Shown in pieces: positions 1 through 64,000 of a stretch of DNA of 64,000 nucleotides. Under the pieces are notes generated by a model. That model worked only from the letters and a program-made list of their open reading frames with translations, searched no databases and had not been told where the DNA came from. Each line of letters opens with the position of its first letter. The first letter of the stretch is position 1. The stretch lies in assembly GCA_030434875.1 (NCBI GenBank), contig JAUISW010000001.1, positions 507,501 through 571,500 of the forward strand, written 5' to 3'. Source of the DNA: Lachnospiraceae bacterium C1.1. GTDB taxonomy: Bacteria; Bacillota; Clostridia; Lachnospirales; Lachnospiraceae. The position numbers were made by a program, and so were the translations under genes.

Positions 1-66
1 GTTCGTAATCAAGAGCGAGAAGCTCGAGAGAACAGCGACCGAGTGACGGAGCAGAGGAATCTGCGA
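1..66 (+). other. rRNA operon spacer upstream of 23S
   Basis: This is the end of the spacer preceding the 23S rRNA. It holds no gene and probably contributes to the processing stem of the 23S precursor. The preceding rRNA genes lie outside the window. Confidence 0.6.
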
Positions 67-2970
<2,904 letters not shown>

Positions 2971-3034
2971 AAGAAAAAACGTCGTGAGGATGAAACCTCG
3001 GAAGGTTCGATATTCAGTTTTTGAAGTCCAATAT

Positions 3035-3106
3035 TCCTCGATAGCTCAATGGTAGAGCACTCGGCTGTTAACCGAGGGGTTGTAGGTTCGAGCCCTACTC
3101 GGGGAG
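3035..3106 (+). tRNA. tRNA-Asn (anticodon GTT)
   Basis: A full cloverleaf can be drawn. The acceptor TCCTCGA pairs with TCGGGGA, the anticodon stem CTCGG/CCGAG encloses the loop CTGTTAA (anticodon GTT), and the T arm is GTAGG-TTCGAGC-CCTAC. The discriminator base is G, as expected for asparagine tRNA. The 3' CCA is not encoded. It lies 64 nt after the 23S gene and is probably cotranscribed with the rRNA operon. Confidence 0.96.
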
Positions 3107-3131
3107 CTTGTAAAAAAAGTCAAAAAAGTTC

Positions 3132-3160
3132 TTGACAAGTATTTACAGAAGTGATATAAT
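3132..3160 (+). promoter_or_regulatory. Consensus sigma-A promoter for tRNA-Glu
   Basis: TTGACA at 3132-3137 and TATAAT at 3155-3160 are separated by exactly 17 bp, a perfect consensus vegetative promoter. It starts just upstream of tRNA-Glu, so this tRNA can be transcribed independently of the rRNA operon. Confidence 0.85.
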
Positions 3161-3170
3161 AAATTTATTC

Positions 3171-3242
3171 GGCCCGGTGGTCAAGAGGTTAAGACATCGC
3201 CCTTTCACGGCGGTAACACGAGTTCAATTCTCGTCCGGGTCA
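3171..3242 (+). tRNA. tRNA-Glu (anticodon TTC)
   Basis: The acceptor GGCCCGG pairs with CCGGGTC (one G-T pair). The anticodon loop CTTTCAC gives TTC for glutamate, and the T loop is TTCAATT. The 3' CCA is not encoded. A perfect promoter lies directly upstream and a terminator follows, so it forms a compact stand-alone transcription unit. Confidence 0.95.
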
Positions 3243-3244
3243 CT

Positions 3245-3278
3245 AAAAAAGATAGATCTTTAAGATTTATCTTTTTTT
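3245..3278 (+). terminator. Terminator after tRNA-Glu
   Basis: An A-rich arm, a GATAGATC/GATTTATC-type stem and a run of seven T form a rho-independent terminator just behind tRNA-Glu. Confidence 0.75.
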
Positions 3279-3346
3279 ATTTTAAATCAAAATGTTAATG
3301 AATCTTTATGATGATTAAGACGTGCAAATAAGCATGACTTTGAGGA

Positions 3347-3366
3347 ACGCAGTGACGAAAAGTCAT
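3347..3366 (+). repeat. 20-bp dispersed repeat, copy 1, within a palindrome
   Basis: ACGCAGTGACGAAAAGTCAT recurs exactly at 6661-6680. Here it is the right half of a larger imperfect palindrome (about 3319-3383): ATGACTTT near 3334 faces AAAAGTCAT at 3358-3366, and GACG/CGTC lie further out. It is the main structured content of the gap between tRNA-Glu and the flagellin-like gene. Confidence 0.7.
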
Positions 3367-3446
3367 ATTTTATGTAGCTGCGTCATGAATTTGTCTGAAT
3401 AAAGTACTTAGTAAGTTATCACCAAAACGTTATTCATTAGAAAAAT

Positions 3447-3476
3447 AAAACCCCTGGATTTTTATCCAGGGGTTTT
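3447..3476 (-). terminator. Terminator of the flagellin-like gene (works both ways)
   Basis: CCCCTGGAT and ATCCAGGGG form a strong stem flanked by A and T runs. It sits directly after the stop codon of the minus-strand gene at 3481. Confidence 0.9.
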
Positions 3477-3480
3477 GCTG

Positions 3481-4152
3481 TTATGCTACTGAAAACATGT
3501 TTTTTACACGTTTTTCTTCTTGCTCTTCTTTCTTTTTCTGCATCTGGTATTTAGCGGTGCGAAGTGTTTGCTGGGCTTTTAAGTTACTTGTTGTTGAGCC
3601 ATATTCTGTATCTTCAACCCTGCTCTTTGATGAAGCCGCATTTATTGCATAATTTGAATTATAACTTATACGATGACTAAGAGCATTGTATGAAGCTCCT
3701 GTTGATGTACGTGAACTTGCAACGGAAGAAGCAATTGAATCAACCGAGCTTGTATCGATTTCATTTGAATTAAATACGCTCTGTTCATTAAATGTTGTTG
3801 TTGATGCTAAAGCGGAAACTCCATCTGTTGAAGCCTGACTGTCCATTGCGATGTATGATTGATCTTCTGATGTATAAAGGTCATTCCCCTGTCTTACAGC
3901 ATTTGCTGAGAGACTGTAAAGATAATCATTCATACCTGATAAAGCACCATCTTTAACGTTATACATTGCCTGAGTCAAAGTATCATTTTCAGCTTCAGCC
4001 TCTGCTGTACGCTGTGCTGTTTCGAGTTTTGAAGCTATGGCCTGTCCGGATGGATCATCAGCAGCCTTGTTGATCTTTTTGCCACTTGCCATTGCCTTCA
4101 TAAGTTTCATTTCCATTGTATTATTGGAAATAGCTGAAACGGTCAATCCCAT
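3481..4152 (-). CDS. Short, divergent flagellin-family protein
   Basis: A 223-residue protein that matches flagellin at both ends. Residues about 20-60 carry the flagellin D0/D1 signature (SGKKINKAADDPSGQAIASK), followed by a segment like the family's 'NAQDG...' helix (NVKDGALSGMNDYL). Residues about 145-190 resemble the C-terminal SRxxxGAxxNxL...SRxxDTEYG pattern. There is no variable D2/D3 insert, and the last 25 residues are charged (KKKEEQEEKRVKN) where flagellins usually have a hydrophobic polymerising helix. The start follows a strong AAAGGAGGTG site. It may be a minor filament component, an assembly-incompetent paralogue or a repurposed flagellin. No flagellar biosynthesis genes are adjacent. 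Confidence 0.75.
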   Translation of the reverse strand: MGLTVSAISNNTMEMKLMKAMASGKKINKAADDPSGQAIASKLETAQRTAEAEAENDTLTQAMYNVKDGALSGMNDYLYSLSANAVRQGNDLYTSEDQSYIAMDSQASTDGVSALASTTTFNEQSVFNSNEIDTSSVDSIASSVASSRTSTGASYNALSHRISYNSNYAINAASSKSRVEDTEYGSTTSNLKAQQTLRTAKYQMQKKKEEQEEKRVKNMFSVA

Positions 4153-4193
4153 TTATTCACCTCCTTTATACACTTAATTTTTTGCATTAAAAA

Positions 4194-4239
4194 GTACTTT
4201 GTATACAATAATACTATCACAGTCATTTGTTTTTGTAAA
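4194..4239 (-). promoter_or_regulatory. Candidate promoter and GTATAC box of the flagellin-like gene
   Basis: On the minus strand TTTACA (4239-4234) and TAGTAT (4216-4211) are 17 bp apart. Downstream lies GTATACAAAGTAC (4206-4194). A near-identical arrangement precedes the orphan gene at 18919. The activity is inferred. Confidence 0.55.
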
Positions 4240-4633
4240 TAAATTTAGTGTTGTTAAAATTAGACAAAAATATTTAAAAAAAATACAGATGTATTCTATA
4301 AAAAGCAAAAAAATTATATGTGATTTATTATAATTATTATATACAGTTTTAATTACGTCATATATATTTATATAGAAAATTTAATCTAGTAAAAGAAATC
4401 CTCCATCTCTAAGCATTAAAGGTGCAAGTGTGAGTATAAGGTATTTCTTGTGTCAGTATGGGTCGAATACACTAGTGACAAGGGTACGAACTGTCTTGTG
4501 TTATGAGCAAACAGCGAGGGCGATTGCGAATATCATTGACCTACTAATAACTTTGGGTGAGAAGTTTATCTATATAGTTATATAAGTTTTGAGCTGCGTT
4601 TTGATAGTCTTAATAATTATGAGAGGGTTGAAT
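4240..4633. other. Intergenic region with an unexplained repeat-rich island
   Basis: No gene is supported. Very AT-rich sequence (4240-4390) is followed by a more GC-rich island at about 4415-4560. The island contains CTTGTGT twice (4447-4453 and 4495-4501) with GTGACAAG (4475-4482) between, so either outer copy could pair with the middle one. Similar GGGTCGAA and GGGTACGAA words also recur. It could be a relic of a mobile element or a structured leader of the chemoreceptor gene. No known riboswitch consensus was recognised. Confidence 0.4.
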
Positions 4634-6649
4634 ATGGCTGAAAAAGTAAAAGAAAGAGAAGTAAACCGTAAGGTAAGAAAAAGAGGAAAGATCAGGAATA
4701 AACTTTTAATTTTTATTGTTCCTACGGTAGTATTACTGGTTGCAATACTCGTTATGGTCACAGTAATTATTGTGAAAGACAAGCTTACATCTATGACTAT
4801 AAGTCAGCTGGAATCATCTCTGGAGAATCAGGGAGATAATATTGAGTCCTGGCTTGATGAAAATCTTGAGTTTTTCCAAACAGCAAAGGATACGGTAGAG
4901 GGTCTAAAAGCTAATGAAAGTGAATTACAGAAGCTTCTTGATACTTACTGCGGTGTTAATTCAAACGCCCCGGATGGAGTATATGTTATAAGTGAGGATG
5001 GAACATTCCTTAAAGCGTCAGAGTCAACAAAGGAGATCTCAAATCCTGTAGAATCTGAAGCATATACTCAGGGTATAACAAGAATCAATATGGATTATGG
5101 TGAAGCTTATAAAGATGATGGTGGGGAATATGTTATTTCTGCTGCTGGTATTATAAATGATGGAAATGAAAAAATTCGTGTTATGGCAGCAGATGTATCT
5201 TTGCAGAAAATAAGTATCATTGTAAACTCAGATGTGAAAATGACAGGAGCCAGTTCATTATTACTGGACGATAGTACGGGAACTATCCTTGCCAATAGAG
5301 ATACTTCACTAATTTCAACACAGCTCACTCAGGAAAATTCCAATAAACTTCTCTCAGATGTGGCAAAGAAGTTAACAAAGAGAGATTATACAACGGAAGT
5401 TCTTGGAGATTATGTAGTTTCGGTCAGAAAAATCAGTGGTACTGACTGGATACTGGTTTCATATATTTCTACTAATGCTTTTATGTCAAATGTTCAATCA
5501 CTTGGTAGAATGATGATACTTATAGGAATAATTGCTGTAATTATCATAATCGTAATTACATGCCTTGTTATTAATCATGTAATAGCTCCGCTTTCGGTTA
5601 TAAGTAAGCATATAGGATTAATGACATCCGGAGATTTTACTATTGAGATTAAAAATTCAGGAAATGATGAGATTGGCATTATGGCCGAGCAGGTCGGAGA
5701 ATTTACAGGAAAGATGCGCACAATGATGTCGAGCATTTTTGAAGAAGCAATAAAGCTTAAAGATGAATCTGATAAGAGTAATGAAGTATCTGAGAATATG
5801 TCAGAGGCAGCATCAGCATCGGCAGAGGCAATGCAGCAGTTAAATGATACTGTAGGACAGCTTGCGGAAGCTGTTAACGATATTGCGGAAAATGCTACAA
5901 TACTTGCTAATGTTGTTTCTGATACTAAAACTAATTCAGATAAAGCCGGAGAAAGCATGCATGAGACTGTTGATATAGCCAGCAAGGGTAAAGATGAAAT
6001 GGAACAGCTTTCAGTCGCTATGGAAGGTATTCTGAAATCTAACGATAAGTTGGTTGAATCAATAGGAAAAGTAGGTGAGGCTTCAGATAAGATCACAGAT
6101 ATTGTAGGACTTATTGCTAATATTTCGGAAGAGACTAACCTTCTTTCACTTAATGCTTCTATAGAAGCTGCCAGAGCAGGAGAAGCAGGAAAGGGATTTG
6201 CTGTTGTAGCTACAGAGATTGGTAAGCTTGCTCAAACTAGTTCAGAAAATACACAGAATATTGCAGAGCTTGTTGAAGAGATAAGACGGATGATAGAGGG
6301 AGTTGTAGAACAGTCAAATTCTAATTCTGAAAGTATACAGGATAATAGTGGAAGAATTTCAATGGCGGTTCAGACCTTTGATAATATTTACAATAATATC
6401 CAGGCTTCAGATTCTCTTATAAGAAATATGCAGTCGGACTTTGAAAAAGTAAGTGATGTTGCAACAAATGTTGCAGCAATTTCGGAGGAGCAGGCAGCAA
6501 GTGCAGATGAAATACTGGCAACATCTGAAAATATGGTAGAACAGGCTAAGAACATCAGCAGCAGCAGCCAGGATGTTGCTGAAAATGCAAAAGAACTGTC
6601 AGCGACGGCAGATACACTTGATGACTTTGTAAGTAAGTTTAAGGTTTAA
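4634..6649 (+). CDS. Methyl-accepting chemotaxis protein
   Basis: Transmembrane chemoreceptor of 671 residues. A basic N-terminus precedes TM1 (about residues 24-46), then an extracellular sensor of about 240 residues with a Cache-like pattern, TM2 (about 295-320), a HAMP domain and a long coiled-coil signalling domain. The kinase-contacting hairpin tip is plain at about residues 499-535 ([20 protein letters not shown], then [11 protein letters not shown]). ATG 4634 is chosen over the more upstream ATG at 4589 because GAGAGGG lies 6 nt before it and the extra 15 residues would precede an otherwise typical basic N-terminus. The ligand is unknown. A binding-protein gene follows 70 nt downstream and may deliver the signal. 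Confidence 0.95.
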
Positions 6650-6660
6650 GAATTTAATAC

Positions 6661-6680
6661 ACGCAGTGACGAAAAGTCAT
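6661..6680 (+). repeat. 20-bp dispersed repeat, copy 2
   Basis: Exact second copy of ACGCAGTGACGAAAAGTCAT (first at 3347-3366). ATGACTTT at 6621-6628, inside the last codons of the chemoreceptor gene, is the inverted partner of its AAAAGTCAT end, so a hairpin spanning the stop codon is possible. Confidence 0.7.
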
Positions 6681-6718
6681 GGGATAGGATTTTTTCAAAA
6701 TTTGTAAGGAGATAGGTT

Positions 6719-7708
6719 ATGCATAAAGGGATCTATAAAATAGCCGCCGCCGTGTTTACTGTTTTTATCACCGTATCAATGCTTTCAGCCTGTAAAATGC
6801 CAACAGCTGGATCAGCATCAGGTGGGAAGAAGATATTACTTTCTATGACAGACACAGATGATACATTCAGACAATTGCTGACAGATGCGATGATCTCTGC
6901 TGCATCATCAGAGGGAGTTACTTTGGATGTATCTTATTGCGGCTCATCACTCGAACAACAGACAAGTGATATATCAAATGCTGCAGCAAATGGTTACAGT
7001 GCTGTTATAGTTCGCCTTGTAGATGCGTCAACAGCGCTTCAAATGGAGGTAGCCGCAGGTGATCTTCCCGTTATTTTTGTAAATAATCAACCGGAAGATG
7101 ATTACCTGATGGAGAATAAATATGTATTTGTAGGCTCTGATGAAGAAGAAGCTGGTAAATTACAGGCAGAATGGGTATTAAAAAAACTTGGGAATCCATC
7201 GAAAATGAATGGAATAATTATGATGGGTGAAAAGGGGCATTCGGGTACTACAGGAAGAACTACAGCAGTAAAACAGACGATCAGGGACAACGGCTGTGAT
7301 CTTAATCTTGTATTTATAGACTATGCTAACTGGTCAGATACATATGCAGCTTCTGCTATGGAATTATTTTTTAAAACAGGTCAGTCATGTGATGCAATTT
7401 TCTGTAATAATGATACAATGGCATTAGGAGTTGTTGAAGCATTGAAAAAAGAGGGAATTGATCCCTCGAAGATTCCTGTATGCGGAGTTGATGCAACTGC
7501 TGATGGCTGTAGTTCTATAGAAAATGGAGAAATGGCATTTACAGCATTTCAAAATGCTGATGGTCAGGCCTTAAGTGCAATTCGTGCAGCGCAGGTAATT
7601 TCAAAAGGTGGAAAAATATCTTCTGTTGAAGGCGGAAGTGAAGATGGAAAGTACGTGTGGGTTCCTTTTGAAGCTGTAGATGCTTCCAATGTCAGTCAAT
7701 ATAAATAA
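6719..7708 (+). CDS. Sugar-binding lipoprotein (periplasmic-binding-protein type)
   Basis: A 329-residue exported lipoprotein: a signal peptide of about 24 residues ends at the lipobox LSAC, with Cys25 the lipidation site. The mature part follows the RbsB/Peripla_BP_4 fold: two lobes, a repeated 'G...VIVR' strand pattern, the segment CDAIFCNNDTMALGVVEAL typical of ribose/galactose-type binding proteins, and VCGVDATADG near the hinge. AAGGAG lies 7 nt before the ATG. No ABC permease or ATPase adjoins it. The gene follows the chemoreceptor, so a role in sugar sensing through that receptor is a reasonable inference, though it may also serve a transporter encoded elsewhere. Confidence 0.85.
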   Translation: MHKGIYKIAAAVFTVFITVSMLSACKMPTAGSASGGKKILLSMTDTDDTFRQLLTDAMISAASSEGVTLDVSYCGSSLEQQTSDISNAAANGYSAVIVRLVDASTALQMEVAAGDLPVIFVNNQPEDDYLMENKYVFVGSDEEEAGKLQAEWVLKKLGNPSKMNGIIMMGEKGHSGTTGRTTAVKQTIRDNGCDLNLVFIDYANWSDTYAASAMELFFKTGQSCDAIFCNNDTMALGVVEALKKEGIDPSKIPVCGVDATADGCSSIENGEMAFTAFQNADGQALSAIRAAQVISKGGKISSVEGGSEDGKYVWVPFEAVDASNVSQYK

Positions 7709-7775
7709 GCCGATTTCACTATGGAGTAATTCTATAGATAAATCAATATTGAGTTAAGACAGAGGAGAGATTTTT

Positions 7776-8612
7776 ATGAAAAAGAAGCTGATTTTTTTGG
7801 ATATTGATGGGACTTTGACGGCTGCAGGCAGCAATGTTCCGCCTGATAGCGCTTTGGAGGCTATAAAAAAAGCCCAAAAAGCAGGGCATAAGGTTTTTCT
7901 GTGTTCCGGCAGAAATCCAGGAATGCTTTCGCCATTGCTTAAATATGATTTTGACGGATATGTAGCAAGCGCGGGCGGATATATTGTTATAGCTGATAAA
8001 GTAATTTATGATTGTCCTATGGAAGACGAAGATTTCCATACAGCACTTGACGTACTACACAGGAATGGTGTATTTTGTACGGTGGAAGCTAAGGATGTGG
8101 CATATGGAGATTCAAATCTGGCAGAATTTTTTGCTGATCATACAGATGAAGGAAATAGTGAGATAGAGCGTTGGAGAAAAGCTCTTTCAACTAGTCTCGG
8201 AATTCATGATATAAAAGAATATGACGGAAGACCTATATATAAGGTTGTAATTATGTGTATGGATGATAAACAGCTTGATGAAGCAAGAGAGCTTCTTGAA
8301 GATAAATACGACTTCTGTATGCAGATTGTTCCGTTAAAACTCAATAAGTGCGTAAATGGGGAGCTGATTAACCGAAAGTTTGATAAAGGCAGGGGTGTGC
8401 GTAAGGTTGCCGAAGCTTTGGGTTATGACCTGAGTGATACCATTGGTTTCGGGGACAGTATGAATGACCTCGAGATGATAAAGACTGTGGGCTATAGTGT
8501 GTGTATGGCAAACGGTAATGAACATCTTAAGAAAATATGTGACATGGTTTGTGATTCTGTAAACAATGACGGACTTGCAAAGGCTTTCAACCAATTAAAC
8601 CTTACAGAGTAG
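7776..8612 (+). CDS. Cof-type HAD-IIB phosphatase
   Basis: Cytosolic HAD-superfamily phosphatase of 278 residues. Motif I is FLDIDGTL at residues 6-13 (Asp nucleophile and second Asp), motif II is CSGRNPGM, and motif IV is GFGDSMNDLEM at about 228. The IIB cap lies between them, as in Cof/YidA proteins, which dephosphorylate sugar phosphates and small metabolites. The start follows AGAGGAGA. It ends 14 nt before the preferred start of the PTS transporter and is the first gene of the sucrose-type operon, so a sugar-phosphate substrate is likely but not shown. Confidence 0.9.
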   Translation: MKKKLIFLDIDGTLTAAGSNVPPDSALEAIKKAQKAGHKVFLCSGRNPGMLSPLLKYDFDGYVASAGGYIVIADKVIYDCPMEDEDFHTALDVLHRNGVFCTVEAKDVAYGDSNLAEFFADHTDEGNSEIERWRKALSTSLGIHDIKEYDGRPIYKVVIMCMDDKQLDEARELLEDKYDFCMQIVPLKLNKCVNGELINRKFDKGRGVRKVAEALGYDLSDTIGFGDSMNDLEMIKTVGYSVCMANGNEHLKKICDMVCDSVNNDGLAKAFNQLNLTE

Positions 8613-8626
8613 GAAGGAGAATGTTT

Positions 8627-10543
8627 ATGGCACTGGACTATCACAAATGTGCGGAAGAGATTTTTAGTCATCTGGGAGGAAAAGACAATATTATCAGCGC
8701 GGCGCACTGCGCTACAAGACTCAGGTTGGTAATAGCTGACAATTCAAAGGTGGATACCAAGGCACTTGAAAATGTAACAGGAGTGAAGGGACTCTTTAAT
8801 TCAAATGGCCAATTGCAGCTTATTATCGGAACAGGAACTGTAAATAAGGTATATGAGGAATTTTTGGCTATAACAGGACTGACAGCTGCAACTAAGGAAG
8901 ATGTTAAGGCAGCTGCCGCAGCAAGACAGCCTATACCAAAGCAGATGGTTAAGGCTTTGGGAGATGTTTTTGTACCTATTCTTCCGGCTATCGTTGCATC
9001 CGGTCTTATGATGGGACTTGTAGAAGCACTTGGAAAGATTCCAAATCTTGGCTTTGCAAACAGTGACTGGTATGCTTTTCTTGATATGATCTCAGCAACG
9101 GCATTTGCATATCTGCCTGTAATAGTTGCAATTTCAGCAGCAAGAGTTTTTGGAGGAAATATTTTCCTTGGAGCTGTTATAGGTCTTGCAATGATCCATT
9201 CATCACTCTTAAATGGCTGGAGTGTAGGCTCTGCTGATGCGATCAACTCTTTCTTTGGAGTTACGGATGGAGTTGTTCAGAAATGGTATCTTTTCGGACA
9301 TATCAATATTGGAGACTATGTTCTCTTACAAATTAACAGACAAGGTTATCAGGGACATGTTATTCCAGTAATTATAGCAATTTTCCTTATGTGTAAGATT
9401 GAACAGTGGCTTCATAAGCATGTTCCGGAAATGATCGATCTTTTCGTTACACCGCTTTGCACAGTACTTTCTACAGCTTTAATTACATTTACTATTATTG
9501 GACCTATTTTCTCAACACTTGAGACTTATGTGCTTGCTTTTGCTCAGGTACTTGTAAAGAATCCTGTTGGAGCGATGGTGATGGGAGCTGTTTATCCTGT
9601 TACTGTTGTAATGGGACTTCATCATATGTACAATATTATTGAGGCCGGAATGCTTTCCAGTGTAGGTCTTAATACCTGGATGCCTATAGCATCAGCTGCA
9701 AACTTTGCACAGTTTGGTGCATGTTTAGCTGTAGGTCTGAAGGCAAGAGCTAACAAGACAAAGGTAATAGCTGTTCCTTCATCAATGTCTGCAGCACTTG
9801 GTATTACAGAGCCTGCTATATTCGGTGTAAATATGCGCTTCTTTAAGCCATTTGTGTGTGCTATGATAGGTGGTGCGATAGGATCAATATTTGGCGCGGT
9901 TACCGGAATTGGAGCTACAGCTTATGGTGTAACCGGAATTCCCGGATTCCTTACAATAAACAATGCCGGAATCTATGCAATCCTTCTTCTGATCTCGGGC
10001 GGAATCGCATTTGCACTTACTATGGTCATCTGGAAAGAAGATGTTGAAGCAGCCGCTCCCACTGCTGAAGCAGCAGTTGCTGAATCCGAAGAAGAATATA
10101 GTGCTCCTGTTGTTATCCGTGCAGGAGAGAATATTGTTATGGCGCCTGTAAAGGGCGAGGCTGTAAAAGGGGAGGAGATCCCAGATGATGCATTTTCGTC
10201 AGGTGCACTTGGCGCAGGTGTAGGTATTAAGCCTGATGATGATATAGTTTATGCACCGTTTGATGGAAAAATCTCAACAGTGATCGATACTAAGCACGCA
10301 GTAGGTATAAGCGGTCCCGGAAACATGGAACTTCTTATTCATGTAGGAATTGACACAGTAAAGATGAAAGGCGAAGGTTTCGAATGCTTCGTAAACCAGG
10401 ATGATGAGGTTAAGAAGGGTCAGAAACTTTTGAAATTTGACAGAGACAAGATTAAAGAGGCAGGATATTCTGATATGGTTGTAGTTTTACTTACAAACAG
10501 TGATGATTATGATGATGTCAAGACTGCCGCTGATGCTAATTAA
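8627..10543 (+). CDS. PTS transporter, beta-glucoside/sucrose family, EIIBCA
   Basis: Imports and phosphorylates a sugar, using phosphate passed from HPr. EIIB is at residues about 1-90 with the phosphorylated Cys at about 28 (AAHCATRLR). EIIC follows as about ten membrane segments (residues 105-465). After a Glu/Ala-rich linker comes EIIA, with its active-site His at about 572 (LLIHVGIDTVKMKGEG). Fusion in the order B-C-A is typical of the Glc/Bgl superfamily. ATG 8627 is preferred over 8621 because GAAGGAG ends only 1 nt before the latter but 7 nt before 8627. The next gene is a GH32 hydrolase, which points to sucrose or a related fructoside. Confidence 0.93.
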   Translation: MALDYHKCAEEIFSHLGGKDNIISAAHCATRLRLVIADNSKVDTKALENVTGVKGLFNSNGQLQLIIGTGTVNKVYEEFLAITGLTAATKEDVKAAAAARQPIPKQMVKALGDVFVPILPAIVASGLMMGLVEALGKIPNLGFANSDWYAFLDMISATAFAYLPVIVAISAARVFGGNIFLGAVIGLAMIHSSLLNGWSVGSADAINSFFGVTDGVVQKWYLFGHINIGDYVLLQINRQGYQGHVIPVIIAIFLMCKIEQWLHKHVPEMIDLFVTPLCTVLSTALITFTIIGPIFSTLETYVLAFAQVLVKNPVGAMVMGAVYPVTVVMGLHHMYNIIEAGMLSSVGLNTWMPIASAANFAQFGACLAVGLKARANKTKVIAVPSSMSAALGITEPAIFGVNMRFFKPFVCAMIGGAIGSIFGAVTGIGATAYGVTGIPGFLTINNAGIYAILLLISGGIAFALTMVIWKEDVEAAAPTAEAAVAESEEEYSAPVVIRAGENIVMAPVKGEAVKGEEIPDDAFSSGALGAGVGIKPDDDIVYAPFDGKISTVIDTKHAVGISGPGNMELLIHVGIDTVKMKGEGFECFVNQDDEVKKGQKLLKFDRDKIKEAGYSDMVVVLLTNSDDYDDVKTAADAN

Positions 10544-10569
10544 TTAAATAAAAGAAGATCAGTCTTACA

Positions 10570-10626
10570 GTGAGAACACTTTTTGGCACAGTTAAAGAGG
10601 TTTTCTGTGCAAAAAAGTGTTTTCAC
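10570..10626 (+). terminator. Long hairpin between the PTS gene and the GH32 gene
   Basis: GTGAGAACACTTTTTGGCACAG (10570-10591) and CTGTGC...GTGTTTTCAC (10605-10626) pair over about 20 bp. No T run follows, so it is more likely an mRNA-stabilising or partial-termination hairpin than a full terminator. Confidence 0.6.
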
Positions 10627-10666
10627 AATTTAAATTTGATCAAAAGAATAGTATTAGGAGAAAGAT

Positions 10667-12130
10667 TTGAGAGAACCAACACGCGAGGAAAAATACAGAG
10701 TACTTAAGGGACCCGAAGAAATCGAGGGATTATACAAAAAAATAACCAAGTCTGTTTACAGGCAGAATTATCATATGCAGCCTGTAACAGGACTTTTGAA
10801 TGATCCCAACGGCTTTGTTTATTATGATGGATATTGGCATTTGTTTTACCAATGGTGTCCATGGGGAGCATTTCATGGCCTGAAATATTGGTATCATGTT
10901 GTTTCAGAGGATCTGATAAAATGGAAAAACAAGGGTGTGTTCCTTAAACCTGATAGTGAATTTGATAATAAGGGTGTTTACTCGGGGACAGCTTTACCGA
11001 CGTCTGATCGCCTGGAGCTTTTTTATACGGGAAATCACAGAGATGATGACTGGACAAGATGTTCATATACATGTCTTGCAAAGTTGAATGAAGACAGTGG
11101 TGAGGCTGAGAAAGAAGAAAAACCTTTATTTGGTCCGGCTGATGGATATACAGAACATCAGAGAGATCCTAAGATTATTTATAATGCAGAAAAGAAAAAG
11201 TATTATATTCTTCTTGGAGCGCAGACTAATGATATGAGAGGCTGCGGTATTCTTTATGAGTCTAATGATTTTACCGGTGAATGGCATTTTGCCGGTGAAT
11301 TAAAGGTACCGGGATTTGAAAAGTTTGGATTTATGTGGGAATGCCCTTCGATCCAGCATATCGGGGATAAAGATGTGCTCTTTTTCTGTCCACAGGGAAT
11401 TAAGCTTCCGGGTCATGGAGAGGTGAAGAATCATAATGGTTATATTGTAGGTAAAATGGATTATGATAATCTGACTTTTACACCGGAAATGGGATTCAGA
11501 TTTTTAGATGAAGGCTTTGATTTTTATGCAGCTCAGTGCTGTGAGGGCAATTATTCGGATGAGCACTCTGTACTTATAGGCTGGATGGGACTTCCGGATT
11601 CGGCATATCCTACCGATGAAGAAGACTGGTCAGGCTGCATGACAGTTGTCCGTGAGCTCGCGGTCGAGGGTAACAGGCTTATTCAAAGACCCTTAAGAGG
11701 TTTAGAGAGCTTAAAAGGAGAGAAGCTGGATCCAAAGGAGAAAATCCTGCCTAAATCATGCAAAATGGAGATAACAAATCTTTCAGATGATTTCAGCCTT
11801 AAACTTTTTTGCGATGAAAATTCAAAAGGCGGATTAAAGATTAAATATAACAGCGAAGAAAATGAGATCTTTGCCGACAGAAGTCATTTGAAAAGACGCT
11901 TTAATTCTGAGTTTGGAGAGGAAAGAAATTTTGGTTTTGAAAGTCCGCTTCAGAAAATAGAGATATTTATTGACAGCAGTTCAGTTGAGATTTTCTTTAA
12001 TGACGGAGAAGTCGTTTTTACAAGCAGAGTATTCCCCACAGAAATTGAAAATCATTTTGATTTCAAAGGGAACGGGAAGGTAAGAATATGGGATATGAAT
12101 CCCGCAGTAAAGGATGATTTTATAGTGTGA
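10667..12130 (+). CDS. scrB: GH32 sucrose-6-phosphate hydrolase (invertase family)
   Basis: Hydrolyses the fructoside (normally sucrose 6-phosphate to glucose 6-phosphate and fructose) delivered by the PTS. The protein has 487 residues and no signal peptide, so it acts in the cytosol. GH32 motifs are all present: LLNDPNGFVYY near residue 43 (Asp nucleophile), QRDPKI near 165 (transition-state Asp) and MWECPS near 223 (general acid Glu). A C-terminal beta-sandwich with EIFFNDGE completes the fold. The start is TTG behind TAGGAGA with correct spacing. The stop overlaps the start of the next gene. Levan or inulin oligomers are possible alternative substrates. Confidence 0.92.
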   Translation: MREPTREEKYRVLKGPEEIEGLYKKITKSVYRQNYHMQPVTGLLNDPNGFVYYDGYWHLFYQWCPWGAFHGLKYWYHVVSEDLIKWKNKGVFLKPDSEFDNKGVYSGTALPTSDRLELFYTGNHRDDDWTRCSYTCLAKLNEDSGEAEKEEKPLFGPADGYTEHQRDPKIIYNAEKKKYYILLGAQTNDMRGCGILYESNDFTGEWHFAGELKVPGFEKFGFMWECPSIQHIGDKDVLFFCPQGIKLPGHGEVKNHNGYIVGKMDYDNLTFTPEMGFRFLDEGFDFYAAQCCEGNYSDEHSVLIGWMGLPDSAYPTDEEDWSGCMTVVRELAVEGNRLIQRPLRGLESLKGEKLDPKEKILPKSCKMEITNLSDDFSLKLFCDENSKGGLKIKYNSEENEIFADRSHLKRRFNSEFGEERNFGFESPLQKIEIFIDSSSVEIFFNDGEVVFTSRVFPTEIENHFDFKGNGKVRIWDMNPAVKDDFIV

Positions 12131-13470
12131 TGACAGGGGAAAAACATCTATTCAGCAATAAAACATTGCTCATGCTTATGCTGCCTATAATCGCAGAACA
12201 GCTATTAAATGCGCTTATGGGTATGGCAGACAGCATGATGGTAAGTAATGTGGGGTCGGCAGCGCTCTCAGGAGTTTCGCTCGTCGACTCCATAAATAAT
12301 CTGATAATACAGGCATTTAACGCAATGGCTACGGGCGGCGTAATAATATGTTCTAATTATATAGGTCAGAAAGACCTGAAGAAAGCACAGGAGGCGGCAA
12401 GACAGCTTGTCGCTATTTCTACGGTTATTTCTCTGTTACTTATGTTTGTTTGCCTTATTTTCAGAGATGGACTTTTGAGGTTGATATTCGGAACGGTAGA
12501 TGCGGATGTTATGACTGCGGCGGGAACTTATTTCCTGCTTACTGCGATATCGTATCCGGGAATTTCCGTGGCAGCGGCCGGAAGTGCGGTATACAGGGCA
12601 CAGGGAAATACTAAGCTTCCAATGATTGTTGCCATTGTATCGAATACGATCAATATTATCGGAAATGCTATTTTGATCTGGGGATTCGGTCTTGGAGTTC
12701 TGGGAGCTGCTATAGCTACATTGTTTTCAAGACTTTTCTCGGCGGTTGTACTTATGGTTCTGCTCCACAGAAAGGATCAGGAAATATCCGTAAGGGATTA
12801 CCTGAAATTTAAGCCGGATCATAAATATATTTCGCGTATATTATCGCTCGGAATACCGAATGGTATTGAAAATTCAATGTTTCAGTTTGGAAAACTTGCA
12901 ATACAGTCGTCGGTCTCAACACTTTCGACAGCTGCAGTAGCAGCACAGGCAATGACTTCAATATTGGAAAATGTCAATGGAATAGCCGGAGTTGCGATAG
13001 GCATAGGCCTAATGACTGTAGTAGGACAGTGTATAGGAGCAGGTAGAAAAGATGAGGCAGTATATTATATTAAAAAGATGATAGGCTGGGCCTATATTGC
13101 AATTCTGATCTCGTGCCTCTTTGCATATGCTATATGCAGACCTGTAACTCAGCTTGCCGGAATGGAAGCGGAGAGTGCAAGACTCTGTATTTATATGATG
13201 GGATGGATAACTATTGTAAAGCCAATGGTCTGGTCACCTTCATTTGTTATAGCTTATGGTATGAGAGCTGCTGGAGATGTCAGATACTCAATGATACTTT
13301 CAAGCTGTACGATGTGGCTCTGCAGGGTTACGCTTGCAACTTTCCTGATAAGAATAGCAGGATTCGGAACTATGGGTGTCTGGATAGGTATGTTTGCTGA
13401 CTGGGGAGTAAGAGCGATCTTTTTCCTCTTAAGATTTAAGAGTGGTAAATGGTGTAAGGCTTTGGTATGA
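12130..13470 (+). CDS. MATE-family efflux protein (first copy)
   Basis: Integral membrane antiporter of 446 residues with about 12 membrane segments in two similar halves. The typical N-terminal features are present: LMLMLPIIAEQLLNALMGMADSMMV and GGVIICSNYIGQK. MATE proteins exchange cationic compounds or drugs for Na+ or H+. The ATG overlaps the GH32 stop by one base (TGATG), so translation is coupled; an in-frame GTG lies one codon upstream. Its place at the end of a sucrose operon is unusual, and the substrate cannot be told from sequence. Confidence 0.9.
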   Translation: MTGEKHLFSNKTLLMLMLPIIAEQLLNALMGMADSMMVSNVGSAALSGVSLVDSINNLIIQAFNAMATGGVIICSNYIGQKDLKKAQEAARQLVAISTVISLLLMFVCLIFRDGLLRLIFGTVDADVMTAAGTYFLLTAISYPGISVAAAGSAVYRAQGNTKLPMIVAIVSNTINIIGNAILIWGFGLGVLGAAIATLFSRLFSAVVLMVLLHRKDQEISVRDYLKFKPDHKYISRILSLGIPNGIENSMFQFGKLAIQSSVSTLSTAAVAAQAMTSILENVNGIAGVAIGIGLMTVVGQCIGAGRKDEAVYYIKKMIGWAYIAILISCLFAYAICRPVTQLAGMEAESARLCIYMMGWITIVKPMVWSPSFVIAYGMRAAGDVRYSMILSSCTMWLCRVTLATFLIRIAGFGTMGVWIGMFADWGVRAIFFLLRFKSGKWCKALV

Positions 13471-13473
13471 AAA

Positions 13474-13500
13474 ATGGCGTGCCCTTTTGGACACGCCATT
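13474..13500. terminator. Bidirectional terminator between convergent genes
   Basis: AATGGCGTGCC pairs with GGACACGCCATT with a short TTTT loop. It lies between the MATE stop and the phosphofructokinase stop and probably serves both. Confidence 0.85.
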
Positions 13501-13533
13501 AAAATTATCCGACTGTTAAGATTAACCTTGAAT

Positions 13534-14793
13534 TTACAGGAGCTCCTCGTATCCCGGTCTGTAAAGGTGTCTCGGAATACCGTCTACCATTACAGGTGAA
13601 ACATCACCCTGGATAAGAGGACGAACGTATGTGATAAACTCATCGGTTACATAGGTTCCATCTTCCGTTATCCATTCTCTTGGAACAAGACGCTCATCAT
13701 TTGCAATCTTATGGACGTCTTTAACTTCTGTATGCATCTGGTAAGGATCATCTGAAATACGATTGATGACAACCATCTTTCCGCTGTCTCCTTCATCGGC
13801 TGCCTTCATTGCAGCACCACCTACTTCATAGGCTTCAAGGATATCTACACGGGATGCACAGTGGCTTGCAGCTCGCTGAAGTGTTGAAAGCTCGATAGCT
13901 CTTGTCTTGCAGCCAATCTCTCTTGAAAGTACGTTGCAGAGGTATCTTGCGGTACCTGTAAGCTGCTTGTGACCGAAAGCGTCTACGTATTCTACTGTAT
14001 TTTCAAGCTCATTTACATAGGTTCCGTCAGCAGTTCTGATACCTTCGGAAACAGCAATTACTATGGATGCCTTTTTCTCCAGGAGTTTTCGGCATTTTTC
14101 AACAAATGTAGGAACATCAAATGGGAGTTCAGGAAGGTAAATAGCATCAGGACCCTGACAATCCTCACCCTTTGAAAGAGCGGAAGCACCTGTAAGCCAT
14201 CCGGCATTTCTTCCCATAACCTCTACAACGATAACCTGACCATGCTCGGTCTCAAGGCTCCAGCTGTCACGGATGATCTCTTTTACAGAGGTTCCGATAT
14301 ATTTAGCTGCAGATCCGTAACCGGGTGTATGATCTGTAAGTGCCAGGTCGTTGTCAATTGTTTTCGGACATCCAACGAATCTTATCGGAGATTCAATATA
14401 GATCGCATAATCCGAAAGTTTCTTTATCGTATCCATGGAATCATTTCCACCGATATAAATAAAGCAGTCAATTTCGAGATCATTAAGAATCTTGAAGATT
14501 TTGTCGTAAAGCTCCTGATTTTTATGAATCCCCGGAAGCTTATAACGGCATGAGCCAAGATATGCCGATGGTGTACGTTTTAAAAGTTCTGCGTCGAGAC
14601 CTGTCTGGATATGTTCGGAAAGATCTATATATCTTCCCTCGAGAAAGCCCTGTATGCCGTGAATCATACCATAAACTTTCTTATAACCTCTGTCCATTGC
14701 TGTCCGGTAAACGCCGGCAAGCGATGAATTGATCGCTGCGGTAGGTCCTCCGGACTGTCCGACAATTACGTTTCTTTTTTCCTTCTTGCTCAT
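13534..14793 (-). CDS. 6-phosphofructokinase, probably pyrophosphate-dependent
   Basis: Phosphorylates fructose 6-phosphate in glycolysis. The 419-residue protein has the PFKA fold: GQSGGPTAAINSS at about 12-24, GGNDSMDT at about 114, PKTIDNDL at about 143 and MGRNAGWL near 193. ATP-dependent enzymes carry GGDGS; the Asp in GGNDS together with the Lys in PKTIDND is the pattern linked to pyrophosphate use, which suggests PPi as phosphoryl donor. Start context is GGAAGGGGTAATTAAATG. A near-consensus promoter lies upstream. It is convergent with the sucrose operon. Confidence 0.9.
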   Translation of the reverse strand: MSKKEKRNVIVGQSGGPTAAINSSLAGVYRTAMDRGYKKVYGMIHGIQGFLEGRYIDLSEHIQTGLDAELLKRTPSAYLGSCRYKLPGIHKNQELYDKIFKILNDLEIDCFIYIGGNDSMDTIKKLSDYAIYIESPIRFVGCPKTIDNDLALTDHTPGYGSAAKYIGTSVKEIIRDSWSLETEHGQVIVVEVMGRNAGWLTGASALSKGEDCQGPDAIYLPELPFDVPTFVEKCRKLLEKKASIVIAVSEGIRTADGTYVNELENTVEYVDAFGHKQLTGTARYLCNVLSREIGCKTRAIELSTLQRAASHCASRVDILEAYEVGGAAMKAADEGDSGKMVVINRISDDPYQMHTEVKDVHKIANDERLVPREWITEDGTYVTDEFITYVRPLIQGDVSPVMVDGIPRHLYRPGYEELL

Positions 14794-14870
14794 TTAATTA
14801 CCCCTTCCTGACTCTCCTGTCTGTCAGACAGTGTATCCATTGATTATTTTATAAATATTCATCTGAAAAC

Positions 14871-14899
14871 AGTATACCACCTGAAAGAGAATTTATCAA
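14871..14899 (-). promoter_or_regulatory. Promoter of the phosphofructokinase gene
   Basis: On the minus strand TTGATA (14899-14894) and TATACT (14876-14871) are 17 bp apart, a near-consensus sigma-A promoter about 80 bp before the start. Between it and the gene lies the palindrome TGTCTGTCAGACA (near 14819-14831), a possible operator. The rest of this 296-bp divergent region is AT-rich with a TATAAT at 15024-15029 that may serve the gene on the right. Confidence 0.7.
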
Positions 14900-15089
14900 T
14901 TTTTAACAAATAATTTTCTGTAAATTTATTTTTACTTGTAATATTTTACAAAAATTGTATTTGTTTTTGTACTATTATTTTTCTTGTTTACAATTAGTTC
15001 TGGTTATATATAGAAGATTGACGTATAATCTAAAAATTATTAAACTAAAAAAGCTAATATAATGAGAATTAATAAAGGATAGAGGATTA

Positions 15090-16478
15090 ATGCTAAGGGA
15101 ATTAAGGGAAAAATTTATCGGGGACAGGGATTTTTACAGAAGGTATATCTATCTGGCTGTTCCAATGATCATTCAGAATGCAATAACTAATTTTGTTAGT
15201 TTTCTGGATAATATAATGGTAGGACAGTTGGGAGAGGAGGCAATATCAGCAGTAGCTACAGTAAATCAGCTGGTATTTATTTTTTATCTTTCTGTCTTCG
15301 GAGTAGCTGCAGCCGGTGGTATTTATGGAGCTCAGTTTTATGGGAAAAAAGACCATACAGGGCATATGTACAGCTTTCGATTTAAGTTATATGCAGTGAT
15401 CATTGTAGCAATTATAGGAATAAGTCTTTTTTTGAATTTCGGTGAAAACTTTATATCATTGTTTTTGACGGAAACAGACGGAAATATTTCAAAAGCGCTG
15501 GCTACGGATTATGGATTAAAATATCTTAATATTATTTTGATCGGTCTGCTTCCTTTTGCAATTAATCAGGCATATTCGACTACAATAAAAGAAACCGGAA
15601 AAACTGTTATACCAATGCTTTCGGGAATGGCTGCGGTTGCAACTAATGCGATTTTGGATTATTGTCTCATATTTGGTCCGGGACCTTTACCGGAGCTTGG
15701 TGTAGAGGGTGCAGCCATCGCAACGGTAGTTTCAAGATATATAGAACTTGCAATAGTGATTATCTGGGCGCATAGTCATAAGAATGAAAATAAGTATTTA
15801 AAAAATGCATTTGCAAAATTTGGATTGCCAAGAAATATAGTTATAAAAATCCTGCAAAGCGGTACACCGCTTATGATCAATGAGGTACTCTGGGCAGCAG
15901 GGGTAAGCGCTGTAACGCAGTCTTATTCCGTAAGGGGAATGAATGTACTTACATCTATAAGTATATCAAATACGGTATCTAATCTTTTTAATATTGTTTT
16001 TATACAGCTCGGAGCGTGTATCGGAATTATTGTCGGACAATATTTAGGAGCGGGAAAGCTTAAGGAAGCAAAAGATGCAGATAACAAGATGATAGTTTTC
16101 TCAGTAGGATGCTGCATGGTGATGGCAGCCGTCATGATGCTCTGCGGCAGGCTGTTTCCTATGCTTTACAACGTAAATGAGGATATAAGGGCTCTTGCAA
16201 CTAAATTTATAATGATACAGGCCTTGTGGATGCCATTCTGCTCATTCAGCCATTGTTCTTATTTTACATTGAGATCGGGAGGAAAGACTTTTGTAACCTT
16301 CCTTTTTGACTCAGTATTCACCTGGGTTGTAATGGCATCGTTTGCTTATATACTCACGCATTATTCTGGACTGAATATAGTATTGATATATTTTCTCGTT
16401 CAGGGAACCGAGATCATCAAATGCACAATAGGCTTTTTCATGGTAAAAAGTAATGTATGGCTTGTTCAGATTGTATAA
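15090..16478 (+). CDS. MATE-family efflux protein (second copy)
   Basis: Membrane antiporter of 462 residues, about 12 helices. It begins with a short polar leader and YLAVPMIIQNAITNFVSFLDNIMVGQLG, the standard MATE start. The internal repeat GGAGGIYGAQFYGKKD-like segment and LPELGVEGAAIATVVSRY are also typical. It is clearly diverged from the MATE gene at 12130 and is monocistronic, divergent from phosphofructokinase. AAAGGATAGAGGA lies before the ATG. The substrate is unknown. Confidence 0.9.
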   Translation: MLRELREKFIGDRDFYRRYIYLAVPMIIQNAITNFVSFLDNIMVGQLGEEAISAVATVNQLVFIFYLSVFGVAAAGGIYGAQFYGKKDHTGHMYSFRFKLYAVIIVAIIGISLFLNFGENFISLFLTETDGNISKALATDYGLKYLNIILIGLLPFAINQAYSTTIKETGKTVIPMLSGMAAVATNAILDYCLIFGPGPLPELGVEGAAIATVVSRYIELAIVIIWAHSHKNENKYLKNAFAKFGLPRNIVIKILQSGTPLMINEVLWAAGVSAVTQSYSVRGMNVLTSISISNTVSNLFNIVFIQLGACIGIIVGQYLGAGKLKEAKDADNKMIVFSVGCCMVMAAVMMLCGRLFPMLYNVNEDIRALATKFIMIQALWMPFCSFSHCSYFTLRSGGKTFVTFLFDSVFTWVVMASFAYILTHYSGLNIVLIYFLVQGTEIIKCTIGFFMVKSNVWLVQIV

Positions 16479-16512
16479 GTTTTATTGTTAAAACCTATAG
16501 AATATAAAGTGC

Positions 16513-16541
16513 TTGACAATAATTCGGTTTCAAGATAAATT
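16513..16541 (+). promoter_or_regulatory. Promoter upstream of glnN
   Basis: TTGACA at 16513-16518 and TAAATT at 16536-16541, 17 bp apart. Transcription would begin near 16548, only a few bases before the hairpin at 16552. Confidence 0.6.
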
Positions 16542-16551
16542 TATTTACTGA

Positions 16552-16588
16552 GGGCAAAAACTTGGGGAAGACTTTGTTTTTGCCTTTT
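16552..16588 (+). terminator. Terminator-like hairpin in the glnN leader
   Basis: GGCAAAAAC and GTTTTTGCC pair around a 14-nt purine-rich loop, followed by TTTT. It lies after the candidate promoter and before the glnN ribosome binding site, so it may be an attenuator, or simply the terminator of the MATE gene ending at 16478. Confidence 0.55.
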
Positions 16589-16632
16589 ATACTGTAATTT
16601 ACAATCGAAGTGTGAACTCTAAGGAGGAGACA

Positions 16633-18741
16633 ATGTCGGAAGAGACAAGATCAGTACCTGAGATGTTTGGATGTCTCGTATTTAACGATTCAGTTATGAG
16701 AGAGCGTCTGCCAAAGGATATTTACAGGGCAGTTCGAAAGACTATCCAAAGAGGCAGTCATTTGGAGCTTGACGTAGCAAACAGTGTTGCCGCAATTATG
16801 AAGAATTGGGCTATTGAGCACGGAGCTACGCATTTTACTCATTGGTTCCAGCCAATGACAGGACTTACGGCAGAAAAGCATGACAGCTTTATTTCACCTG
16901 AGCCTTCAGGCGGAGTAATAATGGAATTTTCCGGCAAAGAGCTCGTAAAGGGTGAGCCTGATGCATCAAGCTTTCCTTCAGGTGGTTTGAGAGCAACATT
17001 TGAAGCAAGAGGATATACAGCATGGGATCCGAGTTCACCTGCATTTATAAAAGACGGTTCACTCTATATTCCGACTGCATTCTGTTCGTATGGCGGACAG
17101 GCACTTGATAAGAAGACACCTCTTCTTCGTTCAATGGAGACAATAAATCGTGAGGCTGTAAAGGTTCTTCATCTGCTGGGAAAAACAGAGGTAAACAGAA
17201 TTGATATAACTGTTGGAGCTGAGCAGGAATATTTCCTTATTGATAAGGATTTATATAAGAAGAGAAAGGATCTTTTGCTGACAGGACGTACACTGCTTGG
17301 AGCAGCTGCACCTAAGGGCCAGGAGATGGAAGATCATTATTTCGGAGTTTTGAAGCCTAAGGTTGCAAGCTTTATGCATGACCTCGATGAAGAACTCTGG
17401 AAACTCGGAGTTCCGGCTAAAACGAAGCATAACGAGGTTGCTCCGGCACAGCACGAGCTGGCACCTGTTTTTGAGACTGCAAATATTGCGGTAGATCATA
17501 ATCAGTTAACGATGGAGATTATGAAGAAAGTAGCAGATAAACATAATTTTGCATGTCTTCTTCATGAGAAGCCATTTGAAGGAATTAACGGCAGCGGTAA
17601 GCATGATAACTGGTCGATCGTTACCGATACAGGAGAAAATCTCTTAAAGCCCGGAAAGACTCCGGAAGAAAACAGGATTTTCATGGTATTCCTGATGGCT
17701 GTAATAGCTGCAGTTGATGATTATGCTGATCTTATGAGAATTTCTGTTGCTACTGCCGGAAATGACCACAGACTTGGAGGAAACGAGGCACCGCCGGCAA
17801 TTATTTCAATATTTGTAGGTGATGAGCTTGATGCCCAGCTTAAATCTCTTGAAGAGGGTACAGATTTTGTATCATCTGAAAAGAAGCAGATGGGTATTGC
17901 CAAGGTTCTTCCTCACTTTACTCAGGATAATACTGACCGTAACAGAACTTCACCATTTGCGTTCACGGGTAATAAATTTGAATTCCGTATGCCCGGAAGT
18001 TCTCTTTCGATATCAGATCCTAATGTAGTATTAAATACTGCTGTAGCCGATGCGCTCAGAAATATTTATAATGAGCTTGAGTCTGTCAGCGAGGATAAAT
18101 TTGAAGAGGAACTTGATAAGCTTCTTAAGAGAATGCTTAAAGAGCACAAGAAGGTTATATTCAATGGTAACGGATACACTGAAGACTGGGTAAAGGAAGC
18201 TGAAAGCAGAGGACTCTATAATCTTACAACTCTTCCGGAGGCAATGCCGCATCTTCTTGATGAAAAAAATATTTCTCTTTTCGAGAGACATCGTATTTTC
18301 ACAAGAGAAGAGCTTGCGTCAAGATATGAGATATTCCTTGAGAGCTATGTAAAGACTATTCATATTGAATCGCTGGCAATGCAGGAAATGGTCAGAAAAG
18401 ACTTTACTGCAGGCTTGGTTAAATATATGAAGGACATTACGGTTGAGGCTCTTGATAAGAAGAGATTCTCATCTGCTATGAAATGCACATATGAGGAGAA
18501 GATAATTTCTACTCTTGATGATACATCAGAGAAGATCAGTACACAGCTTGACGTCCTTGAGGCAGATACAAAGAAGGCTGAATCAATGACTGATATGCTA
18601 GAAACTGCTAATTATTATCATGATACTATCCTTAAGGATATGGAAGAACTCAGGGCTGCCGTAGACAAGGCAGAGGCTATAATCCCTGATGGATATCTCC
18701 CTTATCCGACATATGGAGACATACTTTTCTCATTAAGATAA
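16633..18741 (+). CDS. glnN: Glutamine synthetase type III
   Basis: Makes glutamine from glutamate, ammonia and ATP. The 702-residue length is characteristic of type III (GlnN) enzymes, against about 450 for type I. Family segments are clear: ATFEARGYTAWDPSSPAFI near residue 125, AEQEYFLID near 204 (metal-binding Glu), HNEVAPAQHELAPVFETAN near 272, GNDHRLGGNEAPPAI near 377 and NRTSPFAFTGNKFEFRMPGS near 440. ATG 16633 follows AAGGAGGAG; the in-frame GTG at 16612 lies upstream of that site and is rejected. The leader holds a promoter and a terminator-like hairpin. No ammonium transporter or PII gene adjoins it. Confidence 0.96.
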   Translation: MSEETRSVPEMFGCLVFNDSVMRERLPKDIYRAVRKTIQRGSHLELDVANSVAAIMKNWAIEHGATHFTHWFQPMTGLTAEKHDSFISPEPSGGVIMEFSGKELVKGEPDASSFPSGGLRATFEARGYTAWDPSSPAFIKDGSLYIPTAFCSYGGQALDKKTPLLRSMETINREAVKVLHLLGKTEVNRIDITVGAEQEYFLIDKDLYKKRKDLLLTGRTLLGAAAPKGQEMEDHYFGVLKPKVASFMHDLDEELWKLGVPAKTKHNEVAPAQHELAPVFETANIAVDHNQLTMEIMKKVADKHNFACLLHEKPFEGINGSGKHDNWSIVTDTGENLLKPGKTPEENRIFMVFLMAVIAAVDDYADLMRISVATAGNDHRLGGNEAPPAIISIFVGDELDAQLKSLEEGTDFVSSEKKQMGIAKVLPHFTQDNTDRNRTSPFAFTGNKFEFRMPGSSLSISDPNVVLNTAVADALRNIYNELESVSEDKFEEELDKLLKRMLKEHKKVIFNGNGYTEDWVKEAESRGLYNLTTLPEAMPHLLDEKNISLFERHRIFTREELASRYEIFLESYVKTIHIESLAMQEMVRKDFTAGLVKYMKDITVEALDKKRFSSAMKCTYEEKIISTLDDTSEKISTQLDVLEADTKKAESMTDMLETANYYHDTILKDMEELRAAVDKAEAIIPDGYLPYPTYGDILFSLR

Positions 18742-18747
18742 ATAATA

Positions 18748-18792
18748 AAAATGCTGTAGGGGCTGAATTTGCAGGCTCTGCAGCATTTTTTT
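18748..18792 (+). terminator. Terminator of glnN
   Basis: AATGCTGTA and CTGCAGCATT pair, followed by a run of seven T, directly after the stop codon. Confidence 0.88.
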
Positions 18793-18845
18793 AAATAAAA
18801 AATTGTACTGTTTGCGAAAAAAAGGTGAACAATTTGTGAAAGCTA

Positions 18846-18887
18846 TTTACAATTTTATTCTTATATATTATTTTGTATACAGAATAC
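18846..18887 (+). promoter_or_regulatory. Candidate promoter and GTATAC box of the 134-residue orphan
   Basis: TTTACA (18846-18851), 17 bp, TATTTT (18869-18874), then GTATACAGAATAC (18875-18887). The box matches the one before the flagellin-like gene in 11 of 13 positions, with the same -35 and spacing. Shared regulation is inferred. Confidence 0.5.
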
Positions 18888-18918
18888 AGAACGTATAAAA
18901 AAGAAAGGAATTTTAACC

Positions 18919-19323
18919 ATGAGCATCAGTGCAACGTCAATAAATGGTTATAGTGTAGCTCAGTTATTTCAGATGAGCGGAAGTAAGACAGAGCAGCTTT
19001 CACAGTCAAAAGATCTGAACAAAAATCAGAAATTTAATTATTCTGCCCAGGCAGCAATGACAGTACAGAGCAATATAGACAATGATACCTTGCAGATAAG
19101 CAGTGCCGGACAATTGGCGTATTCCATGAGTCAGCAGCAGCAGTCACAGTATGAAGCAGCAACAGATGAGTCGGATACTGACGGAGAGCTTAAGGTTTAT
19201 AATGAAGTGAGCAATAGTGATGATGAGGATGAAGAAAACTATGGATATGTGACTGATTCTTCTTCAGCTAACAGCTCATCAGGTAAAATTGTTTTCAGCG
19301 ATTTAAGCATCTTTTATGCCTGA
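18919..19323 (+). CDS. Orphan protein, 134 residues, Ser/Gln/Asp-rich
   Basis: No recognised family. The first 25 residues (MSISATSINGYSVAQLF) are moderately hydrophobic but not a signal peptide. The centre is rich in Ser and Gln, with SMSQQQQSQ at about 74-82. Residues 87-120 are strongly acidic (SDTDGELK, SDDEDEEN). The end is hydrophobic (KIVFSDLSIFYA). It has its own AAAGGA site, a candidate promoter and a terminator, which support a real gene. The composition and the promoter shared with the flagellin-like gene hint at a secreted or cell-surface/flagellar role, but this is speculation. Confidence 0.65.
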   Translation: MSISATSINGYSVAQLFQMSGSKTEQLSQSKDLNKNQKFNYSAQAAMTVQSNIDNDTLQISSAGQLAYSMSQQQQSQYEAATDESDTDGELKVYNEVSNSDDEDEENYGYVTDSSSANSSSGKIVFSDLSIFYA

Positions 19324-19345
19324 AAAAGAAAAAGATAAAAATAAC

Positions 19346-19376
19346 AGATCGGAGATTTTATTCTCCGATCTTTTTT
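19346..19376 (+). terminator. Terminator of the 134-residue orphan gene
   Basis: GATCGGAGA and TCTCCGATC pair around ATTTTAT..., followed by six T. Confidence 0.88.
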
Positions 19377-19465
19377 GTAATGATTTTTGCGTCTTTTTCA
19401 GTTTAAAGCAATATATTGTCATTTGAGGTTGAAAAAGGAAATAAAGATAGAAATGGGTCGGGTTA

Positions 19466-20815
19466 ATGAAGAGAGAAAGTTTTAATTCAAGAATCGGTTT
19501 TTTGCTGGTTAGTGCGGGATGTGCGATAGGCATAGGAAATGTGTGGAAATTTCCTTATGTAACGGGACAGAACGGAGGAGGAATATTTGTAATATTATAT
19601 CTTATCTTCCTTGTGATCATGGGTGCACCTATTCTGGCTATGGAACTGGCAGTTGGGAGAAAGAGCCGAAAGAGCGTGGTAAAGGCATATAAGTCGCTTG
19701 AGAAGGAAGGGAGTAAATGGCATATTCACGGATGGATATGTCTTTTAGGAAATCTTCTGTTGATGATGTATTATACAACGGTCTCAGGATGGATGATGAA
19801 TTATGTCGTAAAGTTTATAGGAGGTTCATTTGAAGGTGAAGCCGGTAAAAATGTAGAAACGGTATTTGCCGATATGCTCGCATCACCGGTGCAAATGCTT
19901 TCATTCATGGCAATAACTGTAGTTATAGGTATAGTTATATGCAGTAAGGGGCTGCAGGCCGGAATAGAAAAAATAACCAAGGTGATGATGTTGGGGCTTC
20001 TATTGCTTATTTTATTACTGGCATTCAGAAGCTTTACATTGGATGGTGCATCTGAGGGTATTAAGTTTTATCTGTTGCCTTCATGGGAAAGGGCAAAAGA
20101 AGTAGGTATAAGGAATGTTATAACAGCAGCCATGAATCAGAGCTTTTTCACATTATCGATAGGAATAGGTGCGATGTCGGTTTTTGGAAGCTATATGTCG
20201 GATGAATACTCACTCGGAGGAGAAGCTTTAAGAATATGTATCCTGGATACCTTTGTTGCAATAGTTTCAGGACTTATTATTTTCCCTGCATGTTTTTCGT
20301 ACAATGTAGAAACAACTGCCGGCCCTTCGCTTATATTTATAACTCTGCCTCATGTATTTGTGCATATGGAAGGAGGAAGAATCTGGGGAAGTCTTTTCTT
20401 TCTTTTCATGACATTTGCAAGTCTTTCGACGGTAATTGCTGTTTTTGAAAACCTGATAGCTGCAGGAATTGATAATTTTGGATGGGATAGAAAAAAATCT
20501 TCTATTATAAATTTTATAATTCTTCTGCTCGGCGGAATCCCTTGCGCGCTTGGATATAATATTTGGAGCGGAATAAAACTTATAGGCGGAAGAGACATTC
20601 TTGACAGTGAGGATTATCTGGTAAGTAATCTGATGCTTCCGATAGGTTCACTTGTTTTTCTTTTGTTCTGTGTCACAAAATTCGGCTGGGGATTTGATAA
20701 TTTTCAGGAGGAAGCAAATAAAGGCAGCGGAGCTAAGATCAGCGGATGGCTTAAATATTATTTCTGCACTCTGCTGCCTCTGATGATAATCATAATTATA
20801 ATTCAGGGAATCTGA
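19466..20815 (+). CDS. Neurotransmitter:sodium symporter (NSS/SNF) family transporter
   Basis: Na+-coupled amino-acid-type symporter of 449 residues. The TM1 signature is clear: SAGCAIGIGNVWKFPYVTGQ at about residues 13-32 (unwound helix forming the sodium and substrate sites), then NGGGIFVILYLIF. About 11-12 membrane helices follow, as in LeuT-type bacterial members. The start is ATG with only a weak GGGTCGGG upstream. Its neighbours do not point to a substrate; bacterial relatives carry amino acids such as tryptophan, tyrosine or leucine. Confidence 0.9.
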   Translation: MKRESFNSRIGFLLVSAGCAIGIGNVWKFPYVTGQNGGGIFVILYLIFLVIMGAPILAMELAVGRKSRKSVVKAYKSLEKEGSKWHIHGWICLLGNLLLMMYYTTVSGWMMNYVVKFIGGSFEGEAGKNVETVFADMLASPVQMLSFMAITVVIGIVICSKGLQAGIEKITKVMMLGLLLLILLLAFRSFTLDGASEGIKFYLLPSWERAKEVGIRNVITAAMNQSFFTLSIGIGAMSVFGSYMSDEYSLGGEALRICILDTFVAIVSGLIIFPACFSYNVETTAGPSLIFITLPHVFVHMEGGRIWGSLFFLFMTFASLSTVIAVFENLIAAGIDNFGWDRKKSSIINFIILLLGGIPCALGYNIWSGIKLIGGRDILDSEDYLVSNLMLPIGSLVFLLFCVTKFGWGFDNFQEEANKGSGAKISGWLKYYFCTLLPLMIIIIIIQGI

Positions 20816-20834
20816 TAATTTGATTTAAGAAACT

Positions 20835-20879
20835 AAAAGGGAGCATGTAAGAATCAGTATTCTTACATGCTCCCTTTTT
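20835..20879. terminator. Bidirectional terminator between convergent transporter genes
   Basis: A perfect stem GGGAGCATGTAAGAAT/ATTCTTACATGCTCCC flanked by A and T runs, serving both the NSS and the NhaC genes. Confidence 0.92.
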
Positions 20880-20885
20880 ATATGG

Positions 20886-22388
20886 TCAAGCCTGTTTTTT
20901 CTTAAGTATATATAATTCAATGAGAATGACTGCAAGGCTTACGATCAGTGTGGCAGGAGCACTGTGGCTGAAACCTGCAACAATATAGCCGATCACGCAT
21001 GCGATCACAGGAACAAATGCATATTGCATCTGGGTTGAAACGTGGTTCATATGATAGCACTGGGCACCTGCAGAAGACATTATGGTGGTATCTGAGATCG
21101 GTGATATGTGGTCACCGCAAACTGCACCTGCAAGTACTGCTGAAACAGATATTATCATCATATCCAGACTGCTGCTGTCTGAAAAGATTGATACAACAAT
21201 TGGAACAAGTATTGCAAATGTTCCCCAGGAGGTTCCGGTTGAGAATGAGATGAATATCGCTAGAGCGAACATGATCACCGGAACAAATGAAGTAACAAAT
21301 GAGCCGCTTTCTACCAGACCACTGACAAAATCTGTTATGCCAAGAGCCTGTGTAACACCTTTAAGTGTCCACGCAAATGTGAGGATCGCAATTGCAGGTA
21401 TCATGAGCTTGAAACCGGCAATAAAACTGTCCATATAATCCTTGAAACTTATTACTTTTCTTGGAACATAGATGAGGAACATAAATATCAAAGTTACAAA
21501 TGTTGAAAATACGAGGCTTTCGGAAGAACTGCAATTTGCAAAAGCATCCTGTATATTTACGGCTCCATTAAGAAAACCTGTATATATCATGGCTGATACC
21601 GCACTGATTATGAGCATTACCGTAGGTGCTATAAGGTCAAGTACGTGTCCGTTTTCATTGATTGTCATGGTGTCGCCCTGATCGAAGTCACCTTCGTGGT
21701 CTGTAAAGAGATCTCCGTTTGCTGCATTATCCTCGTGCTTTTTCATAAGACCAAATTCTAAACCTGTTGAACTCATGTAGATTACCATAAAAAGAGTGAG
21801 TAAGGCATAGATATTAAATGGAATTGTGCTTAAAAAAAGCTGGAAACCTGATATACCTGCGTCTTCCGGAACGTATGAATTCACTGCTGCAGCCCAGCTT
21901 GAGATCGGGGCAATGATGCAGATCGGAGCTGCAGTGGCATCTATTATGTATGCAAGTTTTGCCCTTGAAACTTTGTATCTGTCAGTAACCGGTCTCATTA
22001 CGGAACCAACTGTGAGACAGTTGAAATAATCATCTACAAAGATAAGTATACCTAAAGCTGTTGTGGCGAGTATTGCCTGCTTCTTTGTTTTTATCTTTTT
22101 TGAAGCCCATCGTCCATAGGCTACGGATCCTCCGGATTTTTCCATAAGAACTACTATCATACCGAGCATTACGAGGAATATGACGATCTGCATATCGATG
22201 TTTTCCTGCATGATATTAAAAATTGCTTCAAAGCTGGACCATGGATTGAACTGACCGTATAATAATGCACCGACAACAATACCTACAAAAAGCGAACTGT
22301 ATACTTCTTTAGTGATGAAAGCCAGAGCGATAGCGATTATTGGCGGTAATAGTGAAAACCAAGTACCTATAAAAATTGAACTCTCCAT
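20886..22388 (-). CDS. NhaC-family Na+/H+ antiporter
   Basis: Membrane protein of 500 residues with about 12 helices. Features of the NhaC/YqkI group are visible: FLVMLGMIVVLMEKSGGSVAYGRWA, DDYFNCLTVGSVMRPVTDRY near residue 112 and SFSTGTSWGTFAILVPI near 395. Members exchange cytosolic Na+ (or malate/lactate in MleN) for protons. The start is set at 22388, where GAGGAG precedes the ATG by about 8 nt; an in-frame extension to 22430 lacks such a site. Substrate specificity cannot be decided. It is monocistronic and divergent from the 22563 gene. Confidence 0.88.
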   Translation of the reverse strand: MESSIFIGTWFSLLPPIIAIALAFITKEVYSSLFVGIVVGALLYGQFNPWSSFEAIFNIMQENIDMQIVIFLVMLGMIVVLMEKSGGSVAYGRWASKKIKTKKQAILATTALGILIFVDDYFNCLTVGSVMRPVTDRYKVSRAKLAYIIDATAAPICIIAPISSWAAAVNSYVPEDAGISGFQLFLSTIPFNIYALLTLFMVIYMSSTGLEFGLMKKHEDNAANGDLFTDHEGDFDQGDTMTINENGHVLDLIAPTVMLIISAVSAMIYTGFLNGAVNIQDAFANCSSSESLVFSTFVTLIFMFLIYVPRKVISFKDYMDSFIAGFKLMIPAIAILTFAWTLKGVTQALGITDFVSGLVESGSFVTSFVPVIMFALAIFISFSTGTSWGTFAILVPIVVSIFSDSSSLDMMIISVSAVLAGAVCGDHISPISDTTIMSSAGAQCYHMNHVSTQMQYAFVPVIACVIGYIVAGFSHSAPATLIVSLAVILIELYILKKKQA

Positions 22389-22562
22389 TTTGTATTCTCC
22401 TCTGTTAAATATTGTTTCATAATTATACAATAGTTATGCAGTTTAGTACAATAAAATGTTTGAAGTTTGATGCGTAAAATGTACTGAGAAACGGACTTGT
22501 AATAAGTCTCGCAAAAATATATCATAAATATGATGGGATAAATAATGGGGGTACATATACTT

Positions 22563-24683
22563 ATGGGAAAACTGTTAATTAAAAAAGATGAGAAGCTTCA
22601 TTCTATTTCGGACAGCGTCAATACAGTTGATGTATTGCTTAAAGGTAAGATTTCTCTTTTCAGTGAATCAGGCTTCAAGATACCGGCGGGAACCGGAACC
22701 GTATTCGGGATCTCTATGAAGCCGGATGATAAATACAAGTTTGATTACACAGCGGAAGAAGATTCCACGGTATATTCGTATGACTTTAAGAATACGGAAG
22801 ATCTCGTAAAGGTTATTAAAGGGAATCCCAATATTGCACCTGTCATGACGTCTGCATGTGTCAGATATGCAAAGTTCTTTGCACAGACTGTTAAAGCCTT
22901 GAAAGAAAAAGCCGCAGAAAAAACTGATCAGATAAAAGAGGATTACGATAAATATATAGAAGAAAGCGCGATCATAGGTGAAAATGCAGAACATTTTGAG
23001 TCTGTTGAAAAAATGCCGGAACTGCCTGAAGTGAAGGCGACTGAGGGATGGCGATATTCGATGCTGACTGCCTTATACAGTCATGATGCAGAGGTAAGAA
23101 AGAATTTCTATGCCCTTGATCTTGAATTTTCAGTGGGTATTATTCTTACAGCAGGTGAATATATAGCTGAGGTTTCCTCGGAAATTCAGAAGATCGAGAC
23201 ATATATGGAGCTTATTGATGAGTCAACTTCAGATTTCAGACAGGCCAGGAATAATGTAAGGGCTAAAATGAATGAGGAGAAGATTCAAAATGCTACGGAT
23301 TCGGATTCTGATGAAGCTCCGGAAATTAAAGATGCCCTTGATATGATTCTTGCTTATGCAGAAGTTGATGCAGGTATATCAGAGGAATTCAGGGATCTTG
23401 TTGGACAGTTCAGGGATGCGCCTGACAGAATGGACAGTTCGGATGAAATGAGGAAACTCAGAAGATCCATAACAAAGCTTTATTATCAGGTATATGAAGC
23501 TGCATTTTTCAAGAGTATTGAGACTGGAAAATATTCACCGGTATTAAAGATGTTCTTTATGTTTGGATTTGTGGATGAGAATCTTGCCGGAGAAGAAAAT
23601 ACAAAGGCTCTTTACAATGCGGCGATAAAATGGGTGCCGGACAGAAACAAAAGAGTGCTCACAGCCTATGAATGGCTTAGGACAATTTATGAACTTGAGA
23701 ATGCCCCGTCAAAGAACGAATTCGATAACGACTGGCCGGCTCAGCTTAAAGAAGAAAGAAGAGAAGGAAATATAACAGAGGCTGAGGAAAAAGAACTCTT
23801 AAATGATCCCAAAGCCAGGGTGCATTTTGAACTCAATAATATGGTGAGCGTTGCAAACAGGATGACTTATGGAAATGTATCGTCATTTTGTGCAGTTTTC
23901 TTTAAGGAACAGGCAGTGAGGCCTATAGCATCCGGAATGATCAACGCAGCCAGGATGAATGAAGCTATTGATAATGTTGTTTCAATCGATTACGGTTGCT
24001 TTTTCAGAGAGACTGTTACATCTTATCAGGATCTTGGTATCAATCAGTTTGCTTATAATACTGAAGTCAGACCTTATATTATTCTCATGCCGAATGAGGG
24101 AAGCAGATCATCGCTCTGGCAGGAAATAGAGGGAAGAAAACGAACCACTTGTGCAAGAATGGTAATTTCCATTATCCATACAGAGGATCTTGAAGACAGC
24201 GCAATAAAAATGTGCGGAGAATTCAGATGGGAAATGTGCAGAAGAATTCAGGGTGTCCACTGGAATGATGTAACTGATCCTTCTCTTACCTCGGAGTACA
24301 GCGATTATCTTCAGTTTTATAAAAAGAATCATGATATATCTCCGGATACAAGGGAAAAGATCAAGCTCGCATTGCAGAAAGCCAGAGGAAATAACAGAAA
24401 CGTTTTTGTAGCTGACTATTCAGCCTATATTAAGAATGAGTCAAAGGGACAGTCAAAGCTTAATAAAATTGCAAGGGGAATAGTATTCAGATATTGCCCA
24501 TTCTCAAAGGAAGTAAGAGATTCTCTCGGACAGAATCCTCAATATCAGTCTCTTTTTGAAAAATGGGAGATAAAGAGGAATCAGAAACTTCATTCAATTA
24601 ATTTAATAGCGAAGAAGATACAGAGCGAGGGGGCAGAAATTCCGGCAGAAGTAGCCGGAGAGATCAAATACCTGAAGCTTTGA
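22563..24683 (+). CDS. Large unrecognised protein with a possible cyclic-nucleotide-binding-like N-terminus
   Basis: A soluble protein of 706 residues from ATG 22563 (GGGGGT 11 nt upstream), or 712 from ATG 22545; the start is uncertain. Residues about 8-90 have the strand pattern of a cNMP-binding beta barrel (TVDVLLKGKISLFSE, then FKIPAGTGTVFGI), but the Arg-containing phosphate cassette is not evident. A coiled coil with KEKAAEKTDQIKEDYDKYI follows at about 115-140. The remaining 550 residues match no family I know. They are mostly helical, with a conserved-looking stretch WPAQLKEERREGNITEAEE near 395 and another near 515-560 (YIILMPNEGSRSSLW). No membrane segment. Monocistronic, with a strong terminator. 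Confidence 0.6.
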   Translation: MGKLLIKKDEKLHSISDSVNTVDVLLKGKISLFSESGFKIPAGTGTVFGISMKPDDKYKFDYTAEEDSTVYSYDFKNTEDLVKVIKGNPNIAPVMTSACVRYAKFFAQTVKALKEKAAEKTDQIKEDYDKYIEESAIIGENAEHFESVEKMPELPEVKATEGWRYSMLTALYSHDAEVRKNFYALDLEFSVGIILTAGEYIAEVSSEIQKIETYMELIDESTSDFRQARNNVRAKMNEEKIQNATDSDSDEAPEIKDALDMILAYAEVDAGISEEFRDLVGQFRDAPDRMDSSDEMRKLRRSITKLYYQVYEAAFFKSIETGKYSPVLKMFFMFGFVDENLAGEENTKALYNAAIKWVPDRNKRVLTAYEWLRTIYELENAPSKNEFDNDWPAQLKEERREGNITEAEEKELLNDPKARVHFELNNMVSVANRMTYGNVSSFCAVFFKEQAVRPIASGMINAARMNEAIDNVVSIDYGCFFRETVTSYQDLGINQFAYNTEVRPYIILMPNEGSRSSLWQEIEGRKRTTCARMVISIIHTEDLEDSAIKMCGEFRWEMCRRIQGVHWNDVTDPSLTSEYSDYLQFYKKNHDISPDTREKIKLALQKARGNNRNVFVADYSAYIKNESKGQSKLNKIARGIVFRYCPFSKEVRDSLGQNPQYQSLFEKWEIKRNQKLHSINLIAKKIQSEGAEIPAEVAGEIKYLKL

Positions 24684-24709
24684 GCCGCGCAATATAATAA
24701 GATTAAAGG

Positions 24710-24757
24710 GACTTTTCGGGATGTAAAAGATAAATTACATTCCGAAAAGTTTTTTTG
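24710..24757 (+). terminator. Terminator of the 706-residue unknown gene
   Basis: ACTTTTCGGGATGTAA pairs with TTACATTCCGAAAAGT, followed by eight T. Confidence 0.92.
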
Positions 24758-24878
24758 ACCATACATGAAAGAATGTGTTATACTGTATTGAATTGTGGTT
24801 TAGTTACTATTGATAATATAGGCAATCTATGTTTTCTGCCTGTAAAATCAAACTGTTGTATTAAAAGGAGAAAGGATT

Positions 24879-25337
24879 ATGGAGTCAGAGAATGCGCTCG
24901 CCTTGGAATTCATAAGGGAATACGGGGATGACGTTATGGCACTTGCAGAGTATATTCCGTACTTCATGTCAAAAGCCAAAGGCGATTTTTCAAAAAAATA
25001 TGACGGAAAATATGGGGAATCATCACTCAATTTCCCGGTCTATGACAGTACACTGCTTGCATTTATAAAGAAAGCAGGTCAGTCAAAACTCATAGATAGA
25101 AATTATCCTTATATTTATACGAGGTATCGTATAAAAGATCATGAGGATGAAAGAAATTTCATAGCCAGAGCCACAATCAGGGATGTAAAAATATTAAAAG
25201 GCTTTTTTAGCAAGTATGTTATCGAAGGAAACAGGATTGCAAAGCGCTGGTCTGAAGGAGCGGATGAGCGCATTTATCTTGGTGTACTTGAAAAAATGAA
25301 GGGTTTTATAGAATTTTACTCATTAGGTAGTAAGTAA
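24879..25337 (+). CDS. Unrecognised 152-residue protein upstream of purL
   Basis: A soluble protein of 152 residues whose family I cannot name. It is rich in aromatic and charged residues: YIPYFMSKAKGDFSKKYDGK near 24-43, then LIDRNYPYIYTRYRIKDHED near 70-89 and ERIYLGVLEKMKGFIEFY at the end. A strong AAAAGGAGAAAGG site precedes the ATG. It ends only 34 nt before purL and no terminator intervenes, so the two are probably cotranscribed; a link to purine synthesis is possible but not shown. Confidence 0.65.
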   Translation: MESENALALEFIREYGDDVMALAEYIPYFMSKAKGDFSKKYDGKYGESSLNFPVYDSTLLAFIKKAGQSKLIDRNYPYIYTRYRIKDHEDERNFIARATIRDVKILKGFFSKYVIEGNRIAKRWSEGADERIYLGVLEKMKGFIEFYSLGSK

Positions 25338-25371
25338 AGTATAACGTATGCGGGATAAGGAGAATCAGCAA

Positions 25372-28300
25372 ATGGTCAGACGTATCTATGTTGAGAAAAA
25401 GGCACCGTACGCTCATGCTGCTATTGAACTTGCAGAAGAGATCAAAAATTATATCGGTGTCAAGGCGGAAACTAAAGTAAGGCGCTTGATTCGCTATGAT
25501 GTTGAGAATATCAGCAATGATGTTTTTGAACGTGCGAAGAAGAGTGTTTTTTCGGAACCACCTGTTGATATTTTGTATGAAGAGGATTTTAAGAGGGATA
25601 AAGACGATATTGTCTTTGCGGTAGAGTTCCTTCCGGGTCAGTTTGACCAGAGAGCTGACAGTGCAGTTCAATGTATCAAATTCCTTCGTGAGAGTGAAGA
25701 ACCTATTATCCGCACAGCTGTGGTATATTGCATTTCGGGAAAATTATCAGACTCAGAGATCGAGTCGATCAAATCTTATGTTATTAATCCTGTAGATTCA
25801 CGTCTTGTTGGCATGGAGAAGCCTAAGACTCTTGTTACCGACTATGAAGAACCGGAAGATATTAAATTTTTCGATGGCTTCATTAATTTAAGGACGCCGG
25901 GACTTGAGAAACTTTATAAGTCATTGGGACTTGCCATGACATTCAAAGATTTTCAGCATATTCAGAACTATTTTAAAAAAGATGAAAAACGTGATCCCAG
26001 TGTAACCGAGATCAGGGTTCTTGATACATACTGGTCTGATCACTGCCGTCATACCACATTCCTTACAGAACTTACAGATGTTAAGTTTGGCAGGGGATTT
26101 TATAAAAAGCCTATCGAGAATGCATGGAAGGATTATCTTTCAGAGAGAGATAAGGTATATGGCGACCGTGTAAGTGAAAAGGGCGGAGATAAGTTTGTAA
26201 GTCTTATGGATGTTGCCCTTATGGGAATGAAAGCGCTGAAGAAGAATGGCAAGCTTACAGACCTTGAGGTTTCAGACGAGATAAATGCCTGCTCGATCGT
26301 AGTACCTATAGAATACAGGGATGAAAAGAACCGTAAGAAAAAAGAGAACTGGCTCGTTATGTTCAAGAACGAGACACATAATCATCCTACGGAAATCGAG
26401 CCTTTCGGTGGAGCTGCAACCTGCCTTGGCGGTGCAATAAGAGATCCGCTTTCAGGAAGAGCTTATGTTTATCAGGCAATGAGAGTTACAGGAGCAGCTG
26501 ATCCTACAGTTCCTGTATCAGAAACAATAAAAGGAAAACTTCCGCAGAAAAAGCTGGTTCGTGAAGCTGCCCACGGATATTCATCCTATGGTAATCAGAT
26601 CGGGCTTGCAACCGGATACGTTCATGAAATATATCATCCTGACTATGCAGCAAAGAGAATGGAGATAGGTGCCGTTATGGCAGCGGCTCCACAGAATAAT
26701 GTAGTAAGAGAGCATGCAGATCCGGGAGACATCATTATCCTTCTCGGAGGTCGTACAGGACGAGATGGAATCGGAGGAGCAACCGGATCTTCAAAGGTAC
26801 ATACAACTGAGTCCATAGAAGTATGCGGCGCAGAGGTACAGAAGGGAAATGCTCCTACAGAGAGAAAGCTTCAGAGACTTTTCAGAAGGAAAGAAGTAAG
26901 CCTTCTTATAAAAGTCTGCAATGATTTTGGTGCAGGCGGAGTATCGGTAGCAGTGGGAGAACTTGCTGACGGTCTTGATATCAATCTTGATAAAGTAACA
27001 AAGAAGTACGCCGGTCTTGACGGAACTGAACTTGCAATTTCAGAGTCACAGGAAAGAATGGCTGTTGTTGTTGCAAAGAAGAATGTTAAGCAGTTCCTTA
27101 AGTATGCAGCAGAGGAAAACCTCGAAGCAACTGAAGTTGCAGTAGTTACAAAGGATCCAAGACTTGTGCTTAAATGGAGAGGAAAGAAAATCGTTGATAT
27201 CAGCAGAGCTTTCCTTAATACCAATGGTGCACATCAGGAAACAACAGCTGAGATTGTTTCTCCTTCAAAGGATAACTCATACTTTGGTGAGATGATCGAG
27301 ATCAAGGATGAGAAAAAGGCATGGCTTGATACACTTGCAGATTTAAGTGAATGTTCTCAGAAAGGTCTTGTTGAGATGTTTGACTCCTCAATTGGAGCAG
27401 GCACAGTTCTTATGCCTTACGGTGGACGTTACCAGACAACTCCGATACAGACAATGGTTGCAAAACTTCCTGTTTACAAGGGAAGAACAGATGTCTGCAC
27501 AATGATGAGTTATGGATTTGATCCGTATATTTCAAGCTGGTCACCTTTCCACGGTGCAATTTATGCAGTTACTGAATCAATTGCAAAGATCGTTGCAGCC
27601 GGCGGTGATATGGACAGCATTCACTTTACATTCCAGGAGTATTTCCAGAGAATGACAGAGGATGCCAAGGGATGGGGCGTTCCGCTTTCAGCTCTCCTTG
27701 GAGCATTTGAAGCGCAGATGAAATACGGCCTTGCTTCAATCGGTGGTAAGGACTCAATGTCCGGTACTTTTGAGAAGATAAATGTACCTCCGACACTTGT
27801 ATCTTTTGCTGTTGCTGTTTCAAATGTAAAGAATGTGCTCACACCTGAATTTAAGCTTCCCGGAAGTGCGGTTGTTAAGTTTACGATCCCAGTGGATGAG
27901 TATGATATCCCTGAGTATGATAAGGTTGCTGATCTTTACAGAAAGCTCAGTCAGGCAATAAAGAACGGAATCATTATTTCAGCATATGCTCTTGATGAAA
28001 AGGGTATTGCTCCGGCGGCTGCGAAGATGGCTTTCGGAAATCGCATGGGTATCGAAATTTCAGATGGAATCCAGGCTGAGAAGCTCTTCCTTTCTGAGAC
28101 AGGTAATATTCTTGCAGAGGTTCCGGATGTTATCGAGCTTGGAAATATGGGAATTCCCTATGAGATAATAGGTGAATTGAGAAATGACGGAATGATGCGT
28201 CACGGTGATCTTGTTATAAGCCTTGAGGAACTTGAAAAAGCTTATGATTCAACGCTTGAAAAGGTATTCCCTACAAAGTCGACTGACAGAAGTGAGCAGA

Positions 28301-29157
28301 TTTCATGCCCGCTGTACAACGAACCTAAGATTTATGTATGTAAGAATAAGGTTGCAAAGCCAAAGGTATTTATTCCGGTATTCCCGGGTACCAACTGTGA
28401 GTATGATACAGAAAGAGCTTTCTGGAAGGCAGGAGCAGATACAGATGTTAAGGTATTCTCTACACTGAGCCCTCAGGCAATACTTGATTCGGTAGAGACA
28501 TTTACAAAGTCAATAAATGACGCACAGATAGTCATGTTCCCCGGTGGATTCTCTGCAGGTGATGAGCCTGACGGATCTGCTAAATTCTTTGCAACAGCAT
28601 TCAGAGATGCAAAGATCAAGGAAGCAATGATGGATCTGCTTAACAAGAGAGATGGTCTTGTACTCGGAATCTGCAACGGTTTCCAGGCTCTTGTAAAGCT
28701 TGGACTTCTTCCTTATGGCGAGATTATAGAGGCTCAGAAGGAAGACAGCCCGACACTGACATTTAATACGATAAACCGTCATATATCAAAGATGGTTTAT
28801 ACACGTGTTGTTTCGAATAAATCACCATGGCTTTCATCAGCAGTTCTTGGCGGCGTATATGTAAATCCTGCTTCACATGGAGAAGGAAGATTTGTTGCCA
28901 ACGGAGACTGGCTTGACAAGCTTATTGAGAATGGACAGGTTGCAACACAGTATTGCGATCCCGATGGAAAGATCTTTATGGATGAGACATGGAATGTAAA
29001 TGGATCATTCAATGCGATCGAAGGAATAACAAGCGAGGACGGCAGAGTATACGGTAAGATGGCTCATGCAGAGCGTCGCGCAGAATATACAAATGTTAAT
29101 ATCTACGGAGAGCAGAATATGAATATATTTGAATCCGGAGTAAAATATTTTAAGTAA
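25372..29157 (+). CDS. purL: Phosphoribosylformylglycinamidine synthase (single-chain PurL)
   Basis: Fourth step of purine synthesis: converts FGAR and glutamine to FGAM with ATP. The 1261-residue chain fuses the synthetase and glutaminase parts. Residues about 215-235 hold DTYWSDHCRHTTFLTEL (substrate loop), about 330 has FKNETHNHPTEIEPFGGAA (nucleotide and FGAR site), and about 785 has GGKDSMSGTF. The C-terminal class I amidotransferase starts near 1000 (FIPVFPGTNCEYDTERAF), has the Cys nucleophile in LGICNGFQAL near 1100 and HGEGRF near 1165. ATG 25372 follows AAGGAG by 9 nt; the ORF extension upstream overlaps that site. Single-chain PurL makes separate PurS and PurQ unnecessary. Confidence 0.96.
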   Translation: MVRRIYVEKKAPYAHAAIELAEEIKNYIGVKAETKVRRLIRYDVENISNDVFERAKKSVFSEPPVDILYEEDFKRDKDDIVFAVEFLPGQFDQRADSAVQCIKFLRESEEPIIRTAVVYCISGKLSDSEIESIKSYVINPVDSRLVGMEKPKTLVTDYEEPEDIKFFDGFINLRTPGLEKLYKSLGLAMTFKDFQHIQNYFKKDEKRDPSVTEIRVLDTYWSDHCRHTTFLTELTDVKFGRGFYKKPIENAWKDYLSERDKVYGDRVSEKGGDKFVSLMDVALMGMKALKKNGKLTDLEVSDEINACSIVVPIEYRDEKNRKKKENWLVMFKNETHNHPTEIEPFGGAATCLGGAIRDPLSGRAYVYQAMRVTGAADPTVPVSETIKGKLPQKKLVREAAHGYSSYGNQIGLATGYVHEIYHPDYAAKRMEIGAVMAAAPQNNVVREHADPGDIIILLGGRTGRDGIGGATGSSKVHTTESIEVCGAEVQKGNAPTERKLQRLFRRKEVSLLIKVCNDFGAGGVSVAVGELADGLDINLDKVTKKYAGLDGTELAISESQERMAVVVAKKNVKQFLKYAAEENLEATEVAVVTKDPRLVLKWRGKKIVDISRAFLNTNGAHQETTAEIVSPSKDNSYFGEMIEIKDEKKAWLDTLADLSECSQKGLVEMFDSSIGAGTVLMPYGGRYQTTPIQTMVAKLPVYKGRTDVCTMMSYGFDPYISSWSPFHGAIYAVTESIAKIVAAGGDMDSIHFTFQEYFQRMTEDAKGWGVPLSALLGAFEAQMKYGLASIGGKDSMSGTFEKINVPPTLVSFAVAVSNVKNVLTPEFKLPGSAVVKFTIPVDEYDIPEYDKVADLYRKLSQAIKNGIIISAYALDEKGIAPAAAKMAFGNRMGIEISDGIQAEKLFLSETGNILAEVPDVIELGNMGIPYEIIGELRNDGMMRHGDLVISLEELEKAYDSTLEKVFPTKSTDRSEQISCPLYNEPKIYVCKNKVAKPKVFIPVFPGTNCEYDTERAFWKAGADTDVKVFSTLSPQAILDSVETFTKSINDAQIVMFPGGFSAGDEPDGSAKFFATAFRDAKIKEAMMDLLNKRDGLVLGICNGFQALVKLGLLPYGEIIEAQKEDSPTLTFNTINRHISKMVYTRVVSNKSPWLSSAVLGGVYVNPASHGEGRFVANGDWLDKLIENGQVATQYCDPDGKIFMDETWNVNGSFNAIEGITSEDGRVYGKMAHAERRAEYTNVNIYGEQNMNIFESGVKYFK

Positions 29158-29220
29158 TTATCAGAAACAGAGTCATGACAGACTATTAAAAATCTTTGTG
29201 AGTTTACTGATAGTTGATCG

Positions 29221-29246
29221 GAAACCCGCAGAAAATGCGGGTTTCT
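29221..29246 (+). terminator. Hairpin after purL
   Basis: GAAACCCGCA and TGCGGGTTTC form a perfect 10-bp stem with a GAAAA loop. The T run is short, so termination may be partial before carA. Confidence 0.7.
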
Positions 29247-29339
29247 GAACGAAAAGGTAAAAAGCAGTTTTAGAAGATTTTTAAGGTGCTTAGGTTGACA
29301 GCATGTAACCGGTAAATAAAGCAGATTAGGAGATTTGTA

Positions 29340-30548
29340 ATGCAGGCATTTTTGATACTTGAGGATGGAATGGTATTTGAAGGTGTTTCAATAGGCTCAA
29401 CACGCGAGATAATCAGTGAGATAGTCTTTAATACATCAATGACAGGATACCTTGAAGTCCTTACAGATCCGTCTTATGCGGGACAGGCAGTATGCATGAC
29501 ATACCCGCTTATAGGAAACTACGGAGTATGCTACAGTGACATGGAATCATTAAAGGGCTGGCCAGATGGCTTTATAGTCCGCGAACTTTCAAGAAATGAA
29601 AGTAATTTCAGGTCTGAGGATACAATACAGAATTTTCTTTTGAAAAATGATATTCCTGGAATTGCAGGAATAGATACCAGAGCTCTGACTAAAATACTTC
29701 GCGAGAAGGGTACGATGAACGGTATGATCACAACAGACAGCTCGTATGCTTCAAGAATGGAAGAGATAAAGGCAAAGCTCAAGGAGTATAAGACAGGAGA
29801 TGTTGTTTCAAAAGTAAGCTGTGAAAGCAGATATCAGCTTGAACCTTCAAAGACAATGGAGGAGAACGGAACAGACGCGGGCAGGGTAATTGCCAGAAGC
29901 TCCATAGTCGAGAAGCCTGCAGTTCCGGAAAGAGTTCCGAATTATGTGAAAGAGCTCAATGGCAGCGGTCTTAAGGTGGCAATTCTGGATGTTGGAATGA
30001 AAAAGGACATCGCATTGAATCTTGCAAGAAGAGGATGTGCAGTTACTGTATTTCCATCTAAGACAAAGGCTGATGAAATTATAGCTTTTAATCCTGATGG
30101 AATAATGATCTCCAACGGTCCTGGCGATCCGAAGGATTGTGCAGACATTATAGAAGAGATAAAGAAGCTTTATAATACGGATATTCCGATATTTGCAATT
30201 TGTCTCGGACACCAGCTCATGGCACTGGCAACCGGTGCAGATACGCATAAGCTTAAATATGGTCACAGAGGAGCAAATCATCCGGTAAAGGATCTGGAGA
30301 CAGGAAGAGTATATATCTCTTCTCAGAATCATGGCTATGTAGTTGATGCGGAACGTATGGACAGCAGTGTTGCGGTTCCGGCGTTCATTAATGTTAATGA
30401 TGGAACAAATGAAGGTTTGAAGTATGTAAATAAAAATATCTTTACGGTTCAGTTCCATCCGGAAGCGTGTGCAGGTCCTATGGATACAGCATATCTTTTT
30501 GACAGATTTATAGAAATGATGAAAACAAGCAGAAAGGACAGATTTTAA
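29340..30548 (+). CDS. carA: Carbamoyl-phosphate synthase, glutaminase (small) subunit
   Basis: Releases ammonia from glutamine for carbamoyl phosphate synthesis, feeding pyrimidine and arginine pathways. The 402-residue chain has the CarA N-terminal domain (IVFNTSMTGYLEVLTDPSYA near 27-46) and a class I amidotransferase domain with the Cys nucleophile in FAICLGHQLMAL near 285 and His-Glu in VQFHPEACAGP near 375. Between the domains the linker (about 165-205) is longer and more charged than usual. TTAGGAGATTTGTA precedes the ATG. It is 2 nt from carB, so the pair is an operon. A weak TTGACA at 29295 could be part of its promoter. Confidence 0.96.
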   Translation: MQAFLILEDGMVFEGVSIGSTREIISEIVFNTSMTGYLEVLTDPSYAGQAVCMTYPLIGNYGVCYSDMESLKGWPDGFIVRELSRNESNFRSEDTIQNFLLKNDIPGIAGIDTRALTKILREKGTMNGMITTDSSYASRMEEIKAKLKEYKTGDVVSKVSCESRYQLEPSKTMEENGTDAGRVIARSSIVEKPAVPERVPNYVKELNGSGLKVAILDVGMKKDIALNLARRGCAVTVFPSKTKADEIIAFNPDGIMISNGPGDPKDCADIIEEIKKLYNTDIPIFAICLGHQLMALATGADTHKLKYGHRGANHPVKDLETGRVYISSQNHGYVVDAERMDSSVAVPAFINVNDGTNEGLKYVNKNIFTVQFHPEACAGPMDTAYLFDRFIEMMKTSRKDRF

Positions 30549-30550
30549 CA

Positions 30551-33500
30551 ATGCCAAGAAATAATGATATTCGTAAGGTCTTAGTTATAGGTTCGGGACC
30601 GATTGTAATTGGTCAGGCAGCAGAATTTGATTATGCCGGAACTCAGGCCTGCCGCTCGCTCAAAGAAGAAGGCGTTGAAGTATGTCTTGTCAATTCTAAC
30701 CCTGCAACGATCATGACAGATAAGGAAATCGCGGATGAGGTTTATATTGAGCCTTTAACGTCTAAAATGCTCAGGGAGATCATCATAAAGGAAAAGCCGG
30801 ACAGTATTCTTCCTACACTTGGAGGACAGGCAGGACTTAACCTCGGAATGGAACTTGCAGAGTCCGGTTTCTTAGATGAGCAGGGAGTAAGGCTCATCGG
30901 AACGACAGCAGCAACTATCAAAAAGGCTGAGGACAGACTGGAATTCAAGGAGACAATGGAGAAGATCGGTGAGCCGGTTGCACCTTCTCTTGTTGTTGAA
31001 AATGTTGAAGACGGTGTGGAGTTCTCACGTAAGATAGGTTATCCTGTAGTTCTCCGCCCTGCATATACACTTGGAGGATCCGGCGGCGGTATTGCAAATA
31101 ACGAGGCTGAGCTTCGTGAGATACTTGAAAATGGAATAAGACTTTCCAGAGTAGGACAGGTGCTTGTTGAGCGCTGCATTTCAGGCTGGAAAGAAATTGA
31201 GTACGAAGTAATGAGAGATGCTGCAGGCAATAAAATTACTGTCTGCAACATGGAAAATATCGATCCCGTAGGAGTTCATACCGGAGATTCAATAGTAGTT
31301 GCTCCGAGCCAGACTCTTTCTGATAAAGAGTATCAGATGCTCAGAACTTCAGCCCTTAATATCATTGAGGAGCTTAAAATAACAGGTGGATGTAATGTGC
31401 AGTTTGCACTTCATCCTAATTCATTTGAATATTGTGTAATCGAGGTAAACCCGAGAGTTTCGCGTTCTTCGGCTCTTGCATCAAAGGCTACGGGTTATCC
31501 GATCGCTAAGGTTGCAGCTAAGATCGCCCTTGGATATAACCTTGATGAGATCAAAAATGCGATCACAAAGAAGACTTGTGCTTGCTTCGAGCCTGCACTT
31601 GACTACTGTGTAGTAAAAATACCGAGACTGCCTTTCGATAAATTTATCACTGCAAAACGTACTCTTACAACGCAGATGAAGGCTACCGGTGAGGTTATGG
31701 CACTTGGAAACTGCTTTGAAGCAGCTCTGATGAAGGCTATACGTTCACTCGAACAGCATGTTGACTGCCTCTTAAGCTATGATTTCTCAGCACTTTCAGA
31801 GGAACAGCTCTTAAAGAGACTTGAGGTAGTAGACGACCAGAGAATTTATGTAATAGCTGAGGCTGTAAGAAGAAAGATCAGCTATAAGACAATTCATGAG
31901 ATCACAAAAGTTGACCTTTGGTTTATAGATAAGATAGCCATCATCACAGAGATGGAAGCAAGGCTTAAATCAGGCGAAAAGACCGTAGAGCTTTTGAGAG
32001 AAGCAAAGAGGATCGGATTTCCTGATTCAGTAATTGCAAGGCTCAGCGGTACATCTGAAAATGAAGTCAGAGCAGTACGTGTACAGAATGATATCGTTGC
32101 ATCCTTTAAGATGGTTGATACCTGTGCAGCCGAGTTTGAAGCTGCAACACCTTATTTCTATTCCGTTTACGGAGGAGAAGATGAGAGCGGCGAGGTAACA
32201 TCTACAGGTAAGAAAAAAATACTTGTACTTGGTTCGGGACCTATAAGGATCGGTCAGGGTATTGAATTTGATTTCTGCTCTGTTCATGCAACCTGGGCAT
32301 TTTCAAAGGCCGGATATGAGACAATTATCATAAATAATAACCCGGAAACCGTTTCAACTGACTTTGATATTGCTGATAAGCTTTATTTCGAGCCTCTTAC
32401 AGAGGAAGATGTAGCGAATGTCGTTAATGTTGAGAAACCTGACGGAGCTGTAGTTCAGTTCGGTGGACAGACAGCTATCAAGCTTACAGAAGCATTAATG
32501 AGAATGGGTGTTCCCATCCTTGGAACAAGTGCTGAAAATGTAGATAAGGCAGAGGACAGAGAGCTCTTTGATGAAGTTCTTGCTGCAACAGGTATCAAAC
32601 GTCCTGCAGGTCATACCGTATATACAGCGGATGAGGCTGTAAGAGCAGCAAATGACCTTGGATATCCGGTACTTGTACGTCCTTCATACGTACTTGGCGG
32701 TCAGGGCATGAGAATTGCCTTTAACGATGATGAGATACATGAATTTATTGGTATCATTAACAGAATCGCTCAGGATCATCCTATTCTTGTCGATAAATAC
32801 ATGATGGGTAAAGAAATCGAGGTCGATGCCGTATGCGATGGCACAGATATTCTTATCCCGGGTATAATGGAGCATATTGAGAGAGCCGGAATCCATTCCG
32901 GAGACTCAATCTCTGTTTACCCCGCGCAGTCAATATCAGACGGAGTAAAGGCTACGATCGCTGAATATACAAAGAGGCTTGCGAGAGCACTGAATGTTGT
33001 AGGTATGATAAATATCCAGTTTATCGCAATGGGCGAGGAAGTATACTGTATCGAGGTAAATCCCCGTTCATCCAGAACTGTTCCCTACATCAGCAAGGTT
33101 ACGGGAATCCCGATCGTTGATATCGCGACGAGGGCTATTCTCGGTGAGTCAATAAGATCACTTGGTTATGAGCCGGGGCTTCAGCCTGAGGCAGATTACT
33201 TTGCGATCAAGATGCCGGTATTCTCTTTTGAGAAGATCTATGGAGCTGAGATCAGCCTTGGACCTGAGATGAAATCCACAGGTGAGTGCCTTGGTATTTC
33301 AAAGGATTATAACGAAGCACTTTATAAGGCATTCCTTGGAGCAGGCATTAAGCTTCCTAAGTATAAGCAGGTTATCATAACAGTTAAGGATACCGATAAG
33401 AGTGAGGTCGTTGATATTGCAAGAAGATTTGACAGGCTTGGATATACGATCTATGCAACACGTTCGACTGCAAAGGCGATCGGAGAAAACGGAATTCCGG

Positions 33501-33775
33501 TTCGTCGTGTAAACAAGCTTTCACAGGAAAGTCCTACGGTAATGGATCTTATTTTAGGACACAGGATCGATCTCATAATCGATACACCTACACAGGGATT
33601 CGATAAGAGAAGAGACGGTTTCCTTATAAGGCGTACTGCGATCGAGACAGGTGTTAATGTATTTACTTCCATCGATACAGCAGCAGCTCTGCTTACAAGC
33701 ATGGAGAACGAAAAAGCAAATCTTTTCCCGCTGCCTATAGATATTGCAAAAGTGGCAAGAAGAGGTAAGGCTTAA
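30551..33775 (+). CDS. carB: Carbamoyl-phosphate synthase, large subunit
   Basis: Makes carbamoyl phosphate from bicarbonate, ammonia and two ATP. The 1074-residue length is typical. Two homologous ATP-grasp halves are visible, starting with VLVIGSGPIVIGQAAEFDYA near residue 11 and ILVLGSGPIRIGQGIEFDF near 557. The matching metal-binding segments are IEVNPRVSRSSALASKATGY near 298 and IEVNPRSSRTVPYISKVTG near 835. The C-terminal MGS-like allosteric domain (from about 935) contains IDLIIDTPTQGFDKRRDG. It follows carA by 2 nt and ends before a large hairpin. Confidence 0.97.
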   Translation: MPRNNDIRKVLVIGSGPIVIGQAAEFDYAGTQACRSLKEEGVEVCLVNSNPATIMTDKEIADEVYIEPLTSKMLREIIIKEKPDSILPTLGGQAGLNLGMELAESGFLDEQGVRLIGTTAATIKKAEDRLEFKETMEKIGEPVAPSLVVENVEDGVEFSRKIGYPVVLRPAYTLGGSGGGIANNEAELREILENGIRLSRVGQVLVERCISGWKEIEYEVMRDAAGNKITVCNMENIDPVGVHTGDSIVVAPSQTLSDKEYQMLRTSALNIIEELKITGGCNVQFALHPNSFEYCVIEVNPRVSRSSALASKATGYPIAKVAAKIALGYNLDEIKNAITKKTCACFEPALDYCVVKIPRLPFDKFITAKRTLTTQMKATGEVMALGNCFEAALMKAIRSLEQHVDCLLSYDFSALSEEQLLKRLEVVDDQRIYVIAEAVRRKISYKTIHEITKVDLWFIDKIAIITEMEARLKSGEKTVELLREAKRIGFPDSVIARLSGTSENEVRAVRVQNDIVASFKMVDTCAAEFEAATPYFYSVYGGEDESGEVTSTGKKKILVLGSGPIRIGQGIEFDFCSVHATWAFSKAGYETIIINNNPETVSTDFDIADKLYFEPLTEEDVANVVNVEKPDGAVVQFGGQTAIKLTEALMRMGVPILGTSAENVDKAEDRELFDEVLAATGIKRPAGHTVYTADEAVRAANDLGYPVLVRPSYVLGGQGMRIAFNDDEIHEFIGIINRIAQDHPILVDKYMMGKEIEVDAVCDGTDILIPGIMEHIERAGIHSGDSISVYPAQSISDGVKATIAEYTKRLARALNVVGMINIQFIAMGEEVYCIEVNPRSSRTVPYISKVTGIPIVDIATRAILGESIRSLGYEPGLQPEADYFAIKMPVFSFEKIYGAEISLGPEMKSTGECLGISKDYNEALYKAFLGAGIKLPKYKQVIITVKDTDKSEVVDIARRFDRLGYTIYATRSTAKAIGENGIPVRRVNKLSQESPTVMDLILGHRIDLIIDTPTQGFDKRRDGFLIRRTAIETGVNVFTSIDTAAALLTSMENEKANLFPLPIDIAKVARRGKA

Positions 33776-33799
33776 GAGTATATAGGGTTTTAGAATGAA

Positions 33800-33871
33800 A
33801 AAAGACCTTGAAATTGTTTCTTTAGATAGGTAAAATATTGCCTGTGTATAGAAACATTTTCAAAGGTCTTA
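33800..33871 (+). terminator. Large hairpin after carB
   Basis: AAGACCTTGAAAttGTTTCT (from 33801) and AGAAACATTTTCAAAGGTCTT (ending 33870) pair imperfectly over about 20 bp with a 26-nt inner loop. A probable terminator, although the T run is weak. Confidence 0.65.
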
Positions 33872-33893
33872 ATTATTGAAACGGAATAAATAA

Positions 33894-34508
33894 GTGAATA
33901 AGAGAAATTACAGCAAAGAGCTCGATAAGCTGATCGAAAGCTTTAAGCCTGACGAGGCTAAGCCTAAGCTTTTGCTGCATGTATGCTGCGCTCCCTGTTC
34001 CAGTTATTGTCTGGAATATTTAGAGCCGCACTTTGATATCACGGTATTTTTCTATAATCCGAATATAGATTCGGAGGCTGAATATATCAAGCGTGCAGAG
34101 GAACTTAGGCGATTTGTTAAGGAGTCAGGTGTTAAAGCTCAGATAATCATAAAAGATTATGATTCAAAACCTTTTTATGAAATGGCTCGCGGACTCGAAA
34201 AGGTGCCCGAGGGCGGCGAAAGATGTTTTAGCTGTTATGAACTCAGAATGAGAGAAGCGGCAGCTTATGCAGCTGAAAATGGCTTTGACTATTTTACAAC
34301 AACACTTTCAATAAGCCCATTAAAGAATTCAACAAAAATCAATGATATAGGAGAGATGCTTTCTGGTATATACGGAGTAAAGCACCTTCCTTCTGATTTT
34401 AAGAAAAAAGAAGGTTATAAGCGTTCGATCGAGTTATCAAGAGAATATAATCTATATAGGCAGAACTATTGCGGCTGCGTATATTCCAAAAGGGAAGAAA
34501 CAGTCTGA
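33894..34508 (+). CDS. queH: Epoxyqueuosine reductase QueH
   Basis: Last step of queuosine tRNA modification: reduces epoxyqueuosine at the wobble base. The protein has 204 residues and the QueH (formerly DUF208) cysteine pattern: HVCCAPCSSYCLEYL at about 29-43, ERCFSCYELRM near 105 and NYCGCVYS near 192. Together these supply the iron-sulfur cluster and metal-site cysteines. The start is GTG with a poor ribosome binding site, so low expression is likely. It is not homologous to the cobalamin-dependent QueG. It may be cotranscribed with argS, which begins 39 nt later. Confidence 0.93.
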   Translation: MNKRNYSKELDKLIESFKPDEAKPKLLLHVCCAPCSSYCLEYLEPHFDITVFFYNPNIDSEAEYIKRAEELRRFVKESGVKAQIIIKDYDSKPFYEMARGLEKVPEGGERCFSCYELRMREAAAYAAENGFDYFTTTLSISPLKNSTKINDIGEMLSGIYGVKHLPSDFKKKEGYKRSIELSREYNLYRQNYCGCVYSKREETV

Positions 34509-34547
34509 AGTTTAAGATAGAAAGAATATTTGGAGAATCAAGAAATA

Positions 34548-36320
34548 ATGCAGAATTTAACGGATTTATTGACAAAAGAAGTCGGTGCTGCTTTTGAAGC
34601 AGCGGGATTTGACAGGGAACTGGGAAAAGTAGGACTTTCCAATAGACCTGACCTTTGTGAATTTCAGTGCAACGGAGCTATGGCCGGCGCAAAGAAACTT
34701 CATAAAAATCCCTTTGACATAGCCGAGGCTGTAGTTAAGGAGTTGGCTGATTCTAAATACTTTTCTTCGGTGGAAGCTGTAAGACCGGGATTTTTGAATA
34801 TGAAACTGAATCCTTCATATTTACGTGAATATTTAACTGCTATGGATGCAGATGAGCGACTTGGACTTGAAACTTCCGGAAATAAAAGAAAGATCGTTAT
34901 AGATTACGGCGGACCAAATGTAGCAAAGCCGCTTCATATAGGACATCTTCGTTCAGCTATTATCGGTGAGAGTGTTAAAAGACTTGCAAGACTCATGGGT
35001 CATGATGTAACAAGTGATGTGCATCTTGGTGACTGGGGTCTTCAGATGGGACTTATAATCACTGAACTTAAAGAGAGAAAGCCTGATCTTCCGTATTTTG
35101 ATGAGAGTTTTGAAGGTGACTATCCTGAGGAAGCACCTTTTACACTGTCAGAGCTTGAGGAGATCTATCCTACAGCATCCGGCAAATCAAAGGAAGATGA
35201 AGATTTCAAAAATGCCGCTATGGATGCTACATTTAAGCTTCAGCACGGAGACAGGGGATACAGAGCACTCTGGAAACATATTATAAATATTTCCGTAGCA
35301 GACCTTAAGAAAAACTACAGTAATCTTAATGTTGACTTTGATCTCTGGAAGGGTGAATCAGACGCTGATCCATATATTCCGGATATGGTCGAGAAAATGA
35401 AAAAAGACGGCTTTGCATATGAAAGTCAGGGAGCTTTGGTAGTTGATGTCGCAGAAGAGAGCGATACAAAGGAAGTTCCTCCATGCATGATCCTTAAATC
35501 TGACGGAGCAGCTCTTTATACGACAACAGATCTTGCAACACTTGTTGAAAGAGAGAAAGATTTCAAGCCGGATCAGGTTATTTATGTAGTTGATAAGAGA
35601 CAGTCACTGCATTTTGTACAGGTATTCAGATGTTCAAAGAAGACAGGAATTGTTCCTGAGGATACAAAGCTTGATTTCCTTGGATTCGGTACAATGAACG
35701 GAAAGGACGGAAAGCCATTTAAGACCCGTGCGGGCGGAGTAATGAGACTTGAAAATCTCATAGCCGATGTTAACGAAGAAATGCTTAAGAAGATGACAGA
35801 CAGTGATTCTATCGAGCTTTCTGAAGAAGAGGCAAAGGAGACCGCAAAGATAGTTGCTTTAAGTGCTATCAAATACGGTGATCTTTCAAATCAGGCATCA
35901 AAAGATTATGTATTTGATATAGATAAATTTACATCATTTGAGGGTAATACAGGTCCTTATATAATGTATACCATGGTAAGAATTAAGTCGATCCTTCGTA
36001 AATATGCCGAGAATGGCGGAAAGAGTGAAGGACTTTCCATAAATGAACCGATATCTGAAGAAGAGAGAGCACTTATGCTTACTGAGGCACAGTACAGTGC
36101 GGTTATGAGTGGTGCATTTGAAGAACTTGCTCCACACAGGATATGTGCATATATCTATGAATTAGCAAATAATTTCAATAGATTTTATCATGGAACAAAG
36201 ATCTTGTCTGAAACAGACGATAAGAAGAAGGAAGGCTGGATCGCATTATTGAAGTTCAGTCTTAAGATATTGGAATCCTGCATAGACGTTCTCGGAATGG
36301 AGGCTCCGGAACGTATGTGA
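34548..36320 (+). CDS. argS: Arginyl-tRNA synthetase
   Basis: Charges tRNA-Arg. Class I synthetase of 590 residues. The N-terminal Add-1 domain (about 1-110) is followed by the HIGH motif in PNVAKPLHIGHLRSAIIGES near 124. The KMSKS region is replaced by the Arg-enzyme form FKTRAGGVMRLENL near 395, as in many ArgRS. The C-terminal anticodon-binding DALR domain ends with the usual RICAYIYELANNFNRFYH segment near 535. ATG 34548 is chosen because GGAG precedes it by 12 nt; an upstream in-frame TTG at 34530 has no such site. The spacing is long, so the exact start is uncertain. Confidence 0.95.
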   Translation: MQNLTDLLTKEVGAAFEAAGFDRELGKVGLSNRPDLCEFQCNGAMAGAKKLHKNPFDIAEAVVKELADSKYFSSVEAVRPGFLNMKLNPSYLREYLTAMDADERLGLETSGNKRKIVIDYGGPNVAKPLHIGHLRSAIIGESVKRLARLMGHDVTSDVHLGDWGLQMGLIITELKERKPDLPYFDESFEGDYPEEAPFTLSELEEIYPTASGKSKEDEDFKNAAMDATFKLQHGDRGYRALWKHIINISVADLKKNYSNLNVDFDLWKGESDADPYIPDMVEKMKKDGFAYESQGALVVDVAEESDTKEVPPCMILKSDGAALYTTTDLATLVEREKDFKPDQVIYVVDKRQSLHFVQVFRCSKKTGIVPEDTKLDFLGFGTMNGKDGKPFKTRAGGVMRLENLIADVNEEMLKKMTDSDSIELSEEEAKETAKIVALSAIKYGDLSNQASKDYVFDIDKFTSFEGNTGPYIMYTMVRIKSILRKYAENGGKSEGLSINEPISEEERALMLTEAQYSAVMSGAFEELAPHRICAYIYELANNFNRFYHGTKILSETDDKKKEGWIALLKFSLKILESCIDVLGMEAPERM

Positions 36321-36333
36321 TAATCTGGATTGT

Positions 36334-36361
36334 GCGGCGGTAGTCGGGGTACTGCCGCCGT
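36334..36361 (+). terminator. Hairpin after argS
   Basis: GCGGCGGTAG and CTGCCGCCG pair as a GC-rich stem just after the argS stop codon. No clear T run follows. Confidence 0.55.
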
Positions 36362-36695
36362 ACAGCAGATATTCAGGTTCAATCTAAATTGTTATTTTTA
36401 TTTATTTGAGGTAAATATGTGGGGAGAGTATTAATAAGGGGTTCTAAAGCATTTCCATATTAAGTTGATTCACAGCTTTATCACATTTTCATCAATTTCT
36501 CCACAAATTTATAAACTAATATTTATACGTTACTGCATGAGCGGTAACGGGGGTGGTGCTGTAAAAAATTACAGACCGTTTATGTAAAAAGTTTGCAGTT
36601 CGGAAACTCTGCTTTTTGCAGAACTTTAGGATTGTAACCGGAAGAGTTCTTGTGTTGGTTTACAGCAAAGATCAATAAATTTAAGGAGGATCATA
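36362..36695. other. Upstream region of the efflux operon
   Basis: No gene seen. AT-rich sequence holds CTGTAAAAAATTACAG (near 36560), a perfect 6-bp inverted repeat, and a hairpin made by AAGTTTGCAG and CTGCTTTTTGCAGAACTTT (near 36590-36630). These may be regulator sites or leader structures of the operon that starts at 36696. No known riboswitch was recognised. Confidence 0.4.
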
Positions 36696-38528
36696 GTGAA
36701 ACTGAAAGCAGATGAAACTAAAATGTATACGCCTGACAGCGGCGTGCCAAAGTCATCTAATCCGGTTGGAAGATTTTTCAAGAAACAATGGAAAAAACTT
36801 CTGGCATTAGTGCTTGTTGCAGCTATTGGATTAGGTGCCTTTACCTGGTACAAGAATAAGAAAGCAAAAGAGGCAATGGAAGCGGCGAGATCTTCACAGA
36901 CTTTTGAAACTGTAACGAAGATGGATATAAGCAATTCTATAGCCGTAACAGGAACAATAGAGTCAGCTGAGAGCAGAACTGTCACGACGCTGGTTTCGGA
37001 TACAAAAGTACTATCTGTATCTGTAAACGTTGGTGATTATGTTAATGCCGGCGATGTTATTTGTACTTTCGATACATCAAGCATTGAGGATAAGATTGAA
37101 CGTCTTCAGAAAAAAATGAAGGTTGCCGAGGCACAGGATGCCATTGAAGAAGCTGAAGCTGCAAGAAAGCTTGCCAGAGCTGAGGCTGATTACTGGACAG
37201 ATGTTTCAGAGAACCAGATAAATGTTGATGCGGCAGTACGTGACTACGAGGCACAGGAAAGAGATATTGCCGATGCATCTACTGATCTCGAGGAAGCAAA
37301 GCAGGATTATGAAGATGCGCAGGATGACTATTCTTCGTATAAAAAGAAGGTAAAGAAGCTTAAAAATCTCATTGAAGACTATTATGAGTCGGGCGACAGC
37401 GCCTTAAGCGGGTCAGGATATAGCAGTATTGATGATGTAGAATCAGATTATGAAAGTTACAAAGATAAGCGCGATGATGCTGAAGATAATGTAACAACTT
37501 ACGAGAGAAAGATCGAAGATCTCGAAAGTTCTCTTACAGATACCACAGCTGCTATCTATGATTCACAGGATACCTATGATAAGGCTGTAAATTCCTTAAA
37601 TGATACGATGACAACAGATTATCGTGCGATCGAGGATGCCCAGTCAAATCTTGAAAGCGTACAGCTTGGAAATCAGACTACGAATGATGATAACCAGCAG
37701 ACACTTGAGGATTATCAGGAGCAGCTTGAAGACTGTGTAGTAGTAGCTCCCATATATGGTGTTATCACAAGCCTTTCCGTAGAAGAAGGTGATGAGTATA
37801 CATCAAGTGCCAGCAGCTCACAGGAAGTCTGTGTTATTCAGGACGATACCTCCTATAAGGTATCGGGAGATGTTGATGAGTACGATATTTCATCAATATC
37901 TGTTAACCAGACAGCAGTTATAAAGACTGACGCTACAGGTGATGATGAACTTACAGGTGTAGTTACAAAGGTTTATCCTGTACCGGATTCAGATTCCTCA
38001 GATACAGCCTATGAGGTTGAGATAGACCTTGATGAGAGAGACAGCAGGATACGTATAGGTATGACGGCTGAGACCTCCATACTTACAGAATCAAGGACCG
38101 GCGTTCTTGCGGTTCCTTACAACTGCGTTGAAGAAGATGAAGATGGAAACACCTATGTATATGTTGTTGCTGACGGAGCTTCCGGAGCAGGATCTGCATC
38201 AGGCAACAAGGCATCTGCATCAGGAAATGCTCCTGCTGAGGCAGGTACAGACAGCAAGAAGCCTTCAGGAAAGAGCGAATCTGCAGATACAGGAATTCAG
38301 ACAAAGAAGGTTGCAGTAGAGACCGGACTTGAAACAGACTATTACACGGAAATTATTTCAGATGATATCAAGGAAGGAGATAAGGTTCTTGTCCCTGATA
38401 GTTCATCATCCTCGAGCAGCAGCGATTCATCTGACAGCGAGATGAATATGGGAATGATGGGCGGCGGAGCACCCGGCGGCGGTGGCGGTGGAGCACCCGG
38501 CGGCGGTGGCGGCGGAGGTCCTCACTGA
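36696..38528 (+). CDS. HlyD/MacA-type membrane fusion protein of an ABC exporter
   Basis: A 610-residue adaptor anchored by one N-terminal membrane helix (about 30-47, LLALVLVAAIGLGAFTWY). The first biotinyl-lipoyl half (VSVNVGDYVNAGDVICTFD) is at about 108-126. A long coiled coil (about 130-330) is rich in Glu, Asp, Lys and Ser. The second lipoyl half (ITSLSVEEGDEY) is near 355, followed by beta-barrel and membrane-proximal domains. The tail is unusual: a Ser run near 570, MNMGMMGG, then about 20 residues of almost only Gly with Pro, ending in His. The start is GTG behind AAGGAGGA. It heads an operon with the ATPase and permease. Confidence 0.9.
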   Translation: MKLKADETKMYTPDSGVPKSSNPVGRFFKKQWKKLLALVLVAAIGLGAFTWYKNKKAKEAMEAARSSQTFETVTKMDISNSIAVTGTIESAESRTVTTLVSDTKVLSVSVNVGDYVNAGDVICTFDTSSIEDKIERLQKKMKVAEAQDAIEEAEAARKLARAEADYWTDVSENQINVDAAVRDYEAQERDIADASTDLEEAKQDYEDAQDDYSSYKKKVKKLKNLIEDYYESGDSALSGSGYSSIDDVESDYESYKDKRDDAEDNVTTYERKIEDLESSLTDTTAAIYDSQDTYDKAVNSLNDTMTTDYRAIEDAQSNLESVQLGNQTTNDDNQQTLEDYQEQLEDCVVVAPIYGVITSLSVEEGDEYTSSASSSQEVCVIQDDTSYKVSGDVDEYDISSISVNQTAVIKTDATGDDELTGVVTKVYPVPDSDSSDTAYEVEIDLDERDSRIRIGMTAETSILTESRTGVLAVPYNCVEEDEDGNTYVYVVADGASGAGSASGNKASASGNAPAEAGTDSKKPSGKSESADTGIQTKKVAVETGLETDYYTEIISDDIKEGDKVLVPDSSSSSSSSDSSDSEMNMGMMGGGAPGGGGGGAPGGGGGGGPH

Positions 38529-38555
38529 TAACGATGAAAGGAGCTTGATTTATTT

Positions 38556-39278
38556 ATGAGCGAAAAAAAGCTGATCATTGACGCAAAGGACATATATAAG
38601 CGCTTTTACATCGGACAGCCTAACGAGCTGGAAATACTGCACGGTATAAGCCTTAAGGTTTATCAGGGCGAATTTGTTGCTATTGTCGGAGCTTCCGGCT
38701 CCGGCAAATCAACACTTATGAATATCATCGGGGTTCTCGATAAGCCTACTGAGGGAAAATATGAGCTTGACGGCGTGGACATCATGGCGGCAGCGGACAG
38801 TGAACTTTCGGATATCCGAAATCAGAAGATAGGATTTGTATTTCAGACCTATAATCTGATATCGAGAACTTCAGCATTAAAAAATGTAGAGCTTCCGATG
38901 CTTTACAGAGGAATACCCGGAAGAAAAAGAACCGAGAGAGCTAAAGAGCTCTTGAAGATGGTTGGTATGGACACTCGTATGCATCATACTCCGGATGAGC
39001 TTTCCGGTGGACAGAAACAGCGTGTGGCCATAGCCAGAGCAATGGCAAATGACCCTGCGATACTTCTTTGCGATGAGCCTACCGGAGCCCTGGACTCAAA
39101 GACAGGACGACTGGTAATGGATATTTTCCATCAGCTTAATGAAGAGCAGGGGAAAACGATCGTATTCATCACACACTCACCTGAGCTGGCAGAGGAATGC
39201 CAGAGGGTTCTGACACTTGCTGACGGCCAGTTTAAAGGAGAAAGAGAGGGAAGGACACATCATGATGCTGCTCTTTGA
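38556..39278 (+). CDS. ABC exporter ATPase, MacB/LolD-like
   Basis: Cytosolic nucleotide-binding subunit of 240 residues powering the exporter. Walker A is GASGSGKST near 46, the Q loop lies in FVFQTYNL, the signature is [16 protein letters not shown] near 149, Walker B is [13 protein letters not shown] near 170 and the switch His is in VFITHSPE near 208. The motif TGALD is typical of the LolD/MacB/FtsE group. AAAGGAG lies about 12 nt before the ATG. It overlaps the permease gene by 17 nt. Confidence 0.94.
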
Positions 39279-40551
39279 AAATATCAGACTTGCGCTTAAC
39301 GGAGTCAGGGCTAATAAGACCAGATCGCTGCTGACGATGCTTGGTATTATCATCGGTATTGCATCTGTTATCGGAATCATGACGGTAAGTAATTCCATGA
39401 CAGGTACAATGGAAGAACAGATGCTGAGCAACGGTGCCACTAACGTTACAATGGGTGTATCACAGAAGTCCAGCAGTACAGAGACCAGCGGCGGCATGAA
39501 CTTTAATTTCGGACCGCACAGGACAGAGATGACAGATGATGACTACCTTACAGATGACATGATGGCTGACATAGAGGAAAAATGGCCTGATGATGTACTT
39601 GGAATCCAGAAAACCAAGTCAGTAGGATCGGGCGAGGTTTCTGATGGTGAGGATTATGCATATGTAACAGTCACAGGGTATAACGATCAGGCGATGGATG
39701 ATGAGGATCTTACCCTGCTGTCCGGAAGAACTTTTACTGAAAAAGATCAGACAGATGCCAAAAAGGTATGCCTCGTATCTGATTACTTCTGCAATAACCT
39801 TTATAATGGCGATACGTCAAGCATTGTCGGGCAGCAGATATCTGTTGTTATTGACAATAAGTTCTACCACTATACAGTGATCGGCGTATATGAATATGAT
39901 GCAAGCTCAACCTTTAGCTCATCATCAACTTATGATACTTACACGACACTTTATATGCCGATACTCACAGCATTTGATTCTCTTCATGAGGATCCGCAGT
40001 ACGATTCGGTAACTTTAGTAACTTCAACATCTACTGATATCGATTCATTCATGGATGAACTTGAGACATACATGAATGAAAGATACTACAGGAATAATGA
40101 AAACTTTGAGATTTCATGCTCAAGTATGTCTACGATGCTTGAAAGCTTTACCTCGATGCTTACCACGCTCTCGCTTGCTTTTTCGATCATTGCAGGAATA
40201 TCCCTTCTTGTAGGAGGAATAGGTGTTATGAACATAATGCTGGTTTCCATACAGGAACGTACAAGGGAAATAGGAACGAGAAAGGCTCTCGGAGCAAGGA
40301 ACAGCTCGATCCGTACCCAGTTTATTGTGGAGTCCATAGTGCTCTGCATGGTAGGAGGATTTATAGGAATTCTTTTAGGAATAGGTATAGGAGTTGTAGC
40401 TTCCAGCAAAATGGGATACAGTGCATATCCTTCAGTAACCGGAATCATATTCTCGGTTGCATTCTCTATGGCTATCGGTGTATTCTTTGGTTATTATCCT
40501 GCAAATAAGGCAGCAAAGATGAATCCTATAGATGCACTCAGATATGAATAA
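39262..40551 (+). CDS. ABC exporter permease, MacB/FtsX family
   Basis: Membrane subunit of 429 residues with four helices: one at the N-terminus (about 20-42, [20 protein letters not shown]), then a large extracellular MacB domain of about 230 residues, then three C-terminal helices. Characteristic is [20 protein letters not shown] and [15 protein letters not shown] near 320-350. MacB-type systems export peptides, lipids or drugs. ATG 39262 follows GAGGGAAGGA; the longer ORF start at 39217 lies inside the ATPase gene without a ribosome site. Confidence 0.93.
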
Positions 40552-40558
40552 TTTTTAC

Positions 40559-40592
40559 AAAAGACCGACAGTTTTACAGCTGTCGGTTTTTT
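40559..40592 (+). terminator. Terminator of the ABC exporter operon
   Basis: AAAAGACCGACAG and CTGTCGGTTTTTT with a short TTTTACAG loop, directly after the permease stop. Confidence 0.92.
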
Positions 40593-40705
40593 ATCTTCAT
40601 ATAGATTTTGTACAGGAAAAAAATCAAATAGAAAAATTGATCTATTTTAATATTTCTTAAAAATTGATTTATTTTATCTACTTGATGTAATTTGCTCTAT
40701 TTTGA

Positions 40706-40734
40706 TTGACAAAGGCTCTTTTCAAAGGTATTAT
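40706..40734 (+). promoter_or_regulatory. Consensus promoter of the liv operon
   Basis: TTGACA (40706-40711) and TATTAT (40729-40734) with exactly 17 bp spacing. Transcription would start near 40741, leaving a leader of about 90 nt. Upstream, 40593-40705 is very AT-rich and holds nothing else recognised. Confidence 0.8.
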
Positions 40735-40748
40735 TTAACTAAATTCAA

Positions 40749-40775
40749 GGCATGTATTAATGTATTCACTAATAC
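40749..40775 (+). promoter_or_regulatory. Hairpin in the livJ leader (possible attenuator)
   Basis: GGCATGTATTA and TAATACATGTC pair, followed by TTTTG, just after the predicted transcription start and about 55 nt before livJ. The same position relative to the promoter is seen in the glnN leader. Confidence 0.5.
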
Positions 40776-40829
40776 ATGTCTTTTGTAAGCAATTATGAAT
40801 AAAACATTTGCTTTTAGGGAGGACAAGAG

Positions 40830-42044
40830 ATGAGAGTATTTAAGAAAGCAGTCAGCGTAATTACTGCGTCAGCACTTGCAATGAGCATGCTCGCAGGATG
40901 CGGTTCATCAGGATCTGCAGCATCATCAGGATCTGAGGCAGCAGGATCTGAAGCAGCAGGATCTGAGGCAGCAAGCTCAGAAGCGGTATTTAAGATCGGT
41001 GGTATAGGACCTACTACAGGCGGCGGAGCAGCTTACGGTACAGCAGTTATGAATGCCATACAGCTTGCAGTAGACGAGATAAATGAAGCCGGTGGAGTTA
41101 ACGGTACAAAGTTTGAGTGTAAATTCGAGGATGATGAGCTTAACGCAGAAAAATCAGTTAATGCCTATAATACCTTAAAGGACTGGGGAATGCAGTTCCT
41201 CGTTGGTTCAGTTACCAGTGCATGCTCGATCGCAGTTTCAGAAAAGACAAAAGAAGACAATCTTTTCCAGCTTTCTCCTTCAGGGTCAGCTGATGATTGT
41301 GTAAAATACGAAAATGTTTTCAGAGTTTGTTTCTCAGATTCAAACCAGGGTCTTAAGTCTGCAGACTATATTGCCGATAATAAACTTGGAGAAAAGATTG
41401 GTATCATCTATGACAGTTCAGACGTTTATTCATCAGGTATTTATCAGAAGTTTGCAGCAGAGGCACAGGTAAAGGGACTTGAGATAGTTTCGGCAGAAGC
41501 GTTCAATGCTGATAACAAGACAGACTTCTCAGTACAGATCCAGAAGGCAAAGGATGCCGGTGCAGATCTTGTATTCCTTCCGATATACTACACAGAGGCA
41601 GCACTTATCCTTAAGCAGGCTTCTACAATGGATTACGCTCCGAAATTCTTCGGATGTGACGGTCTTGATGGTATTACGGCGGTTGAAAATTTTGATGCAA
41701 GCCTTGCAGAGGGCGTCATGCTTCTTACACCTTTCGCTGCTGATGCAACCGATGATCTTACAGTAAATTTTGTTACTAAATATAAGGAAGCTTACACAGA
41801 TACACCTAACCAGTTTGCAGCTGATGCTTATGATGCTGTATATGCTGTCAAGGCAGCTATCGAAAAAGAAGGCATCACAGCTGATATGAGTGTTTCAGAT
41901 ATCTGTGAAAAGATGAAGACCGGCATGACAGAGATTTCTGTAGAAGGTCTTACGGGAACAATTACTTGGGACGCATCAGGTGAGCCTAATAAAGAGCCTA
42001 AGGGTGTTATCATCGAGAACGGCTCTTATGTATCTATGGACTAA
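40830..42044 (+). CDS. livJ: Branched-chain amino acid ABC transporter, substrate-binding lipoprotein
   Basis: A 404-residue exported lipoprotein that captures branched-chain amino acids or related compounds. The signal peptide ends in the lipobox MLAGC (Cys at about 25). A low-complexity tether of SEAAG repeats (about residues 30-48) leads to the binding domain. The LivJ/Peripla_BP_6 fold is seen in KIGGIGPTTGGGAAYGTAV, LAVDEINEAGGVNG and FKCKFEDDELNAEK-like segments. GGGAGG precedes the ATG. It is first in a five-gene operon with a consensus promoter. The true ligand is undetermined; relatives also bind amides or urea. Confidence 0.93.
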   Translation: MRVFKKAVSVITASALAMSMLAGCGSSGSAASSGSEAAGSEAAGSEAASSEAVFKIGGIGPTTGGGAAYGTAVMNAIQLAVDEINEAGGVNGTKFECKFEDDELNAEKSVNAYNTLKDWGMQFLVGSVTSACSIAVSEKTKEDNLFQLSPSGSADDCVKYENVFRVCFSDSNQGLKSADYIADNKLGEKIGIIYDSSDVYSSGIYQKFAAEAQVKGLEIVSAEAFNADNKTDFSVQIQKAKDAGADLVFLPIYYTEAALILKQASTMDYAPKFFGCDGLDGITAVENFDASLAEGVMLLTPFAADATDDLTVNFVTKYKEAYTDTPNQFAADAYDAVYAVKAAIEKEGITADMSVSDICEKMKTGMTEISVEGLTGTITWDASGEPNKEPKGVIIENGSYVSMD

Positions 42045-42101
42045 TGGAAAGGTTCAGATAAAGAATAATGTCATATTTGAGACATTAAGTCTGTATGATG
42101 A

Positions 42102-42135
42102 CAAAAGGGGGCGGATCAAAAATCCGTCCCTTTTG
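42102..42135 (+). terminator. Hairpin between livJ and livH
   Basis: CAAAAGGGGGCGGAT pairs with ATCCGTCCCTTTTG around CAAAA. It probably reduces read-through, so that the binding protein is made in excess over the membrane parts. Confidence 0.85.
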
Positions 42136-42182
42136 ATGACATAAATAACAAAAACAGAGCAGTAAGAGTGGAGAAATCAGAG

Positions 42183-43067
42183 ATGAGCTTTTTAACTTAT
42201 TTTATTAACGGATTGAGTCTTGGAAGCATATATGCAATCATCGCACTAGGCTATACCATGGTATACGGAATCGCTAAAATGCTGAATTTCGCACATGGCG
42301 ATTTTATTATGGTGGGATGTTATGTGGTATTTACGATAGTTTCGACAATGGGGCTTCCCCCTCTGGCCGGAATAGTTGTATCAATGCTGATATGTACTGT
42401 TATTGGTGTCGTAACTGAGAAGATTGCGTATAAGCCTTTAAGAAATGCGGGTTCACCTCTTGCCGTTCTTATAACTGCGATCGGTGTCAGCTATTTTTTA
42501 CAGAATGCAGCACTTCTGATCTTTGGTGCAGATACAAAGGCTTTCAGTTCAGTCATCAGTTGGGAGGGGCTGAATCTTGCAGGAGGACAGCTGAAAATTC
42601 AGGGAGTGACCATTATTACAATAGTGGTAAGCCTTCTGATACTTGCAGCGCTTCAGACCTTTATATATAAGACAAAATCAGGGCAGGCTATGCTTGCGGT
42701 ATCTGAGGATAAGGGTGCGGCATCACTTATGGGAATCAATGTCAATAAGACGATATCACTTACATTTGCGATCGGATCTGCGCTTGCAGCTATTGCCGGA
42801 GTATTAATGTGCTCTGCATATCCTTCGCTTACACCTTATACAGGTGCTATGCCCGGAATCAAAGCCTTTGTTGCAGCGGTTCTCGGAGGCATCGGTTCAA
42901 TCCCCGGAGCTATGATAGGCGGTTTGATCTTAGGCATAATCGAGATTCTCGGAAAAACCTATATTTCATCACAGCTTTCGGATGCTATCGTTTTTGGAAT
43001 ACTTGTTATAGTGCTTTTGGTAAAGCCTACGGGAATTCTTGGCAAAAATATACAGGAGAAGGTTTAA
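42183..43067 (+). CDS. livH: Branched-chain amino acid ABC transporter, permease LivH
   Basis: Inner-membrane permease of 294 residues with about eight helices. Family segments are YFINGLSLGSIYAIIALGYT at the start and MLNFAHGDFIMVG near 36, where GDF is typical of LivH. It ends with GKAGNS-like sequence of about four charged residues. It pairs with LivM. ATG 42183 has GGAG 9 nt upstream; the in-frame GTG at 42168 overlaps that site. Stop and next start are 1 nt apart, so translation is coupled. Confidence 0.93.
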   Translation: MSFLTYFINGLSLGSIYAIIALGYTMVYGIAKMLNFAHGDFIMVGCYVVFTIVSTMGLPPLAGIVVSMLICTVIGVVTEKIAYKPLRNAGSPLAVLITAIGVSYFLQNAALLIFGADTKAFSSVISWEGLNLAGGQLKIQGVTIITIVVSLLILAALQTFIYKTKSGQAMLAVSEDKGAASLMGINVNKTISLTFAIGSALAAIAGVLMCSAYPSLTPYTGAMPGIKAFVAAVLGGIGSIPGAMIGGLILGIIEILGKTYISSQLSDAIVFGILVIVLLVKPTGILGKNIQEKV

Positions 43068-43068
43068 G

Positions 43069-44139
43069 ATGAAAAATAAAAAGGTTTCGTCGGTTACAAA
43101 AAATGAATGGATAACCTATGCTATTGTAATCGTTTTATATATAATATGTGAAATTATGATAAAAACAGGCGTCATGTCGAGTCACATGAAGGGACTTCTG
43201 GTGCCTATATGTTATTATGCAATAGTGGCTGTTGGACTTAATCTCTGCGTTGGTATCTTGGGAGAATTGAGCCTTGGTCATGCGGGATTTATGTGTGTTG
43301 GCGCTTATTCCAGTGCACTTTTCTCATTTACAATGCAGGATACAATGCCGACCGCTCCTAGATTTTTTATAGCATTTATAATCGGGATCGCTGTATCGGC
43401 ACTATTTGGATTTTTGATCGGTATCCCTGTACTCAGACTTAACGGAGACTATCTTGCGATCGTTACACTTGCCTTTGGAGAGATCATCAAAAATGTCTTT
43501 AATGCGATATATCTTGGCATAGACGGCAGCGGAGTTCATTTCTCCCTTAAGGATATGATGTCTATGGGAATGGATCTCGCAACGGGAAAGATAATTATAA
43601 ACGGTGCACAGGGAATTACAGGAACACCCTCTAATTCCAATTTCACTATTGCAGTAATTGTTCTGCTTCTTTCCATAGCAGTGGTGCAGAATCTTGTTCA
43701 TTCAAGGGATGGACGTGCAGTTATGGCTATCAGGGACAATCGTATAGCAGCAGAGTCAAACGGGATAAACATTACAAAATACAAAATGCTGGCATTCACA
43801 ATTTCAGCAGCAATTGCCGGTGCAGCCGGAGTTCTTTTTTCACACAATATTTCAACACTTACGGCATCAAGCCAGTATTTCGGCTACAATATGTCGATCA
43901 TGATCCTTGTTTATGTTGTACTTGGAGGAATCGGAAATATCAGAGGTTCCGTAATAGCTGCAGCTATTCTTTATCTGCTGCCTGAGCTCTTAAGAGGACT
44001 TTCAGACTATCGTATGCTCATTTATTCCATAGTCCTTATAGCAGTAATGCTTTTGAACTGGGCTCCCGGTGCGCGTAAGTTCAGGGCTCAGAAAATGCAG
44101 GAAATACAGACATTTATCGGAAGAAGGAGGGAAAAATAA
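43069..44139 (+). CDS. livM: Branched-chain amino acid ABC transporter, permease LivM
   Basis: The second permease subunit, 356 residues with about ten helices. The LivM signature LNLCVGILGELSLGHAGFMC lies near 57-76, and ALRLNGDYLAIVTLAFGEI-like sequence near 130 is characteristic. A cytosolic loop (VMAIRDNRIAAESNGINITK near 220) is the expected coupling contact with the ATPases. ATG 43069 is chosen since the ORF extension (43039) lies inside livH. AGGAGAAGG lies about 7 nt upstream. The stop overlaps the livG start by one base. Confidence 0.93.
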   Translation: MKNKKVSSVTKNEWITYAIVIVLYIICEIMIKTGVMSSHMKGLLVPICYYAIVAVGLNLCVGILGELSLGHAGFMCVGAYSSALFSFTMQDTMPTAPRFFIAFIIGIAVSALFGFLIGIPVLRLNGDYLAIVTLAFGEIIKNVFNAIYLGIDGSGVHFSLKDMMSMGMDLATGKIIINGAQGITGTPSNSNFTIAVIVLLLSIAVVQNLVHSRDGRAVMAIRDNRIAAESNGINITKYKMLAFTISAAIAGAAGVLFSHNISTLTASSQYFGYNMSIMILVYVVLGGIGNIRGSVIAAAILYLLPELLRGLSDYRMLIYSIVLIAVMLLNWAPGARKFRAQKMQEIQTFIGRRREK

Positions 44140-44897
44140 TGGCACTTTTAGAAGCATCAAATCTCTCCATTTCTTTCGGCGGACTCAGAGCTGTTGATGA
44201 TTTTTCTATCACAATAGAAGAAGGAGAGCTTTACGGACTTATAGGTCCTAACGGAGCGGGAAAAACAACTGTATTTAACCTTCTCACAGGAGTTTATCAC
44301 CCTGATGAAGGAATTATAAAACTCGGAGAAAGAGATATCACGAGATATGATCCCGTACACAAGAATCAGGCAGGAATAGCAAGAACATTTCAGAATATTC
44401 GCCTTTATTCGGGACTTTCTGTTATAGATAATGTAAAAGTCGGTCTTCATAATCAGTATCACTACAGCACTCTTGCAGGAATCCTTCATTTGGGAAGCTA
44501 TCATAAGGTTGAGAAGGAAATTGATGACAGGGCGCGAGAACTTTTAAGAGTTTTTAAGATGGAAGATGAGGCAGATGTCCAGTCAAAGAATCTTCCTTAC
44601 GGAAAACAGAGGAAACTGGAGATAGCCAGAGCCCTTGCTACAAATCCTAAGCTTTTGCTCCTTGATGAGCCTGCAGCCGGAATGAATCCTAACGAGACTG
44701 CGGAGCTTATGGAGACTATCAGTTTTATCAGAGAAAAATTCAATATGACTATACTTCTGATAGAGCATGATATGAAGCTGGTATCAGGAATTTGTGAAAA
44801 GCTTACGGTTCTTAATTTTGGACGTATGCTTGCAGAGGGAGCTACAAAAGATGTGCTTTCCAATCCTGAAGTTGTAAAAGCATATTTAGGTGAGTAG
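44139..44897 (+). CDS. livG: Branched-chain amino acid ABC transporter, ATPase LivG
   Basis: Cytosolic ATPase of 252 residues. Walker A is GPNGAGKTT near 39, the Q-loop segment is ARTFQNIRL, the signature is the LivG-type YGKQRKLEIARALAT near 150 and Walker B is LLLLDEPAAGMNPNE near 170. LivG proteins typically end with AYLGE, as here. AAGGAGGG precedes the ATG, which overlaps the livM stop. The partner ATPase LivF follows 9 nt later. Confidence 0.95.
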   Translation: MALLEASNLSISFGGLRAVDDFSITIEEGELYGLIGPNGAGKTTVFNLLTGVYHPDEGIIKLGERDITRYDPVHKNQAGIARTFQNIRLYSGLSVIDNVKVGLHNQYHYSTLAGILHLGSYHKVEKEIDDRARELLRVFKMEDEADVQSKNLPYGKQRKLEIARALATNPKLLLLDEPAAGMNPNETAELMETISFIREKFNMTILLIEHDMKLVSGICEKLTVLNFGRMLAEGATKDVLSNPEVVKAYLGE

Positions 44898-44906
44898 GAG
44901 AAAAAG

Positions 44907-45617
44907 ATGGCATTAGTTGAAGTGGAAAATTTAAATGTTCACTATGGAGTTATACAGGCGCTTAAAGATGTATCATTTCGTGTTGAAAAAGGAGAGGTAG
45001 TGGCACTTATCGGTGCAAACGGTGCAGGAAAGACTACCACTCTCCATACTCTTACAGGCCTTATAGAAGCAAGCTCCGGAGTGATAAAATATAAGGGTGA
45101 AGATATAACAAAGATTCCCGGTCACAAAATAGTTGCAAAGGGAATGGCACATGTACCTGAAGGCAGAAGGGTATTTGCAAATATGAGTGTATATCAGAAC
45201 CTAAAGCTCGGCGCATATACCAGAACAGACAGCAAGGAAATAGCAGACTCTATTGCAAGTGTATATGACAGATTTCCTCGCCTTAAGGAGAGACGAAATC
45301 AGATGGCAGGAACACTTTCCGGAGGTGAGCAGCAGATGCTCGCAATGGGAAGAGCGCTTATGTCAAGACCTGAGATCATACTTATGGATGAACCTTCGAT
45401 GGGACTTTCTCCTATACTGGTTAATGAAATTTTTGATATAATAAACTCAGTACATGAAAGCGGAACAACGGTGCTTTTAGTTGAGCAGAATGCCAAGAAG
45501 GCTCTTTCCATAGCTGACAGGGCATATGTCCTTGAAACCGGAAAGGTAGTGCTCGAGGGGAAGGCATCGGAGCTTTTGAACAATGAGGATATCAAAAAGG
45601 CATATCTCGGAGAATGA
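44907..45617 (+). CDS. livF: Branched-chain amino acid ABC transporter, ATPase LivF
   Basis: The second ATPase, 236 residues. Walker A is GANGAGKTTTLHTL near 32, the signature LSGGEQQMLAMGRAL near 135 and Walker B ILMDEPSMGLSPIL near 156. It also ends in AYLGE. TAGGAGAAAAAG precedes the ATG. It completes a full five-part importer. The next gene starts 25 nt later without a terminator. Confidence 0.95.
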   Translation: MALVEVENLNVHYGVIQALKDVSFRVEKGEVVALIGANGAGKTTTLHTLTGLIEASSGVIKYKGEDITKIPGHKIVAKGMAHVPEGRRVFANMSVYQNLKLGAYTRTDSKEIADSIASVYDRFPRLKERRNQMAGTLSGGEQQMLAMGRALMSRPEIILMDEPSMGLSPILVNEIFDIINSVHESGTTVLLVEQNAKKALSIADRAYVLETGKVVLEGKASELLNNEDIKKAYLGE

Positions 45618-45642
45618 TTAATAAAAGCCGGAGGCAGAATCT

Positions 45643-46266
45643 ATGAAAAAAGTTGTGATCACTATCGAGCGACAGTATGGAAGCGGTGGACGTACTGTTG
45701 GAGAAATGCTTGCTAATGAGCTTGGAATTCATTATTACAATAAAGAGCTTGTTGTGCTTGCATCCGAAAAAAGCGGTATTTCAGAGGATCTCTTCAGAAA
45801 AGCCGATGAGAGGATCGCGAAGCGCGGAGGAATTTTTTCGAGATCTACAAGACTTTATGAAGGAAAGCTCATAGGACCGGATTCACCGGAATTTACTTCA
45901 GAGGCAAATCTTTTTAATTATCAGGCAGCTGTTATTAAAGAACTTGCAGATAGGGAATCCTGTGTCATTATTGGAAGAGCAGCGAATTTTATACTTCGTG
46001 GAAGAGATGATGTTCTAAGTGTCTTCGTGCATGCTCCCTATGAATTTTTAATGAGGGAGGCAGGAAAAAAACAGCCTCTTACAGGATTGGAGCTCGAAGA
46101 ATATATCGAAAATGCAGATCATGTAAAAGCGTCATACTATCACTATTATACAGGTGAAAAATGGGATGATGCCAGAAATTATGATCTATGTTTGAATTCA
46201 GGAAAGCTTGGATTTGAGAAAACTGTTCAGGCGATCAAGGCATATATGGATGTCAGATTCAATTGA
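45643..46266 (+). CDS. Cytidylate kinase-like P-loop protein
   Basis: A 207-residue nucleoside-monophosphate-kinase-like protein. It begins VVITIERQYGSGGRTVGEML (residues 4-23): the P loop is the cytidylate_kinase-2-type GSGGRTVG, differing from the classical GxxGxGKS/T. IGRAANFILRGRDDVLSVFV near 110 is typical of this family. The lid segment lies near 145-170 (YYHYYTGEKWDDARNYDL). Many Firmicutes carry several copies; their true substrates are mostly untested. It follows the liv operon by 25 nt and may be cotranscribed, but a functional link is unclear. Confidence 0.88.
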   Translation: MKKVVITIERQYGSGGRTVGEMLANELGIHYYNKELVVLASEKSGISEDLFRKADERIAKRGGIFSRSTRLYEGKLIGPDSPEFTSEANLFNYQAAVIKELADRESCVIIGRAANFILRGRDDVLSVFVHAPYEFLMREAGKKQPLTGLELEEYIENADHVKASYYHYYTGEKWDDARNYDLCLNSGKLGFEKTVQAIKAYMDVRFN

Positions 46267-46278
46267 ATATTAAATCAG

Positions 46279-46325
46279 ACTGCGGTTCAGTCCTTAGTAT
46301 AGGGATAGGACTGCAGTTTTTTATT
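46279..46325 (+). terminator. Terminator before the 1-phosphofructokinase gene
   Basis: ACTGCGGTTCAGTCC and GGACTGCAGT pair imperfectly, followed by TTTTTTA. It separates the liv/cytidylate-kinase-like unit from the next gene. Confidence 0.8.
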
Positions 46326-46346
46326 AGAGAAAGTCGAGGGCTAATT

Positions 46347-47264
46347 ATGATATACACTGTTACTTTTAATCCTGCAATAGACTATATTATGCGCTTAAAT
46401 GGCGAACTTGCCGAAGGAATGACCAACAGGACTCTGTCAGAGGAATGTTTCTTTGGAGGCAAGGGAATCAATGTTTCGACAATCTTAAAAAATCTTGGAA
46501 TAGATAATACTGCATTTGGATTTATTGCCGGATTTACAGGCAAAGCTATAGCTGAAGATGTGAAAAGAAAAGGTATAAAGGCCGACTTTATCGAACTTCC
46601 TAATGGGATTTCCAGAATAAATGTAAAAATGAAAGCTGAGAAAGAAACTGAAGTAAATGCTCAGGGACCGGATATACCAAAGGATTGTCTGGAAGAGCTT
46701 TTTAAGAAAATCGAAAGACTAAAAGACGGAGATATTATAATTCTGGCAGGCAGTATCCCTTCAACGCTTCCAGAGGATGTATATGAACAGATCCTTGAAA
46801 GGCTTGAAGGAAAAAAGATAGAAAAAGTTGTCGACGCGACAAAAGATCTTCTAAAAAATATTCTTAAATTTCATCCCTTTCTTATAAAGCCTAATAAGGA
46901 TGAACTCGGAGAATTATTCGGAGTGACTATTAAAAATGATGAGGAAATTGAACTCTATGCCGGAAAGCTGCAGGCTATGGGCGCGAGAAATGTACTCGTA
47001 TCAATGGCTGCAGAAGGGGCAATGCTCATAACAGAAAACGGTGATAAGTTCAGAGTGGGTGTTCCTTTTGGTAAAGTAAGGAATTCTGTCGGCGCAGGAG
47101 ACTCTATGCTGGCAGGCTTCATAGCAGGTTATTTAGAAAACGGAGATTACGAAAAAGCCTTAAAACTCGGAACGGCAGCGGGCAGTGCAACTGCGTTTTC
47201 GGATGACCTCGCCAGCGGCGAAAAAATAATAGAATTATATAAAAATTATAAATTTTCGCAATGA
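46347..47264 (+). CDS. fruK: 1-phosphofructokinase (PfkB family)
   Basis: PfkB-family kinase of 305 residues. It begins MIYTVTFNPAIDYIMRL, like FruK/LacC proteins that phosphorylate fructose 1-phosphate or tagatose 6-phosphate. The N-terminal PfkB signature is FFGGKGINVSTILKNLG near 36 and the C-terminal one is NSVGAGDSMLAGFIAGYL near 245, with the catalytic Asp in GAGDS. ATG 46347 follows GAGGG; the ORF extension upstream runs through the hairpin and the end of the previous gene. No fructose PTS lies alongside, so the substrate is inferred from family alone. Confidence 0.85.
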   Translation: MIYTVTFNPAIDYIMRLNGELAEGMTNRTLSEECFFGGKGINVSTILKNLGIDNTAFGFIAGFTGKAIAEDVKRKGIKADFIELPNGISRINVKMKAEKETEVNAQGPDIPKDCLEELFKKIERLKDGDIIILAGSIPSTLPEDVYEQILERLEGKKIEKVVDATKDLLKNILKFHPFLIKPNKDELGELFGVTIKNDEEIELYAGKLQAMGARNVLVSMAAEGAMLITENGDKFRVGVPFGKVRNSVGAGDSMLAGFIAGYLENGDYEKALKLGTAAGSATAFSDDLASGEKIIELYKNYKFSQ

Positions 47265-47732
47265 TAAACATCGACGAAAGTGATTGACGATAAAATTTGC
47301 AGATGAAAATGAAATTTTTTTTCGTGATGGGAAATAGTTGAGTCGGGAATTAACCCCTTTTGGGGCGAAAAAGACGATTATATGGCTGTAAATTAAGCTT
47401 TTGTAAATTTTGTACCTATATTGATTCATTCCGCTTTATCCTCAATGAACAGAGAAATGGAATTGCTAAAAATCAAGTTTTGTCAGATAATATAACCATA
47501 TTAATTCCCTTTAGCAGACTTTTTTTATAAAAGCCTAATTTTCTACCAAACACTATTTATATGTAGGGTGATGCATATAAATAGACGGATTTTGAGAAAA
47601 ATCCACAGTTTCCCGCATAGCAGGCCCGCAATTTTGCTGGGCCTGTTTGCACGATTAATAGTATTTATATAGCCCATAAGAAATCCGCCTTTTAGTGCGC
47701 CTTTCTTATACATACACATACCACCACATAGC
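47265..47732. other. Gene-free stretch between convergent genes
   Basis: About 470 bp without a supported gene. It contains a perfect 11-bp inverted repeat (47553-47584), a GGATTTT/AAAATCC-type hairpin near 47586-47603 and the GC-rich hairpin CAGGCCC/GGGCCTG near 47623-47647. Such density of hairpins suggests a degenerate repeat or an unrecognised small RNA. A 70-codon frame on the minus strand across it has no ribosome site and is not accepted. Confidence 0.45.
47553..47584. repeat. Perfect 11-bp inverted repeat
   Basis: CTATTTATATG (47553-47563) and CATATAAATAG (47574-47584) are exact reverse complements with a 10-bp spacer (TAGGGTGATG). A related AGTATTTATATAG occurs near 47660. Confidence 0.7.
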
Positions 47733-47769
47733 AAAGAAGCCCACGATTTGGTCATCGCGGGTTTCTTTC
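47733..47769 (-). terminator. Terminator of the histidine phosphatase gene
   Basis: On the minus strand GAAACCCGCGAT pairs with ATCGTGGGCTTC, followed by TTTG. It lies just after the stop codon. Confidence 0.8.
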
Positions 47770-47772
47770 GTT

Positions 47773-48507
47773 TTAGTCATGTCTTTCTTCTGTATTACCG
47801 TAACATTCACAGAATCTTGCAGATTCAGATTCGATTTCGTGACGGGCATATAAATGTGAGATATCTCCAAAAGAAGAAATTCTGAAAAGTGCCTTTCCTT
47901 CCCTGCGTTCTTCGGTTCTTACTGTGGTAACACTGGTTGGTGCCGCACAGGTATGATGCCAGAGCGCGAAGGGAGATACATTCATAAGATGTGAAAGAAG
48001 AACGCTTTCAAGTCCGAAATGACAGAAAAAAGCAATAGTATCGTTATTCGGCTTTATGACTTTATAAAAATCACCGTCTCTTTTATAGCCATGCTTTTCT
48101 AAAAGCTTATCAAATTCCTCAATAACGGAAATATATTCTTTATCTACTTCACCTTCTTTAATGATCTCATCATTCAGCCATTCTTTTTTGTCGTAGAGCC
48201 AAGGTCTTTTTGCAAGATCCTCCGGAAGCCAGTCCCAGGGAATCTTTCGTTTATCCGAAACATCGGGGCGATTGATAAGTTTTAAGTTAAATTCTCTGAG
48301 CCAGTCACAGATAACTTCTTCTTTATTCAGCTTTTTAAGAGTAAGAGAAGCAGTATCTTTAGCTCTTCCCAAGGGTGATACATATATATCTTTTATATTG
48401 TAATTCTCAAGCATATCAGAAAGTAGCTCGGCTTCTTTCCAGCCTTTTTCGGTTAAAGTATCATTGACATAGTCAGGATCACCATGTCTGATTATAAGTA
48501 ATTTCAT
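47773..48507 (-). CDS. Histidine phosphatase family protein
   Basis: Phosphoglycerate-mutase-like phosphatase of 244 residues. The N-terminal catalytic motif is LLIIRHGDPDY (RHG, phosphohistidine) at residues 3-13. The downstream partner Arg lies in SPLGRAKDTA near 45, and the second catalytic His in FCHFGLESVL near 155. The substrate cannot be inferred. ATG 48507 follows GGAGAAGAACTG; the ORF extension to 48558 has no ribosome site and is rejected. It is monocistronic on the minus strand, and a terminator follows. Confidence 0.85.
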   Translation of the reverse strand: MKLLIIRHGDPDYVNDTLTEKGWKEAELLSDMLENYNIKDIYVSPLGRAKDTASLTLKKLNKEEVICDWLREFNLKLINRPDVSDKRKIPWDWLPEDLAKRPWLYDKKEWLNDEIIKEGEVDKEYISVIEEFDKLLEKHGYKRDGDFYKVIKPNNDTIAFFCHFGLESVLLSHLMNVSPFALWHHTCAAPTSVTTVRTEERREGKALFRISSFGDISHLYARHEIESESARFCECYGNTEERHD

Positions 48508-48639
48508 CAGTTCTTCTCCAATCGCATTTTTTACTGTTTTTTGCCTAATCTGTTTCATTATAGCATTTTAATTTAATGCTATCAAAAAACTAAATCCTAA
48601 AATTTCTGATAACTTTGTGCCTAAACGATATATAATAAA

Positions 48640-48677
48640 TAACCCCTGCGGATCACGAAATATGACCCACAGGGGTT
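48640..48677 (-). terminator. Terminator of the DHDPS-family gene
   Basis: AACCCCTGCGG and CCACAGGGGTT form a stem just downstream of the minus-strand stop at 48690. Confidence 0.8.
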
Positions 48678-48689
48678 GTATGAAAGAAT

Positions 48690-49580
48690 TTATTTTACGA
48701 GACCCATATCGAGGAGAACCTTGTGAAGCTTTTCTTTTTCTTCTAAGGTGAGTTCACCGATAGGATCAAGACATTTGCCAACCGGAATGCCTTCCTGGAC
48801 AAGCCCTTCCTTGATGACTGCGGGGAAGGTACCCATACTGCAGGCAATGCGGAGAGGGGCAAGAGTGAACTGTGCCTCAAGAGCGCCTTTAAGATCACCG
48901 GATACATATCTGTCATAGATATCGGCAGTGATCCTTGGAGCAACATTTGCGCAGGAAGCAATGGCTCCGGTAGCGCCATAGCAGAGGGCTGCATAGATAA
49001 GTGTATCTCTGCCCATAAGGACTGAAAATTCTTTATCACGAGTCAGTCTGATATATTCGGCTGTATTAGTCATATCGCCGGTACTGTCTTTTACTGCGAC
49101 AATATTGTCGATATCTGCAAGACGTGCTACGGTTGCGGGTTCGATGGTAACATTTGTTTTAGGCTTGTTGTTATAAAGAATTATCGGAAGAGTAGTGTTC
49201 TTTGCGATGGTTTCATAGTGCTTGTAAAGCTCCTGCTGTGTCTGGGAAACAAACATAGGAGTAAGGACTGATACAGCATCAACGCCTACTTCTTCACAGA
49301 TTTTGCAAAGACGGATAACATCACGGGTTGCTATAGCACTTGCACCGCCGTAAACAGGGACCCTGCCCTTTGTTTCTTCTACAACCGTTTCAAGAATTTT
49401 TCTGTAGGTTTCATCATCAAATGCATAGAATTCACCGGTGGTCCCTAATGGGAATAGTCCGTGAACACCTTGATCGATAAGGTGATTTACCATCTGACGG
49501 AGAACATCATAATTTACGTTTCCCTCGTTGTCGAGCGGTGTGATGATTGGCGGGATGATACCCTTTGGTACGAATTTCAT
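48690..49580 (-). CDS. Dihydrodipicolinate-synthase-family lyase, probably acting on a sugar-acid intermediate
   Basis: A 296-residue TIM-barrel Schiff-base lyase. The DapA-family signature is HGLFPLGTTGEFYAFDDETY near 39-58, the Tyr is in LPIILYNNKPKT near 138 and the catalytic Lys in IVAVKDSTGDMTNTAEY near 165. It is cotranscribed with a GntP-family permease (20-nt gap) and stands in a sugar-diacid island. Family members include DapA, NanA, KDG aldolase and 5-keto-4-deoxyglucarate dehydratase. As GarR is present but GarL is not seen, this may be the aldolase that splits 5-keto-4-deoxyglucarate. True lysine-pathway DapA is less likely in this setting. AGGAGGA precedes the ATG. Confidence 0.85.
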   Translation of the reverse strand: MKFVPKGIIPPIITPLDNEGNVNYDVLRQMVNHLIDQGVHGLFPLGTTGEFYAFDDETYRKILETVVEETKGRVPVYGGASAIATRDVIRLCKICEEVGVDAVSVLTPMFVSQTQQELYKHYETIAKNTTLPIILYNNKPKTNVTIEPATVARLADIDNIVAVKDSTGDMTNTAEYIRLTRDKEFSVLMGRDTLIYAALCYGATGAIASCANVAPRITADIYDRYVSGDLKGALEAQFTLAPLRIACSMGTFPAVIKEGLVQEGIPVGKCLDPIGELTLEEKEKLHKVLLDMGLVK

Positions 49581-49600
49581 TTTTTATTCCTCCTGAATTA

Positions 49601-51046
49601 TTATTTAATAAAAATACTCAAAATTAAAAGTTCCACAATTCCGACAACTGCCATGATAAGAGATACAGCAGTTTTACATCTGACCTGATCTTTAAGTTCT
49701 GTGAGTCCAAACATTCCGTTAAACACCCAGAAGCCCGAATCGTTAAAGTATGAAAACGATATTGCACCTACGCAGCTTGAAATAGCCATAAGAAGAGGAG
49801 ATACACTGATGACTCCCATGAGTCCTGCAGAGAGTGAAGCTGCGGTTGTGATCGCAACTGTGGCTGAACCTAATGCCACTCTCATGAGTGCTGCTATAAT
49901 AAACGGTATGAGTATGACGGGAAGAGGTGTTTTAACAATAGCTCCACCGAGTACATCTCCAATTCCTGCGACTTTAATAACATTTCCAAGCGATCCTCCG
50001 GCACCTGTTATAAGCATTATTATTCCGGTGTCTCTGATGGCATCATTCATCATGCCGAGAACTTTTTCAGTGTTTTCGTGAGGCACCAGTCCGTAAATCG
50101 CGATAATAGTACCTATTCCCAAAGCGACAATCGGTGAACCGAGAAGGCTTATTAGACTATTTAATATGCCTGTTCCTACAGCGGGATTTGAGCTCTTATA
50201 CATATCCCAGAAGGTCTTAACGAAAATTAAAATTACAGGGATAATGATCGGGGCGATCGACATTCCAAATCCTGGAAGCTTTTTATCATTAATGATGGAT
50301 TCAACTTCATCCATTGTCTTAAGATATTCTTCTTTATAATCTTTGCGGATAAATCCACCCTGTCCGTCCGGAATCTGATATATTGCCTTATTGATATATT
50401 TTTTGATATAGATCATGACTACGATCAGCATAGGTATTGATACCAGTGTACCGAGTGCGATAACCTGACCAACGTCTGCTCCAAGCATTCCGGCAGCAGT
50501 CAGAGGACCGGGTGTCGGAGGAACAAGACAGTGTGTAAGCTGAAGTCCGCATGCGAGAGCAAGTGCAAGACCTACTACTGAAATTCCTGTAACAGTTGAA
50601 AGTGCCTTTACAAGCGGGGCAAATATTACTATTGCAGAGTCAGCAAATACCGGGATGGCGACTACCCATCCTGTAACGGCCAGAGCCCATTCAACATGCT
50701 TTTTTCCGAGTTTCTTAATAAAAGTAAATGCGAGTCTTTCTGCGGCACCGGATTTTTCCAGAATGCCACCCATCATTACACCAAGACCGATTATGATACC
50801 TGTAGATTTAAGAGTATTTCCAAAACCGTCCTGTATTGCAGAAATTACGCCTTTAACGGTTGTTCCGTCTGAGAGAGTTGTATCGGTTACCGGCATTCCG
50901 CCAATAAGTCCTGTAAGCAGTGCTGCAAAGAGAAGTGCTATAAAAGTATGCACCTTTGTCTTCATAACGAGGAAGATCATCACTGCTATACCGATGGCCA
51001 GGCCGATAATCATTCTTGTTGCATCATCCATTTTAGTATTCTCCAT
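49601..51046 (-). CDS. GntP-family gluconate/sugar-acid permease
   Basis: Membrane symporter of 481 residues with about 12-14 helices. GntP-family features are GGILEKSGAAERLAFTFI near 93, the conserved AIPVFADSAIVIFAPL near 129 and LTHCLVPPTPGPLTAAG near 170. These proteins carry gluconate, glycerate, 2-keto-3-deoxy sugars or related acids with protons. ATG 51046 is preceded by AAGG; ATG 51031 has GGAG at a better distance, so the start may be five codons later. It lies 20 nt upstream of the DHDPS-family gene and is divergent from the PrpR-like regulator. Confidence 0.9.
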   Translation of the reverse strand: MENTKMDDATRMIIGLAIGIAVMIFLVMKTKVHTFIALLFAALLTGLIGGMPVTDTTLSDGTTVKGVISAIQDGFGNTLKSTGIIIGLGVMMGGILEKSGAAERLAFTFIKKLGKKHVEWALAVTGWVVAIPVFADSAIVIFAPLVKALSTVTGISVVGLALALACGLQLTHCLVPPTPGPLTAAGMLGADVGQVIALGTLVSIPMLIVVMIYIKKYINKAIYQIPDGQGGFIRKDYKEEYLKTMDEVESIINDKKLPGFGMSIAPIIIPVILIFVKTFWDMYKSSNPAVGTGILNSLISLLGSPIVALGIGTIIAIYGLVPHENTEKVLGMMNDAIRDTGIIMLITGAGGSLGNVIKVAGIGDVLGGAIVKTPLPVILIPFIIAALMRVALGSATVAITTAASLSAGLMGVISVSPLLMAISSCVGAISFSYFNDSGFWVFNGMFGLTELKDQVRCKTAVSLIMAVVGIVELLILSIFIK

Positions 51047-51080
51047 TAACCTTGATATACGCGCCTTTAGTAACTTGTCG

Positions 51081-51141
51081 ACATATTGATTATATATAAA
51101 TACAATTGCTAAATCTATTCGTTAAATTACTAACATATTGA
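51081..51141. promoter_or_regulatory. Two ACATATTGA direct repeats in a divergent promoter region
   Basis: ACATATTGA at 51081-51089 and 51133-51141, each followed by an AT-rich TTATAT stretch, 52 bp apart (about five helical turns). They lie between the GntP gene and the PrpR-like regulator and could be operators of that regulator. Confidence 0.45.
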
Positions 51142-51229
51142 ATTATATTTTATTTATATGCTATAATTTTTCAAAAAATGAAAATAATATTTCAAATATA
51201 ATGAAATAAAGAAATGGGTGGAGATTTTT

Positions 51230-53077
51230 ATGCTGAAACTTGGTATATTGCTGCCGGAAAAAGAAATGATAGATGATGCATTGGACATAGTGGAAAAAGC
51301 AGGAGAAAATGTTATATGCTGCAGGCAGATAAAGAACGATAATACGATAGAACAGGCGAGAAAGGCAGTGGCGGACGGCGCACAGGTAATAATGGCAAGA
51401 GGGTACCAGGCGAGCCTCATAAGGGAATATGTCGATGTTCCGCTTGCAGAAGTTAAGCTTACCACACAGGATATAGGTCTTCTTGCCGAATCAGCAAGAG
51501 AACTTACCGGAAAAGAAAGTCCGCATATTGCAATAGTTGCTTTTTCAAATATGCTTCCGGATCTTACTTATGCTGAAAAACTTTTCAGGATAAGACTGGT
51601 GACTTATTTTGTTGATACACCTGAAGAAATAAGCAGTGCTGTGGACAGTATAGATGAAAAGGGCAAGGCTGATCTTGTGATAGGGGGATATCAGACTTGT
51701 GAAATAGCAGGAAACAGGGGATATAAAACTCTTTTTTATATGTCTTCAAGAGAAGCGATAGTCAATGCTTTCGAGATAGCAAACAGTATGCTGCTTGCTA
51801 TTTACAAGGAAAATCAGAGCCGGGTACAGCTGGAGACAGCCCTTGATACCTCTTTTAACGGAATGCTCAGGATCAATACCGATATGAAGATATTTGCTGT
51901 CAATCATCAGATAGAGGATCTGTTTGGAAAAAAAAGAGAGAATATTGTAGGAAAGTCACTGGAGGAGATTTTTCCGCAGATTGATCTGGAAATTGTTTCA
52001 CAGGTTTTATCCGGAGAGAGAGACAGTTATGCGATATCTGTAAATATTAATAATTCAGCATGGATGATGGTAGCAGCTCCGATAGCATACATGAAGCAGA
52101 TCACGGGTGCTATTCTTTCAATACACAGAATAAATTCTGCTCCGGGTAAAGAAAAAAGAAAAGAGAAAAGTCAAAAATATGAAAAAAAAGGAGCATTTTC
52201 ATTTAAGAACATAGAAACTTCGGATAAGGAATATAAGCAGCAGCTCGAAAATGCAGCTTTTTTTGCTCTTTCGGATGCACCTGTGCTCATTTATGCGGGA
52301 GCCGGATCAGAAACCGAAGCTCTTGCGCGAGCTATACATAATAACAGTGACCGCAGTATGGAAGAATTCAGAATGATGACTTCTGAAGAATTTGAATATT
52401 TCATAAATAGTGAAAAAAATGAAAAAGGACTTGAGGGAAGTCTTTTTTTGGAGGGAATAGATTCACTCAGTCTTTATGCCCAAAGCAGGCTTCTTAAGCT
52501 TATATCAGACAGTTGTGAGGAATCAGCGGAAAAAAATACGGGGAACATCAGGCTTATAGCTGCATCGGAAAAGAATCTTAAACCTGAGACGGAAGAGGGA
52601 AGATTTTATGAAAAACTATATTATTCACTGAATGCTCTTACAATAAAGATTCCTGCGTTGAACAGAAGAGCTGCTGATCTTGAAAATTATTTCTATAATT
52701 TTTGCAGGACATATATGAAGAAATACAACAGACGGTTAAAACTGACTAAAGAAGCAATTATCAGGATAAGAAATCTTGAATGGCAGGGAAATGAGCTTCA
52801 GCTTAAGCGTTTTACAGAGAGGCTTATATTGGGAGCAGCAAAAAGAACCATAGATGAAGGAACTGTTCAGAAATTATATGATGAATTATACCCGAGATTT
52901 GAAAAGTCTAATGAAACAGAAAGACTTGTGGTCTACAAGGATCCGGAAGCAATAAGATTGAGGGAGATACTGGATAAATATAGGGGAAACAGAAGTGAGG
53001 CAGCAAAAGAACTTGGAATAAGTATGACGACTCTCTGGCGTAAAATGAAAAAATACGGTGTAGAGGCAAAATATTAA
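51230..53077 (+). CDS. PrpR-like transcription regulator with a degenerate AAA+ domain
   Basis: A 615-residue protein. Residues about 1-170 are a PrpR-N-type sensor domain (LGILLPEKEMIDDALDIVE, then AQVIMARGYQASLIREYVD). A PAS domain spans about 195-300. The region about 335-560 follows the sigma-54 activator AAA+ layout (ALARAIHNNS, SLFLEGIDSLSLYAQSRLLK, IRLIAAS, KLYYSLNALTIKIPALNRR), but Walker A reads GAGSETE without the Lys, and the GAFTGA loop is missing. A Fis-type HTH closes the protein (RNRSEAAKELGISMTTLWRK). ATG 51230 follows GGGTGGAG by 7 nt. It probably controls the divergent GntP-DHDPS operon, by a mechanism that does not use ATP-driven sigma-54 remodelling. Confidence 0.85.
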   Translation: MLKLGILLPEKEMIDDALDIVEKAGENVICCRQIKNDNTIEQARKAVADGAQVIMARGYQASLIREYVDVPLAEVKLTTQDIGLLAESARELTGKESPHIAIVAFSNMLPDLTYAEKLFRIRLVTYFVDTPEEISSAVDSIDEKGKADLVIGGYQTCEIAGNRGYKTLFYMSSREAIVNAFEIANSMLLAIYKENQSRVQLETALDTSFNGMLRINTDMKIFAVNHQIEDLFGKKRENIVGKSLEEIFPQIDLEIVSQVLSGERDSYAISVNINNSAWMMVAAPIAYMKQITGAILSIHRINSAPGKEKRKEKSQKYEKKGAFSFKNIETSDKEYKQQLENAAFFALSDAPVLIYAGAGSETEALARAIHNNSDRSMEEFRMMTSEEFEYFINSEKNEKGLEGSLFLEGIDSLSLYAQSRLLKLISDSCEESAEKNTGNIRLIAASEKNLKPETEEGRFYEKLYYSLNALTIKIPALNRRAADLENYFYNFCRTYMKKYNRRLKLTKEAIIRIRNLEWQGNELQLKRFTERLILGAAKRTIDEGTVQKLYDELYPRFEKSNETERLVVYKDPEAIRLREILDKYRGNRSEAAKELGISMTTLWRKMKKYGVEAKY

Positions 53078-53078
53078 A

Positions 53079-53105
53079 AGAACTCTGCCGGCAAGGGCAG
53101 AGTTC
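53079..53105 (+). terminator. Terminator of the PrpR-like gene
   Basis: AACTCTGCC and GGCAGAGTT pair with a GGCAAG-type loop directly after the stop codon. No T run. Confidence 0.65.
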
Positions 53106-53232
53106 ATGAAAATATAACGGATAAATTACTAATGAAAGGAAGATTGTAGCAAAAACATTATCCGGGATTGTTTGTTTAGAGTTACTCCTCAGGCATAAGC
53201 TCCATATGTCCTGTTTCAAATCCGCAGAGGAT

Positions 53233-54141
53233 CTAATGCATTGTCCAATATTCTTTTACAAGTTCAATAAATGCCTGTGCGCTTTCGGAGACATAGCTGT
53301 TTCTTCGATATACTATGCATATTTCCCAGCTTGGATGCTCTTTAAGGCTGAAACAGCGATAATCCGGATCGTTTGGATCTACATGGTAGCGGGGCAGTAT
53401 CCCACAGCAGAGATTGAGTTTTACCATAGAGACCATGCTTGGCATACTTGAGGTTTCGAAGAGTACCATAGGCGAAATATCTGCATCATCAAATATTTTT
53501 TTGCAAAGAGGATAGCTTGTGGATATTTTATAGGGCATTGCAAACGGTTCATGTTCAAGCTCATTTATGGAAATTTCTGTAAGCGGTTCTCCTTCAGGAG
53601 CTGCTTTTTCACATAACGGATGAATTTTTGGAACTGCAACAACATATTCCTCATTTTTTATAGTGAGATATTCATTTGAATCCTTTTGATCATTTGTCAA
53701 TGTAACAAATCCCAGATCGATATCACCTCTTTTAAGCGCTGCAAGCTGATCCTGCACGCTCATTTCTATAGGAGAAATAAAAAGGTTGTAGTATTGCTCG
53801 TGTAGCTTAGGATATATTTCTGTGAACATCTTAAATCCGCGGTGCGGAGTGAGACCTATTTTTAGGGCGGTGTTCTGAGAATGATTCAGATCACTGATCC
53901 TTTTATAGGTATCTTTTTTCAGAAGAAGAGCCCTTCTGGCTGCAGAGACATATATTTCACCGGCTTCGGTCAGGTGCCAGTCGGTTCTTGAACGGTGAAA
54001 GAGCTGACATCCCAGTTCTTTTTCGAGTTTTAAGAGCTGCTGGTTCAGTGCGGATTGTGAAATGAACAATTTCTCAGCTGCACGGGTTATGTTATTCTCC
54101 TCTGCTATGGCAATTATATACTCAAGTTGATGAAAATCCAT
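53233..54141 (-). CDS. LysR-family transcription regulator
   Basis: DNA-binding regulator of 302 residues. The N-terminal winged helix-turn-helix is typical: MDFHQLEYIIAIAEENNITR, then AAEKLFISQSALNQQLLKLE near 20-39 and LGCQLFHRSRTDWHLTEAGE. The effector domain (about 90-300) has the two-lobe LysR substrate-binding fold, with LKIGLTPHRGFKMF and DIDLGFVTL segments. AGGAAGGTGG precedes the ATG. It is divergent from the first glucarate dehydratase with 148 bp between, and TTCTTAGAGAA (54178-54188) lies in that gap. A role as regulator of the glucarate genes is therefore likely; the effector is unknown. Confidence 0.92.
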   Translation of the reverse strand: MDFHQLEYIIAIAEENNITRAAEKLFISQSALNQQLLKLEKELGCQLFHRSRTDWHLTEAGEIYVSAARRALLLKKDTYKRISDLNHSQNTALKIGLTPHRGFKMFTEIYPKLHEQYYNLFISPIEMSVQDQLAALKRGDIDLGFVTLTNDQKDSNEYLTIKNEEYVVAVPKIHPLCEKAAPEGEPLTEISINELEHEPFAMPYKISTSYPLCKKIFDDADISPMVLFETSSMPSMVSMVKLNLCCGILPRYHVDPNDPDYRCFSLKEHPSWEICIVYRRNSYVSESAQAFIELVKEYWTMH

Positions 54142-54174
54142 TTGTAAACCACCTTCCTGAAAATTTACTAGTTG

Positions 54175-54238
54175 TTTTTCTTAGAGAAGTATAAGTTATT
54201 CGTGTTTTATTTTTTATACAAGAAAAATTATAATAAAA
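54175..54238 (+). promoter_or_regulatory. Operator-promoter block of gudD1 (shared with gudD2)
   Basis: TTTTTCTTAGAGAAGT (54175-54190) recurs exactly at 59152-59167. Inside it TTCT-TAG-AGAA is a LysR-type interrupted palindrome. The similarity continues to a -10-like TATAAT (54229-54234): 49 of 63 positions match the block before the second copy. Confidence 0.7.
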
Positions 54239-54289
54239 AAACAAGAAAAACTTTACAAAAATATACAATGTGACGAAAGGGGAAGAGCG

Positions 54290-55642
54290 TTGATTGACAA
54301 TAAGACACCAATAATCACCAAAATGTCAGTCGTACCGGTAGCAGGATATGACAGCATGCTGATGACACTAAGCGGTGCACATGAGCCTTACTTCACTAGG
54401 AATATTGTAATACTTGAGGACTCATCTGGCAAACAGGGAATAGGGGAAATTCACGGAGGTGATTATACCTGCGAGTCACTTAAGAAATGCATACCGCTTG
54501 TTGAAGGGCAGCCGATCGGCAAGTACAGAGCGGTTTTAGACAATATTTCAAAAAAAATGACCAGAGCGGATGGAGATGACGGAGAAGGAATTCAGACACT
54601 CGATATAAGCAAGCTTAAATTTGTGGTCAAATCTCAATGGGCTATAGAATGTGCTTTTCTGGATCTTTTAGGACAGTTTATGGGACTTCCAATCTGTGAA
54701 TTGCTTGGTAACGGTAAGCAGAGAGACAAGGTTGAAACACTTGGATATCTTTTTTATATCAGTGATAAAAACAAGGCTTATTCGGATTTTGAATACCTTG
54801 ATGAATCAGACAGTAAAGATCCGTGGTACAGATTCAGACGTCAGGAATGCCTTACACATGAAAAAATTGTAGAAGAGGCAGAGATAGTTCATGAAAAATA
54901 CGGATTTGAGAATTTTAAGCTGAAGGGCGGAGTTCTTGAAGGCAGCTATGAAATGGACAGTATCAGAGCTTTGAAAAAGGCATTCCCAAACGGGAGGATA
55001 AATATTGACCCGAACGGAGCCTGGAGCCTTAGAGAGGCAATTGACCTTTGCAAGCCTATGGAGGATGTTCTTACATATATAGAAGATCCCTGCGGACCGG
55101 AGAGCGGATACTCGAGCAGAGAGATCATGGCTGAATTCAAAAATGCTGTTAAACTTCCGGTGGCAACGAATATGATAGCAACTGACTGGAGACAGTTTTA
55201 TCATAGTGCTGCACTTAAATCTGTGGATATTGTTCTTGCGGATCCGCATTTCTGGGGATTTGAAGGTAGTGTAAGAATGGCACAGCTCTTAAATGATTGG
55301 GGACTTACCTGGGGAAGTCATTCAAACAATCATTTTGATATTACACTTGCAGCTTTTGCACAGGTAGGGGCAGCAGCACCCGGAAAGCCTACAGCACTTG
55401 ATACTCACTGGATATGGCAGGATGGACAGAATCTTCTGGAAAATGCACCTCAGATCAGAAATGGATATCTGGAACTTCCGGAGGGCAACGGACTTGGAGT
55501 AAAGCTCAATATGAAGAGGCTTGAGGAAGCCAACAGATTATATATGAAGCTTGACAGTCATGACCGCAATGATGCGAGGGCAATGCAGTATCTTATCAGG
55601 GATTGGAAATATGACTGCAAAAAACCTGCACTTGTAAGATGA
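54290..55642 (+). CDS. gudD: Glucarate dehydratase, first copy
   Basis: Enolase-superfamily enzyme of 450 residues that dehydrates D-glucarate (and often L-idarate) to 5-keto-4-deoxyglucarate. All expected active-site residues are seen: the Lys pair in [11 protein letters not shown] near 208, metal ligands in NIDPNGAW (Asp), YIEDPCGP (Glu) and [10 protein letters not shown] (Asn), His in [10 protein letters not shown] near 345 and Asp in ALDTHWIWQ near 375. The start is TTG behind AAAGGGGAAG. It leads an operon with tctB, tctA and tctC. The identity to the second copy is high throughout. Confidence 0.95.
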   Translation: MIDNKTPIITKMSVVPVAGYDSMLMTLSGAHEPYFTRNIVILEDSSGKQGIGEIHGGDYTCESLKKCIPLVEGQPIGKYRAVLDNISKKMTRADGDDGEGIQTLDISKLKFVVKSQWAIECAFLDLLGQFMGLPICELLGNGKQRDKVETLGYLFYISDKNKAYSDFEYLDESDSKDPWYRFRRQECLTHEKIVEEAEIVHEKYGFENFKLKGGVLEGSYEMDSIRALKKAFPNGRINIDPNGAWSLREAIDLCKPMEDVLTYIEDPCGPESGYSSREIMAEFKNAVKLPVATNMIATDWRQFYHSAALKSVDIVLADPHFWGFEGSVRMAQLLNDWGLTWGSHSNNHFDITLAAFAQVGAAAPGKPTALDTHWIWQDGQNLLENAPQIRNGYLELPEGNGLGVKLNMKRLEEANRLYMKLDSHDRNDARAMQYLIRDWKYDCKKPALVR

Positions 55643-55672
55643 AGTTAATGGAACTGAATAGGAGGGTATAAG

Positions 55673-56167
55673 ATGTTTTTTAAGAAATACGGAGACATTG
55701 TGACCGGAATTTTCTTTTCGGTATTCTCAATTGTCATGATACTTATGGCACAGCTGCTTCCGAAATCAAAGGTAATGGATATCGGACCGGATTTTATGCC
55801 GACAGTGGTAGGTGTGATAATGCTGATATTATCGGTTATCCTGCTTATCCAGAGCATCAGATCTTTTAACAGTAATGCTGAAAGCCTTAAGGATTACAAA
55901 GATGAGAGTGATTATAAAAGGATGATAATGAGTCTTATTCTTTGTCTCTTTTATGTATATTTACTTCAGCCGGTAGGCTTCATTATAACGACTTTTGTTT
56001 ATCTTATACTGCAGATAACAGTCCTTGCGCCTGATGAGAACCGCAGAAAAAAAGATATTATAAAGTATTCAATAATAAGCCTGATATTTACACTGGCAGT
56101 ATTTTTCCTTTTCAGATACGGATTTGTAATAGTTCTTCCGGCTGGAATATTTACTATAAGCATATAA
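55673..56167 (+). CDS. tctB: Tripartite tricarboxylate transporter, small membrane subunit TctB
   Basis: Small membrane subunit of 164 residues with four helices: about 10-30, 41-62, 82-102 and 128-152. The TctB pattern MPTVVGVIMLILSVILLIQS is near 43. Position directly before tctA and the family's usual 145-170 residue length support the call. ATAGGAGGGTATAAG precedes the ATG. It acts with TctA and the binding lipoprotein TctC. Confidence 0.88.
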   Translation: MFFKKYGDIVTGIFFSVFSIVMILMAQLLPKSKVMDIGPDFMPTVVGVIMLILSVILLIQSIRSFNSNAESLKDYKDESDYKRMIMSLILCLFYVYLLQPVGFIITTFVYLILQITVLAPDENRRKKDIIKYSIISLIFTLAVFFLFRYGFVIVLPAGIFTISI

Positions 56168-56180
56168 GGGGGCAGCGGAA

Positions 56181-57713
56181 ATGGGAGCATTAACACAATT
56201 AGGATCGGCACTCGCCGGAGTTTGTCAGCCACAGTCATTACTGCTGATGTTCGCCGGAGTAATAATAGGAATTATTTTCGGATCGATACCGGGTCTTTCG
56301 GCATCGATGGCAGTAGCGCTTATGCTGCCGCTGACATTCAGTATGTCATCAACACTTGGAATGAATACACTTGTTGCAGTTTATATAGGAGGAATTTCGG
56401 GAGGATGTATCTCAGCGATACTTCTGAACATGCCGGGAACAGCATCGTCAATATCAACCTGCTTTGACGGTCATCCGATGGCAAAACGCGGTGATGCGAT
56501 GAAAGCTCTTGGAATTGCCATAGTATTTTCATTTATTGGCTCAGAATTTTCATTTATCATACTTTCGTTCTTTGCGCCGAAGCTTGCGGATGTGGCGTTA
56601 AAATTCACACCGGTGGAGAATTTCGGAATATGTTTCTTTGCACTTACAATGGTTGCCATTCTTTCTTCCGGAAAGATGATAAAAGGTCTCATAGCAGGAA
56701 TGTTTGGACTCGTATTTGCTATGGTAGGTATGGCACCTATAGACGGAACAGCAAGATTTACTTTTGGGCAGAGTTCAATGATGGGTGGTTTCAACACACT
56801 TACAACTCTTATAGGTATATTTGCTGTTGCTGATATTCTTAAATCGGCAGAGACAATGAATGCTACAAAAGGCCAGCTGATGCCTATTAATAAGGTAAAA
56901 GGTTTTGGATTCAGTTTTAAGAATTTTGTATCCTGGCTTCCAAATGCCTTACGTTCGGCATTGATAGGAACAGGAATTGGTATCCTTCCGGGAATTGGAG
57001 GATCAACATCCGGAATGCTTTCATATGTGACAGCAAAAAATATGTCTAAGCATCCTGAGACTTTCGGACAGGGCGAACCTGAAGGTATTGTTGCTACAGA
57101 AACAGCAAATAATGCAACGATCGGAGGAGCGTTGATCCCGCTTCTGGTTCTTGGTATCCCAGGAGACGGTGTTACGGCAATGATGCTCGGAGGATTCCTG
57201 ATACACGGACTTTCTGCAGGACCTTTGCTTTTTGTTAAAAACGGTGATGTGGTATATGGAATCTTTGCAGCATGTATTGTCTGCGCACTGATCATGCTTA
57301 TAGTTGAGTGGAACTGTATCAAGATCTTTGTTCAGGTTCTTAAAGTTCCGAAACACATCTTGCTTCCACTTATCTTAGTGCTTTGCGGAGTAGGAGCTTA
57401 TGCAACCAACAACAGGATTTTCGATGTTCAGTCAATAATTCTTTTCGGAGTGATCGGATATCTTTATCATAAGTTCAGTCTTCCGACAACACCTTTTGTT
57501 CTTTGCTTCCTTGTAGGAAACATGACTGAAACATATTTAAGAAGAGGTGTAATGTCATATAAGTCATTCGGAGCATTCTTTACAAGACCGATATTTGACG
57601 TATTCTTCTTCGTTGCGATCGGCGTAATGGTATGGTCTGTAATAAAAGAGATAAAATCTGAAAAAAAAAATAAAAAAATGAAAGAGGCTCAGCCGGCAGA
57701 GGCAGTTGGTTAA
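56181..57713 (+). CDS. tctA: Tripartite tricarboxylate transporter, large membrane subunit TctA
   Basis: Channel-forming subunit of 510 residues with about 11-12 helices. Conserved TctA segments are GSIPGLSASMAVALMLPLTF near 31-50, ISGGCISAILLNMPGTASSI near 72-91, DGHPMAKRGDAMKALGIA near 95 and IGTGIGILPGIGGSTSG near 260. TctABC systems take up citrate, dicarboxylates and, in sugar-acid clusters, aldarates. Here the glucarate dehydratases on both sides point to glucarate or galactarate. AAGGGGGCAG precedes the ATG, 13 nt after tctB. Confidence 0.95.
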   Translation: MGALTQLGSALAGVCQPQSLLLMFAGVIIGIIFGSIPGLSASMAVALMLPLTFSMSSTLGMNTLVAVYIGGISGGCISAILLNMPGTASSISTCFDGHPMAKRGDAMKALGIAIVFSFIGSEFSFIILSFFAPKLADVALKFTPVENFGICFFALTMVAILSSGKMIKGLIAGMFGLVFAMVGMAPIDGTARFTFGQSSMMGGFNTLTTLIGIFAVADILKSAETMNATKGQLMPINKVKGFGFSFKNFVSWLPNALRSALIGTGIGILPGIGGSTSGMLSYVTAKNMSKHPETFGQGEPEGIVATETANNATIGGALIPLLVLGIPGDGVTAMMLGGFLIHGLSAGPLLFVKNGDVVYGIFAACIVCALIMLIVEWNCIKIFVQVLKVPKHILLPLILVLCGVGAYATNNRIFDVQSIILFGVIGYLYHKFSLPTTPFVLCFLVGNMTETYLRRGVMSYKSFGAFFTRPIFDVFFFVAIGVMVWSVIKEIKSEKKNKKMKEAQPAEAVG

Positions 57714-57783
57714 TACTGCGGCAGCAGATTAATAATAGTAAAAGTATTTATAAGGAAAATTTTATCAAATGGAGGAAGGTTAG

Positions 57784-58893
57784 ATGAAAAGGAAAATCGC
57801 AGCAGCAATCTTAGTTTGCACAATGGCAATGTCACTCGCAGGATGTGGAAGTACAGCTTCCACAACAGGCAGTGCGGCATCTGAGCCAGCAGCATCATCA
57901 GCAGAGACGTCATCAGAAACAGGCTCTGAGACGTCATCTGCAACAGCTGCATCTGATGCAGGCACAGCAGAGTCATCACTTAATGAGTCAGCAAAGGAAA
58001 CTCACGAAACAAGCTGGAAACCGGAATCTGCCATATCTGTAGTAGTTCCTGCAGGTGCTGGCGGAAATACAGATCTTTCGGCAAGAGTATTTGCACAGTA
58101 TGTAAAGGAGATCGCAGGCGTTGACTGTGTAGTTGTTAATGCAAACGGAGCTGCAGGCTCTGTTGCAGCAGAGCAGGTAAAACAGGCTAATCCCGACGGA
58201 CTTACGGTTCTTTATGGTCATAACCTCGTAAATGTTGCAAATGTAGCAGGGATAACAGATTATAACTATACAGAATTTAAGCTTGGGCCTACTTTTGCAA
58301 AGGATCCGGCTCAGGGATTATATGTAAATTCAGAAAAGTATAAAGATCTTAATGAGTTTATTGAAGCTGCAAAGGCAGCACCCGGACAGCTTAAAGCCTG
58401 CACAGAGGTTGGAGCTTATACATATTATGAGCTTCTTAAATTCGAAAAACTTGCAGGAATTGATCTTGATCTTGTGGATGTAGGCTCAAACTCTGATAAG
58501 GTAACGGCTATGCTTTCAGGTCAGGTAGACCTTATGCCCGGAGCATATATCAATACCAAGGATTACATGGAGGCAGGTCAGTTTACATGTATAGGTGTTC
58601 CCACAGAGGAGAGATATTCACTTATTTCTGATATTCCGACTCTTAAAGAGCAGGGCATTGATCTTGTATATCCTGACTGTGACTTCTCATTCTACTTCCC
58701 GGCAGATACCCCGGATGAGGTTATCACCTGGTATGAGAATGTAGTGATCGAGATGGAATCAAAGCCTGAATGTCAGGAGGCTATCGCAAACGTTCAAATG
58801 ATGCCATATTACCTTAATGCAGCTGATTCAGCAGCTAATGATGAGAGTTACTTCAACGTATTCAAGAGCGTTGCAGACGAACTTGCAGAATGA
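57784..58893 (+). CDS. tctC: Tripartite tricarboxylate transporter, binding lipoprotein TctC
   Basis: A 369-residue exported lipoprotein. The signal peptide ends in the lipobox SLAGC (Cys at about 21), followed by a Ser/Ala/Thr-rich tether (about 22-65). The binding domain begins with ISVVVPAGAGGNTDLSARVF near 81, the Bug-family ligand loop. Typical TctC segments also include VNANGAAGSVAAEQVKQA near 118 and LDLVDVGSNSDKVTAMLSGQ near 222. GGAGGAAGG precedes the ATG. It ends the gudD-tctBAC operon, followed by a strong terminator. Confidence 0.93.
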   Translation: MKRKIAAAILVCTMAMSLAGCGSTASTTGSAASEPAASSAETSSETGSETSSATAASDAGTAESSLNESAKETHETSWKPESAISVVVPAGAGGNTDLSARVFAQYVKEIAGVDCVVVNANGAAGSVAAEQVKQANPDGLTVLYGHNLVNVANVAGITDYNYTEFKLGPTFAKDPAQGLYVNSEKYKDLNEFIEAAKAAPGQLKACTEVGAYTYYELLKFEKLAGIDLDLVDVGSNSDKVTAMLSGQVDLMPGAYINTKDYMEAGQFTCIGVPTEERYSLISDIPTLKEQGIDLVYPDCDFSFYFPADTPDEVITWYENVVIEMESKPECQEAIANVQMMPYYLNAADSAANDESYFNVFKSVADELAE

Positions 58894-58918
58894 TCCTTGA
58901 ATCCGGATAGTTGATGAA

Positions 58919-58962
58919 CGAGCCCCTCTCGCCGCATATCGTGCGGTGGGAAGGGCTTTTTT
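58919..58962 (+). terminator. Terminator of the gudD-tctBAC operon
   Basis: AGCCCCTCTCGCCGCA and TGCGGTGGGAAGGGCT pair with TATCG as loop, followed by a T run. Confidence 0.9.
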
Positions 58963-58995
58963 AATTTTTTTATCTTCTGCTAAAGATAACAATTA

Positions 58996-59142
58996 GTTAC
59001 TGTTCACAGGCAAACTGCGCACTCCGCTGCGCAGTTATGCCACAATAACTTTGACTGAACACTGGGTTTTGCCCATTGCCGTAGGCAATTTTAAATGGCA
59101 AAACCCGTTACTGGAGCACGCTGAAAGCGTGTGAACAGTAAC
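58996..59142. mobile_element. MITE-like element with terminal inverted repeats and 8-bp flanking duplication
   Basis: GTTACTGTTCACA (58996-59008) and TGTGAACAGTAAC (59130-59142) are perfect 13-bp terminal inverted repeats. AACAATTA stands immediately outside both ends (58988-58995 and 59143-59150), as a target-site duplication should. Inside are three hairpins: AACTGCGCA/TGCGCAGTT (59013-59036), GGGTTTTGCC/GGCAAAACCC (59064-59106) with a nested ATTGCC/GGCAAT stem, and CACGCT/AGCGTG (59117-59131). There is no coding capacity, so movement would need a transposase from elsewhere. Confidence 0.85.
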
Positions 59143-59151
59143 AACAATTAA

Positions 59152-59214
59152 TTTTTCTTAGAGAAGTCTTACTTTTAAGTGTTTTAAATTTGGTACAGGA
59201 AGAATTATACTAAG
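59152..59214 (+). promoter_or_regulatory. Operator-promoter block of gudD2 (shared with gudD1)
   Basis: TTTTTCTTAGAGAAGT (59152-59167) with the TTCT-TAG-AGAA palindrome at 59155-59165, continuing to a -10-like TATACT (59206-59211). The palindrome lies 100 bp before the chosen start of gudD2, as against 102 bp for gudD1. It begins 2 bp after the MITE flanking duplication. Confidence 0.7.
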
Positions 59215-59264
59215 TTCATCAAGAGGAAATGAATACGAAAATTTATGAAGGAGCAGTTAAAAAT

Positions 59265-60593
59265 ATGACACCAACAATTACAAAAATGGAAGTCTTTCCG
59301 GTAGCCGGTAAAGACTGCATGGAACTTAATTTAAGCGGAGCACATGCACCGTTCTTCACAAGAAATATCGTTATCATGCATGACAGCGAAGGACGTGTCG
59401 GCTGCGGTGAAGTTCCCGGAGGACAGAAGATAACTTCTGCACTTGAGGAAGTTAAATCAATAGTTGAAGGAAGCAGTGTTGCAGAATACAAAAACACAAT
59501 GCTCAAGGTTAAGGCACATCTTGACTCAAAAGGTGAAGAGGACGTAAGAGGAAATCAGACATTCGATTTAAGAACCGGAGTGCATGTTCTCACAGCTATC
59601 GAAACACCTTTACTTGACCTTCTCGGTCAGTTCTTAAATGTTCCGGTAGCTGCACTTTTGGGCGATGGTCAGCAGCGCGATAAAGTAAGGGTTCTGGGAT
59701 ATCTCTTCTTTGTAGGAGACAGACATAAGACAGATCTTCCTTATGATGAAGAGCCGGACAGTGATTGCGAGTGGTATCGCATCAGACATGAAGAAGCACT
59801 TGATGCAGAGCATATAGTTGCATTTGCGCGTGCTACAAAAGAAAAATACGGATTCCAGGATTTCAAGCTTAAGGGCGGAGTACTTCCGGGAAATGAAGAA
59901 ATGGAAGTTATCAAGGCCATGAAAAAGGCATTTCCCGATTCCAGAATGGACCTTGATCCTAACGGAGGCTGGACGCTTGAGCAGGCATGTGAATATGTAA
60001 AAGATATGCATGGAATCCTTACATATTGCGAAGATCCCTGTGGAGCTGAAGGTGTTTATTCAGGCCGTGAGATCATGAGTGAGTTCCGCAGAAGAACAGG
60101 TTTCCCTACAGCAACAAATATGATCGCAACAGACTGGAGAGAAGTGGGACATTCACTTGAGTCTCAGGCAGTTGACATCATCCTTGCAGATCCTCATTTT
60201 TGGACAATGGAAGGCTCTGTAAGAGTTGCCCAGATGTGTCATGAATTTGGATATACATGGGGAAGTCATTCAAACAATCACTTTGATATTTCACTTGCAA
60301 TGATGACACATGTAGGAGCTGCAGTTCCCGGATTTTATAATGCACTTGATACACACTGGATCTGGCAGGAAGGTGTTGAAAGGCTTACAAAAGAGCCCCT
60401 TCAGATTAAGGATGGATGCATAGAAGTACCGAAAAAGCCCGGACTTGGTATTGAACCTGACATGGATCAGATCAGAAAAGCAAATGAAATATATGTAAAT
60501 AACTGTCTCGGAGCAAGAGATGATGCAAAAGTCATGCAGTATCTTATCCCCGGATGGAAATTTGATTCTAAGAGACCTTGTCTCGTAAGATAA
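59265..60593 (+). CDS. Glucarate dehydratase, second copy
   Basis: A 442-residue paralogue of the enzyme at 54290 with the same catalytic set: [44 protein letters not shown] and ALDTHWIWQ. Nothing suggests loss of activity, unlike the GudX-type relatives in enterobacteria. ATG 59265 is preferred over 59229: AAGGAG lies 11 nt upstream, the N-terminus then aligns with the first copy ([15 protein letters not shown]), and the operator distance matches. ATG 59229 has its AGAGGA only 1-2 nt away. It is followed by garR, 39 nt later. The two copies may prefer different diacids. Confidence 0.94.
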
Positions 60594-60632
60594 GTTAAAT
60601 AAAAGATTTTATAAAGAAAAGGAGATATAAAA

Positions 60633-61520
60633 ATGAAAGTAGGATTTATAGGATTAGGTATCATGGGTAAGCCGATGGCAAAGAATCTCATCAAGGCAGG
60701 TCATTCTCTTGTAGTTTGCAACAGAAGTCAGGCTCCTGTTGAAGAGCTCGTTGCACTTGGTGCTGAGGCTGCAAAGAACGGCGCAGAAGTCGCATCAAAG
60801 GCTGACCTTATCATTACAATGGTTCCCAACTCACCTCAGGTAAGAGATGTATGCCTTGGAGAGGGCGGTGTTATTGAGACAGGTTCAGATAAAACAACTG
60901 TTGTAGATATGTCTTCGATCGATCCTGTAGAATCCAGGGCTATAGCTGAGGAACTTGCAAAGAAGGGCATTGATATGCTTGACTGTCCTGTATCCGGCGG
61001 CGAGCCTAAGGCTATCGACGGAACTCTTTCTGTAATGTGCGGCGGAAAGAAAGAAACATGGGATAAATATAAGGAAGTTCTTGACTGTATGGCAGGATCT
61101 GTAGTGTATGTAGGACCTATCGGTTCCGGTAATGTTGCAAAACTTGCTAACCAGATGATAGTTGCAGCAAATATAGGAGCTTGTGCAGAGGCATTTACAT
61201 TTGCAAAGAAGATGGGTACAGATCCTGAGCTTGTATATCAGGCTATCAGAGGCGGACTTGCCGGTTCTACGGTTATGGATGCTAAAGTTCCTATGATGCT
61301 TGAGGGCAACTATAAGCCCGGGTTTAGGATTGACCTTCATATCAAGGATCTTACAAATGCACTTAATGCCTCACATGCTATCAATATGCCTGTTCCTATG
61401 ACTGCACATATGATGGAAGTTATGCAGGAGCTTAAGAATCATGATGAGGGTAGCTGCGATCATGATGATATCGTAAAATATTATGAGAGAATGACAGGCG
61501 TATCGATCGTAAAAAAATAA
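60633..61520 (+). CDS. garR: Tartronate-semialdehyde (2-hydroxy-3-oxopropionate) reductase
   Basis: NAD(P)H-dependent reductase of 295 residues that turns tartronate semialdehyde into glycerate. It belongs to the beta-hydroxyacid dehydrogenase family: Rossmann motif VGFIGLGIMGKPMAKNLIKA at 3-22, substrate motif DCPVSGGEPKAIDGTLSVMC near 117 and the catalytic Lys in GSGNVAKLANQMIVAANIG near 170. The gene lies between glucarate and galactarate dehydratases, which fits this role over 3-hydroxyisobutyrate dehydrogenase. AAGGAGATATAAAA precedes the ATG. Confidence 0.92.
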   Translation: MKVGFIGLGIMGKPMAKNLIKAGHSLVVCNRSQAPVEELVALGAEAAKNGAEVASKADLIITMVPNSPQVRDVCLGEGGVIETGSDKTTVVDMSSIDPVESRAIAEELAKKGIDMLDCPVSGGEPKAIDGTLSVMCGGKKETWDKYKEVLDCMAGSVVYVGPIGSGNVAKLANQMIVAANIGACAEAFTFAKKMGTDPELVYQAIRGGLAGSTVMDAKVPMMLEGNYKPGFRIDLHIKDLTNALNASHAINMPVPMTAHMMEVMQELKNHDEGSCDHDDIVKYYERMTGVSIVKK

Positions 61521-61570
61521 TCTGTTTAAGTATTGATCAAAAAACTGAAATTTAGAAAATTGAATTTATC

Positions 61571-61602
61571 CGGGACGGTTTAGTTTTTTCCAAACCGTCC
61601 CG
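61571..61602 (+). terminator. Hairpin between garR and garD
   Basis: CGGGACGGTTT and AAACCGTCCCG form a perfect 11-bp stem around AGTTTTTTCC. There is no T run, so it may act as a partial terminator or as an RNA-stabilising element. Confidence 0.65.
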
Positions 61603-61677
61603 AACTTATATAATGGAAGAAGATTACGTCCCGGTTTCCTGGGGCTGATAGCTTTCTTGATCGAGGAGGAGGAAGAC

Positions 61678-63204
61678 ATGGCGGGAAAAAACAGGCTTTT
61701 TGTTAAAATAAATGAGAAAGATAATGTTGCTATTGCTCTTAAAGACCTGAAAAAAGGTACTGAGATAATGCCGGGAGTATCTACAAGAGATGATATACCC
61801 CAGGCACATAAAATAGCACTTTGTGATATAGAAAAAGATGGTGAAGTTTATCGCTACGGGGTAGTTCTTGGTACAGTAAAAGAATTTACTCCGGCCGGAT
61901 CGTGGATAAATGAATATTCACTGAATCTTCCGGAAAGACCGGGACTTGATGACCTGGAATTCGGCACAAATATAGTGACGAAAGACAGGCTCCCGGATCC
62001 TCCGAGAAAGAGTTGGATGGGTTACAGAAATAAAAAAGGTCCGGCAGGAACAAGAAATCTTTTGGGAATCGTTACTACGGTACAGTGTACGGCAGGAGTT
62101 CTCAAAGTGGCAGTTGAGCAGATAAAAAGGGAACTTCTTCCAAAGTATCCGAATGTAGATGATGTAGTAGCCGTCACACATCCTTATGGTTGTGGTGTAG
62201 CAATCAATGCCCGAGATGCGCACATACCGATCCGTTCTATTAAAAATATTATACATCAGCCAAACTTCGGCGGAGAGATAATGGTCGTAGGACTCGGATG
62301 CGAAAAACTTTCATATGACAGAGTTCTTACTGAAGAAGAGAACATTCCTGAAAATGTTTTAACTTTGCAGGATTTCAAAGGGCATGATGCCATGATGAAT
62401 GCTATAATGGAGATGGCTGAAAAAAAATTAAAAAAACTCAATGAAAGAAAACGTGAAGAATTGCCTTTGTCTGAGCTTTTAATAGGCATGCAATGCGGTG
62501 GTTCCGATGCCTTTAGTGGTGTTACAGCAAACCCAAGTGCCGGATATGCAGCCGATATGCTTGTAAAAGGCGGAGCTACTGTCATGTTCAGTGAAGTTAC
62601 GGAATTTCGTGACGGTGTTAAAATGCTGGCTGCAAGATGCACTGATGCAGAGTCCAGAGATAAGCTTGCCTACGAGCTTGGTTGGTACGATAAATATCTG
62701 GATGATGGTGGTGTCGACAGAGATGCAAATCCTACGCCCGGTAATAAGGCCGGAGGACTTTCAAATATAGTTGAAAAGGCTATGGGTTCTATTGCAAAAT
62801 CCGGAACAAGTCCTATAGTAGAAGTAATAGGACCCGGAGAAAAGCCATCAAAGAAGGGGCTCATATGTGCATGTACACCTGCAAGTGACATTGTCTGTGG
62901 CCCATGTCAGGTTGCCAGTGGAATCGGCCTGCAGGTCTTCATGACAGGCAGAGGAACACCTTATGGACTTGACATCGCACCTGTGATAAAAGTTTGCAGT
63001 CGTAATGAAATGAAAGAGCGCTGGTTTGACATGATAGATATATCTGCCGGTGATGTAGCAACAGGAGAAGCAGGCATAGCCGATGTGGGAAACGAGATAT
63101 TTAATATGATCATTGACGTAGCAAGCGGTGTTAAAAAGCCTTACAGTGATCAGTATGGCTTCCATAACGATATGTGCATATTTAATCCGGCACCTATTAC
63201 GTGA
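61678..63204 (+). CDS. garD: Galactarate dehydratase (GarD/UxaA family)
   Basis: Converts D-galactarate to 5-keto-4-deoxyglucarate. The 508-residue protein has an N-terminal SAF domain (about 8-85; VKINEKDNVAIALKDLKKGT) and the large GarD/UxaA catalytic domain. Galactarate-dehydratase-like sequence includes LLPKYPNVDDVVAVTHPYGC near 152, FGGEIMVVGLGCEKLSYDR near 200, MQCGGSDAFSGVTANPSAGY near 271 and the cysteine-bearing LICACTPASDIVCGPCQVAS near 397. Altronate dehydratase (UxaA) is the main alternative; the GudD-GarR context favours galactarate. ATG 61678 follows GGAGGAGGAA, and the ORF extension to 61657 is rejected. Confidence 0.88.
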   Translation: MAGKNRLFVKINEKDNVAIALKDLKKGTEIMPGVSTRDDIPQAHKIALCDIEKDGEVYRYGVVLGTVKEFTPAGSWINEYSLNLPERPGLDDLEFGTNIVTKDRLPDPPRKSWMGYRNKKGPAGTRNLLGIVTTVQCTAGVLKVAVEQIKRELLPKYPNVDDVVAVTHPYGCGVAINARDAHIPIRSIKNIIHQPNFGGEIMVVGLGCEKLSYDRVLTEEENIPENVLTLQDFKGHDAMMNAIMEMAEKKLKKLNERKREELPLSELLIGMQCGGSDAFSGVTANPSAGYAADMLVKGGATVMFSEVTEFRDGVKMLAARCTDAESRDKLAYELGWYDKYLDDGGVDRDANPTPGNKAGGLSNIVEKAMGSIAKSGTSPIVEVIGPGEKPSKKGLICACTPASDIVCGPCQVASGIGLQVFMTGRGTPYGLDIAPVIKVCSRNEMKERWFDMIDISAGDVATGEAGIADVGNEIFNMIIDVASGVKKPYSDQYGFHNDMCIFNPAPIT

Positions 63205-63227
63205 GGTATTTTAATTGGAGGGCAAAG

Positions 63228-64000
63228 ATGGAAAATGAGATCAAATTAAGAAATGGGATGCTTATGCCAAGACTGGGTATGGGAACCTGGTATATCGGAG
63301 AGGACAGAGCATCTGAGAAGGAAGAGATTGAAGCGATAAGAGCAGGACTTGATGCCGGGCAGAGTCTTATCGATACTGCTGAGATGTACGGAAACGGAGC
63401 TGCTGAAAGACTGGTGGGAAAAGCCATAGAAGGATATTCGAGAGATAAGCTATTTCTTGTATCAAAGGTACTGCCTTATAATGCAGGAAGGAAAAACATA
63501 TTCGACAGCCTCGAGGCAAGCCTTAAGAGAATGGGTACCGACTACCTTGATCTCTATTTACTTCACTGGATCGGTTCCGTGCCGTTCGAAGAAACGGTTG
63601 AATGCATGGAGAAAATGGTAAAAGACGGCAAGATCCGCTCGTGGGGTGTTTCTAATTTTGATACATCTGATATGAAGGAACTTTTTGATATAGAAAATGG
63701 AACAAATTGTGTAGTAAATCAGGATCTGTATCATTTAGGTTCAAGGGGAATAGAATTTGATCTGCTTCCCTGGATGAGGGAGAATAATGTCGCACTAATG
63801 GCATATTGTCCGCTGGCACAGGGCGGAGATCTGAGAAGTGAGCTTTTGAGCAATGAATCTGTCAAGAATGTCGCTTCAAAGCATGGAATTAGCGAGATAC
63901 AGACTTTGCTGGCATTTGTCCTGCATGAGAAAAATGCCATAGCGATCCCAAGAAGCGGAAAGAAAGAACATGTTCTCGCTAACTGGGAGGTAAGAAATAT
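63228..64000 (+). CDS. Aldo/keto reductase (cut by the window edge)
   Basis: The 257 codons present show an NAD(P)H-dependent aldo/keto reductase. It starts with LRNGMLMPRLGMGTWYIGED. The catalytic Asp and Tyr are in SLIDTAEMYGNGAAE near 47, Lys in LFLVSKVLPYN near 78 and His in LDLYLLHWIGSVP near 112. The segment IRSWGVSNFD near 144 and AYCPLAQGG near 193 are typical. The cofactor-binding IPRSGKKEHVLANW is the last readable part, so only the C-terminal end is missing. GGAGGG precedes the ATG. It follows garD by 23 nt, so it probably acts in sugar-acid or uronate metabolism, with unknown substrate. Confidence 0.92.
   Translation, partial: MENEIKLRNGMLMPRLGMGTWYIGEDRASEKEEIEAIRAGLDAGQSLIDTAEMYGNGAAERLVGKAIEGYSRDKLFLVSKVLPYNAGRKNIFDSLEASLKRMGTDYLDLYLLHWIGSVPFEETVECMEKMVKDGKIRSWGVSNFDTSDMKELFDIENGTNCVVNQDLYHLGSRGIEFDLLPWMRENNVALMAYCPLAQGGDLRSELLSNESVKNVASKHGISEIQTLLAFVLHEKNAIAIPRSGKKEHVLANWEVRN

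Follow-up and report, generated by a model that had tools for sequence, protein, structure and literature searches.

ISBst12-group elements of the IS66 family, among them ISDge4 and an element annotated as ISGka4, have GTAAC-type ends and 8-bp target duplications, and carry a transposase gene. According to the available text of PMC12898284, ISDge4 has one ORF and an 8-bp repeat, and its ends read GTGACTACTCAGCA and GTAACTGCTCAGCA. Four IS66-annotated elements on plasmids of Geobacillus, Anoxybacillus, Planococcus, and Leptolyngbya have the ends GTAACTATTCAGCC (two elements), GTAACTACTTAGGT, and GTAACTACTCAGG, and a script found exact 8-bp duplications in all four records. The IS66 transposase on the Leptolyngbya plasmid consists of two adjacent frames. 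The element in the window, as the whole 64-kb stretch of analysed DNA is called here, has the same type of ends and the same length of duplication, but it lacks a transposase gene, and inside its ends there is no likeness to any IS66-like element that was read.

The locus contains a MITE, a non-coding DNA transposon whose insertion upstream of the second glucarate-dehydratase-like gene duplicated 8 bp of the target. The full reading, to which a probability of about 80% is assigned, is that of a MITE with ISBst12-type ends that is mobilised in trans, has conserved hairpins, and provides preferred landing sites for an IS4-family element. The window copy is an ordinary, well-supported MITE copy, and three features make the family notable: it is an orphan, its fold is conserved, and another IS uses it as a landing site. 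A full-text literature search on Lachnospiraceae MITEs, ISBst12/IS66 MITEs, and GTTACTGTTCACA, with subscription papers mostly outside its scope, returned no account of this abundant repeat.

The window copy and its relatives

The MITE spans 147 bp of the plus strand (58996-59142), as established by direct reading and by comparison of copies. It is enclosed by two copies of AACAATTA, at 58988-58995 and 59143-59150 (no strand assigned), which are identical at 8/8 positions. The 13-bp terminal repeats, GTTACTGTTCACA on the left (58996-59008, plus strand) and TGTGAACAGTAAC on the right (59130-59142, minus strand), match at 13/13 positions. The preliminary description of a 147-bp MITE-like insertion with intact ends and the same 8 bp on both flanks is accurate. 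Folding and covariation place three stem-loops on the plus strand: I at 59009-59041, II at 59064-59106, and III at 59107-59142, the last of which joins the right terminal repeat to an internal copy, GTTACTG (59107-59113). The nested stem that the preliminary description attributed to one of the three is located in the middle one (59075-59089, plus strand) and has the apex C(GTA)G. The element had also been described as devoid of coding capacity, which agrees with the list of ORFs of at least 80 aa, none of which overlaps it.

Within the 64-kb window, ends like GTTACTGTTCACA with up to two mismatches occur at two places, both belonging to the element itself, and shuffled sequences reach a mean of 1.26, so that the window count alone equals chance. 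The decisive confirmation of the insertion is the genome-wide count: GTTACTGTTCAC, the end as it reads in the window copy, has 79+78 occurrences in the 4.23-Mb genome (three contigs), compared with 2+0 for a reversed control.

The names tctC and glucarate dehydratase come from the preliminary description; the latter genes are called glucarate-dehydratase-like here, as a putative assignment. A terminator-like hairpin at 58927-58951 (plus strand), past the upstream gene and ahead of the MITE, was found by a consensus scan that performs near chance (1 site versus 0.6 expected). The conserved block in front of the second glucarate-dehydratase-like gene (59152-59214, plus strand) starts 1 bp after the right duplication, which ends at 59150, and aligns to 54175-54237, the block in front of the first such gene. 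Judging from this alignment, the insertion leaves the downstream block intact. A promoter-like site at 59183-59211 comes from a consensus scan at chance level. The preliminary description suggested that the insertion may have altered the downstream promoter or insulated it from tctC; an effect on either neighbour is not a necessary consequence.

In a DNA search of the genome, 30 places, including the window's own, aligned over 146 bases or more with 94-100% identity; one of them (L025) is IS-interrupted, and L026 and L027 represent one copy. At least 62 distinct elements were resolved in fetched stretches of the genome, which do not constitute a census; the set leaves out the spurious end pairings L023 (177 bp) and L024 (214 bp) from an initial 64. 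The 4.09-Mb contig G000:C1 has about 13.8 kb in common between its two ends, at an offset of 4,078,726, with 7,000/7,000 compared bases identical. The contig is therefore regarded as a circle with an untrimmed overlap, and copies at both of its ends count as one. L089 was dropped as a duplicate of L081 because of the overlapping contig ends.

The lengths of the 62 elements are 147 bp (28 elements), 146 bp (11), 251 bp (9), 201 bp (8), and 197 bp (2), with single elements of 196, 248, 252, and 253 bp. Two sequence types, A (that of the window) and D (146 bp), have common ends and a common layout. Whole elements of either type can carry a 50-bp module in the stem I loop, and a 54-bp module occurs in the loop of nested stem II in A elements and in one IS-interrupted D element. 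Folded with the stem flanks, the 50-bp module is strong (z -5.0) and the 54-bp module weak (z -1.7). Either gain or loss of the modules is possible. MITE relatives from other species (L128 1386-1582 and L097 1501-1687) contain unrelated extra hairpin sequence at the apex of stem II, where the 54-bp module is placed here.

Exact 8-bp duplications flank 49/62 elements, six more have 7/8 identical bases, and 7/62 have none in the 8-bp register. The 55 duplications are 75% AT and differ in sequence from copy to copy; the 49 exact ones are at different sites, so that further copies with different 8-bp flanks do exist. None of the 62 elements is positioned wholly inside a mechanically called ORF, and four overlap one partly. 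We infer that the MITE has been active recently.

The perfect 13-mer is present in 16/61 genomes, namely this one and 15/36 of its genus, with 0/24 in other families. A covariance model built from 13 elements matches 19/392 genomes of the order (E<=1e-4), this one included, which is probably an undercount owing to strict filters. All 19 belong to the family of the window and represent eight genera, so that the homologues predicted in related Lachnospiraceae do exist; carriers include Butyrivibrio sp. NC3005 (L176) and Schaedlerella arabinosiphila (L128). Among 28 loci that were read, 18 have GTTAC- or GTAAC-type ends and at least 7/8 bases duplicated, nine are without clear duplication, and L263 combines other ends with an 8/8 duplication. 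The element in L263 (1500-1635) has the three-hairpin layout, ACATA-type ends ACATACATTT / ACATAAATTA, and the perfect 8-bp duplication TCAAGAAA; it may have arisen by an exchange of terminal repeats. A search of 24 same-genus genomes for an empty site gave matches to the element itself only, and searches for the MITE in plasmids and phages were fruitless.

Genome G385, with 207 end-motif matches, also contains short remnants. Six are 30 bp long (five with 8/8 flanks, one with 7/8), a form that corresponds to the terminal hairpin of the MITE, and fewer remnants of 27, 40, 50, and 61 bp retain their duplications. The possibility that these 27-61-bp sequences are very small transposons was considered and set aside; for the 30-bp copies, a better explanation would be a deletion in a resident MITE, running from one of its two direct CAGTAAC copies to the other.

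Ends and candidate transposases

The end variants of the MITE family, GTAACTGTTCAG, can be compared with the ISBst12-type ends GTAACTATTCAGCC and GTAACTGCTCAGCA. Because the ends and the 8-bp duplication match those of the ISBst12 group, the MITE would most likely be mobilised in trans by a single-ORF IS66-family transposase of this group; we infer the identity of the mobiliser from sequence comparison. The seven elements without a duplication in the 8-bp register speak against this assignment. GTAAC-type ends and the 8-bp duplication are both present, whereas a search of this genome (G000) with PF03050 found no single-ORF IS66 transposase enclosed by such ends. The element is therefore classified as a MITE with ISBst12-type ends and not as an ISBst12 element.

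The preliminary description had proposed a transposase gene with the same ends. Such genes are found behind ends of this type in relatives, and PF03050 detects none in this genome. In Schaedlerella (L127 and L128), a gene for an IS66-like protein of 587 aa is positioned between GTTACTATTCACAGT ends, in an element of about 2458 bp when an inner IS4 copy is discounted. The flank GAAGGAAG adjoins the left end of this element in L128 and the right end in L127, a distribution that looks as it would after recombination between two copies. A Blautia MAG (L134) encodes a 524-aa homologue with 52% identity behind GTTACTATTCACAGC, with one end only in the locus. G418 (L368), which carries the MITE as well, has an IS66-like frame of 512 aa behind GTTACTGTTCACACCC that runs off the contig. 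The Pfam IS66 scores of L368 and L128 (43.1 and 41.6 bits) are above the cut-off of 23.1, and their NCBIfam IS66 scores (101.7 and 150.8 bits) are below the cut-off of 180. None of the loci read contains a complete autonomous copy in which the two ends and the two duplications stand together.

The single PF03050 match in this genome is a classical IS66 with other ends, and the MITE looks like an orphan here. PF03050 has no match in 11/20 other genomes with the element or the end motif, G385 with its many end motifs being one of the 11. Among 58 stretches from G385, G365, and G331, no element longer than 300 bp has MITE ends and a duplication, and no longer element of autonomous type with MITE ends occurs in the fetched stretches of this genome or in one of G033. 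Long end pairings in this genome are IS-interrupted MITEs, in addition to L064 (1882 bp) and L080 (817 bp), which are without duplication. A search of viral contigs for two IS66-like proteins was fruitless.

Several resident transposons were considered as mobilisers and rejected. The classical IS66 has the ends GTAAACGGTAAACC and the duplication ATATATCT. The DDE_Tnp_1 elements in L230 and L231 have the ends CCATATGCACTAACTTAA, and those in L232-L235 show no pair with MITE-type ends. The Transposase_mut elements in L241 and L245 have the common ends GGTAGTGTCAAAT, L243 gave no alignment in the same orientation, and G014 has no Transposase_mut match. A transposon of about 1.85 kb with GGTAGTGTCAAAT-like ends is repeated in L241 and L245 of G000 and in L377 and L379 of G415.

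Families such as ISL3, IS1595, and IS6 also make 8-bp duplications. A third transposase, outside both ISBst12 and IS4, could move the MITE, in keeping with the missing partner in this genome and the 11/20 genomes without detectable PF03050. However, the ends together with the duplication agree with ISBst12-group elements, relatives have IS66-like genes behind such ends, and the other elements that were checked (DDE_Tnp_1 and Transposase_mut) either have ends of a different kind or show no pair that could be recognised. A third transposase is thus considered quite unlikely, and mobilisation by an ISBst12-group transposase is preferred.

An IS4-family element at the MITE ends

In the stretches read from this genome, the long objects with MITE ends and an outer duplication are MITEs interrupted by an IS4-family element of 1736 bp, which has its own ends nCAATGTCAGTAAGTTAA and an 8-bp duplication. 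Its transposase scores 161.9 bits with NF033592 (cut-off 115) and 77.3 bits with PF01609 (cut-off 23). As far as the available parts of PMC2266710 go, the ends fit the subgroup consensus by eye, and the 8-bp duplication differs from the 10-13 bp given for the IS4 subgroup in Table 1 of that paper. The genome contains nine matches, eight of them distinct. In five of the eight copies, a GTTAC-type motif belonging to a MITE end lies at a distance of 8 bp; four of the five have duplications, for example TTCACACC and CGTGTGAA, and one (L086) has none.

Relatives of the IS4-family element are encoded at 57 loci in named genomes. From 65 IS4-type loci, seven without a clean tip were removed, and the remaining 58 were scored. 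At 35/58 loci the IS adjoins a site that agrees with GTTACTGTTCA in at least 9 of 11 positions, compared with a background of 0.00032 such sites per position in these sequences; the remaining 23 have no site of this type, and one genome can contribute several of the loci. The IS4-family element, which is unrelated to the MITE, inserts preferentially next to MITE ends.

The IS and the MITE have the 8-bp duplication in common, and identical IS copies suggest recent activity, from which it might be argued that the resident IS4-family element itself moves the MITE. Six of the 58 scored IS copies lie between two MITE-type ends; three of these, with an outer 7-8-bp duplication, would fit such a role, and the three without it do not. 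The three copies with the outer duplication would be explained if the IS had inserted into both MITE ends and recombination had followed. Moreover, the IS has different ends and a different target, which none of the 55 duplicated MITE sites resembles (0/55). Its relatives occur in 3/20 genomes with the element and in 1/20 without a model match, and it is absent at E<=1e-40 from G385, G415, G365, G014, and G033. Because element-rich genomes are without it, the IS4-family element is probably not the mobiliser, and this alternative to an ISBst12-group transposase is judged highly improbable.

The terminal base outside CAATG of the IS4-family element varies between copies and between ends (L081-L089, L120-L176), and such copies still make an 8-bp duplication. 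In Schaedlerella, the flanking octamers CGTGTGAA and CCGGTAAA are exchanged between two IS copies (L129 and L132), an arrangement that appears as it would after recombination between IS copies in MITE ends. IS4-like ends are joined to a MITE end in G018 (L118). A long TGTC-repeat tract (L063 695-848; approximately 1807694-1807847 of G000:C1), separated by about 150 bp from the end of an element with an IS in it, opens a chance frame of TDRQ repeats.

Conserved hairpins and comparison with known systems

The window MITE folds as RNA with -64 kcal/mol, compared with a mean of -38.1 for shuffled sequences (z -6.9), and as DNA with z -7.1; in both cases it is better than 200/200 shuffles. In an unfitted alignment of 13 rows, both-side changes occur in 12/41 pairs, versus 1-5 after a shift of the pairing by 1-3 columns; the share of paired cells is 79.3%, versus 74.9% in shuffles. 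Further pair types number 17 versus 17.9 in shuffles, the one of five measures that is not above shuffles, and RNAalifold on the 13-row MAFFT alignment missed most stems. In 55 distinct model-fitted rows, 88.7% of cells pair (65.6% shuffled, at most 45.9% slid), double changes occur in 38/40 pairs, and the covariation score is 0.488 (0.131 shuffled, at most 0.091 slid); this alignment leans towards the structure, and its same-genome rows are not independent. Compensatory change in the stems of the MITE relatives is strong, and the layout of three hairpins is conserved in the family. The hairpins appear to be kept by selection; selection on the fold and repair between the stem arms are both possible sources of the paired changes. 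The motif C(GNA)G is present in 49/55 rows in the middle region that was searched. DNA loops of the C(GNA)G type are unusually stable.

The double changes in 38 of the 40 stem pairs could also mean that the element is more than a passenger and functions mainly as a structured RNA or regulatory module. Its placement points in the same direction: 22 of the 62 elements are in divergent gaps and four in convergent gaps (two-sided binomial p 0.0005, uncorrected for gap length), with 36 between tandem genes. However, the orientation relative to the tandem genes is the same in 22 cases and opposite in 14 (p 0.24), and Rfam has no match at E<=1 over 58900-59300. Cells are G-T in 45 and A-C in 29 instances (p 0.08), so that the sequence does not tell which strand is folded, nor whether it is folded as RNA at all. 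Repair between stem arms can yield paired changes as well, and the measure that failed to exceed shuffles in the 13-row alignment also weighs against this function. A mainly regulatory or RNA role is considered unlikely, and the mobile MITE remains the preferred interpretation.

A broader reading, possible although doubtful, is that the three-hairpin interior is the selected unit and that a second IS lineage has adapted to the ends, the two forming a two-level system of parasites. If so, the fold, as DNA or RNA, would be needed for IS66-type amplification or for tolerance beside promoters. Compensatory change would have preserved it from genus to genus during the replacement of the sequence and, in one case (L263), perhaps even of the terminal repeats, and the first level of parasites would have lost its own transposase in many hosts.

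The conserved fold and the homing of a second IS to the ends are points of interest beyond the ordinary copy in the window. An abundant repeat is tied to the little-studied ISBst12/IS66 transposons, the large number of copies whose stems still pair after replacement of their sequence provides a test case for the function of MITE hairpins, and the preference of one transposon for the ends of another has been mapped.

BOX, RUP, and ERIC repeats resemble the MITE in that they are short, non-coding, intergenic, and strongly folding. These properties are also found in Type II bacterial MITEs, which by the definition in the available text of PMC10969869 are similar to an autonomous element at the ends only, as is the case here. 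Unlike in all of these repeats, the three-hairpin layout is kept across genera with replaced stem sequence, and the loops can contain modules of 50 and 54 bp. The landing of an IS4-family element in the ends of another transposon has a parallel in IS231A, which reportedly inserts into the ends of Tn4430. Some insertion specificity is attributed to IS231A in the available part of PMC2266710. In contrast to IS231A and Tn4430, the target described here is the end of an IS66-type MITE, and the preference is observed in many genomes.
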